Assembly: GCF_021028995.1 (NCBI RefSeq)
Contig: NZ_JAJJZG010000024.1
Coordinates: 1-39,046 of the forward strand
Direction of reading: 5' to 3'
DNA: 39,046 nucleotides
Origin: Halobacterium sp. KA-4
GTDB taxonomy: Archaea; Halobacteriota; Halobacteria; Halobacteriales; Halobacteriaceae
The first letter of the stretch is position 1. Every line of letters starts with the position of its first letter. The notes beneath the pieces are model-generated. The model saw nothing but the letters and a program-made list of their open reading frames with translations, did not search any database and had not been told where the DNA came from. The translations under genes were made by a program, and so were the position numbers. Of the stretch, positions 1 through 39,046 are shown one piece after another.

Positions 1-72
1 TAGCGTCTCCGTCTCCGCGACATTGAAGAAGGACTCTACCGAAGGATCATCTTGCAGGGTCGCTGAACTCAT
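1..72 (-). CDS. Transposase N-terminus (partial, runs off window)
   Basis: The frame starts at an ATG whose complement is at 70-72 and runs out of the window after 24 codons (MSSATLQDDPSVESFF...). The peptide resembles the start of transposases common in haloarchaeal insertion sequences, but 24 residues are too few to name a family with confidence. No catalytic residue is visible. The same 24 codons occur at 38975-39046, so both window edges enter copies of one element. Its leader lies between the IS terminus and the ATG, about 55 bases. Confidence 0.7.
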   Translation of the reverse strand, partial: MSSATLQDDPSVESFFNVAETETL

Positions 73-127
73 CCCACCTCAGCGTTCACCCTGCTCTTTG
101 GTGTGTTACTCGTTCTATGACACCCTC
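1..127 (-). mobile_element. Insertion sequence 5' end (left copy, partial)
   Basis: These 127 bases are the exact reverse complement of the last 127 bases of the window. Read on the minus strand they start GAGGGTGTCATAG, run through a short untranslated leader and enter a transposase reading frame. Just outside the repeat the two flanks differ at once, so the insertion-sequence terminus lies at or within a base or two of position 127. Only one end of the element is present, so family, full length and target duplication cannot be read. The insertion lies inside a ZIP transporter gene. Confidence 0.85.
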
Positions 128-635
128 CCTCCGGGATGTTCTGGATGCCGATGGCGAGCATCAGCGACAGGCCTTCCGCGACGTTTCCACTTCCGAACCC
201 GACGCCGACCGCCAGGCCCTCGGGCATGTTGTGAATGGTGATGGCGACGATGAACAGCAACAGCGGCGCCAAATCCGCCTCCGAGATGGTCTGGTCGCTG
301 CGCTGGCGCCCCGTGATGAGCACGTGCACGTGGGGCACCCAGCGGTCCGCGCGGTCCAACAGCAGTACCCCCAGCGAAATGCCCACGATGACCTCGATGA
401 GCCCATTCTGCCCGCCGAACTCGATGCCCGGAAGAATGAGACTCGTGAAGCTCGCCGCGAGCATCACGCCGGCGGCGAACCCCAGCGCGCCGTCCAACGA
501 ACGCTGGGAAGGATTCCGCCACACGACGACGAGTAGGGCCCCGAGTAGATTCAGCCCCGCGATGACGACCCCAGCGACGAACGCCTGCATCACGGGGTCG
601 TTGCCCGCGATTCTGAGGAACCACGACTCCAACAT
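128..635 (-). pseudogene. ZIP-family metal transporter, cut by IS insertion
   Basis: ZIP proteins carry zinc or other divalent metals across the cytoplasmic membrane. The frame starts at the ATG complement of 633-635 and shows several hydrophobic segments. It has the helix-IV metal motif HNMPEG, followed by the helix-V motif QNIPEG. The insertion sequence starts exactly after this second motif, and the frame then continues for about 20 codons of IS sequence to a stop near 69. About 169 native residues remain. The rest of helix V and all later helices are missing, so the product is probably dead unless a second copy exists. The reading frame up to the break is clean, which suggests a recent event. 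The gene is divergent from surE. Confidence 0.8.
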
Positions 636-736
636 GTGCGGCCAGTCGCGGGCCGCCGGCTTAAACCCGGGGAACTGCCCCGGCGTCGTCGCCGAGACCG
701 GAACCGATACGGCCAGCGAGCAAGTAGCACCGCGTA

Positions 737-1510
737 ATGACCGAGTCGCTGTCGGTACTCCTCACTAACGACGACGGCATCGACGCCCCTGGTATTCGCG
801 CCCTCCGCGACCGACTAGCCGACGACCACAACGTCACCGTCGTCGCACCCGCCGCCGAACAGTCCGGCACAGGCCAGACCCGGACGTTCGAGACGCTCGA
901 CTACGAAGAACGTGAGGACGGCTACGCCGTCCACGGCACCCCCGCCGACTGCGTCGCTGTCGCCGTCGCTGCGCTTGATTTCACGCCCGACGTCGTCGTC
1001 TCCGGCTGTAACGACGGCCCGAACCTCGGTGCGCACATCCTCGCGCGTTCGGGCACCGTCGGCGCTGCCATGGAAGCTTCCTTCCTCGGCATTCCCGCCG
1101 TCGCGGTTTCCATGTACGACTGGGAGTTCGACCCCGCCGGCGACTGGGAGCCCACCTACGACCAGTTTCACATCGCCTCCGACACCATCGCCGACATCCT
1201 CCCTGACTTCGTCGCCGGCGACGTCCTCCCCACCGCGGACTACCTCTCCGTGAACGCACCGGCTACCGAGTACGCAGACAACCCCGTCAAGCGCGTTACC
1301 CGCCCGACTGAAGAGTACGAACTCCAGGCCGAGTTCACCGAATCCGGCATCAACGTCGAAGACCGCTTCTGGCACGAATTCCTCGACCGAAACATCCCCG
1401 ACCCCGCCGGCACTGACCGCCACGCTTGCGTCGACAACGAGATCAGTATCACACCGCTCACTGTCCCCCACTCCGTCGCCGACGGCGCGACGCCCGGTGG
1501 ACTTCTCTAA
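737..1510 (+). CDS. surE: 5'/3'-nucleotidase SurE
   Basis: SurE is a metal-dependent phosphatase that removes phosphate from nucleoside monophosphates, acting in the cytoplasm. The 257-residue length fits the family. The N-terminal LLTNDDGIDAPG carries the paired aspartates of the metal site, and VSGCNDGPNLG supplies the downstream asparagine-bearing loop of the active site. The start at 737 places the first motif at residue 8, as in homologues. It is transcribed away from the broken ZIP gene and is followed by a long gap with hairpins, so it is probably a single-gene transcript. Confidence 0.95.
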   Translation: MTESLSVLLTNDDGIDAPGIRALRDRLADDHNVTVVAPAAEQSGTGQTRTFETLDYEEREDGYAVHGTPADCVAVAVAALDFTPDVVVSGCNDGPNLGAHILARSGTVGAAMEASFLGIPAVAVSMYDWEFDPAGDWEPTYDQFHIASDTIADILPDFVAGDVLPTADYLSVNAPATEYADNPVKRVTRPTEEYELQAEFTESGINVEDRFWHEFLDRNIPDPAGTDRHACVDNEISITPLTVPHSVADGATPGGLL

Positions 1511-1858
1511 ACGCACTTTTGGCGTGGGAGGGCGCTGCGGCGCCCTCTCTGGCAAAAACTTGCGGAAAAAGCGCCATCGGACCCCTACCGGGGGTCCTCG
1601 GCGCCCGAGCGCGAAACGCTCGGTGAATCGCGCGGCGATGCCGCGCGAATGGTGGCTGCTACCGACTGCGTAGATTCAAGTACGGGAACGGCCCCAACCT
1701 CGTGGGTGACGTAACGACTGGCGCGGGTCCGGCCGAGGCGGGAGCGTGGCGAGCCGGCTCGCGACGAGGGGCCACCTGCTCGAATACACCCCGGTCTGCG
1801 AGTGTTCTGTCCGCCAGCAGGCGATAGGTGTTTACTGTCGGGTCGGCTTCTTCCTACC
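1511..1858. other. Gene-free gap with four tandem hairpins
   Basis: No convincing reading frame lies in these 348 bases. The first 140 bases hold four GC-rich hairpins in a row: stems at 1528-1535/1540-1547, 1579-1585/1591-1597, 1606-1611/1617-1622 and 1628-1636/1640-1648. Between the first two is an A-rich single-stranded stretch, 1553-1571. The first hairpin could end surE transcription; four in series exceed what a terminator needs. The rest, 1650-1858, is ordinary GC-rich sequence with a weak TATA-like tttact about 30 bases before thiI. Confidence 0.7.
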
Positions 1859-3037
1859 ATGTTACCGCCCGGTTCGGACGCCGTCGTCGTCAGGCACGGC
1901 GACGTCGGCGTGAAGTCGAGCTCGGTGCAGTCCGACATGGAGCGCCGGCTCCGCGAGAACCTCGAAGCCATCCTCGACGACCGCGACATCCCGGGCGAGG
2001 TCGACCGCGAGTGGGGACGACTGCTCGTCCGAACCTCCGAACCCGACGCCGCTGCCGACGCCGCTACGGACACGTTCGGTGTCGTCTCGGCGAGCCCCGC
2101 GCTCTCGGTCCCAGCCGAGATGCGTTCGATTCGTGGTGCGCTCGCGCTGACCGCCCGCGAGTGCTACGACGGCGGCGCGTACGCCGTCGACGCCCGCCGC
2201 GTCGGCCACCACGAGTTCGGCAGCCACGATGTCAACCGTGAGGGCGGAGACGCCGTTTGGCACGCGGTCGAACAGGACGTTCGCCCGGAAGTCGATCTCG
2301 ACGACCCCGACGTCACGTTCTTCGTGGAGGTCCGTCAAGACGAGGCGTTCGTCTTCGTGGAGAAACGCGACGGTCCCGGTGGGATGCCGCTGGGGAGCCA
2401 GAAGCCGCTGGTTGCGCTCGTCTCCGGCGGTATCGACTCGCCGGTCGCGGCGTGGGAAGCGATGAAGCGCGGGTCGCCAGTCGTGCCGCTGTACCTCGAC
2501 CTCGGACCGTACGGCGGCCCCGACCACCGTGCTCGCGCCGAGGAAACCACGAGGCGACTGTCTGCGTACGCGCCAAACTTCGACCTCCAATTGCGCGTCG
2601 CGCCCGCCGGCGACGCCGTCGAACGCCTTGGTGACGAGGTCGGGCGCACGCGCATGCTCTCCTACCGCCGGTTCATGTACAAGGTCGCCGAACAGCTCGC
2701 CGAGCAGGTCGGCGCAGTCGGCATCGTCACCGGCGAGTCGCTCGGCCAGAAGTCCAGTCAGACCGCCGCGAACTTCGCGGTCGTCGACCGCGTCACCGAC
2801 CTCCCGGTCCACCGCCCACTGTTCGCGCTCGACAAACAGGAGATCATCGCTCGCGCCCGCGACATCGGCACGTACCGGGACTCCACGCTCGACGTCGGCT
2901 GCGAGCGACTGGCACCGAGCCAGCCGCTGACCTCCGCGTCGATGGAGAGCGTTCGCAAAGACGAACCCGACGACCTCTTCGAATGGGCGCGTGAAGCCGC
3001 CGACCGTATCGAAGTCTCTAGGGGGATGCCGGCATGA
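1859..3037 (+). CDS. thiI: tRNA 4-thiouridine sulfurtransferase ThiI
   Basis: ThiI adenylates U8 of tRNA and delivers sulfur to make 4-thiouridine; some members also supply sulfur for thiamine. The 392-residue protein has an N-terminal NFLD/THUMP tRNA-binding region (about 1-165), then a PP-loop pyrophosphatase domain with SGGIDS at 189-194. It ends without the rhodanese domain of E. coli ThiI. Only two cysteines are present, C102 and C348; C348 sits in the conserved position of the PP-loop domain. No CxxC pair for an iron-sulfur cluster is seen. The ATG at 1859 is chosen because homology starts there; an in-frame upstream start at 1802 adds 19 unlike residues. The stop overlaps the next start (ATGA). 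Confidence 0.93.
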   Translation: MLPPGSDAVVVRHGDVGVKSSSVQSDMERRLRENLEAILDDRDIPGEVDREWGRLLVRTSEPDAAADAATDTFGVVSASPALSVPAEMRSIRGALALTARECYDGGAYAVDARRVGHHEFGSHDVNREGGDAVWHAVEQDVRPEVDLDDPDVTFFVEVRQDEAFVFVEKRDGPGGMPLGSQKPLVALVSGGIDSPVAAWEAMKRGSPVVPLYLDLGPYGGPDHRARAEETTRRLSAYAPNFDLQLRVAPAGDAVERLGDEVGRTRMLSYRRFMYKVAEQLAEQVGAVGIVTGESLGQKSSQTAANFAVVDRVTDLPVHRPLFALDKQEIIARARDIGTYRDSTLDVGCERLAPSQPLTSASMESVRKDEPDDLFEWAREAADRIEVSRGMPA

Positions 3038-3486
3038 CGCGCGTATGCATCGTCGGAAGCGACGACGTTGACCTCCGCACGGACCTGTTCGCGTACGAGA
3101 CCGCGCGGCGGGCGTTGGCGACCTACGACATCCGATCGCCGTACGAGAACACGGTCGCCGTCGACACCGTGAGCCTCGGCGCTGCGGTGTCACTGTTGAA
3201 TGACCTGAACTGGTATCTCGTCCGCCTCGCCGAGGAGGCGTTCGTTCTCGAACCGTCGGTCGCCGACGACGAGTGGCTCTCCCGCGACCTCGCCGCGGAA
3301 GTCCGGGACGGCGACGTGCGAGCGCCAGAGACGGACGCGCGGCTGAAGGTCTACGGCGTCGAGGACGGGCGGCTCGTCGAGCCGATGTACGTCACGCGCG
3401 TGCAGGACGAGCGCCCCGAGTACGACCTCCGGGACGTCGACGAGACCGTCGTCGTGCGCGTAACAGAAGACGAGTTCGAGGCGTAG
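3034..3486 (+). CDS. Conserved haloarchaeal protein (DUF5804-like)
   Basis: The 150-residue acidic protein overlaps the end of thiI by four bases (ATGA), so the two are very likely translated together. It opens with a beta strand (TRVCIVGS), has a helical middle and a C-terminal strand-rich part, and shows no membrane segment or metal motif. I believe it belongs to the haloarchaeal family DUF5804, from memory of its opening and the ENTVAVDTVSLGAAVSLLND region. Its role is unknown; coupling with thiI suggests a link to tRNA modification or simply co-expression. Confidence 0.75.
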   Translation: MTRVCIVGSDDVDLRTDLFAYETARRALATYDIRSPYENTVAVDTVSLGAAVSLLNDLNWYLVRLAEEAFVLEPSVADDEWLSRDLAAEVRDGDVRAPETDARLKVYGVEDGRLVEPMYVTRVQDERPEYDLRDVDETVVVRVTEDEFEA

Positions 3487-4488
3487 TCAGGCGTCAAAGA
3501 CGCCGGCGGAAAGGTAGCGTTCGCCGGAGTCCGGGAACACCGTGACGACCAGCGGACAGTCGTCGTACTCTAGCGTCCCGCCGTCGGCGAGCGCGTCCTC
3601 GTCGATGCCCGCGTCTGCGAGGTCGCTGGCGTCGAACGCCGTCTCAGGGCAGTTCAGTCCGGGTTCGGCGATGCGCTGTGCGATGCGTTCGGCAGCGACG
3701 TAGGCGGCACCGCTGGACTGCCCGACGAGGATGCCCTGTTCTCGGGCGAGTTCGCGCGCTGTTGCTTCGGCGTCCTCGACGGCGACGGGCTCGACGCTGT
3801 CGACGAGGTCGACGTCGAGGAGGGCGCTGACGAACCCTGGGCCCATTCCCTGGAAGTCGTCGTCGCCGGATTCGCCGCTGGAGAGCACGGCGTTCTCCTC
3901 CGGTTCGACCGCGATGACCTCCATGTCAGGGTACTCTTCTTTGAGGCGCGTCGCGGTGCCCGTGATGGTGCCGCCGGTGCCGACGCCGGCGACGAACGCG
4001 TCGATTTCACGCCCCTCTACCTGGTCGATAATTTCCTCGGCGGTCGTCCGGTAGTGCGCTCGCGGGTTCGCGGGGTTCTCGAATTGGGAGACGCGGAACC
4101 CGCCGTCCTCGGCCGCGATGCGGTCGGCGCGCTCGTTGGCGGTCTCCATGTTGCCCTCGACGAGTTCGAGATCCGCGCCGTACGCGCGGAGGAGGCGGCG
4201 TCGCTCCTCCGACATCGACGCGGGCATCACGATGGTGAGGTCGTAGCCGCGCGCTGCGGCGACGACGGCGAGCCCGATGCCCGTATTCCCGCTGGTGGCT
4301 TCCACGAGGCGGTCACCGGGCGAGACGTGCCCCTCACGCTCGGCAGCCAGCACCATCTCTCGCGCGGGTCGGTCCTTCGCCGACCCCCCAGGATTGAACG
4401 CCTCGAGTTTCGCCGCGATGGTCGCGCCCTCGGGAGCGGGGACGCGGACGAGCGGCGACCCGATGGCCTCGAGGATGCTGTCCTTCAT
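3487..4488 (-). CDS. cysK: PLP-dependent cysteine synthase
   Basis: The enzyme makes L-cysteine from O-acetylserine (or O-phosphoserine in some archaea) and sulfide. The 333-residue protein is a fold-type II PLP enzyme. K38 in GGSAKDRP is the Schiff-base lysine, SGNTG at 66-70 binds substrate carboxylate, GTGGT near 170-174 holds the PLP phosphate, and SSGAA near the C-terminal third contacts the ring nitrogen. The start gives the normal N-terminus, with SPLVRVP close behind. The C-terminal 60 residues hold an insert with a cysteine before the final strand. It converges with the thiI operon with no gap. Cystathionine beta-synthase activity cannot be excluded by sequence. Confidence 0.88.
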   Translation of the reverse strand: MKDSILEAIGSPLVRVPAPEGATIAAKLEAFNPGGSAKDRPAREMVLAAEREGHVSPGDRLVEATSGNTGIGLAVVAAARGYDLTIVMPASMSEERRRLLRAYGADLELVEGNMETANERADRIAAEDGGFRVSQFENPANPRAHYRTTAEEIIDQVEGREIDAFVAGVGTGGTITGTATRLKEEYPDMEVIAVEPEENAVLSSGESGDDDFQGMGPGFVSALLDVDLVDSVEPVAVEDAEATARELAREQGILVGQSSGAAYVAAERIAQRIAEPGLNCPETAFDASDLADAGIDEDALADGGTLEYDDCPLVVTVFPDSGERYLSAGVFDA

Positions 4489-4560
4489 TAGCCACGTCTA
4501 GGTAGTCCCCCACTAAACGTGTGACGGGCCGCGACAGTCCCTGCCGCCTTCGACCCTTGG

Positions 4561-5985
4561 CTACCCGGCCATGTAGACGGACGCCCAACGCGGGCCGGCG
4601 CGCTCCGCGAGTAGCGTCCCAACCGCAGCGAGGAAGCCGCTCACAGTGACGAGGCCGGCTGCGTACGTCGCTGGAATCGGCCCTGAAGCGGTGGCGAACG
4701 AGACCAGCAGCACTGGAACGACGGGGACGGCGACACCCGCGGTGAACAGCGCGAACCGCCCAGCATCGAAGAGGAACTCGTTCGGGTCGAACCCTGCGAG
4801 CGCGACCGTGAGCCCGAACAGATACAGTGAGAGGCCGCCGAGCAGCGACAGCCCGACGACGGCGTCCACGAGCGACACGTCGTAAACAACGAGCACGACG
4901 ATGTAGGCGGCTATCGACGTGGGCAGCCCGGTCAACAGGAACGCCACGCGTTTCGCGCGGAACACCGCCGGGACGGATACCGGGAGTACGAGGTACTCGT
5001 CGATGCTGTCGAACTGGGTGAGCCAGTTGTACGTCGTGAACGCACTCAGCGAGAGAATGGTCCCGAAGAAGACGCCAGGCTTCGGCGCGACGCCCACGAT
5101 GCGCGCGACGATGTCCACGAGGAACGCGGCGAGCGCGAGCAGAATCGCCGCGGAGACGACCGGTTTGAGGAGGCCGCCGCTGGACCGCGCAAGGTCGAGC
5201 AGCGTGCGCGCGACGAGGCCGTTCTCGTCGCGGATAGCGCTGGCGAGCGGCCCGAACTGGTTTTGTCTGGTTTCGGCGGGGTCGCGGTGCGTCGGGACGT
5301 AGACGGCGAGCGCCCCGGCACCCGCGACGAGCGCGCCCACGAGCACCACGAGTGCGTGTCCGAATTCGGTGGCGACGACGGCGTTCCAGACGGCGCTCGC
5401 GTTCCCGGTGAACCAGACCGCTCCCACACCGCCAGCGACGACGATGCCGAGTACCCACGACGGAACGCCGCGCGTACGGGCCGCGATGGCCGTGAACGTG
5501 GCGACCATCCCGACGACGAAGGCGACGAGGAGTGAAGTCCACAGCGCGACGAGTGCTGTTGGTTCCAGCGCGCCAGTCGCGGCCAGCGGCGCGAAGCCCA
5601 CGCAGATCGGCAACAGGAAGAAGAGCGCGTAGTAGCCGGCGTCTTTCACGAGAAATACACCGAGTAGCCGACGACGCGAGAGCGGCAGGTAGCTAGCCGT
5701 CGAGAGCAGCACCTCAGTTTCGCCGAGCGCGCGCTCCAGCAGGTCGTTGCCGACGAGGCCGGCAGTTCCCGTGTAGAGCCCGAACGCGAGCGCGAGTACG
5801 CGCGTGCCGTCAGCGATTGCGGTCGCGTCTGTCCCGGTGAATTGGAGCGTGGCGACCGTCGCCATGCTTGCGACGGCGACGAAGACGGGGAGTGCGCCGA
5901 AGCGTTGGCCGCCGAACAAGGCCGCGTGCAGGCGGTGCTCTTCGCGCACCATCGCGCGGAACACCAGCCACGTCTTCGACGCCAT
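4561..5985 (-). CDS. ABC-2 type transporter, membrane subunit
   Basis: This 474-residue protein has about ten to twelve hydrophobic segments and forms the membrane channel of an exporter with the ATPase encoded just upstream. The start codon (complement of 5983-5985) shares one base with the ATPase stop codon in a TGATG junction, so translation is coupled. A much longer open frame extends upstream, but it lies in another frame over the ATPase gene and has no family resemblance. The N-terminus is cytoplasmic with a charged amphipathic stretch (KTWLVFRAMVREE), as in other ABC-2 permeases. The substrate is unknown. Confidence 0.85.
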   Translation of the reverse strand: MASKTWLVFRAMVREEHRLHAALFGGQRFGALPVFVAVASMATVATLQFTGTDATAIADGTRVLALAFGLYTGTAGLVGNDLLERALGETEVLLSTASYLPLSRRRLLGVFLVKDAGYYALFFLLPICVGFAPLAATGALEPTALVALWTSLLVAFVVGMVATFTAIAARTRGVPSWVLGIVVAGGVGAVWFTGNASAVWNAVVATEFGHALVVLVGALVAGAGALAVYVPTHRDPAETRQNQFGPLASAIRDENGLVARTLLDLARSSGGLLKPVVSAAILLALAAFLVDIVARIVGVAPKPGVFFGTILSLSAFTTYNWLTQFDSIDEYLVLPVSVPAVFRAKRVAFLLTGLPTSIAAYIVVLVVYDVSLVDAVVGLSLLGGLSLYLFGLTVALAGFDPNEFLFDAGRFALFTAGVAVPVVPVLLVSFATASGPIPATYAAGLVTVSGFLAAVGTLLAERAGPRWASVYMAG

Positions 5986-6728
5986 CAGTGCCCCTCGCTC
6001 ACCGGCGTGTCCCGTGGGTCGGCTCCTTCGACCGCGTCGAGGAACGCGTCGAGCAGGTCGGCCTCGGTTTCGGCGACGTCCTGCTCGGCGACGAGGCGGC
6101 CGTTTGTCACGATGCCGACCCGCGAGCAGACGTCCTCGGCGACGTCGATGTTGTGTGTCGAGAGGAACACCGCGTTGCCGTCCGCGGCGTACGACTGGAG
6201 ATAGCGTTTGACCTGCTCCTGGACGATGGGGTCGAGGTTTGCGAGCGGTTCGTCGATGACAACGACGTCTGGCTCGTGGACGAACACCTGCGTCAGCATC
6301 ACTTTCTGCTGTTGTCCGCGGGAGAGGTCCGCGCATAGCGTGTCGAGTTTCGCCGCGAACCCGAGGCGCTCGCTCCACTCCTCGACGCGCTCTGTCACCG
6401 TCTCCTCGTCGAGGCCTCGGACGCGCCCGATGAATTCGAAGAACTCCGCGGGCGTGAGGAAGCTCGGCGGCGTCTGCTGCTCGGGGAGGATACCGACCCG
6501 GCTACGAGTCTCGACGGGCTCGCTAGCAGGGTCCGTGCCGAGCACGTCCACGTGGCCGTTGTCCGGCCGGAGTTGTCCGGTCAGAATTTCGATGGTCGTC
6601 GTCTTCCCGGCTCCGTTCGGCCCGAGGAACCCGTACACTTCGCCGCGGTCGACGGCGAGGTCGAGTCCATCCACGGCCCGCACGTCCCCGTAGGCCTTCC
6701 GCAGGGAGTCGGCCTCGATGACACTCAT
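5985..6728 (-). CDS. ABC transporter ATP-binding protein
   Basis: The 247-residue ATPase powers the ABC-2 exporter encoded downstream. Walker A is GPNGAGKT at 36-43, the signature is LSRGQ at 135-139 (a close variant of LSGGQ), Walker B runs through VVVIDEP around 155-161, and the switch histidine is H192. The order and length match drug/antibiotic or gliding-type ABC-2 ATPases. The start is the ATG complement of 6726-6728; an extended frame upstream runs over the divergent thioredoxin gene and is rejected. The two-gene operon has no nearby substrate-binding protein, as expected for an exporter. Confidence 0.93.
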   Translation of the reverse strand: MSVIEADSLRKAYGDVRAVDGLDLAVDRGEVYGFLGPNGAGKTTTIEILTGQLRPDNGHVDVLGTDPASEPVETRSRVGILPEQQTPPSFLTPAEFFEFIGRVRGLDEETVTERVEEWSERLGFAAKLDTLCADLSRGQQQKVMLTQVFVHEPDVVVIDEPLANLDPIVQEQVKRYLQSYAADGNAVFLSTHNIDVAEDVCSRVGIVTNGRLVAEQDVAETEADLLDAFLDAVEGADPRDTPVSEGH

Positions 6729-6818
6729 TATGCCGGACTCCGTCGGGCTCGTAAATGAGTCTGTGGGGCCGTCGCCGCGAGCGCGAGCCTTTTGCCCGCG
6801 CCACGCCAACGACTGAGT

Positions 6819-7178
6819 ATGAGCCTGAGCACGATGGAGCCGAACCCGGCGTGGGACGCGGACTCCTACCCGGAGGTCGTGGAAGCGTTCGAGAACCTCG
6901 GCGACGACGTGACGGTCCACGTCTGGGGCGCGGACTGGTGCGGTGACTGCCGCAGCCAACTGCCGGACTTCGCGGCCGCGCTGGAAGCCGCGGGCGTCGA
7001 GAACGTCGAACAGTACCCCGTCGAGCGCGAGGACGGCGAGAAGTACGGCCCGAAAGTCGAGGAGTACGGCATCGAACTCATCCCGACGATTATCATCGAG
7101 CGCGACGGGGAGGAACTCGCGCGCTTCGTCGAGGAGGAACGCGTCTCGCCGGCGGTCTACCTCGCCGACCAGCTCTAG
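6819..7178 (+). CDS. Thioredoxin-family protein, CGDC active site
   Basis: The 119-residue cytosolic protein has the thioredoxin fold. The active site is WCGDC (C41, C44) and the cis-proline is P89 in LIPTII. The CGDC site differs from the usual CGPC and suggests a different redox potential or partner. The start at 6819 is preferred because it gives a leaderless-style distance to the AT-rich ccttttg about 30 bases upstream; 6792 and 6834 are possible alternatives. Its TAG stop overlaps the TAG stop of the convergent DUF255 gene within the palindrome CTAG at 7175-7178. That neighbour also starts with a thioredoxin-like domain, which makes a shared redox role possible. Confidence 0.88.
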   Translation: MSLSTMEPNPAWDADSYPEVVEAFENLGDDVTVHVWGADWCGDCRSQLPDFAAALEAAGVENVEQYPVEREDGEKYGPKVEEYGIELIPTIIIERDGEELARFVEEERVSPAVYLADQL

Positions 7179-9331
7179 GCGCGGAACTCCGCGAGCCACT
7201 CCGCGATTTCTTCGGTCGTCGTCACGGGCGGCGAGCACGCGCGCCGGCAGATGTACGCCGCGGGTTCGTCGTCGACCGCGTCACGTTGCGCCCAAATCGG
7301 CGGGGCGGATGCTACTTCGAGGTCGTCCAGCCACGCTTCGAGCGCAGATTCGGTGGGCGGCCGCACGGTCAGTAGGCGGTGCGGAAGGTAGGAACCTCCA
7401 ATCGTCTCGCGCCACTCGTCGGGGAGCGCATCAGCGGCGACCGTGACCTCCAAGAGGCCGTTCGCGTGCGTGTCCGCCGCGAGCGCGAGCGTCGCGTGGC
7501 TCGTCGGTGTGGTCTCGGCTCGGCCGCCGTACCGTTCGAGCATCGCGCCCGCGGCGTCGGCGTAGCCCGACTCGGGGTCGAACGCGTCCAGCGCGAGTAA
7601 CGTCTCCGCGCCCACGCCGACCGGCGACGGCGTCGGCCCGTCAGCCACGTCCTGCGAGCGCACACCCACGTCTTCCACGGACTCGGGCGTCTCGTAGAGC
7701 GCGCCCGTCTCGTCGTCGTAACACTCCGCGAGCAGGGCGTCCGCGAGGTCAAGTGCGAACTGGAGGTGCGCGTGGTCGCCGGTCGCCTCGTAGGTCGCGA
7801 GCGCGCCTGCAGCGAGGTACGCGTAGTCCTCCGCGTACCCGACGCCAGCGACGTCCCCGTCGATGACTCGGCGCGAGAGCCTATCGCCATCCCACAGCGT
7901 CTCCCGAACGTACTCGATTGCGTCGGCGGCGCGCTCGGCGTATTCGGTGTCGAGTGCGAGGCCGGCTTCCGCGTACGCTCGCGCCATCAGGCCGTTCCAG
8001 CCCGCCAGCACCTTCTCGTCGCGCGCTGGCCGCGGGCGGTCCTCGCGGGCGACCCGGAGACGCTCTTCTGCAGCGCCGAGCGCGGCCGCAACCTCGTCCT
8101 CGGAGCGCTCGAAGTCGTCCGCGAGTTCGGACAGGGACGCAGAGACAGTGAGCACCGTCCGCCCGTCCTCGAAGTTCCCCGCGACGTCCACGCCGTAGCG
8201 CGCACAGAAGACGTCAGCGAGGAAGTCGTCGGACTCGTCGGCAGGTGCAACGTCGGCGTACTCGGCGATTGCTGCTTCGACTTCCGCGGGCGTCCACACG
8301 TAGAACGCGCCCTCCTCGTGGTCGCCCTCGGGGTTCTCCGGCGGCGCGCTACGGGCATCCAGCGTCGCATAGAACCCGCCATCGGGGTGGCCGAGTTCGC
8401 GGTCGACGAATTCCAGGGTTTCGTCGACGACCTCCGCGTAGCGTTCGTCGCCGAACAGCCGATAGCCGTCGACGTACAGGTCCGCGAGCGCGGCCTGGTC
8501 GTACAGCATCTTCTCGAAGTGCGGGACCGTCCAATCGGCGTCCGTACAGTAGCGGTGGAAGCCACCGCCGAGGTGGTCGAAGAGGCCGCCGTCGGCCATC
8601 GCGTCGAGTGCGTGTTGGACGGCATCGCCGTACCGAGTATCAGTGGCCGACTCTCGATGGTGTGCCCGCAGGAGCGCGCTCACCCGACCGGCCTGCGGGA
8701 ACTTCGGCGCACGTCCGAACCCACCGTGGTCGCGGTCGGCGGCGCGGGCGAGTTCGTCTGCTGCGTCCAGTAGCGAGCTGTCACCGCTGACGTCGACGGG
8801 GTCGGGTAGCGACTCCAGTTCGCCCCGGGCGGTGCTCATCCACTGGTCGGCGCGCTCTTCGAGTTCTTCGCGGTTCTGTTCCCACTCTCGCGCGACGCGC
8901 TTCGTCAGCGGGAGGAAGCCGGGCTGGTTGCGCTTGGCCTCCTTCGGGAAGTACGTCCCGACGTAGAACGGCTCCTTCTCGGGTGTGAGGAACGCCGACA
9001 ACGGCCAACCGCCGCCACCGCGGACGGCCTGACAGACGGTCATGTACAGCGAGTCGACGTCCGGGCGCTCCTCGCGGTCGACCTTGATGGGGACGAAGTG
9101 CTCGTTCAGTACTTCGGCGACCTCCGGGTCGGAGAACGACTCCTCCTCCATGACGTGACACCAGTGACACGCCGAGTAGCCGATGGAGAGGAAGATGGGG
9201 ACGTCGCGCTCGCGGGCGGCCTCGAACGCCGCTTCGTCCCACGGCTGCCAATTCACGGGGTTGTCGGCGTGCTGGCGGAGGTACGGGCTCGCCGTCTCGT
9301 CGAGCCTGTTCCGCGCGGTGGGGTCGGACAT
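7175..9331 (-). CDS. Thioredoxin-domain DUF255 protein (YyaL/SSP411-like)
   Basis: The 718-residue protein has an N-terminal thioredoxin-like DUF255 domain with the CHWC motif at 55-58, inside the family hallmark GYSACHWCHVM. A long alpha/alpha-toroid follows, like that of N-acylglucosamine 2-epimerases. Family members occur in bacteria, archaea and animals (spermatogenesis-associated protein 20); their biochemical role is not settled. The start at the ATG complement of 9329-9331 gives the conserved opening (NRLDETASPYLRQHADNPV). An open frame runs about 93 codons further upstream, but that part is unlike the family. It converges on the thioredoxin gene with overlapping stops. Confidence 0.88.
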   Translation of the reverse strand: MSDPTARNRLDETASPYLRQHADNPVNWQPWDEAAFEAARERDVPIFLSIGYSACHWCHVMEEESFSDPEVAEVLNEHFVPIKVDREERPDVDSLYMTVCQAVRGGGGWPLSAFLTPEKEPFYVGTYFPKEAKRNQPGFLPLTKRVAREWEQNREELEERADQWMSTARGELESLPDPVDVSGDSSLLDAADELARAADRDHGGFGRAPKFPQAGRVSALLRAHHRESATDTRYGDAVQHALDAMADGGLFDHLGGGFHRYCTDADWTVPHFEKMLYDQAALADLYVDGYRLFGDERYAEVVDETLEFVDRELGHPDGGFYATLDARSAPPENPEGDHEEGAFYVWTPAEVEAAIAEYADVAPADESDDFLADVFCARYGVDVAGNFEDGRTVLTVSASLSELADDFERSEDEVAAALGAAEERLRVAREDRPRPARDEKVLAGWNGLMARAYAEAGLALDTEYAERAADAIEYVRETLWDGDRLSRRVIDGDVAGVGYAEDYAYLAAGALATYEATGDHAHLQFALDLADALLAECYDDETGALYETPESVEDVGVRSQDVADGPTPSPVGVGAETLLALDAFDPESGYADAAGAMLERYGGRAETTPTSHATLALAADTHANGLLEVTVAADALPDEWRETIGGSYLPHRLLTVRPPTESALEAWLDDLEVASAPPIWAQRDAVDDEPAAYICRRACSPPVTTTEEIAEWLAEFRA

Positions 9332-9461
9332 ACGATAAGGAAAGGTCGCTGGCGGGTAAAACCCACTCTCGCGGCACTCGCTCTTCGGGAATACACGAAC
9401 GCGTACAACACGACAGTCGAGTAGGGGAAGATTTACACTTGCTTGCTCACTCTCCCCGCAC

Positions 9462-10748
9462 ATGACCGAACGAGTCCTACTGGTCGGTGGCGGCGGCCGG
9501 GAGCACGCCATCGCCGACGAACTCGCGGACGACTGCGAACTGTACGCCGCAGCAGGCAACCGAAACCCCGGAATCGACGAGCTGGCGGACGGGTTCCGCG
9601 AAGTCGACACCGAAGACCCAGACGCCGTCGTCGACTACGCGCTCGACGTGGACGCGACCCTGGCTGTCGTCGGTCCGGAGGGACCGCTGGCAGCCGGCGT
9701 CGTGGACGCCCTCGACGACGAGGACATCTACGCGTTCGGCCCGAAGCAGGCCGACGCCCGCATCGAGACGGACAAGACGTTCCAGCGGGAATTCATGGCC
9801 GAACACGACGTCCCCGGCCAAGCGGAGTTCGAGACGTTCGACGACCCGGACGCCGCAGCGGACTACGTCGAGGACGTAGACGGCGACGTCGCCGTCAAGC
9901 CCGCCGGCCTCACGGGCGGCAAGGGCGTTCGCGTCACGGGCGACCAGGTCTCCAAACAAGAAGCCGCCGACTACGTCCGGTCCTCCGAGCACGACGAGTG
10001 GGTCGTCGAGGAGCGCCTCGTCGGCGAGGAAGTCACCGTGCAGGCGTTCGTCGCGAACCGCGACGTGCGCCCGACGCCGGTCGCACACGACCACGGCCGC
10101 GCACTCGAGGGCGACGAGGGCGCGAACACAGGCGGCATGGGTAGTTACACGGGTCCGGACTGGACGCTCCCGTTCGTCACCGACGACGAGTACGAGGCCT
10201 GCGTGGACACGCTGGAAGCCATCGTCGACGCGCTCCCCTCGTATCGTGGCGTTCTCTACGGCCAGTTCATGCTCACGAGCGATGGCCCGAAGGTCGTCGA
10301 GTTCAACGCACGCTTCGGCGACCCCGAGGCGCTGAATACGCTCCCGACGATGGAGACGCCGCTCATCGACGTGCTCACGGCGGCCCGCGACGACGACCCG
10401 CTCCCGGACCCCGAATTCGCGGACGTCGCGACCGTCTGCAAGTACGTCGTCCCAGAGGGCTATCCCACGAACCCCGAGGGCGGCACCCGTGTCACTATCG
10501 ATGCCGACGACCTCGACGACGCCAAACTGTTCTACGCGAGCGTCGACGCCCGCGACGACGGCATCTACACGACGACCTCGCGGTCGTACGCCGTCGTCGG
10601 GTTCGGCTCCTCGATTCCCGACGCCGAAGCCGAAGCCAGCGCCGCGCTCGGCGACCTCCCAGAGGGGCTGCGCGTGCGCCGTGACATCGGCACGAAGGAA
10701 CTTCTGCAGGAGCGCATCGACCACATGAACGCCGTCCACGGCGAGTAG
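9462..10748 (+). CDS. purD: Phosphoribosylamine-glycine ligase PurD
   Basis: PurD joins glycine to 5-phosphoribosylamine with ATP, the second step of purine synthesis. The 428-residue protein has the N-terminal GGGGREHA nucleotide-fold loop, the ATP-grasp middle and the family signature NTGGMGSYTGP near residue 222. RFGDPEA further on belongs to the metal and ATP site. Length is normal for the family. The gene is alone on its strand; an AT-rich agatttacac about 30 bases upstream of the ATG is a likely TATA box, which gives a very short leader. No other purine gene is in the window. Confidence 0.95.
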   Translation: MTERVLLVGGGGREHAIADELADDCELYAAAGNRNPGIDELADGFREVDTEDPDAVVDYALDVDATLAVVGPEGPLAAGVVDALDDEDIYAFGPKQADARIETDKTFQREFMAEHDVPGQAEFETFDDPDAAADYVEDVDGDVAVKPAGLTGGKGVRVTGDQVSKQEAADYVRSSEHDEWVVEERLVGEEVTVQAFVANRDVRPTPVAHDHGRALEGDEGANTGGMGSYTGPDWTLPFVTDDEYEACVDTLEAIVDALPSYRGVLYGQFMLTSDGPKVVEFNARFGDPEALNTLPTMETPLIDVLTAARDDDPLPDPEFADVATVCKYVVPEGYPTNPEGGTRVTIDADDLDDAKLFYASVDARDDGIYTTTSRSYAVVGFGSSIPDAEAEASAALGDLPEGLRVRRDIGTKELLQERIDHMNAVHGE

Positions 10749-10813
10749 CGTTCCGCGCGTCGCGACACGAACCGCCACCTGGTTCTTTAACACCACCCTG
10801 CGTAGTCACCGAT

Positions 10814-11269
10814 ATGTCGAGCGAAGAAGTCACGCGATTGCTACGGAAGGCGTACGGCGACGAAATCGAGACAGTCATGAATTATATGACGAACTCAATC
10901 GTCCTCGACGGCGTGCGCGCCGAGGAAATCAAAGAATCCCTCCAGGTGGACATCCAGGAAGAGCTCTCCCACGCCGAACAGCTCGGCGAACGGCTCAAGC
11001 AGATCGACGAACAGCCGCCTGCGTCCGCCGAATTCGAAGCCCACCAGCACTCCCTCCAGCCTCCGAAGGATACCACCGACGTCCTGTCGGTCATCGACGG
11101 CGTGCTCGACGCCGAGGAAGACGCCATCGACACGTACCGCGACCTCATCAACGCCGCCGAGGACGCCGACGACCCGGTCACGGAGGACCTCGCGGTGACG
11201 ATTCTCGCTGACGAGGAAGCCCACCGCACGGAGTTCCGGGGCTACCGCAAGGAGTACCGCTCGGACTAG
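10814..11269 (+). CDS. Ferritin-like diiron protein
   Basis: The 151-residue four-helix protein has two ExxH motifs, E50-H53 and E134-H137, plus acidic residues on helices A and C (E17/E19, E102). That is the pattern of a carboxylate-bridged diiron site as in bacterioferritin and rubrerythrin. There is no rubredoxin domain and no obvious heme methionine, so it may be a small ferritin or peroxide-scavenging protein. A TATA-like tctttaac lies about 28 bases before the ATG, which fits a leaderless message. The tiny XapX gene follows 45 bases later. Whether it forms a cage cannot be told. Confidence 0.8.
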   Translation: MSSEEVTRLLRKAYGDEIETVMNYMTNSIVLDGVRAEEIKESLQVDIQEELSHAEQLGERLKQIDEQPPASAEFEAHQHSLQPPKDTTDVLSVIDGVLDAEEDAIDTYRDLINAAEDADDPVTEDLAVTILADEEAHRTEFRGYRKEYRSD

Positions 11270-11314
11270 CGGCTTTCGCGCTCCTTTTGCCGCCGCCGAC
11301 GCGTAGCTACGGCC

Positions 11315-11509
11315 ATGAACGTCGCTTTCGTCGTCGCCGCGACGCTGACCGGTATCGCCGTCGGCGTGGTGTTCGCGTCCCTCCGTATCCCGATTCCCGC
11401 GCCGCCGTCGCTTGCGGGCGTCATGGGCATCGTCGGCATCTGGCTGGGCTACCGGCTCGTCAAACACTTCGGGTTCGGTTTCGACCTGCTAGACGCGCTC
11501 GGCGTGTAG
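11315..11509 (+). CDS. XapX-type small membrane protein
   Basis: The 64-residue protein has two hydrophobic segments separated by the motif RIPIPAPPSLAGVMGIVG, which matches the XapX/DUF1427 family of very small membrane proteins. Its function is unknown. It lies just after the ferritin-like gene on the same strand and could be read with it. It converges on sdhA with a 55-base gap. Length and motif spacing are complete, so it is not a fragment. Confidence 0.8.
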   Translation: MNVAFVVAATLTGIAVGVVFASLRIPIPAPPSLAGVMGIVGIWLGYRLVKHFGFGFDLLDALGV

Positions 11510-11564
11510 AACCGGTAGACCTGACGCGTTCTCGCCGAGAAAGAACCGGAGAAGCGAAGCGCCG

Positions 11565-13397
11565 TCAGTACGACCGGATTTTCGGCTCGTAGGTCTGCTC
11601 GTCGCCTTCGAGGATGACCGGCCGGTACCAGAGTTCGGGCTCGCCGTCGTTCCACGAGACGAGCGTGTGCTTGAGGTACTCGTCGTCCTTGCGCTCCTGG
11701 TGCTCTTTGCGCCAGTGTGCGCCGCGGAACTCGTCGCGGGCGAGCGCGCCCATCGTGATGGCTTCCGCGACGTCCAGCAGGTTCCGCGTCTCGATGGTGT
11801 GCTGGAGGTCAGTGTTGAACGTCCGGGACTTGTCCGCGACGTAGACGTCCTGATAGCGCTCACGGGCGTCCTGGATGTCTCGGAGCGCCTGCTCGAGGTT
11901 CTCTTCCTCCCGGAACACGTTGACATTCTCCGTCATCGATTCCTGGAGGTCCGCGCGCACGTCGGCGTGGTTGACGCCGTCCTCGCGTTCGAGCAGCGTC
12001 TCGATGCGCTCGCGCTCCTCTTCGGCGGTCGCTTCGACGACCGCTTCGGGGTCGCTGTCGGGGTTCTCGACGGCGCCGCCGTCCGCGGCGGCTTCCGTCG
12101 CACCGGGCTCGCCGACGGGGACACCGAGGTCCTCGCGCTCGGCGTCCGGGTCGGGTCCGGTCTGAATCTTCGGCTCGGGCATGTCCGCGCCTGCTGCGTG
12201 GCTGCCGGCGCGTGCGCCGAACACGAGCAGTTCCGGCAGCGCGTTCCCACCGAGGCGGTTGCCGCCGTGGAGGCTCACACACGCACACTCGCCGGCCGCG
12301 TAGAGCCCGTCGATGCACGTCTCGCCGTGCTCGTTGACTTCGATGCCGCCCATTGCGTAGTGCTGACCGGGCTTGACCGGCATCGGCTCTTCGAGGCCGT
12401 CGACGCCCTCGAAGTCGCGCGCGAGGTGGAGGATGTTCTCTAGGCGGTCGGTGATGCGCTCCTCGCCGAGATGGCGCATGTCGAGGTAGACGTACTCGTC
12501 GTCGATGCCGCGCCCTTCCTGTACTTCGGTGAGTTCGGCGCGCGCGACGACGTCGCGGGAGGCGAGTTCGCCGTCGTTGGTCGCGTACCCGTACTCGAAC
12601 ATGAAGCGCTCGCCCTCGGAGTTGTAGAGGATGCCACCCTCCCCGCGGACACCCTCGCTGATGAGCACACCAGTCGAGGGAAGCGTCGTCGGGTGGAACT
12701 GGATCATCTCCATGTCTTCCATCGGGACGCCGGCGCGGTACGCGATGGCGACGCCGTCTCCGGTGTTGGCGACGGCGTTGGTCGTGTGGTCGTACGCCTG
12801 GCCGAGGCCGCCGGTCGCCAGAATCACGCCGTCGCGAGCGCGGAAGCCCGCGATTTCGCCGGACTGGACGTCCCAGGCGACGACGCCGTGGCAGTCGCGC
12901 TCGTTGGGGTCGTCCTCGTCGGTGACCGCGACCTGGCTGACGTACCACTCGTCGTAGACTTCGATGCCTCGTTTGACAACCTGCTCGTACAGCGTGTGGA
13001 GCATGTGGTGGCCGGTCTCGGCGCCCGCGTACGTCGTCCGCGGGAACGAGAGGCCGCCGAACGGCCGCTGGCTGACCGTGCCGTCCTCCTCGCGGGAGAA
13101 CGGCATCCCCCAGTGTTCGAGCTGGATGACTTCCTCGGGTGCGTCCTGCGCGAACGTGTCGACTGCGGGGGCGTCGCCGAGATAGTCCGACCCCTTCATC
13201 GTGTCGTACGCGTGGTCCTGCCACGAGTCGCCCTCCTGCAGGGCGGCGTTGATGCCACCTTCGGCGGCGCCCGTGTGCGAGCGCACCGGGTGGAGCTTCG
13301 TGACGATTGCTACGTCTGCGCCTTCCTCGTGGGCGGCGATTGCGGCGCGGAGCCCCGCGCCACCGCCGCCGACTACGATTACGTCGTGCTCGTACAT
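11565..13397 (-). CDS. sdhA: Succinate dehydrogenase flavoprotein subunit
   Basis: SdhA oxidises succinate to fumarate on covalent FAD as part of respiratory complex II. The 610-residue protein has the dinucleotide loop GGGGAG at 10-15 and the flavin-bearing histidine H41 in RSHTGAAEGG. Active-site residues are visible in IQFHPTTL, RGEGGILYN and GQHYAMGG. An acidic insert rich in Ala, Glu and Asp lies around residues 415-450, where bacterial enzymes are shorter. It is the last gene of the sdhCDBA operon; its start follows the sdhB stop by one base. The membrane subunits encoded upstream anchor it on the cytoplasmic side. Confidence 0.97.
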   Translation of the reverse strand: MYEHDVIVVGGGGAGLRAAIAAHEEGADVAIVTKLHPVRSHTGAAEGGINAALQEGDSWQDHAYDTMKGSDYLGDAPAVDTFAQDAPEEVIQLEHWGMPFSREEDGTVSQRPFGGLSFPRTTYAGAETGHHMLHTLYEQVVKRGIEVYDEWYVSQVAVTDEDDPNERDCHGVVAWDVQSGEIAGFRARDGVILATGGLGQAYDHTTNAVANTGDGVAIAYRAGVPMEDMEMIQFHPTTLPSTGVLISEGVRGEGGILYNSEGERFMFEYGYATNDGELASRDVVARAELTEVQEGRGIDDEYVYLDMRHLGEERITDRLENILHLARDFEGVDGLEEPMPVKPGQHYAMGGIEVNEHGETCIDGLYAAGECACVSLHGGNRLGGNALPELLVFGARAGSHAAGADMPEPKIQTGPDPDAEREDLGVPVGEPGATEAAADGGAVENPDSDPEAVVEATAEEERERIETLLEREDGVNHADVRADLQESMTENVNVFREEENLEQALRDIQDARERYQDVYVADKSRTFNTDLQHTIETRNLLDVAEAITMGALARDEFRGAHWRKEHQERKDDEYLKHTLVSWNDGEPELWYRPVILEGDEQTYEPKIRSY

Positions 13398-13398
13398 G

Positions 13399-14268
13399 TT
13401 ACCAGAATTTGAGGTTCTGCTTGACGGCTTCGCGCTTCAGTTCTTGGATGTGATCGGTGAGCGGGATGTCCTTCGGACAGACGTTCGTACAGGAGAACTG
13501 GGTCTGACACCGCCAGACACCGTGTTCGGCCTCGATGATTTCGAGGCGTTCCTGGCGCTTGTTCTCGCCCTCGCGCTCGTCCATGTAGAAGCGGTAGGCC
13601 TTGTTGATGGCCGCCGGGCCGAGATACTTGTTGTCGCCCGCGGCGATGTTACACGAGGACATACACGCGCCACACCAGATACACCGAGTGGAGAGCTTGA
13701 CCTTCTCGCGGTTCTCGCGGTCCTGGCGCTGCTCTTCGAGTTCGTCGTCGGGCGTCTCGTCCGGGTCGAAGAACGGGTCGACGGACTCCATCTGGTCGTA
13801 GAAGTGGTCCATCTCCACGACCAGGTCTTTGACGACGTCCTGGTGGGGGAGCGGCTCGACGCGCACCGGGCCGTCGAGGTCCGCAATCTGAGTCTGGCAG
13901 CCGAGGCGCTGGCTGCCGTTGACGAAGAACGCGTCAGACCCACAGACGGCCTGCCGGCAGGAGTGCCGGAAGGTGAGGCTGGAGTCGTACTCGTCGCGCG
14001 CGTAGATGAGCGCGTCGAGGACGGTCATCCCCTTCTCGAAGGGCACCGTGAACGAGTCGAAGCGCGGCTCCTCCTTGCCCTCGATTTCGGGGTCGTAGCG
14101 GAACACCTTGAGCTCCACCGTCTCTCCCTGAATCTCGTTGGCGGCGGCTGCTTCGTCGGCCTCGCGTTGTTCCTTGCGCGCCTGTTTCTCGGCCATCCGC
14201 CGTTCCTGTGGCGACGTGGACGAGGGCTGTTCGTTCTCCGAGTCGGTGTCGGGTGTCTGCGTACTCAT
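13399..14268 (-). CDS. sdhB: Succinate dehydrogenase iron-sulfur subunit
   Basis: SdhB carries electrons from SdhA to the quinone site. Starting at MSTQTPD it has 289 residues, with a charged, disordered-looking extension of about 48 residues before the ferredoxin fold. The [2Fe-2S] ligands are C104, C109, D112 and C124; an aspartate in the third place also occurs in E. coli SdhB. The [4Fe-4S] ligands are C196, C199, C202 and the [3Fe-4S] ligands are C206, C254, C260, with C264 completing the set. An alternative start ten codons upstream would overlap sdhD and is less likely. Gaps to sdhD and sdhA are one base each. Confidence 0.96.
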   Translation of the reverse strand: MSTQTPDTDSENEQPSSTSPQERRMAEKQARKEQREADEAAAANEIQGETVELKVFRYDPEIEGKEEPRFDSFTVPFEKGMTVLDALIYARDEYDSSLTFRHSCRQAVCGSDAFFVNGSQRLGCQTQIADLDGPVRVEPLPHQDVVKDLVVEMDHFYDQMESVDPFFDPDETPDDELEEQRQDRENREKVKLSTRCIWCGACMSSCNIAAGDNKYLGPAAINKAYRFYMDEREGENKRQERLEIIEAEHGVWRCQTQFSCTNVCPKDIPLTDHIQELKREAVKQNLKFW

Positions 14269-14269
14269 G

Positions 14270-14632
14270 TTAGAATCCCGCGAGCGTGTTTGCGACACGA
14301 ATCCCTTGCACGACGAGCAACAGCGCGGCAGCGCCCAGGACGATCTGGACGACGCGCTTCTGGATGCCGTCGATGCCCTGGTTGACGAGCGCGTTGTAGA
14401 CGCCGTTGACGCCGTGGAACGTCGCGGTCACGAGGAACAATACCATCGTGACGAAGTAGCCGACGTTCTCCATGCGCGCTTGGCTGCCCGCGAACTCGAT
14501 TTCGTAGGCGTGGGTGACGAAGTGCAACTGGAAGAAGTGGAATGCCAGCACGATCACGAGGAACGCTGCCGTGATGCGCTGGAGCAGCCACGCCGTCGAA
14601 CCCGAACTGAACGAGGAGTATCGTTGTGCCAT
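14270..14632 (-). CDS. sdhD: Succinate dehydrogenase membrane anchor (SdhD)
   Basis: The 120-residue protein has three transmembrane helices and helps hold the quinone site and heme of complex II. Histidines at 32, 37 and 41 lie at the end of helix I, and H73 lies in the TFHGVNGVYNAL stretch typical of the small anchor subunit. It is the second gene of the operon, one base after sdhC and one base before sdhB. Assignment as SdhD rather than SdhC rests mainly on gene order and on comparison with the first anchor gene. Confidence 0.9.
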   Translation of the reverse strand: MAQRYSSFSSGSTAWLLQRITAAFLVIVLAFHFFQLHFVTHAYEIEFAGSQARMENVGYFVTMVLFLVTATFHGVNGVYNALVNQGIDGIQKRVVQIVLGAAALLLVVQGIRVANTLAGF

Positions 14633-14633
14633 C

Positions 14634-15026
14634 TTAGAATGCCCCCGAGACGAACGTCGGCACGCTCGCGACGACGATGATGCCGGTCAACACGAGCGAC
14701 GCGTAGAAGCTCTTATCTTGCGATTCCAGGCCGACGCCGAGGTCGACGAACAGCAGACGGATGCCGTTCAGGATGTGGAAGACGGCGACCGCCAGCAGGC
14801 CGACCTCCAGCAACCGAACGAGTGCGAGGCTCTCCAGCCCCTGAATCGTGCTGTTGAACGTCTTGGCGCCCTGCATCGACGTGCTTAGGACGGCGATGTG
14901 GGTGAATAGGTAACCGATGAGCACCCACCCCGTAAACTTGTGAAATACCCAGGCCCACATCCCGGCCGTGAACTCCCGCCACCGGCCGAAGTCCTCGATG
15001 AGGCCTCGGTCGTACGACTGACTCAT
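14634..15026 (-). CDS. sdhC: Succinate dehydrogenase cytochrome b subunit (SdhC)
   Basis: The 130-residue protein is the cytochrome b556 anchor of complex II, with three transmembrane helices. H29 in FHKFTGW, H43 in LFTHIA and H84 in [14 protein letters not shown] are candidate heme or quinone-site residues; the last is the family signature. It opens the operon sdhC-sdhD-sdhB-sdhA. A TATA-like acttctatg lies roughly 30 bases upstream on the minus strand, so this is the likely operon promoter. A strong hairpin separates it from the AstE-like gene further upstream. Confidence 0.92.
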
Positions 15027-15075
15027 ACCATTCGGAGCGTGTGGTCCCTCCGCACATAGAAGTTACTACACGGGC

Positions 15076-15112
15076 GTGTCGCGCGAGCCGCGACGCGTTG
15101 GGCGCGTGACAC
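15076..15112 (-). terminator. Hairpin between AstE-like gene and sdhC
   Basis: Arms at 15076-15085 and 15103-15112 pair over ten positions with a single G-T wobble, around a 17-base loop. It follows the 3' end of the AstE-like gene and precedes the sdhC promoter, both read leftward, so it could stop read-through into the sdh operon. There is no clear T-run, as is common for archaeal ends, so terminator function is inferred from position. Confidence 0.4.
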
Positions 15113-15148
15113 CTCCGCTTCGCGGCCACAAAGGGCGACGCGGGACGC

Positions 15149-16141
15149 CTACGAACGCTCGTACGCCCGCTGTGTCCCCGCGTCGAGTTCCACGAGGTGG
15201 ACCAGTGGATTCCCGGGGTAGACGACAGGATTCTCCAATTTCCCGACGAGCAGCCCCGTGAACGGCGCGTCGACGTCCACGACGTCCGTCTTGAACGGGT
15301 TCGAGATGCTGCAGATGGCGTCGCCCTCGCGAACGAGGTCGCCGCGCTCGTAGTGCATGTCGACGAGGCCGCCGTCGTCCGCGCGAATCCACGTCTTCTG
15401 GTCGCTGGTGACGACGGTCCACCACGCCGGCAAGTCGACGGCTTCCGTCGGATAGACCCCGTACCCCGCGAGCACGCTCTGGACGCCGTCGAGCGCGCGG
15501 TCGATGAGCCCGCGCTGGAACCGGTGGGCTTCCCCCATCTCCACGGTGATAGTCGGGACGTCGGCGTCGGTCGCCTCGTGGCGGAGCGTCCCCGACGACC
15601 CTTCGCTATCGATGACGACGTTTGAGCCGAACGACCGCGCGAGCCGCACCACGTCGTCGTCGGTCATGTCCGCGCGGACGTGGAGCATGTTCGTCCGGCC
15701 GCGGGTCGACGTGTGGAAGTCCAGCCCGAAGTCGCAGGGCTCGACGAAGTTCCGGAAAATCTGGTCGGCCATCCGCTTGGCGCTCGTCGAACTATCGTTG
15801 CCAGGGAACGAGCGGTTGAGGTCGCGGTCGTAGACGGGAAGGTAGCGCTGCTGGGTGACGAACCCCGGGACGTTCAACACGGGCAGACAGACCAGCGTCC
15901 CGTGGAGGTTGGCGTGGGACCACTCGTGGGAGACCTCCCGAACCACTTCGATGCCGTTGAGCTCGTCACCGTGAGAGGCCGCCGAGAGGAAGACGGTCGG
16001 GCCAGGCTGCTCGCCGTTCACGATGGAGACGGGGATGCGCACGGGGTCGCCGAGGTACGTCTCGCTGATGGTGTACCGGATGTCCGCGCGCTCCCCCGGG
16101 TCCACCCGGCCGCCGTCGTACGTGAACGCCCCGTCGGTCAT
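15149..16141 (-). CDS. AstE/aspartoacylase-family zinc deacylase
   Basis: The 330-residue protein is a zinc carboxypeptidase-fold deacylase like succinylglutamate desuccinylase and aspartoacylase. Zinc ligands H57 and E60 are in SAASHGDELNG and H143 is in LDFHTS; DLNRSFPG at 107-114 binds the substrate carboxylate, and the catalytic glutamate is in TVEMGEAH near 201. A C-terminal beta domain follows (about 240-330). No arginine succinyltransferase genes are nearby, so arginine breakdown is unlikely. It is divergent from a RimK-RimB fusion gene across 82 bases, a neighbourhood seen with RimK-type peptide ligases. A role in trimming an acyl or amino-acid conjugate is inferred. Confidence 0.85.
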   Translation of the reverse strand: MTDGAFTYDGGRVDPGERADIRYTISETYLGDPVRIPVSIVNGEQPGPTVFLSAASHGDELNGIEVVREVSHEWSHANLHGTLVCLPVLNVPGFVTQQRYLPVYDRDLNRSFPGNDSSTSAKRMADQIFRNFVEPCDFGLDFHTSTRGRTNMLHVRADMTDDDVVRLARSFGSNVVIDSEGSSGTLRHEATDADVPTITVEMGEAHRFQRGLIDRALDGVQSVLAGYGVYPTEAVDLPAWWTVVTSDQKTWIRADDGGLVDMHYERGDLVREGDAICSISNPFKTDVVDVDAPFTGLLVGKLENPVVYPGNPLVHLVELDAGTQRAYERS

Positions 16142-16223
16142 GGCTCGGTGTTCACGGCCGACGCATAAAACAGGGCCGTCCGCGTCGGCACCGTTTAGTC
16201 GCTGCCCCGCGACTGTCTACAGG
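16142..16223. promoter_or_regulatory. Divergent promoter region, AstE-like / RimK-RimB
   Basis: This 82-base gap serves both genes. A minus-strand TTTTATG (plus 16164-16170) lies about 26 bases before the AstE-like start, and a plus-strand gtttag (16193-16198) lies about 28 bases before the RimK-RimB start. Both spacings fit archaeal TATA boxes with leaderless messages. Shared control of the two genes is plausible. Confidence 0.5.
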
Positions 16224-17543
16224 ATGGACGACTCTGTCTCTGTCGGCGTACTCAGCCTCCACAACAGCAAGGAGACGAAGGCGATACTGAACGCGGTGGA
16301 AGCGCTCGGCCACTCGGGCGTGTGGCTGCGCGAGGACAACCTCTGCGTGGACATCGCGGACAACGACTCGACGCTCGACCCGAACGTCGACGTCATTGCG
16401 AACCGACTCCTCCTCTCGAAGACCGAACAGCCCGCCGAACTGCTGGGGCTCGCGCTGTCGCTGAGTCAGTTGCGGCCGATGTTGAACCGCCCGCGGAACG
16501 TGCTCACGGCGTTCCACAAATTCGCCACCGCGACCACGCTCGCGGACGGTGACGTCCGGCTGCCGGACGCCACGCTCGCGCTCGACGCCGACCGGCTGAA
16601 CGCGGAGAAGGCCAAGTACGGCGACGAGGTCGTCTACAAGACCGCCATCGGCACGCATGGTGGCGGCACGTGGAAAATCGGCGCGGACGAACGCGTCAAC
16701 CCGCGCGTCGGCGACCGATACGCGTTCCTCCAGGAACTCGTCGAGCGCGACAGCGACCGCCACCGCGACCTCCGCGTGTACGTCGTGGACGGCGACATCG
16801 TCGCGACGATGCGGCGGTACGCACCGGACAACGACTGGCGGACGAACGTCGCGCTCGGCGGCTCCGTCGAGGGCGTCGACGACGTGCCCGAGGAGGCTGC
16901 GGAGATGGCGCTGACGGTCGCCGACACCGTCGGTCTCGACTACGCGGGCGTCGACCTCGTCGAGGGGGAGGACGGCTGGTACCTCCTCGAAGTCAACCCC
17001 ACAGCCGGGTTCAAGGGGCTGTTCAAGGCGACCGGCATCAGCCCTGCGCCGTACGTCGCCAAGCTCGCCATCGAGACGGCGGGCGGCGAAGTCGACGACG
17101 GCGAAGTCGCCGAACTCGCGGAGACGCTGGACGACTCGATGCCCGAGGCAGTAGCGACCGAGCCCCAGCCTGCCGCCGAGGAGAGCGCAACCATCGGCTA
17201 CACGGAGGACGTGCTGGTCTCCGGGACGAGCGGCACCGAGCGCGTCGTCGCGAAGTCCGACACCGGCGCTGCGCGCACGAGCATCGACACCCGCCTCGCC
17301 GCCCAAATCGGCGCGGGCCCCATCAAGTCGATGACGAAGGTCCGCTCCGGGAGTATGAAGTCCGGGAAGGCGCGGCCCGTCGTCGACATCGTCGTCGGCG
17401 TCGGTGGCGACCGCCACACTGTCGCCGCGTCCTTGGAGGACCGCGGTCACATGGACTATCCGCTGTTGCTCGGCAGGGACATCCTCCAAGAGTACCAGGT
17501 CGACGTTAAGCGTCGCACCGACGCGGCCGAAGGCGAGGAGTAA
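16224..17543 (+). CDS. RimK-type ATP-grasp ligase fused to RimB-like domain
   Basis: The first 300 of 439 residues form a RimK-like ATP-grasp ligase, which joins an amino acid to a carboxylate with ATP. KTAIGTHGGGTWKIG (139-153) is the nucleotide loop and EVNPTAGFKG (256-265) holds the Mg ligands. After an Ala/Glu-rich linker, residues 325-430 form an aspartic-protease-like domain of the RimB/DUF785 type: DTG at 346-348 and LLLGRDIL at 415-422. In many bacteria these are separate neighbouring genes, with an AstE-like gene as third member. Here the third member is the divergent gene at 15149-16141. The ATG at 16224 is preferred over upstream in-frame starts because homology and the TATA spacing fit it. 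Substrate unknown. Confidence 0.88.
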   Translation: MDDSVSVGVLSLHNSKETKAILNAVEALGHSGVWLREDNLCVDIADNDSTLDPNVDVIANRLLLSKTEQPAELLGLALSLSQLRPMLNRPRNVLTAFHKFATATTLADGDVRLPDATLALDADRLNAEKAKYGDEVVYKTAIGTHGGGTWKIGADERVNPRVGDRYAFLQELVERDSDRHRDLRVYVVDGDIVATMRRYAPDNDWRTNVALGGSVEGVDDVPEEAAEMALTVADTVGLDYAGVDLVEGEDGWYLLEVNPTAGFKGLFKATGISPAPYVAKLAIETAGGEVDDGEVAELAETLDDSMPEAVATEPQPAAEESATIGYTEDVLVSGTSGTERVVAKSDTGAARTSIDTRLAAQIGAGPIKSMTKVRSGSMKSGKARPVVDIVVGVGGDRHTVAASLEDRGHMDYPLLLGRDILQEYQVDVKRRTDAAEGEE

Positions 17544-17628
17544 CCGAAATAACTCACATTAACCTCCTAGGAAAACCGTTTTTGGACACGCGTCAGACTC
17601 TTGCGTGCGGCAGCCATCCCGGCGCACG

Positions 17629-18717
17629 ATGGCATTCTCGGAGCGTATCGCGTCGTGGACGACCACCGTCGAGTTCCCCGGCGACGTCACTGGTGCGATA
17701 GGGGATTCGGTTACGGTCGTCCCCGTCGTGGTCGCGCTCGCCGCGCTCTCGGAGGTAGCGTTGGCTCCCGTGCTCGTCTGGTTCGGCGTCGCGCAGGTCG
17801 TGTGGGGGGCGCGCTACGGCGTGCCGGTATCCGTCGAGCCGATGAAGGCGCTGGCAGCGCTCGCGATCGCAGGCTCGTTGTCGGCGAGTGGACTCGCGGC
17901 TGCCGGCTTGCTCGCGGGCGGCACGTTACTCGTCGCGGGCGCGACCGGCGCACTCGGTCGCATCAGTCGCTTCGTCGGCCAGCCGGTCGTCCGCGGCGTC
18001 CAACTCGCGGTCGCACTTGTGCTCTTCGAGACCGCACTCGACCTCGCTACGACCGACCTCGTACTCGCCGGTGTGGCGATTGCGGTCGCCGCGCTCGTCG
18101 CCGTCGTCTCGGTGCGCACGAGCGCTATCGCTGTCGTCTCCGTCGGCGCTGCGCTCGCTCTCGCCGAAACCGGCGGCATCTCTCCCGCAATACCCGCATT
18201 TGCATTCGCACTCCCGTCGCCCGATGTCTTCCTCGACGCCGGGACCACACAGGCTGCGGTCGGCCAACTCGCGATGTCTATCGGGAACGCCGCCGTCGCC
18301 ACCGCACTCCTTCTCGACGAGTACTTCGATTCAGACGCGACCGCTGACGACCTCGCGACGAGCATGGGCGCGATGAACCTGTTCGCTGTGCCGCTGGGCG
18401 CGATTCCGATGTGCCACGGGAGCGGCGGCGTCGCTGGCAAATACGCGTTCGGCGCACGTACCGCAGCCGCGAACGTCGTGCTCGGCGTGCTCTACTTGCT
18501 CGCGGCTGTCCTCGCGGTCGGCGTCGTTGCGGCGTTCCCGGTCGCGATGCTCGGCGTCGTCCTCGCTGCCGTCGCCGCGCAACTCGCGCACACTAGCCTC
18601 GACACCGACCAGTACGCGCTCACGCTCGGCGTCGGCGTCGTTGGCCTGCTCGCGGGCGTCGGCGTCGCGTTCGTTGCGGGCCTGCTCGCCGACCACGCGT
18701 CTCGCCGGTTCGCGTGA
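17629..18717 (+). CDS. MOT1-like molybdate/sulfate permease
   Basis: The 362-residue protein is almost wholly hydrophobic, with about ten to twelve membrane helices. GAIGDSVTVVPVVVALAAL near the N-terminus and the MGAMNLFAVPLGAIPMCHG block in the middle match the MOT1 branch of SulP-type oxyanion transporters. The substrate is probably molybdate, with sulfate as an alternative. The ATG at 17629 is chosen; a GTG eight codons earlier is possible. The gene stands alone and its TGA is directly followed by the stop of the convergent glycosylase gene. No molybdopterin gene is in the window. Confidence 0.82.
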   Translation: MAFSERIASWTTTVEFPGDVTGAIGDSVTVVPVVVALAALSEVALAPVLVWFGVAQVVWGARYGVPVSVEPMKALAALAIAGSLSASGLAAAGLLAGGTLLVAGATGALGRISRFVGQPVVRGVQLAVALVLFETALDLATTDLVLAGVAIAVAALVAVVSVRTSAIAVVSVGAALALAETGGISPAIPAFAFALPSPDVFLDAGTTQAAVGQLAMSIGNAAVATALLLDEYFDSDATADDLATSMGAMNLFAVPLGAIPMCHGSGGVAGKYAFGARTAAANVVLGVLYLLAAVLAVGVVAAFPVAMLGVVLAAVAAQLAHTSLDTDQYALTLGVGVVGLLAGVGVAFVAGLLADHASRRFA

Positions 18718-19293
18718 CTACCCTTCGTAGGCGCGCCAGACGTACAGCGACGCGTACGACCGATAGGGCTGCCAGCGCGCCGCGATGTCGCGCATCTCCG
18801 CGCGCGTCGTCTCCTCGCCGTACAGCGACTGCATTCCCTTCCGGATGCCGAGGTCGCCGACCGGGAAGACATCTTCGCGGCCAAGTCCAAACATCAGGAA
18901 CATCTCCGCAGTCCAGTCGCCAACGCCCGTAATCGACGTCAGTTCCGCGCGCACCTCGTCGTCGCCGAGGTCCGCGAAGGACGCGCGGTCCCAGTCGTGC
19001 TCTAGGAACGCATCGGCGACGTTCCGCACGTAGTCGGTCTTCTGACTGGAGAGCCCCGCGTCCCGAAGCACCTCGGGGTCCGCGCCGGCGACGCCTTCGG
19101 GCGTGACGTCGACTGCCTCGAAGAGCCGCTCGCGGATGGCGGCCGCGGCGTCCATCGACACCTGCTGGCGGACGATAGAGACGACGAGGCGCTCGAACGG
19201 GTCGTCTGCGGGGTCGAGCCCGAGTTCGCCGTGCTCGTCGACGAGCGGCCCCAGGTCCGGATCGTCACGGAGTGTGTCGTGTGGGTCGGTCAT
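18718..19293 (-). CDS. DNA-3-methyladenine glycosylase (AlkA/HhH type)
   Basis: The enzyme removes alkylated purines from DNA to start base excision repair. The 191-residue protein is a helix-hairpin-helix glycosylase: the hairpin ITGVGDWTAEMFLMFGLG runs over 121-138 and the catalytic aspartate is D147 in FPVGDLGI. It lacks the N-terminal domain of E. coli AlkA, as other archaeal short forms do. RQQVSMDAA near 43-50 belongs to the family core. There is no iron-sulfur cysteine motif, which argues against EndoIII/MutY. It abuts the permease gene stop to stop (TGA|CTA). Confidence 0.88.
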   Translation of the reverse strand: MTDPHDTLRDDPDLGPLVDEHGELGLDPADDPFERLVVSIVRQQVSMDAAAAIRERLFEAVDVTPEGVAGADPEVLRDAGLSSQKTDYVRNVADAFLEHDWDRASFADLGDDEVRAELTSITGVGDWTAEMFLMFGLGREDVFPVGDLGIRKGMQSLYGEETTRAEMRDIAARWQPYRSYASLYVWRAYEG

Positions 19294-19318
19294 ATTGGGA
19301 GGAAGTCGCCGTGGGAAT

Positions 19319-19744
19319 CTACGCGTTTCGCTGTCCGAGCAGGAACCCCGCCAGTGCTCCGATGCCGCTGTACACCGCGGGCGAAATGCCGTTCACGAGA
19401 TAGGGGCCGACGAGTCGAATCCCAAGCGCCTCTCCGAACGGCGCGCCGACGCTCACAGCCGTCAGCACCGGGTAACTGACGACGACGGCGACACCGGCAC
19501 CAGCACCGACGAGCGCAGCGAGACGGATTGGCGATTCGTGGACGTCCATCCGCCACGCGCCGTACAGCGGCAGGCCGGGAATCACCACCAGTGACACCAG
19601 CGTCGAGGCGAGCGACTGGAGGAGCAGCCGTGCAGTCGACGTTGTGAAGCCGCCGGAGAGCGATTCGAGAGCGAACAGCACGACTAGTGTGTGGACGAGC
19701 CCGGCGGCGAGACCGAGGGCGGCGGCGCGTTGCTGCGTGTTCAC
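19319..19744 (-). CDS. Small membrane protein, function unknown
   Basis: The frame encodes about four hydrophobic segments and ends just downstream of the glycosylase gene start. No ATG precedes the first helix, so a GTG at the complement of 19742-19744 is the best start, giving 141 residues (VNTQQRAAALGL...). The open frame extends further upstream into non-homologous sequence. Glycines and alanines dominate the helices, and no motif is recognised. Its 3' end lies 26 bases from the glycosylase start on the same strand, so the two may share a transcript. Confidence 0.6.
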   Translation of the reverse strand: MNTQQRAAALGLAAGLVHTLVVLFALESLSGGFTTSTARLLLQSLASTLVSLVVIPGLPLYGAWRMDVHESPIRLAALVGAGAGVAVVVSYPVLTAVSVGAPFGEALGIRLVGPYLVNGISPAVYSGIGALAGFLLGQRNA

Positions 19745-19898
19745 GCCTGGTTGGTTTTCGGACCGGTGGCAAGTGCGTTGTGCCTCGGTGGGAATCGCGG
19801 TGTTGTCGAGATGCTCGTTTCCACAGGTGTAAACTCGTGAGGCGTTCACACCCGACAATAGGGAAAGCTTCAACGGGACTCCCGGAGGGTGTACTACC

Positions 19899-21866
19899 AT
19901 GGACGTTGATGACATCGAGACCATCGCGGTGCTGGGCGCTGGGAACATGGGCCACGGCATCGCCGAGGTAGCGGCGCTGGCGGGCTTCGACGTGAACCTC
20001 CGCGACATCAAAGAGGAGTTCGTGCAGAACGGCTACGAGCAAATCGAGTGGTCGCTGGGGAAACTCGCAGAGAACGACCAAATCGGCGAGGCCGAAGCCG
20101 AAGCCGCCCTCGACCGCGTCACCCCCATCGTGGACCTGGAGAAGGCCGTCGAGGACGCGGACTTCGTCGTCGAGGCCGTCCCGGAGAAGATGGACATCAA
20201 GCAAAATGTCTACCGGGAGCTCGAACAGCACGCTCCGGAGCATGCGGTGTTCGCGACGAACACGTCCAGTCTCTCGATTACGGAGCTCTCGGAAGTCACT
20301 GAACGCCCCGAGCGGTTCTGCGGGATGCACTTCTTCAACCCGCCGGTGCGGATGCAACTCGTGGAAGTCATCGCCGGCGAGCACACCGACGAGGACGTAC
20401 TCGACCTCACTGAGAACCTCGCCGAGGAGATGGGGAAGACACCGGTGCGCGTCCGCAAGGATTCGCCCGGATTCATCGTCAACCGCGTGCTCGTCCCGCT
20501 ACTGAACGAGGCCGCGTGGCTCGTCCACGACGACGTCGCCACCATCGAGGAAGTCGACTCCACGACGAAGTACGAGTTGGGCTTGCCAATGGGCGCGTTC
20601 GAGCTCGCCGACCAGGTCGGCATCGACGTCTCCTACGACGTCCTCGACTACATGCAGGGCGTGCTCGGCGAAGCCTACGAACCGTGCCCGCTACTCGTCG
20701 AGAAAGTCGAAGCCGAGAACCTCGGGAAGAAGACCGGACAGGGGTTCTACGACTACGAGAACGGCGGCGCGGAAGTCCCGACTGACGAAATCCGCGAAGA
20801 CGTCGCGGACCGCCTGACCGCCGTGATGGCCAACGAGGTCGCGAAGCTCGTCGCCAACGACGTCGCGGACCCCGCGGAAATCGACGAAGCCGTCCAGCTC
20901 GGCGCGGGCTACCCCGACGGCCCCGCGAAGATGGCCGACGACGCCGGCATCGAACACCTCTACGAGACGCTCGAATCGGCCTACGAGGGGACTGGCGCGG
21001 CGCGCTACGAGCCCGCCGACGAACTCCAGCGGCTCGCAGAATCCGGTGAGGGGTTCTACGGCGCGGAAGCCGAGGAGGAAACTGCCTCCTACGAGAACCT
21101 CGTCGTCACCGTCGAAGACAACGTCGGGCACGTCGAACTCGACCGCCCACACCGCATGAACACCATCAGCGAGGACCTCCTCGACGAACTCGCGGACGCC
21201 GTCGACGAACTCGACGCCGACGACGAAGTGCGCGCCATCCTCCTCACGGGCGCCGGCGAGAAAGCGTTCTCCGCAGGCGCCGACGTCACGTCGATGGCAG
21301 GCAGCGCAGACCCTATCGACGCCGTGGAACTCTCCCGGAAGGGCCAGCAGACGTTCGGCAAACTCGAAGCCGCCGACGTCCCCGTCGTCGCGGGCATCGA
21401 CGGCTACTGTCTCGGCGGCGGGATGGAACTGGCGACCTGCGCGGACCTCCGCATCGCCAGCGAACGCAGCGAACTCGGCCAACCCGAGCACAACCTCGGC
21501 CTGCTGCCAGGCTGGGGCGGCACCCAGCGCCTCAAGCACATCGTCGGCGAGGGCCGCGCGAAAGAAATCATCTTCACCGCCGAACGCTACGACGCCACCG
21601 AACTCGAAGAATACGGCTTCATCAACGAAGTCGTCGCCAACGACAAACTCGACGACCGCGCGTGGGAACTCGCACGCGACCTCGCCGCCGGCCCGCCCAT
21701 CGCCCAGAAGTACACGAAGCGCGCGATGCTCGCCGGCCGCGACTCCACGGACGCCGGTCTCGAATCCGAAGCGCAAGCATTCGGCCAACTCATGAACACC
21801 CAAGACCTCATGGAAGGCATCGCCGCGTTCACGAGCGACCGCGAACCCGACTTCAAAGGAGATTGA
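19899..21866 (+). CDS. 3-hydroxyacyl-CoA dehydrogenase / enoyl-CoA hydratase fusion
   Basis: The 655-residue protein joins two beta-oxidation steps: hydration of an enoyl-CoA and NAD-dependent oxidation of the 3-hydroxyacyl-CoA. The dehydrogenase comes first (GAGNMG at 13-18, catalytic H144 in GMHFFNPP) with two C-terminal helical domains to about 390. The hydratase follows from about 400. It has the oxyanion-hole stretch AGADVTSM and both catalytic glutamates, in GGGMELATC and GQPEHNLG, so it should be active. This order is the reverse of FadB and matches archaeal fusion enzymes active on C4 acyl-CoAs. The TGA stop lies right at the edge of the TnpB element that follows. Confidence 0.93.
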   Translation: MDVDDIETIAVLGAGNMGHGIAEVAALAGFDVNLRDIKEEFVQNGYEQIEWSLGKLAENDQIGEAEAEAALDRVTPIVDLEKAVEDADFVVEAVPEKMDIKQNVYRELEQHAPEHAVFATNTSSLSITELSEVTERPERFCGMHFFNPPVRMQLVEVIAGEHTDEDVLDLTENLAEEMGKTPVRVRKDSPGFIVNRVLVPLLNEAAWLVHDDVATIEEVDSTTKYELGLPMGAFELADQVGIDVSYDVLDYMQGVLGEAYEPCPLLVEKVEAENLGKKTGQGFYDYENGGAEVPTDEIREDVADRLTAVMANEVAKLVANDVADPAEIDEAVQLGAGYPDGPAKMADDAGIEHLYETLESAYEGTGAARYEPADELQRLAESGEGFYGAEAEEETASYENLVVTVEDNVGHVELDRPHRMNTISEDLLDELADAVDELDADDEVRAILLTGAGEKAFSAGADVTSMAGSADPIDAVELSRKGQQTFGKLEAADVPVVAGIDGYCLGGGMELATCADLRIASERSELGQPEHNLGLLPGWGGTQRLKHIVGEGRAKEIIFTAERYDATELEEYGFINEVVANDKLDDRAWELARDLAAGPPIAQKYTKRAMLAGRDSTDAGLESEAQAFGQLMNTQDLMEGIAAFTSDREPDFKGD

Positions 21867-21925
21867 CATCCTCCTCCGCGTGAACGCGGAGGAATCCCAC
21901 GGCACCGCGCCGCTTGCTTGGGATC
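21867..21925 (-). ncRNA. Right end of TnpB element, probable omega-RNA 3' scaffold
   Basis: In TnpB systems the guide (omega/re) RNA overlaps the 3' part of tnpB, ends at the element's right end, and takes its guide from the flanking DNA. Here the 59 bases after the tnpB stop hold a perfect 9-bp hairpin with a TGAA loop (21872-21880 paired with 21885-21893). The scaffold should extend up into the tnpB C-terminal codons, to roughly 22050. The guide would be antisense to the last codons of the acyl-CoA gene. The RNA itself is inferred; the hairpin is seen. Confidence 0.6.
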
Positions 21926-23239
21926 TTAGGGTTTGCAGTCGACCACTTGTGCCTGCGGTTGGAATCCGCTGGACAAGTCATAGAGGTAGACTGCTGGCTG
22001 TGCCAACCAGCCGGTACTCCTATCCCCGGACAACTGCCCGGTAGACTCGGAGTTACTTTCATTCAGATCGAGACGGATGTTCTCCGCCCCATTCACGTCG
22101 GCGTTGAACGCCCCATCACACGACTCACAGACGTATAGGCCACGCTCGACGCGCTGACTCTCATCTTCTCGCCCGCAGACGCAACACGTCTTCGAAGTGT
22201 CGCGCTCGTCTACTTCCACGACCTCAATCCCCTCAACCTTCGCCTTGTATTCAAGGATGTTAGTAAAGCGGTCGAACGCCCACCCGTGCAGGTCGAGGTT
22301 GCCGTGCTTGCCCCAGTTTTTCGACTCGCCATCTTCGTCCTCGCGGACGCCTTCTAAGTCACCGACGTGGATGCGGCCAACTCCCTTCTGGACACACCGC
22401 CCGACGATGTGTTTCGCCAAGGAGTGGAAGAAATGCCGGCGGCGCTCGCTCCACTTGTGATGCAGTCGCGTGGCTCGGTCACCATCCGAGTTGTCGCAGT
22501 TGGCAATCTCTTTCGGGAAGTAGTAGCCGTCCTGTTTTAAGCTGTTGCCAGGGTAGAGGTCGGCATCGTCGGTGCTGTACGCGACAGCGGCGAAATTCGA
22601 GATTCCGAGGTCGATACCCGCTGTTTCGTCACCGGGCGCTGTGGGTGTCTTGAGTTCGTCTTTGCAGACAAGGTGCAGTTCCCAGCGGTCCTTTGCGTTA
22701 TCGTAGACAGCACGAACCTGTTGGAGGTTCTCGACGGTGACGCCGGGCCGTGTTTCGTATTCGACAAGGATGTACTCCCACGCCTTCGGGTGTTCCTTGT
22801 GATTCGCGCCTTTTGAGAGACGAACGCGATTGTGTTTGGTGTCGTGTTTGATGCCGTTTTGCTTCCACGTCACCGTACTGCGAGGATGTTCTTCGTGAAC
22901 GCGGCGGCCCTGTTGGTCGTAGTAGTTTGTTTTGCGGTAGCCGGGCGGATTATCACGCTCGTCATCAGAGCCGTACCAGGAGTTGAAGGCTTCAGCGAGT
23001 TCCTCCAGAACCCGCTGACTGGACTGACTGTGCAGTCCGTTGTATTTTGGATGCGTCTTCAACTCGTCTTTCAGCTCGCTATGGTCGGGAATTTCCCCGG
23101 TGTCCTCCCAGACCTGTCGGGAGTGGTGGTTAGCGACGTTCCAGAGTTTGCTGGCACTCCAGCCGTGCCGGTCGAGCGACTCCGCGACCTGCGAGTGGTT
23201 GCGGATTGTCGCTCGATGGGTGCGGTGGACCTCCAGCAT
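21926..23239 (-). CDS. tnpB: TnpB, RNA-guided nuclease of IS1341-type element
   Basis: TnpB cuts DNA at sites matched by an omega-RNA, next to a short target-adjacent motif. The 437-residue protein keeps all RuvC residues: D210 in GIDLGISN, E296 in VGDLEG and D381 in NADVNG. The zinc ribbon is complete (C352/C355 and C371/C374). The N-terminal half has the helical and beta-barrel regions of the family. A tail of about 45 residues follows RuvC-III. With no stop or frameshift the protein is probably functional. The start gives a normal N-terminus (LEVHRTHRATIRNHSQ). Confidence 0.92.
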   Translation of the reverse strand: MLEVHRTHRATIRNHSQVAESLDRHGWSASKLWNVANHHSRQVWEDTGEIPDHSELKDELKTHPKYNGLHSQSSQRVLEELAEAFNSWYGSDDERDNPPGYRKTNYYDQQGRRVHEEHPRSTVTWKQNGIKHDTKHNRVRLSKGANHKEHPKAWEYILVEYETRPGVTVENLQQVRAVYDNAKDRWELHLVCKDELKTPTAPGDETAGIDLGISNFAAVAYSTDDADLYPGNSLKQDGYYFPKEIANCDNSDGDRATRLHHKWSERRRHFFHSLAKHIVGRCVQKGVGRIHVGDLEGVREDEDGESKNWGKHGNLDLHGWAFDRFTNILEYKAKVEGIEVVEVDERDTSKTCCVCGREDESQRVERGLYVCESCDGAFNADVNGAENIRLDLNESNSESTGQLSGDRSTGWLAQPAVYLYDLSSGFQPQAQVVDCKP

Positions 23240-23338
23240 ACTGTAGAACGACTGTATAATCTCTTATACTCGTGTTTCTTGTAAAAGACACGGTTTGAGA
23301 ACGTGGAATATCCGGGCCTGTCGGAGTCAATAGAATGT

Positions 23339-23389
23339 GTCACTGAGTGACGGCGCGTATCCACGGCCTCAAGACCGTGGTATTGCGCC
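23339..23389. repeat. Palindrome and two-tier hairpin before HNH gene
   Basis: A 13-base palindrome (GTCACT-G-AGTGAC, 23339-23351) is followed at once by a two-tier hairpin: outer arms 23352-23356/23385-23389 (GGCGC/GCGCC) and inner arms 23361-23366/23375-23380 (CCACGG/CCGTGG). It lies between the TnpB element and the HNH gene. Its style is like the subterminal hairpins of IS200/IS605 ends. It could be the left end of the TnpB element or a remnant of a second one. Confidence 0.5.
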
Positions 23390-23442
23390 TGCTCAGCGTA
23401 TAATCCAAGCGGCCTTTCAACAAGCACAACCAAAACCGGCGC

Positions 23443-24105
23443 ATGGCCCGCCAGTATCGCGACGAATCCTGGCTACGCAGCCGCTACCACGACGACGGCT
23501 GCACACAAGCCGAAATCGCCGAGGAGTGTGGAGTTTCGCCGCGATGTATCCGCGAATGGATGTACAAACACAACATTAAGCGTCGGAACGTCGAAGGAGA
23601 GAACCATGGGTTGTACGGCCAGGAGCGGAGTAAATCGACAAAACAGCGTATTTCAGAGTCACTTGAAGGACGAGATTTACCAGACGAGACGCGAGAGCGG
23701 ATCGCTGAGGTACAGCGTGGTCAAACGCTGCCTGAGGAAACGAGAGCGCGGATTTCGGAATCCCTGACTGGACGTAAGAAGTCCCGGACAACGCGAAGTC
23801 GGATGAGTGAGGCATCGAGCGGTGAGCAGAACTCGAACTGGAAAGGCGGATATTCGAGGCGGTATGGTGCTGGATGGACTCTTGCTCGCGAGCGAGCCTT
23901 GGAGCGGGACGAGGTGTGCCAGTATTGCAACGAGGACGGGACAGAAACAAGACTCGATGTACATCATATTGTGCCTGTAAGGGCGTTTCGCCAGGCGGAA
24001 AATCAGGATCTTGAGGATGCTCACGAACTCGATAATCTCGTCGTGCTCTGCAAGCGATGCCACGCCCTCGTCGAGCACGGATCGATTGCTGTCCCGGAAC
24101 CGTGA
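23443..24105 (+). CDS. Homing-type HNH endonuclease with NUMOD3 repeats
   Basis: The 220-residue basic protein has an N-terminal helix-turn-helix (about 20-44, QAEIAEECGVSPRCIREW). Four short NUMOD3-like DNA-binding repeats follow between 60 and 130 (SKSTKQRISESLEGR and kin), then a C-terminal HNH nuclease. Its zinc cysteines are C159/C162 and C203/C206, and the core is H174-H175, N198 and H207. That arrangement is typical of free-standing homing endonucleases. A tataat-like box near 23397 lies about 40 bases before the ATG. Its lower GC content and its place between an IS element and a tRNA mark it as acquired. No intron or intein host is seen. Confidence 0.85.
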   Translation: MARQYRDESWLRSRYHDDGCTQAEIAEECGVSPRCIREWMYKHNIKRRNVEGENHGLYGQERSKSTKQRISESLEGRDLPDETRERIAEVQRGQTLPEETRARISESLTGRKKSRTTRSRMSEASSGEQNSNWKGGYSRRYGAGWTLARERALERDEVCQYCNEDGTETRLDVHHIVPVRAFRQAENQDLEDAHELDNLVVLCKRCHALVEHGSIAVPEP

Positions 24106-24129
24106 CACCGCTCGATCTTTTTGGTGAGA

Positions 24130-24137
24130 TTTATAAG
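24130..24137 (+). promoter_or_regulatory. TATA box of tRNA-Glu gene
   Basis: TTTATAAG stands out in GC-rich sequence about 40 bases before the mature tRNA 5' end, with a purine-rich ggtgag just upstream as a possible BRE. This spacing allows a short 5' leader for RNase P to remove. It also shows that the HNH gene ends before the tRNA promoter, which is intact. Confidence 0.65.
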
Positions 24138-24175
24138 TTACCACCACTTCGAATCAGGTACCGCATTCCAGCGGC

Positions 24176-24250
24176 GCTCGGTTGGTGTAGTTCGGCCAAT
24201 CATGTTGGCCTTTCGAGCCGACGACCAGGGTTCAAATCCCTGACCGAGCA
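24176..24250 (+). tRNA. tRNA-Glu (anticodon UUC)
   Basis: The 75-base gene folds as a complete tRNA. The acceptor arms 24176-24182 and 24243-24249 pair over seven bases and A24250 is the discriminator. The anticodon stem is 24205-24209/24217-24221 with loop CTTTCGA, giving anticodon TTC at 24212-24214. The T arm is 24226-24230/24238-24242 with loop TTCAAAT. CCA is not encoded. It reads GAA (and possibly GAG) codons. The accessory island lies on its 5' side, not at the 3' end where integrases usually act. Confidence 0.95.
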
Positions 24251-24333
24251 CTACTCTACTACTCACACCGAGTAGCGACGAGCGTGTTGCTGCCCGTGTG
24301 TTCTGTCGTGTACGTCGAAGGCAGGTTTCGAAC

Positions 24334-24960
24334 CTATTCTTCACTCCCGAGCAACGCGGTTGCGATGTCTCCGGTCTGGTCGGCTGCGGCGACGAGCACG
24401 TGAATTGCGGTGAGTGCGAGTAGGACGCCGAGTGGGAATGCGAGCAGTCGCTCTGCGACGGTGTCGATGGTCCAGATGTCGAGGATGGTAGCGGTGCCGC
24501 CGAGCGGGGCGAGGAGGAGGACGAGCGCGCCGACGCCGGCGAGGAGGACGAACAGCCACGTGAGGAAGCCGACCAGTGACTTCACGACGAGGAAGGCGAC
24601 GCTGCGCCACGTGGTGTTTGAGCGGACGAGCGCGCTGACGGCTGCGAGCACGCCGTCCTCGGAGAGTGACGGTAAGTTATCGCGGGGTGCGATGTCGGTG
24701 TCGAGGAGTGCGTTTGCGAGCTGGCGTTCGCCCTCTGCGAGGAGGCGTGCGAGCACTAGTGTCGCCAGTAGGATGGGGATGCCGACGACGAATACGGCGA
24801 GTGCGACGCCGAACACGAATCCGAATGCGAGGACGATGTAGTAGAGGAAGCCGAGTGGAATTGCGGCGAGCAGGTAGAGAATCCGTCGGTAGGTTTGTCG
24901 GTCGCCGAGCACGCCGACGAACGACCGGAGGTGGTCGGTGGGCGCGCGGGTCGTGCTCAT
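24334..24960 (-). CDS. Membrane 'sensor-domain' protein
   Basis: The 208-residue protein has about four to six membrane helices in two pairs. The first pair lies around residues 28-70 and the second around 120-200, with a polar loop holding LLDTDIAPRDNLPSLSEDG between them. This layout matches the membrane 'putative sensor' domain (PF13796-like) found in haloarchaea and actinobacteria, often alone as here. No kinase or other output domain is attached. The start at MSTTRAP is preferred; a longer frame to 25047 overlaps the promoter of the divergent HAD gene. Its ligand and partner are unknown. Confidence 0.65.
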   Translation of the reverse strand: MSTTRAPTDHLRSFVGVLGDRQTYRRILYLLAAIPLGFLYYIVLAFGFVFGVALAVFVVGIPILLATLVLARLLAEGERQLANALLDTDIAPRDNLPSLSEDGVLAAVSALVRSNTTWRSVAFLVVKSLVGFLTWLFVLLAGVGALVLLLAPLGGTATILDIWTIDTVAERLLAFPLGVLLALTAIHVLVAAADQTGDIATALLGSEE

Positions 24961-25069
24961 TAGGAGTGGGTTCTGGCTGGGGACACAAAAATGCCGGCCG
25001 CGTTCTCGCTGCCAGTCGAAGGGCTGGCCGATCGTGACTGCTAACACACCTTCGCGCGAACCCGAGGGT

Positions 25070-25768
25070 ATGAGCTACGAGGCGGTGTTCTTCGACCTCG
25101 ACGACACACTCTACGCGTATCCGGAGTGCAACGAGGCGGGGAAGGCGGCGGCGTTCCGGGAAGCCCGCGAGTTGGGGTACGACGTCTCGCGGGCGGCGTT
25201 CGACGACCTCTACATGGAGGGCCGCCGCGAGGTGAAACGCGAACTCGCGGGGACGGCGTCGGCCCACGAGCGGTTCCTCTACTTCAAGCGCGCGCTGGAA
25301 ATCTACACGGGCACCCACCACTCGCGGGACGCGCTCGCGCTCGGGGAGGCGTACTGGGAGACGTACGTCGAGGAGATGGAACTGTTCGATGGTGTGCGGG
25401 AGACGCTCGCTGCGCTCCGGAAGTCCGACGTGGACGTCGCTATCGTGAGTAATCTCACGACGCGCATCCAGATGGAGAAAATCGACGCGCTTGGCATCGA
25501 AGAGTACGTCGACCTCGTGTTGACTTCCGAGGAGACGGGCCGCGAGAAGCCCGCCAGCGACATGTTCACGCTGCCGCTCGCGCAACTCGACCTGCGGCCG
25601 AGCGAGGTTGTGATGGTCGGTAACGACGTCGAGTCGGACATCGAGGGCGGGAATGCGGTGGGTTTGACGACGGTGTTGTTCAACGGTGAGACGGACGGTG
25701 AGGCCGGCCATCGTGAGCCCGACCACCAGATTGATGCGTTCAGCGAGGTCTTAGAGGTGGTACTGTAA
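25070..25768 (+). CDS. HAD-family hydrolase
   Basis: The 232-residue protein has all four HAD motifs: FFDLDDTL near residue 7 (nucleophile and acid aspartates), VSN for motif II, a lysine in EKPASDMF for motif III, and [12 protein letters not shown] for motif IV. A helical C1 cap sits between motifs I and II, which fits small phosphorylated substrates. Its stop codon shares one base with the start of the aldolase gene (TAATG), so the two are coupled. Phosphatase action on a sugar phosphate made or used by the aldolase is an inference from this pairing. Confidence 0.88.
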
Positions 25769-26394
25769 TGCTCGCTCGTGAACGCGTCGCGGTCGTCGAC
25801 CACGCACCGACGCTGGCAGAACTGACTCCTGGGCGCACGGGGAACCTGAGCGTGCGCCGTGGCGACCGGTTCGCCGCGACGCCGACTGGCGTCCCCTACG
25901 ACGAGTTCGACCCTGCGGACGTTCCGGTGGTGTCCCTGGACGGCGAGGTCGTCGCCGGGGAGATGAAACCGACTAGCGAGGTGCCGATGCACACCGGCAT
26001 TTACCGGCGGCTGGACGCGGGTGCTATCGTCCACACGCACTCGACGTGGGCGACGACGCTCGCGGTGCTCGGCGAGGAACTCCCGCCGATTCACTACATG
26101 ATTACGGCCGTCGGGCGGAAGGTACCGGTCGCGGACTACGCACCGTACGGCACCGACGACCTGGCGGAGTTGGTCGTCGAGGAGATGGAGGCCGCGGATT
26201 CGCAGGCGTGCATTTTGGCCCACCACGGGCTCGTCGTCACTGGTGACGACCTCGCATCGGCGGTCGAGAACACGTTCGTCGTGGAGAACCTCTGTCGGGT
26301 GTACTTGCAGGCGCGCCAGCACGGGACGCCCGCGGAACTCAGCGACGAGCAGTTGGGGACCGTCGAGGAGAAGTTCCAGTCCTACGGCCAGTAA
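25768..26394 (+). CDS. Class II aldolase (fuculose-phosphate aldolase family)
   Basis: The 208-residue enzyme is a zinc aldolase/epimerase-fold protein. GRTGNLSVR near 22-30 binds the phosphate, the proton-transfer glutamate is in [12 protein letters not shown] (near residue 90) and AHHG (near 151) supply the three zinc histidines. Family members cleave sugar phosphates to dihydroxyacetone phosphate and an aldehyde; methylthioribulose-phosphate dehydratase is a related alternative. No fucose or methionine-salvage genes are beside it, so the substrate cannot be named. It follows the HAD gene with a one-base overlap and ends before a GC-rich hairpin. Confidence 0.85.
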
Positions 26395-26429
26395 CGGTCA
26401 ACGCCGGTCAGTAGAAGCGGTCAGTCGCG

Positions 26430-26448
26430 GCGGGGTGGAAGGCCCCGC
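26430..26448. terminator. GC-rich hairpin between convergent genes
   Basis: Arms 26430-26435 and 26443-26448 pair over six G/C bases with a seven-base loop. The hairpin lies in the 77-base gap between the stop codons of the aldolase gene and the convergent zinc-ribbon gene, so it could end transcripts from both sides. Function is inferred from position. Confidence 0.4.
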
Positions 26449-26471
26449 GGTTCGCAGCTTGTACTCCACCG

Positions 26472-26672
26472 CTACGCGTTGTTCATCCGGGTCTTGGTGG
26501 TGGTGCCGCAGGCCTTGCACTCCGAGACCCGGTAGGGCTCGCGCGAGAACTCCGCGTTCTGCTCGTCGTTGCTCTCCGTGAGGATGTCGATAGACACCTC
26601 GTGGGGTTGCTCTCGCCCGCACTCCGAGCACTGTTCGACGATGCCGTCGGATTGGATGTTCTTGCTTGCCAT
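26472..26672 (-). CDS. Small zinc-ribbon protein
   Basis: The 66-residue protein has two CxxC pairs, CSEC near residue 15 and CKAC near residue 52, which should bind one zinc in a beta-ribbon. The stretch between is acidic and likely beta-hairpin. Many such single-ribbon proteins are conserved in haloarchaea; none has a settled role that fits here. The ATG start at the complement of 26670-26672 is preferred over a GTG five codons earlier. A TATA-like tattgttta lies about 25 bases upstream on the minus strand. Confidence 0.75.
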   Translation of the reverse strand: MASKNIQSDGIVEQCSECGREQPHEVSIDILTESNDEQNAEFSREPYRVSECKACGTTTKTRMNNA

Positions 26673-26829
26673 CGGACCAGACCTCACCTAAACAATACTA
26701 CTGTACTCCCTTTGGATGTATGCCTAAGTGATTAGGCCGCCATCGACGTGTGTCGTGGGAACCCACCGCACTCGAACTGCGTGAACCCCTGCCGAACGCT
26801 TACCCCGGCGGAGTCGCTACCCTCAAGAA

Positions 26830-27657
26830 ATGCATGCGTTCCCGCCGCTCCCGACCGTCGCGGACGCCCCGCCCTCGCTGTTCGACGGCCACCTCTGGAT
26901 TCAGGAGTGGGTGTGTGGCGGCCCGCTCCGCGTGCAACTCCGCGAGTCCGGCCTCCTCCGCTTCGGCGACGCCGACCGCGTCTTCGACCACGACGACGTG
27001 CCACCGGGCTACCGCCACGCCGTCCGGCACGTCCGCGAGCACTTCGACCGGGACGCACTCCGCGCCGCACTCGACGACGTCGAATCAGCCGTCTTCTACG
27101 GTACCGCCACCCGCCAGCAGCCCCTCGACTACGACTGGGGGACGCTCCCCGCCTTCCTCGGCTTCGACGTCTACCACGCCGGCGACGACCGATTCCTTCC
27201 GCCGGACGCAGTAGAGACGCTCTACGACCGCCTCGGTCTGACGCCACTGCCGGCCGTCGCGAAGGAGGTTCGGGGTGCAGACTTCGACCCGGACGACTAC
27301 TCGGTTCCCGAGTCATCGTGGCGCGACGGCTCCGCAGCGGGCGTCCTCATCCGGAACAAGACCGGCGACCGCGCAGTCCACTACGCGGACTCGCTGGAGC
27401 GGCCCGAACCAGTCGCGTTCGACGCCGACCCCGCGGACCTCGCCGAGCGGTTCGTCACCGACGCTCGCGTCGAGCGTGCCCGCGAGGCCGCTGCCGGCGA
27501 CCCGGCGGCCGACGTCGACGAAATCGTGGACCGCGTGCTGGACCTCCTCGCACGCGAAGAGTACGCTCGACTCTACGGCGGCGACGCGCCTATCGACGTC
27601 GCTGCGTTCGAGTCAGCCGCGGCGGACCGCGCCCGGCGGCTGCTGGACGCCGTCTAA
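26830..27657 (+). CDS. RNA-ligase-like protein lacking the catalytic lysine
   Basis: The 275-residue protein resembles the nucleotidyltransferase core of Rnl2-type RNA ligases. VFYG (88-91) with GFDVY (111-115) fits motifs III and IIIa, and AAGVLIRNKTG (169-179) fits motifs IV-V. Where motif I should read K-x-D/N-G the protein has W27-V-C-G, and the motif IV glutamate is alanine (A170). It should therefore be unable to form the lysine-AMP intermediate. I recall haloarchaeal relatives with a similar non-lysine motif, so this may be a family trait and not decay. A helical C-terminus (210-275) follows. It may bind RNA or nucleotides without ligating. Confidence 0.5.
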   Translation: MHAFPPLPTVADAPPSLFDGHLWIQEWVCGGPLRVQLRESGLLRFGDADRVFDHDDVPPGYRHAVRHVREHFDRDALRAALDDVESAVFYGTATRQQPLDYDWGTLPAFLGFDVYHAGDDRFLPPDAVETLYDRLGLTPLPAVAKEVRGADFDPDDYSVPESSWRDGSAAGVLIRNKTGDRAVHYADSLERPEPVAFDADPADLAERFVTDARVERAREAAAGDPAADVDEIVDRVLDLLAREEYARLYGGDAPIDVAAFESAAADRARRLLDAV

Positions 27658-27723
27658 CTCAGATTTCGGACGTGTGGTGTGGAATCCGTGCCCTGAAGCC
27701 ACGCCGGCCCATACGCCGGTGTA

Positions 27724-29439
27724 ATGACGCGGCGCTTCCGCTGGACCCGCCCGGCTCCGGGCGGCTCCGTCACTGTCACGCGAGTCGCCGGCGACCACGA
27801 GCTCGCCGACAGCGACCCCCAGCGTCGCTACACGCTCTCCGTCCCGGCAGCAGCCGATGCTACTGTCTCCACGGCGACGGGCTGCGAAACCACGTGGGAA
27901 GACGAAACCCTGTGGGTAACCGTCCACGACGGTGCCGGCCTCGCGCGCGTCCGACTCCGAACTAGTGGGGCTCAGGTCGCCTTCCGCCTTCCCGGCCCGA
28001 CGTTCGACAATAGAGTCACGGCCGCTATCGACGGCGACGAAGCGGCCGCACACGAGTTGCTCGCAGCTACGGACTCTCCGGTCGCGCTCGTGCTCGCCTC
28101 TGGACCGTTCCTTGACGTCGAAGGGTTCACCGTCCTCGTGGACGCACTCGCCACGGCGAGCGAGGGTGCGTCCGACGACCTCCACGCGACCCGCTACGAT
28201 CTCGTGCGAATCGCAGCGACGACCGCCGCGGGCCCACCGGTTGCTACTGACGACGAGTTCGAGGCGCTGGTCGACGGACTGGACGCCGTCGACGCCATCG
28301 GCGACGTGACCGTGTTGGACGCGCTCGCGGACGCGACCGCAGTCGCCCACGACACCGCCGGCGAGACACGGCGCTTCCTCTCGGACCTCGGCTACGAGTT
28401 GCCGCTGCTCGCCGAGCGCGACGACGGCCGCTTCCTCGCGCACTACCTCGCGCAGGTCGCTCGCACCGCTGGCGTCCGGGACGCGAAGCAGGCCGCCGCG
28501 CGCCGTGCTGCCAACACCGACCACGCCGACTTCGAGGACGCGAAGGCCGCTGCCGAGCGTGCGGACTACTGGGACCGCGGCGCGGCGTGGCGTGACGCCG
28601 TCCTCCCGGCGGCCAGCGAGTCGTTCCCGACGTTCGCGTACGTGCTCGCGAACGCGCTCTACTGGACGGGCGAAGTCGGCCGCTCGGACTCGCGTGCGGA
28701 CGAACTCCTCCACGAGGGCGCCGCTGCGGCAGCCCGTACCATCGACTTGGAGTGGGTTGCGGGCCACGCCGATTACGAGCGCGCCCGCGCGGCAGCCCAC
28801 CGCCACCGCAGCAAGCGCAACCACGCGCTCGCGCTCACGCACTTCGAAACCGCCCGCGAGGTCGCCGAATCGCACTCGTTCCTCGACCCGTGGGAGCCGA
28901 CGTACAGCCATGCCGTCGTACAGTCGAACATGCTGTCTACGACTGGGGACCACGAGCGCGCCGTTGCCGTCCTCGACGACGCGCTCGCGGACCTCCGCGA
29001 GCAGGGCGTGCCCGACGACCGGTTCGCGGAGATGCGCGACCACCTCGCCGGCCAGCGCCACGAGCGCCGCGCCATCGTCGCTGACGACGACAGCGACCGC
29101 CTCGCACACCTCGAAGCCGCGCTCGACCACTACGAGTCAGTCGAGTTCGAGCGCTCCGTCACCCGCATACAAGCAAAACTCGACGACGCCGAGGCTGCCG
29201 ACGACGAAACTGGCGGCGAAAGTCGCGAGGAAAGTGTTCGGCCCCAGCCCGTGCTTCGGCCGGACCCGGAGGCCGGGCCAAGCCTCGAGGACATCCCGGA
29301 CCTCCACGACTCGCTCACGGAGACGGACCCGGGCGCTGTCGGGAGCGCGGACCCCGGCGTCCTCCCGGACGAACGCGGCGATGCGCTTCCCGACGACCCC
29401 GGCGTGCCGGGTCGGGACAGCGAACCCCACTACCGCTGA
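27724..29439 (+). CDS. Large haloarchaeal protein with TPR-like helices
   Basis: The family is not recognised. The 571-residue protein has three parts. Residues 1-90 are strand-rich. Residues 100-460 are helical; the stretch RARAAAHRHRSKRNHALALT and the following helices look like degenerate tetratricopeptide repeats. The last 80 residues are Pro/Asp/Glu-rich and probably disordered. There is no signal peptide or membrane helix, so it is cytosolic. A protein-protein scaffold role fits TPR-like repeats but is inference. It follows the ligase-like gene by 66 bases on the same strand. Two in-frame shadows of similar length are artefacts of GC-rich codons. Confidence 0.65.
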   Translation: MTRRFRWTRPAPGGSVTVTRVAGDHELADSDPQRRYTLSVPAAADATVSTATGCETTWEDETLWVTVHDGAGLARVRLRTSGAQVAFRLPGPTFDNRVTAAIDGDEAAAHELLAATDSPVALVLASGPFLDVEGFTVLVDALATASEGASDDLHATRYDLVRIAATTAAGPPVATDDEFEALVDGLDAVDAIGDVTVLDALADATAVAHDTAGETRRFLSDLGYELPLLAERDDGRFLAHYLAQVARTAGVRDAKQAAARRAANTDHADFEDAKAAAERADYWDRGAAWRDAVLPAASESFPTFAYVLANALYWTGEVGRSDSRADELLHEGAAAAARTIDLEWVAGHADYERARAAAHRHRSKRNHALALTHFETAREVAESHSFLDPWEPTYSHAVVQSNMLSTTGDHERAVAVLDDALADLREQGVPDDRFAEMRDHLAGQRHERRAIVADDDSDRLAHLEAALDHYESVEFERSVTRIQAKLDDAEAADDETGGESREESVRPQPVLRPDPEAGPSLEDIPDLHDSLTETDPGAVGSADPGVLPDERGDALPDDPGVPGRDSEPHYR

Positions 29440-29446
29440 TTCTGGC

Positions 29447-29788
29447 TTAGCCGTGCTCTAAGACGGGCGTCTCCGCGCCACCCTGGGCGTGGTCGATGCG
29501 GACGCGTTCGACCGCGTCGACGCCAAAGCCGTCGGCTAACGCGCCTCGGGCCACGGCTTCGCTATCCTCGTCCGCGGGCGTCTCCACCGCGAGGGTGACG
29601 GTCGCGTCGATTTGGAGGTCGTTCAGTCGCGGCCGGAGGTCGGTGACGTCGACCGCTTCCACGCTGTCGACGATGTCGACACCCTCGACGACGCTCGTTG
29701 CGCCGCACTCTAGGTCGCCGGCGGTGTCGCGCGGTACGTGCATGGTGAGGTCCGCGACGAGGCGGACCTGCTGGCTGGCAGTTGCCAT
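29447..29788 (-). CDS. Short acidic protein, function unknown
   Basis: From the ATG at the complement of 29786-29788 the protein has 113 residues (MATASQQVRLVADL...) and alternates strands and helices with no cysteine pair or membrane segment. It is not recognised. An open frame continues 30 codons upstream to a GTG, but that stretch translates a tRNA-like T arm (TEFDSRREL), so the shorter start is preferred. The gene converges on the TPR-like gene with a seven-base gap and lies behind a long structured leader. Confidence 0.6.
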   Translation of the reverse strand: MATASQQVRLVADLTMHVPRDTAGDLECGATSVVEGVDIVDSVEAVDVTDLRPRLNDLQIDATVTLAVETPADEDSEAVARGALADGFGVDAVERVRIDHAQGGAETPVLEHG

Positions 29789-29789
29789 A

Positions 29790-29850
29790 AGCTCCCGCCG
29801 AGAGTCGAACTCGGTGCCGGCGAGGCCGGCGTCCACGGGCTGTCGGGAGC
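29790..29850 (-). other. tRNA-like fold lacking a normal D arm
   Basis: On the minus strand a 61-base segment has a perfect 7-bp acceptor stem (GCTCCCG with CGGGAGC), a T arm with 5-bp stem CCGAG/CTCGG and loop TTCGACT, and an anticodon-like hairpin GCCGG-CCTCG-CCGGC. Read as a 7-base loop it would show CTC. Only about 14 bases replace the D arm, and T8 is absent, so it is not a standard tRNA. It ends one base before TTATGG, at the start of the next gene. It could be a tRNA relic, a leader structure or chance. Confidence 0.35.
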
Positions 29851-29945
29851 GACAGCCCGCGCTCACCACTCGACCCACGGAGAAGACACAGTCGTGCCGT
29901 AGTTGCAGACGGCAGCCGCGTCCTCCCCGGGGGTTCGGTGCCGCT

Positions 29946-30068
29946 TCACGCGGCGAGGGTGGACGCGGACTGCGCGTTCGGGCGATAGCCGGCGACCACG
30001 AACCCCACGGAGATTCCAGACGACCCGCTAATCGAGCGGGCGTCCGGGGCGTGGAGTGTGGTGGTCAT
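29946..30068 (-). CDS. Possible 40-residue small protein or leader peptide
   Basis: An ATG at the complement of 30066-30068 opens 40 codons (MTTTLHAPDARSISGSSGIS...) ending in TGA. It lies about 70 bases behind the AT-rich promoter-like core and 158 bases before the next minus-strand gene. No family is recognised. Its composition is less acidic than neighbouring proteins, which weakens the case. It could be a leader peptide for the downstream gene. Confidence 0.25.
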   Translation of the reverse strand: MTTTLHAPDARSISGSSGISVGFVVAGYRPNAQSASTLAA

Positions 30069-30242
30069 CGGTGTGTCACCCGGTGTGGGCTCGGTCGCTC
30101 CGAGCCGCTGTCGATTGGTCAATTTTGCCCCTGTACAATAAGTTTTGTCGAGGTATGAGTCCCCTTACCAAACTATCGCCGGGCTTGCAGGCGAACAATT
30201 TCGGGGGACGGCTTTCGGCGTGGGCCTGCGAACGGTGTCGTG

Positions 30243-30620
30243 ATGACCGACTACGACGACCTGCCGCTGGTTTACTCGTGTTCGGGCTGTTCGAGCGCCG
30301 CCCAGATGGCAAACGACCTCGCAGTGCGGCTCGACCGCGAGCGCGTCGCAGAGATGTCCTGTATCGCGGGCGTCGGTGGGGACGTTCCGCCGCTCGTGAA
30401 CACCGCGACGTCGGGTCGGCCGCTGCTCGTTGTCGACGGCTGCCCGTTGGAGTGTGCGCGCAAGAGCCTCGAACAGCACGACGTTACCCCGGACCGCCAC
30501 GTCAACCTCGCCAAGCGCGGCGTGCCCAAGGAGTACCACACGGACTACGACGACGAGCAAGCCGAGGAACTCTACGACGACCTCGTGCAAGAAGTCGAAC
30601 AGCTCACTCCGACGCCGTAG
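30243..30620 (+). CDS. DGC-domain zinc-binding protein
   Basis: The 125-residue protein matches the DGC family, named for its Asp-Gly-Cys motif. Conserved cysteines are C13 and C16 in YSCSGCSS, C40 in SCIAGVGG, and C67 and C71 in VDGCPLECARK (DGC at 65-67). These probably bind zinc or another metal. Family function is unknown; some members sit near heavy-metal or redox genes. An upstream GTG directly precedes the ATG; the ATG is taken as start. The protein is cytosolic and complete. Confidence 0.85.
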   Translation: MTDYDDLPLVYSCSGCSSAAQMANDLAVRLDRERVAEMSCIAGVGGDVPPLVNTATSGRPLLVVDGCPLECARKSLEQHDVTPDRHVNLAKRGVPKEYHTDYDDEQAEELYDDLVQEVEQLTPTP

Positions 30621-30736
30621 ACGACTGCTTGTTCTCGTCGCCGTCGAGCACCCGGTTCGGTGCGAGCGCTCTCACTATCATTCCGTGGTCGCGTCCACCA
30701 CAAGACCCTTGCCGGTGTTGGCTGAAGTTGTCAGCC

Positions 30737-31738
30737 ATGCGCCGGGAACGCGTCTTGGCCGTTGGAATCGCGGTGCTACTCGTCGCCTCCGCAGTGACGA
30801 TGGTCGCGGTCCCCGGCGTGTTCGCTGACCGCGAACCCGATGACGTCCGTCCCGGCCGCGCCAACATTCAGGAAGTGACGTTAGCCACCAACGACGTCTC
30901 CGGCGGAACAGTCACACTGGGCGTGACATCGTACCTCCGACACTACGGTGGAACGTCCGAGAACGTCAGCATCCTCGTGCGCGCTGTCGACCTCGACTCC
31001 GGTCTCGTCGAAACGACTCGGAGGGTCGACGTCGACACAATCACCGGCGACAGGGAGGTCCCCGTCGAGGTCAACGTCTCGGTCGCCCGCGAGGGCGGCT
31101 ACCGCATCGAGACCGTGCTGTACAGCGACGACCAGCGGGTCGGCACGGTCTCGAAGACCGTTCGCGGCGTCGGCACCGTACAGGCGGGCGGCCGGGCGGC
31201 GTTCCACGACTTCGCCGCAGGGCTCCCATCGATTCAGTACTCCGTCACCGACGCTGGCCCCAATCGGACGGCACTGGACGTCTCGACGTACCTCACGAAC
31301 AGCGGTGCAGCCCCGTCTGGCCCCGTTACAGTCGAGCTGATCGTGCGACAGGCCGATTCGAACATCGTCGCAGCGCGCACGACCATCTCCGTCTCGGAGG
31401 TCGCGCCCGGCGAAACCGTCGCCCCGAGCACGACGGTCACCGTGCCCGCCGGCTACAACTACTACCTCGACGCGGTCCTCCGCAAGAACGGCGTTATCGT
31501 GGACGCGGCGCGTAGCGCGGCGAACCTCGACCCACAGGAACGCATCGAGGCCAACACGACCGTCCGCGACGTCGGCCTCCAGGTCGAGGACTTCGAGCAG
31601 ACGGACGGCCAAGACCAGCCACAGCCGACGCCTGACAGTGAGGGGAGTACCGGTGGTGGCGTCCCCGGATTCGGGCCCGTGCTCGCGGTCGTCGCGCTCG
31701 CAATCAGCGCAGCCATCACTTGGAGGACACGCTCATGA
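30737..31738 (+). CDS. Secreted surface protein with PGF-CTERM anchor
   Basis: The 333-residue protein has an N-terminal signal peptide (RVLAVGIAVLLVASAVTMVAV). Then come two or three beta-rich domains of about 100 residues each, probably immunoglobulin-like. A Gln/Pro/Gly/Ser-rich spacer leads to the C-terminal tripartite signal: VPGFGP, a hydrophobic helix and a basic end (WRTRS). This is the PGF-CTERM pattern, which archaeosortase A processes to attach proteins to the cell surface by a lipid. NxS/T sites suggest N-glycosylation. The next gene starts inside its stop codon (ATGA), so the two are coupled. The binding role is unknown. Confidence 0.82.
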   Translation: MRRERVLAVGIAVLLVASAVTMVAVPGVFADREPDDVRPGRANIQEVTLATNDVSGGTVTLGVTSYLRHYGGTSENVSILVRAVDLDSGLVETTRRVDVDTITGDREVPVEVNVSVAREGGYRIETVLYSDDQRVGTVSKTVRGVGTVQAGGRAAFHDFAAGLPSIQYSVTDAGPNRTALDVSTYLTNSGAAPSGPVTVELIVRQADSNIVAARTTISVSEVAPGETVAPSTTVTVPAGYNYYLDAVLRKNGVIVDAARSAANLDPQERIEANTTVRDVGLQVEDFEQTDGQDQPQPTPDSEGSTGGGVPGFGPVLAVVALAISAAITWRTRS

Positions 31739-32001
31739 CCGACCAATCTGACTCCGCACCGACCGACGAACCGGCTATCGACGGACGCAACGTCCGCGAC
31801 CTCCTGCTCCGCGGGACACTGCTCGTGTTGGGCGTGCTCGCGGTCGTCGCGCTCTTCCAGTTCTACACGAGCGCGAACGCCGCCATCGGCCAGTGGATCG
31901 GCCCCGACTTCCGCTCGCTGTTCCGCGCCGTGTTCAACCTCATCGTCCTGCTCGCGGCCGGTCTCGGCATCTCCCTGGTCGTCCGCGAACTCTCCGGTTA
32001 G
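31735..32001 (+). CDS. Small two-helix membrane protein
   Basis: The 88-residue protein has an acidic N-terminus of about 25 residues and two membrane helices (about 30-52 and 64-84). It overlaps the PGF-CTERM surface-protein gene by four bases and is therefore co-translated. It may be a membrane partner of that protein. Its TAG stop overlaps the TAA stop of the convergent acetyltransferase gene (bases 31998-32001). No named family is recognised. Confidence 0.7.
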   Translation: MTDQSDSAPTDEPAIDGRNVRDLLLRGTLLVLGVLAVVALFQFYTSANAAIGQWIGPDFRSLFRAVFNLIVLLAAGLGISLVVRELSG

Positions 32002-32558
32002 AAGTCCAGTTCCATCTCGCGTTCGGCACCGCCGCCGACCGCCTCGAACCCGACCGACCGGTAGAGATTCAGTGCGACGCGGTTCGTCCGGTCGACAGTC
32101 AGCCAGACGCCCTCGACGCCGTGCGCGCTCCCGTAGCCCAGCAGCGTCCGGAGAAGCCGGGAACCGGTCCCAGCGAGTTGGTAGCCGGGCGCGACGAAGA
32201 TGGCTAGTTCCGCCGTCGACTCGTCGATAGGGACGAGCGACGCGTGGCCGACCGGCGTCCCCTCGTGGTACGCGGCGACGTCCCAGCCGTCCGCGAGCAG
32301 CGTCTCGAGCCAGTCACGTCGGCGGCGTTCGTCGATCGGTGGAATCCGCTGTGCGCGGCTCTCGGCACCGAAGTCGTCGTACATCGCCGCCAGTGCGTCG
32401 AAGTCGTCGGCGTCGGCCGTGCGAATAGAGATACGTCGGGCCTCGTCGTCGCGGAACTCCACGGGCGGGACGGGGAACCGGTCGTCGGACTGCGGGGGTT
32501 GCTTGGTCCCGATGCGTCCCGTGGGGGCGTCGGCCGCTTGCGTAGTGTTCGATGGCAT
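31998..32558 (-). CDS. GNAT-family N-acetyltransferase
   Basis: The 186-residue protein has the GNAT fold after a 40-residue acidic, disordered-looking lead. Motif A is VAPGYQLAGTGSRLLRTLL, in which Q-x-x-G-x-G binds the acetyl-CoA pyrophosphate. Motif B follows in VDRTNRVALNLYRSVGFEAVG, the usual N-x-x-A-x-x-L-Y-x-x-x-G-F ending. The substrate cannot be inferred. The gene stands alone on the minus strand and its start faces the aminotransferase gene across 206 bases. Confidence 0.88.
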   Translation of the reverse strand: MPSNTTQAADAPTGRIGTKQPPQSDDRFPVPPVEFRDDEARRISIRTADADDFDALAAMYDDFGAESRAQRIPPIDERRRRDWLETLLADGWDVAAYHEGTPVGHASLVPIDESTAELAIFVAPGYQLAGTGSRLLRTLLGYGSAHGVEGVWLTVDRTNRVALNLYRSVGFEAVGGGAEREMELDF

Positions 32559-32764
32559 AGTGGGGTGCTCGCGACGGTGGTTCGGGCGGCGCTTTGCGTC
32601 TCCGTCACCTTCGAGTACATCGGCTACCCCCGGAAAAGCGGGGTACGGTTCCAGATTTCTGGGAAATGTAGGACAGCGACACTACGGCCCACACCGGCCA
32701 GTGTCGACTGTATCAAAACACACATCCCGCGTTGCTGTGAAGGAGTCGCTATTCAGCCGCTCCC

Positions 32765-33877
32765 ATGACTGAAAAACGCGAGTACACCGGCGACTACGAC
32801 GACAAGACGCTGTACATTCCGGGGCCGACGGAAGTCCGCGACGAGGTGCTGGAAGCCATGTGCGAGCCGATGTTCGGCCACCGCATGGACCAGATGACGG
32901 ACCTCTACACGACCATTGTCGAGGACACGAAGACGTTCCTCGACACTGACAACGAGGTCATCATCCTCACTGCGTCGGGGACGGAGTTCTGGGAGGCCTC
33001 GACGCTGAACCTCGTCGACGAGAACATTCTCGTGCCGACCTGTGGGAGTTTCAGCGAGCGCCACGCGAACGTCGCCGAGCGACTCGGGAAGGACGTCGAC
33101 CGCCTCGAGTACGACTGGGGGGAGGCCATCAAGCCCGGCGACATCCGGGACGCGCTCGAGTCCAGCGACAAGCACTACGACGTCGTCGCCACCGTGATGA
33201 ACGAGAGTTCCACGGGCGTCCGCAACCCCATCGAGGAAATCGGCGACATCGTCGCCGACTACCCGGACACGTACTTCGTCGTGGACGCTGTCTCCGCGCT
33301 CGGCGGCGACTACGTCGACATCGACGAACACAACATCGACGTTATCTTCGCGTCCACGCAGAAGGCATTCGCGATGCCGCCGGGGCTGGCGGTCTGCGTC
33401 GTCAGCGACGACGCCTACGACCGCGAACTGGAGAAGGATTCGGCGTCGTGGTACGGGGGCTTCCAGCGTTCGCTGGACTACTACGACCGGAAGGGCCAGA
33501 CGCACTCGACGCCCGCGATTCCCATCATGCTCGCGTACCGCAAGCAGATGAAGCACATGCTCCAGGAGGGCCACCTCGCGCGCGACCGGCGTCACCAGGA
33601 GATGGCCGAGTACACCCGCGAGTGGGCGCACGAGCACTTTGACGTCTTCCCCGAGGAGGGCTACGAGTCACAGACCGTGAGCTGCATCGAGAACACGCAG
33701 GACCTGGACATCGCGGCGGTCATCGACGAGGTCTCCGAGGAGTACGACATGGCGTTCTCGAACGGCTACGGGTCGACGCTCGGCGGGAAGACGTTCCGTA
33801 TCGGGCACATGGGCGAGCACACCGTCGAGAGCATCGAAGCGCTGACCGACGCTATCGAAGACGTCGCTGGCCTCTAG
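32765..33877 (+). CDS. Class V aminotransferase (alanine/serine-glyoxylate type)
   Basis: The 370-residue PLP enzyme has K200 in ASTQKAFAMPPG as the Schiff-base lysine and D174 in FVVDAVSALGG against the PLP nitrogen. The opening IPGPTEV is typical of alanine-glyoxylate and serine-glyoxylate aminotransferases. The 206-base region before it holds a hairpin (about 32623-32647, TACCCC/GGGGTA) and an AT-rich stretch, which may carry the promoter. A glyoxylate or serine role is the family default; a phosphonate-type transaminase is a less likely alternative. Confidence 0.87.
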   Translation: MTEKREYTGDYDDKTLYIPGPTEVRDEVLEAMCEPMFGHRMDQMTDLYTTIVEDTKTFLDTDNEVIILTASGTEFWEASTLNLVDENILVPTCGSFSERHANVAERLGKDVDRLEYDWGEAIKPGDIRDALESSDKHYDVVATVMNESSTGVRNPIEEIGDIVADYPDTYFVVDAVSALGGDYVDIDEHNIDVIFASTQKAFAMPPGLAVCVVSDDAYDRELEKDSASWYGGFQRSLDYYDRKGQTHSTPAIPIMLAYRKQMKHMLQEGHLARDRRHQEMAEYTREWAHEHFDVFPEEGYESQTVSCIENTQDLDIAAVIDEVSEEYDMAFSNGYGSTLGGKTFRIGHMGEHTVESIEALTDAIEDVAGL

Positions 33878-33924
33878 GCTGCTGTCGTCGCTTTCAGTCG
33901 ATTTTCTGGTTGGGTAGAAAGACT

Positions 33925-33943
33925 CGCTCCTGTGCGAGGAGCG
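33925..33943. terminator. Hairpin between convergent genes
   Basis: Arms 33925-33931 (CGCTCCT) and 33937-33943 (AGGAGCG) pair perfectly over seven bases with a five-base loop. It sits between the stop of the aminotransferase gene and the stop of the convergent small zinc protein gene, right after an AT-rich stretch (gattttctggttgg). A bidirectional terminator is likely by position. Confidence 0.5.
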
Positions 33944-33944
33944 G

Positions 33945-34115
33945 TCAGTCCGCGTCGATAGGTTCGAATTCGTCGTTTCCGCAGTCACACGTGCCGTCAG
34001 TCCCGATGGGCCGGTAGCCGTCGCCGGCTTGCTGTGCGGGGTACGTGCTGCTACAGTCCGTACAACCAACGATAACGTCAGGTGAACCACCTGTGTCACT
34101 GCCGTCGTCTGCCAT
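33945..34115 (-). CDS. Small acidic zinc-ribbon protein
   Basis: The 56-residue protein has CTDC near residue 17 and CDCG near residue 41, enough for one zinc site in a rubredoxin-like ribbon. The rest is Asp/Gly-rich. A longer frame upstream to 34178 runs through its promoter; the ATG at the complement of 34113-34115 fits the clear TATA-like gtatata at 34164-34170. It has no recognised family. It follows the HTH_10 regulator gene on the same strand by 111 bases. Confidence 0.65.
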   Translation of the reverse strand: MADDGSDTGGSPDVIVGCTDCSSTYPAQQAGDGYRPIGTDGTCDCGNDEFEPIDAD

Positions 34116-34226
34116 CGTCGCTACCCGGTACGCAGACGACTCGCGTCGAAGAGGGATGGCCGAGTATATACAACCCATTCAAATACCATCGCCACTCCGC
34201 TGTTCGTGCTGTGACCCTCGGTCACA

Positions 34227-34904
34227 CTACCGGTGAGGAGTCCGCTCGCCCTCCGTCGAATCTGGCGCGTCGAAGACGTCGCCGACGAGGTTGCCGTGGC
34301 CGCGGCGCAGTCGCTTCGAGAGCGCCTGCTGGCTGATGTCGAGTTCATCTGCGACTTCGTCCATCGTTGCCTCCGGTGGGACTTCGTAGAATCCCGCGTC
34401 GAGGGCGGCGACCAGTGCCTCACGCTGCTTCTCAGTGACGCCGAATCGGTCGGGCGCGCCCGCCTCACCCGAGCGGTACACGCGCTGGACCTCGTAGTTC
34501 ACGTCGTGGCGCTCGCAGTACGTCGAGAACGCGGGCAGTTGGTCCGGGTCCTCGAACCGGATGCGGAGCTCCCAGCCACCGCGTTGGCCGGTCGCGGAGA
34601 CGAGTGTCCCACCCGTCTCGACGACCGCGTTCGCTACCGACTCGACCCTGCCCGGCCACTCGGCGCGGTAGAGCGCTTCTGCCTCGTGGGTGTCTAGGCG
34701 AGTCGCCTCGTCGATTGTCGGGTCGTCCGTGACCGCCGACTCGAAGGCGTCGAGGTCGCCGTGCACCCAGAAGTACGGCGTGAGCCGGCCATCCGGGTGC
34801 GCGACGACGCGCTCGATTTCCACCACGGTCTCGGGGGCAGCCGCGAGCGTCTCGGCCATCGCGACGGAGTTGGCCGGCACCGCGACTTCCGCGACGACAC
34901 TCAT
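34227..34904 (-). CDS. HTH_10 transcription regulator (bacterio-opsin-activator type)
   Basis: The 225-residue protein has an N-terminal ligand-like domain of about 150 residues and a C-terminal HTH_10 DNA-binding domain. The latter runs from FGVTEKQREALVAALDAGFY through DEVADELDISQQALSKRLRR, both signatures of this haloarchaeal family. It is divergent from the acetyl-CoA synthetase gene across 100 bases that hold the acs TATA box, so control of acs and of itself is plausible. The start is MSVVAEVAV; an extension of 66 codons overlaps acs and lacks family features. Confidence 0.85.
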   Translation of the reverse strand: MSVVAEVAVPANSVAMAETLAAAPETVVEIERVVAHPDGRLTPYFWVHGDLDAFESAVTDDPTIDEATRLDTHEAEALYRAEWPGRVESVANAVVETGGTLVSATGQRGGWELRIRFEDPDQLPAFSTYCERHDVNYEVQRVYRSGEAGAPDRFGVTEKQREALVAALDAGFYEVPPEATMDEVADELDISQQALSKRLRRGHGNLVGDVFDAPDSTEGERTPHR

Positions 34905-34973
34905 ACGCGCCTTCGGACCCCCGGCGTAGTAAGTTTGCAGGCCGCTTCTCGCGGAGTTGCTGGAGGGAGAACG

Positions 34974-34979
34974 TTTATT
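34974..34979 (+). promoter_or_regulatory. TATA box of acetyl-CoA synthetase gene
   Basis: TTTATT is centred about 28 bases before the ATG at 35005, the spacing of leaderless haloarchaeal genes. It stands out in GC-rich sequence. A purine-rich GGAGGGAGAA directly upstream could be the BRE or part of an operator for the divergent HTH_10 regulator. Confidence 0.55.
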
Positions 34980-35004
34980 CGCACTAGGCCGTAGGTTCCA
35001 ATCG

Positions 35005-36960
35005 ATGCCGGGCGATGAGTCGTGGCACATTGGGGGCGCCCGTGAGTCCGTGGAGCCACCGGCGTCGTTCGTCGACCAAGCGAACGTTACCGACCCCGAC
35101 ATTCGCGAGCAGTTCGAACGCGAGTGGCCGGCGTGCTGGGCGCGCGCCGCCGACCTTCTCGACTGGAACGACGACTACGACGCCGTGCTCGGTGGAGACG
35201 GCCCACCGTTCCGTTGGTTCGATGGCGGGACCCTGAATGCCAGTTACAACTGCATCGACCGCCACCTCGACGACCGGAAGAACCAGGTCGCGTTGACGTG
35301 GGAGGGTCGCCTCGGCGAGTCCCGGTCGTACTCGTATCTCGACCTCTACCGGGAGGTCAACGAGTTCGCAGCCGCACTCCGCGAATTGGGTGTCGAGGAG
35401 GAGGACGTCGTCACGCTGTACATGCCCGTCGTCCCCGAACTCCCCATCGCGATGCTGGCGTGTGCACGCATCGGCGCGCCGCACTCGGTCGTCTTTGCTG
35501 GCTTCTCCGCGGACGCGCTCGCGATGCGCATGGACGACGCCAACTCGGAGTATCTGGTGACCTGCGACGGCTACTATCGACGTGGTGCACCGGTCCACCA
35601 GAAGAACAAGGCCGACAACGCCGCCATCGCGCTCGACGACGGCATCGAAGCGACCGTCGTCGTCGACCGGCTCGGGGACGACACGCCACTGGCCGACGAT
35701 GAGTACGATTACGGCGACCTCGTCACCGAACACCGCGGCGAGACTGTCGACCCCGTACCCCGCGACGCGACCGACCAGCTGTTCCTCATCTACACGTCCG
35801 GGACCACAGGCGAACCCACCGGCGTTCGCCACACGACGGGCGGCTATCTCGCGCACGCGGCGTGGACGAGCCACGCCGTTCTGGACATTCGGCCCGAGGA
35901 CACGCACTGGTGTTCGGCGGACATCGGCTGGATTACCGGGCACTCCTACACCGTCTACGGGCCACTGGCGCTCGGGTCAACGACGATGCTCTACGAGGGG
36001 ACACCCGACCACCCCGAGAAGGACCGCGTCTGGGAGCTCATCGAGCGCAACGCGGTCGACGTCTTCTACACCGCGCCGACCGCTATTCGCGCGTTCATGA
36101 AGTGGGGCGAACAACACCCGGACAGCCACGACCTCTCCAGCCTCCGCCTTTTGGGGACGGTCGGCGAACCCATCAATCCGCGCGCGTGGAAATGGTACCA
36201 CGAACACATCGGGAACGGCGAGTGCCCGGTGGTGGACACGTGGTGGCAGACCGAGACTGGCGGCATGATGGTCACCACACTCCCGGGAATCGACGAGATG
36301 AAGCCGGGCTCGGCGGGCCTCCCGCTCCCCGGTATCGACGCAAAGGTCGTCGACGGCAACGGCGAACCCGTCGAGCCGGGCGACACCGGCTACCTCGTCG
36401 TCACGAGCCCATGGCCGGGGATGCCGCTGTCGATGGTCGAGAACGACAGTTGGTTCACGGACCAAGCGCCCGTCTTCCCGGACCTCTCCAACCACGACTG
36501 GGCGTACTTCACGGAGGACGGCGCAACCGTCGACGAGGACGGCTACATCACGTTGCTCGGGCGCGTGGACGACGTTATCAACGTCTCCGGCCACCGTTTC
36601 GGGACGATGGAAATCGAATCCGCCATCGCCGACGTCGAGGGTGTCGCCGAAGCCGCCGTCGTCAGCGGTCCCCACGACCTCAAGGGGCAGGCCGTTTACG
36701 CGTACGTCAGCGCCGCCGAGGACACCGACGAGGACGCGCTCCGGGAGCGCATCGCCGACGCCGTCGACGCTGCCATCGGCCCCATCGCCGTCCCGGACGT
36801 GGTCGTGTTCACACCCGAACTCCCGAAGACGCGCTCCGGGAAGGTGATGCGCCGCCTCCTCGAAGACATCGCCAACGACGACGATCTCGGTGACACCAGT
36901 GCGCTCCGCAACCCCGAGGTCGTCGGCGAATTGGAGTCGGCGCTCGGCGAGCGCGACTGA
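35005..36960 (+). CDS. acs: Acetyl-CoA synthetase, AMP-forming
   Basis: The enzyme activates acetate to acetyl-CoA through acetyl-AMP. The 651-residue length is normal. The nucleotide loop reads YTSGTTGEPTGV, where most members have SGSTGKPKG, so two lysines are missing from the loop. The adenylate motif WWQTETGG, the hinge region VDDVINVSGHRFGT and the C-terminal catalytic lysine in LPKTRSGKVMRR (about 613) are intact. A related acyl-CoA substrate such as propionate cannot be excluded. The start at 35005 fits the TATA box. HTH_10-type regulator genes lie on both sides. Confidence 0.92.
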   Translation: MPGDESWHIGGARESVEPPASFVDQANVTDPDIREQFEREWPACWARAADLLDWNDDYDAVLGGDGPPFRWFDGGTLNASYNCIDRHLDDRKNQVALTWEGRLGESRSYSYLDLYREVNEFAAALRELGVEEEDVVTLYMPVVPELPIAMLACARIGAPHSVVFAGFSADALAMRMDDANSEYLVTCDGYYRRGAPVHQKNKADNAAIALDDGIEATVVVDRLGDDTPLADDEYDYGDLVTEHRGETVDPVPRDATDQLFLIYTSGTTGEPTGVRHTTGGYLAHAAWTSHAVLDIRPEDTHWCSADIGWITGHSYTVYGPLALGSTTMLYEGTPDHPEKDRVWELIERNAVDVFYTAPTAIRAFMKWGEQHPDSHDLSSLRLLGTVGEPINPRAWKWYHEHIGNGECPVVDTWWQTETGGMMVTTLPGIDEMKPGSAGLPLPGIDAKVVDGNGEPVEPGDTGYLVVTSPWPGMPLSMVENDSWFTDQAPVFPDLSNHDWAYFTEDGATVDEDGYITLLGRVDDVINVSGHRFGTMEIESAIADVEGVAEAAVVSGPHDLKGQAVYAYVSAAEDTDEDALRERIADAVDAAIGPIAVPDVVVFTPELPKTRSGKVMRRLLEDIANDDDLGDTSALRNPEVVGELESALGERD

Positions 36961-37089
36961 CCAGCGTTTCGTCTTTCAAAGATAACTCGAAACCCTTCCC
37001 GTGGGAATATACGCGATAGTTGGCTATTGCGATGTTCTCGGTTGCTCCTCGAAAGATTCTTACTTCGCGTCTGTGATAGTCCACGAAAC

Positions 37090-38889
37090 ATGAGCGAGGG
37101 TGTCGCGGCGGCGCTGTCCGAGGCGTCCTACGAGCGGCTCCGCCGAGCCACGGAGACCCACCGCGAGGAACTCGTCATCCGGCTCGCCGGTGAAGCCGGG
37201 CTCCGACCCGCCGAAATCGCTCGCGTCCGGCCCGTAGACGTCACGACACACGACCACGCCGACGTCGCTCACAACTTCCTCAGCGTCCGCGACGAGGAGG
37301 GTGAGGTCGTTCGCGAGGCCTACCTGCCCGCAGATGTCGAACACGACCTCCGCCAGTACGCCCGCACGGTCGGTGTCGACGCCGAGGAACGCGTGGTATC
37401 GGTGTCGCCGCGGCGCGTCCAGATGCTCATCGCCGACGTCGGCGACCGCGCGGCCGACCGCACCGATGACGACGCGCTCCGGGACGTCTCCTCGCGGACG
37501 CTCCGCCGGTTCTTCGCCCGCCAGCTCCTCGACGAGGGGGTCGACCCGCGTGCAGTGGCGGCCGTCGGCGGCTGGGAGCGCCTCGCCAGCCTCGACCCGT
37601 TCGTCGACGACGTCGACCGCGGCGACGTCGCCGCAGCGTTCGCTGGCACCGACTTCGCGCCCGCGCGCCAGCCCGCTGAAGCCCCCGCAGAGCCGGACTT
37701 GCACTTCGACGCCGCGTTCGACCGCGTGCGTGCCGTCGGAGACGCCCTCGCCGAGACGTCCACGCGGGACGGCGTCGAGCAGCGAACCTGCGAGGCGCTC
37801 GTCAGGGGTGACACCTACGAGTTCGCGTGGATTGCGCGGTACAGCGGCGGGACACTACACGCCGCGACGCACGCAGGAGCGGCCGACGCGATGGTCGGCG
37901 TGGCCGCTGACGACGGTGCTATCGCGGATACCCTCACTTCCGGGGAGGTACGGGTCACGAACAACGTCCATGATGACGCGGGGTTCGCCGACTGGCGCGC
38001 GCACGCTAACGAGGCCGGGTTCGGCGCTGCCGCTACGGTGCCCGTCGACGACGGCGATACGACCTACGGCGTGCTCGGTGTTGGCGTCGACGGGACCATC
38101 AGCGACCGAGAACGCGATCTGCTCGCGGACCTCGGCCAGCGGGTCGGACGCACCGTTACGGTCGTCCAGCAGCGCCAACTCCTGTTGGCGGATACGGTGC
38201 TCGAATTGGCGTTCGAGACGACCGGCGACGAGTCGTTTTTCGCCGCTGCGGCCGCCAAACACGGCTGTACGTTCGAGTTGGACGGCGTCGTCCCTGGCGA
38301 GGAGGGCGCGCTCCTGTACTTCGTGCGGCTCTCGGGCGCGTCCGCGGAGACAGTACTGTCGTGGGCGGCCGACCAGCCAGCGGTCGCGGGCGGTCGCCTC
38401 GTCCGGGATTACGGTGACGAGTCGCTGCTCGAACTCGCTGTCACGGGCGCGGATATTGCGAAAACGCTGACTGACCGCGGCGCGTCGGTCCGGGAGGTGA
38501 CGGCGACGCCCGCCGAGCAGCGCGTCGTCGTCGACGTCACAACGGACACGGACGTCCGGTCGCTGGTTGCGGCCGTCACTGACGTGTTCCCCGACACGGA
38601 ACTCGTCTCGAAACGCGAGCGCGACCGTCCTGACGAGACCTCTGCGGCGTTCCGCGCGTCCCTGCACGAGTCGCTGACGGACAAACAGGCGTCCGTGCTG
38701 CGCGCGGCCTACCACGCAGGCTACTTCGAGTGGCCGCGTGGCAGTACCGCCGAGGAACTCGCGGACGCCATCGGCATCACGTCCCCTACGCTCCACAACC
38801 ACCTGCGGCGCGCCCAGCAGAAGCTCCTCACGGCGTTCTTCGCGGAGGACGACGTCGGACGCGGCGGCGTCGAGTGGCCCGACGACTGA
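37090..38889 (+). CDS. Recombinase-like + GAF + BAT + HTH_10 regulator
   Basis: The 599-residue protein has four parts. Residues 15-185 look like the catalytic domain of a tyrosine recombinase: EAGLRPAEIARVRPVDV (R39 in the place of the first catalytic arginine) and SSRTLRRFFARQLLDEG (R139 kept). The catalytic histidine is R136 and no tyrosine lies after GGWERLASLDPF, so it should not recombine DNA. A GAF-like sensor follows (about 205-365), then a BAT-type domain (about 380-520). HTH_10 closes the protein, with TDKQASVLRAAYHAGYFEWP and TAEELADAIGITSPTLHNHL. The start is MSEGVAAAL. It follows acs by 129 bases. The insertion sequence lies 31 bases after the stop. Confidence 0.8.
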   Translation: MSEGVAAALSEASYERLRRATETHREELVIRLAGEAGLRPAEIARVRPVDVTTHDHADVAHNFLSVRDEEGEVVREAYLPADVEHDLRQYARTVGVDAEERVVSVSPRRVQMLIADVGDRAADRTDDDALRDVSSRTLRRFFARQLLDEGVDPRAVAAVGGWERLASLDPFVDDVDRGDVAAAFAGTDFAPARQPAEAPAEPDLHFDAAFDRVRAVGDALAETSTRDGVEQRTCEALVRGDTYEFAWIARYSGGTLHAATHAGAADAMVGVAADDGAIADTLTSGEVRVTNNVHDDAGFADWRAHANEAGFGAAATVPVDDGDTTYGVLGVGVDGTISDRERDLLADLGQRVGRTVTVVQQRQLLLADTVLELAFETTGDESFFAAAAAKHGCTFELDGVVPGEEGALLYFVRLSGASAETVLSWAADQPAVAGGRLVRDYGDESLLELAVTGADIAKTLTDRGASVREVTATPAEQRVVVDVTTDTDVRSLVAAVTDVFPDTELVSKRERDRPDETSAAFRASLHESLTDKQASVLRAAYHAGYFEWPRGSTAEELADAIGITSPTLHNHLRRAQQKLLTAFFAEDDVGRGGVEWPDD

Positions 38890-38919
38890 CTTGCGTCGCC
38901 ACGTTGCTAACTATTTAGT

Positions 38920-39046
38920 GAGGGTGTCATAGAACGAGTAACACACCAAAGAGCAGGGTGAACGCTGAGGTGGGATGAGTTCAGCGACCCTGCAAGATGA
39001 TCCTTCGGTAGAGTCCTTCTTCAATGTCGCGGAGACGGAGACGCTA
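38920..39046 (+). mobile_element. Insertion sequence 5' end (right copy, partial)
   Basis: The exact inverted copy of bases 1-127, entered from the other flank. The terminus GAGGGTGTCATAG starts 31 bases after the regulator's stop codon, so no gene is broken here, although the 3' end of that transcript may be. The element's transposase would be read rightward, out of the window. Confidence 0.85.
38975..39046 (+). CDS. Transposase N-terminus (partial, runs off window)
   Basis: Twenty-four codons from the ATG at 38975 to the end of the window, identical to the minus-strand fragment at 1-72. The frame is still open at the edge. Family not assigned from so short a piece. Confidence 0.7.
   Translation, partial: MSSATLQDDPSVESFFNVAETETL

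Follow-up and report, generated by a model that had tools for sequence, protein, structure and literature searches.

Why does a haloarchaeal regulator that stands beside genes of acetate activation begin with the catalytic domain of a tyrosine recombinase, and what could such a domain still do there? The question was raised by a contig of Halobacterium sp. KA-4 (39,046 nucleotides, referred to as the window), in which an open reading frame with its ATG at 37090 and its stop codon at 38887-38889 encodes such a protein. A Phage_integrase domain was matched at residues 9-167 (Pfam: 31.6 bits, cut-off 27.1, E 1.7e-7), and the rest of the protein consists of a GAF domain followed by BAT and HTH_10 in tandem, which is the arrangement of Bat-type HTH_10 regulators (Table 1). 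Within 16 aligned homologues Phage_integrase was matched in 15, GAF_2 in 14 and both BAT and HTH_10 in all, HTH_10 being the best-conserved region of the fused protein. An earlier sequence-only reading had described an N-terminal recombinase part fused to GAF, BAT and HTH_10, and the coordinates and Pfam domains agree with it.

Table 1. Positions of the features of the window that are discussed in the text.
Feature	Position	Strand	Remarks
acs1, AMP-forming acetyl-CoA synthetase (acetate--CoA ligase)	35005..36960	+	directly upstream of the regulator; ATG likely 35005
Dyad site 1, GTTTCG-N16-CGAAAC	36966..36993		just 3' of the acs1 stop
Dyad site 2, ACTTCG-N16-CGAAAC	37062..37089		abuts the regulator ATG
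Fused regulator gene, 599 aa	37090..38889	+	degenerate tyrosine-recombinase domain + GAF + BAT + HTH_10
Degenerate tyrosine-recombinase catalytic domain, residues 9-185	37114..37644	+	R39, R139 and W162 kept
GAF_2 sensor domain, residues 225-354	37762..38151	+	Pfam
BAT domain, residues 368-523	38191..38658	+	Pfam
HTH_10 DNA-binding domain, residues 529-580	38674..38829	+	Pfam
Insertion sequence, left end	38917..39046	+	between regulator and acs2; transposase start codon 38975; contig ends inside

The assignment of the N-terminal domain was examined by profile and by structure prediction, a prediction lacking the recombinase fold being what would have spoken against the sequence-only reading. 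In the PDB the N-domain profile matched XerA of P. abyssi (4a8e, E 8e-15) and of T. acidophilum (5hxy, E 4e-8), and Cre weakly. An AlphaFold2 model of residues 1-204, built with 16 homologues, reached a mean pLDDT of 84, and Foldseek ranked XerA and Cre as its top PDB folds; the TM-scores of about 0.6 and the large rmsd arise because these targets are two-domain proteins. Profile and fold thus both identify a tyrosine-recombinase catalytic domain. It begins at about residue 9, and no Pfam match to an N-terminal core-binding (SAM-like) domain was found in the fused protein, a domain which the stand-alone relatives described below lack as well. The full-length model was weaker (pLDDT 76, pTM 0.48), and the relative placement of the domains is therefore left unclaimed. 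The helix bearing F171 was poorly modelled, which counts against the explanation favoured below.

The active site was then followed in an alignment of 93 N domains, of which 90 belong to fused homologues and three to stand-alone proteins. The landmarks that had been noticed around R39 and R139 proved to be ArgI and ArgII, and the His/Trp position is occupied by W162, a Trp as in Cre. The catalytic His and Tyr, previously described as lost, are indeed absent, R136 replacing the His of the HxxR motif and F171 the Tyr; the loss also extends to the Lys, which is missing from the beta2-3 turn, and spares the His/Trp position. Of the set R-K-H-R-(H/W)-Y that marks an active enzyme, the protein of the window hence lacks K, H and Y. 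ArgII is kept in all 90 fused homologues and ArgI and Trp by a large majority, whereas His occurs in two and Lys is practically absent. Homologues with an intact Tyr, which would have spoken against a degenerate domain, do exist (about 43 of 90), yet none of the 90 carries the complete set, and they do not restore catalysis for this reason. To judge from the alignment, the residues that hold the phosphate (ArgI, ArgII, Trp) are kept and those that cut (Lys, His, Tyr) are lost. The fused protein thus shares with XerA and Cre the fold and both arginines, and with Cre the Trp, but differs from them in lacking the core-binding domain, Lys, His and Tyr. The view of a degenerate tyrosine recombinase within a BAT-type regulator is borne out by sequence, by fold and by which residues were lost and which were kept.

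Two explanations can be weighed against this pattern. Proteins combining Phage_integrase, BAT and HTH_10, some of them with GAF_2, were listed as the archaeal recombinase family fam30-04 by Badel et al. (2021; PMC8371274), and the fused protein shares this combination, its membership being a matter of domain content, since the clustering was not rerun. Taken at face value, this family name would make the protein a still active recombinase or topoisomerase with a non-standard active site, and the Tyr of about half the homologues and the nearly universal ArgI, ArgII and Trp could be quoted in its favour. We find this barely credible, as Lys and His are missing, Phe stands for Tyr in the window and no member has the full set; moreover, the gene keeps its place in a metabolic locus throughout the class, and the tree of the domain largely follows the families. 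The domain might instead be a decaying passenger without function, and the many different ways in which active-site residues were lost do resemble relaxed constraint on catalysis. This is very improbable, too: the fused domain occurs in most haloarchaeal genera sampled, 22 columns are invariant in the 16-sequence alignment and dN/dS within the genus is 0.2-0.37. These ratios are comparable to those of GAF or lower, and judged by them the N domain is under purifying selection that is comparable to that on GAF or stronger.

N-domain matches were found in 238 of the 292 sampled Halobacteria genomes, a count that takes in stand-alone integrases; among the matches listed, most lie in open frames of more than 540 aa. 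About 70 haloarchaeal loci had enough flanking sequence to be judged, and in nearly every one the regulator gene is framed by two acs genes that read in the same direction as itself; genes for DUF4212 and ActP follow within the available flank in 51 of 69 loci, the order being acs1 - regulator - acs2 - DUF4212 - actP - uspA (start codons of the homologues were inferred by alignment). Plasmid copies in Haloferax, Halocatena and Haladaptatus are arranged as acs - regulator - acs - DUF4212 - sodium/acetate symporter. In twenty genomes that lack the domain, the corresponding place is occupied by one acs only, and an adjacent BAT regulator was not found there. Beside acs1 of KA-4, an HTH_10-like protein with a weak match to the HTH region of the regulator is encoded divergently (window 34227-35102, minus strand). 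In H. volcanii the regulator would presumably be HVO_A0157, which we place between acs8 and acs7 by its gene number; by the same token we take HVO_0895 to lie between acs1 and acs2. No mention of HVO_A0157 or HVO_0895 was found in the literature searched. The H. volcanii genes acs7-HVO_A0155-ssf-uspA are transcribed on acetate and not on glucose or casamino acids (PMC7746861), and they correspond to the acs2-side acetate operon.

In KA-4 itself the locus is split by an insertion sequence. The genes acs2-DUF4212-actP-uspA are located on a second contig (C10), following the other side of the insertion sequence at the contig end. We infer that this element connects the two contig ends, because they share its ends and because ATTTAGTGA, which the two ends flank, is duplicated. 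On this assembly of the sequences the acetate locus is present in KA-4 and the insertion leaves the acs2 promoter element intact. Position 38975, considered as a start of acs2, was rejected; it is the transposase start, acs2 being on C10. Copies of one insertion sequence bound both ends of the window's contig (1-130 and 38917-39046). A second conserved element, of the GCTAACTGTTTAGTGA type, is located just 3' of the regulator stop in Halobacterium and relatives (window 38902-38921), and it was into this element that the KA-4 insertion sequence landed.

The gap between acs1 and the regulator contains 28-bp dyads of the form TTTCG-N15/16-CGAAA (consensus RTTTCG-N16-CGAAAY). Site 1 of the window is the sole perfect 12-base copy in the KA-4 genome; site 2, its centre 96 bp away, has one mismatch in the TTTCG-N16-CGAAA core. 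A perfect dyad was present in 73 of 88 distinct acs1-regulator gaps, compared to 0.3 in dinucleotide-preserving shuffles, and a dyad with at most one mismatch in 85 of 88; because the loci are related by descent, these counts make them look more independent than they are, and the controls (shuffles and negative genomes) guard against chance and not against a common history. Exactly two dyads were found in 48 of 88 gaps, while nearly half of the loci have only a single one (at most one mismatch), which is to be counted against the explanation favoured below. No dyad was detected in 74 regulator-acs2 gaps, and no perfect dyad in 180 kb around acs in genomes without the regulator gene. Dyads that had appeared upstream of acs1 were rejected as an indexing artefact in short loci, essentially none being present in loci with full flanks.

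A whole-genome search of 145 genomes with the 12-base dyad yielded about 100 places, compared to one for a reversed control pattern, and this blind search recovered the regulator promoter in genomes outside the motif definition. In 17 regions inspected, the pairs in one genus of Haloferacaceae (probably Halorubrum) were all at the fused regulator, and isolated matches were mostly in coding sequence; a stricter pattern with the ATG attached gave only two matches, both of them the regulator promoter. One GTTTCG-N16-CGAAAC copy (locus L193, 2204-2231) lies about 150 bp upstream of a gene for HVO_2928_N plus HTH_10, and its core recurs in several genomes of the same genus. As the link between protein and dyad is positional only, another conserved haloarchaeal factor could occupy the dyads while the fused protein acts elsewhere. 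We regard this as improbable, for dyads are missing at acs of genomes without the gene, accompany the gene onto plasmids, extend over most of the haloarchaeal families sampled and have few perfect copies elsewhere in the genome.

Which end of the protein would recognise the dyads can be approached through the closest relatives found for the N domain. These are stand-alone "site-specific integrases" encoded on plasmids; they measure about 200 aa, are about 34-39% identical to the window protein and have an intact R-K-H-R-W-Y set. They form one clade beside the fused forms; a tree rooted with distant XerA did not separate a sister position from one nested in the fused forms. Upstream of their genes we found 27-bp dyads in which two arms of 10 bp enclose a 7-bp spacer, e.g., GTGCCGACTT-ATCAGAG-AAGTCGGCAC, centred about 97, 106, 118 or 124 bp upstream of the ATG; 34 genes contained 20 dyads at 8 or more matches of 10, compared to 4.9 in shuffles. 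Genes of the Halococcus type have a second copy 105-106 bp downstream of the first. The arm sequences differ from those of the regulator dyads, and of the two sites the one close to the start codon is weak. Since these relatives carry dyads without possessing an HTH_10, recognition by the recombinase domain in both groups is probably the simplest reading. Viral relatives of the stand-alone integrase were not found in IMG/VR. The literature searched yielded no study on the recombination sites of small haloarchaeal integrases consisting of the catalytic domain only. In the KA-4 genome a full-size integrase gene adjoins a small stand-alone one (contig C27, 10200-12488).

The main competitor of this assignment is that the HTH_10 end binds the dyads and that the recombinase domain was kept merely for oligomerisation or signalling, the regulator still controlling the acetate locus. 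HTH_10 is the best-conserved part of the protein, and HTH dimers commonly have dyads in the promoters of their own genes. In addition, an unrelated HTH_10 gene that encodes no recombinase domain is preceded by one dyad, at a distance of about 150 bp, in some Haloferacaceae genomes, which would fit binding by HTH_10 and counts against the explanation we favour. We nevertheless consider HTH_10 binding rather unlikely. Equally long dyads occur at comparable distances upstream of integrase genes whose products have no HTH_10, ArgII is invariant despite lost catalysis and a length of 27-28 bp fits recombinase core sites; the targets of XerA and Cre are palindromic and about 28-34 bp long, to which the regulator dyads may be likened. 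In addition, a different motif is present at acs2: a GGCATAATTAGCGCC-type motif just before the TATA box was found in the regulator-acs2 gap of 48 of 81 loci, compared to 1.1 in shuffles, and in none of 88 acs1-regulator gaps, two of 67 sites at acs1 and one of 20 acs of genomes without the gene. We propose this motif as a candidate HTH_10 site.

The centres of paired dyads are mainly 77, 87, 95-99, 106-111, 115-119, 130 and 140-142 bp apart. The best period of these spacings is 10.5 bp (R 0.65, 30 genus-level values), placing the two operators in helical phase; the nominal Rayleigh p of about 3e-6 is too small, because the genera are related and shared ancestry inflates the statistic, and in some subsets periods close to 10.5 bp fit almost equally well. 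Looping by a protein needs two operators on the same face of the helix, and spacings on a 10.5-bp ladder are as expected for it. The evenly spaced pair suggests that the protein still binds DNA pairwise and perhaps bends it into a small loop. The earlier proposal of two DNA-binding ends that bridge or loop DNA thereby gains indirect support from the phased dyads, the dyads of the stand-alone genes and the separate motif at acs2, while the bridging itself stays a supposition.

On balance, and with modest confidence, we favour a domesticated, catalytically dead recombinase that serves as a two-ended, probably self-regulating regulator of the acetate locus. The recombinase domain, as dimers, would most likely bind both 28-bp dyads of the regulator promoter; as these lie on one face of the helix, the dimers could meet as in a recombinase synapse and form a loop of about 85-120 bp, which may shut off or tune transcription of the regulator. 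The HTH_10 end would most likely act on the separate motif that immediately precedes the acs2 core promoter and switch on the acetate operon, with GAF and BAT as the presumed input of a putative ligand. A more specific picture, which is possible and which we advance tentatively, with more doubt than conviction, is that of a frozen synapse reused as a switch: the dead ends would pair the phased operators in a loop of about 100 bp, the HTH_10 ends would sit at the acetate operon, and core sites of an ancestral plasmid integrase would have become operators.

The architecture itself was already known. The accessible text of Badel et al. (PMC8371274) classes fam30-04 by domain content only; loss of active-site residues, an acs locus, operators and a function are not mentioned in it. 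Bat-like proteins in which the N-terminal domain is replaced (REC, PAS or other) were described by Galperin et al. (2018; PMC5847659); such Bat/HTH_10 regulators of haloarchaea share the GAF-BAT-HTH_10 output half but differ from the fused protein, which has a dead recombinase at its N-terminus and an acetate-activation locus as its probable target. The stand-alone integrases (e.g., of Halobacterium salinarum PHS1 and Haloarcula pNG200) resemble the N domain in sequence and also have dyads upstream of the gene, but they possess the full R-K-H-R-W-Y set and are devoid of sensor and HTH parts. In Crypton-derived DUF3504 and the yeast proteins Gcr1/Cbf2, tyrosine recombinases were likewise domesticated as parts of transcription regulators and lost catalysis (Kojima and Jurka, 2011; PMC3212892); these proteins are, however, eukaryotic, and animal DUF3504 lost ArgII, which is invariant in the fused haloarchaeal proteins. 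The literature searched yielded no published function for the Phage_integrase-BAT-HTH_10 family and no prokaryotic tyrosine recombinase domesticated in a transcription regulator, and no regulator of acetate-specific acs/actP induction in haloarchaea was found reported. New are the acetate locus, the 28-bp dyads with their phasing, the dyads of the stand-alone genes and the acs2 motif; the sequence-only reading had contained neither the acetate locus nor the operators, nor the conservation across the family. If the proposed explanation is true, the fused proteins would represent an ancient, class-wide archaeal case of domestication, with operators and with catalytically intact relatives for comparison. 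The fused protein is a concrete candidate for the regulator of acetate-specific acs/actP induction in haloarchaea, and the transition from recombinase to transcription factor would become testable in a model organism, Haloferax.
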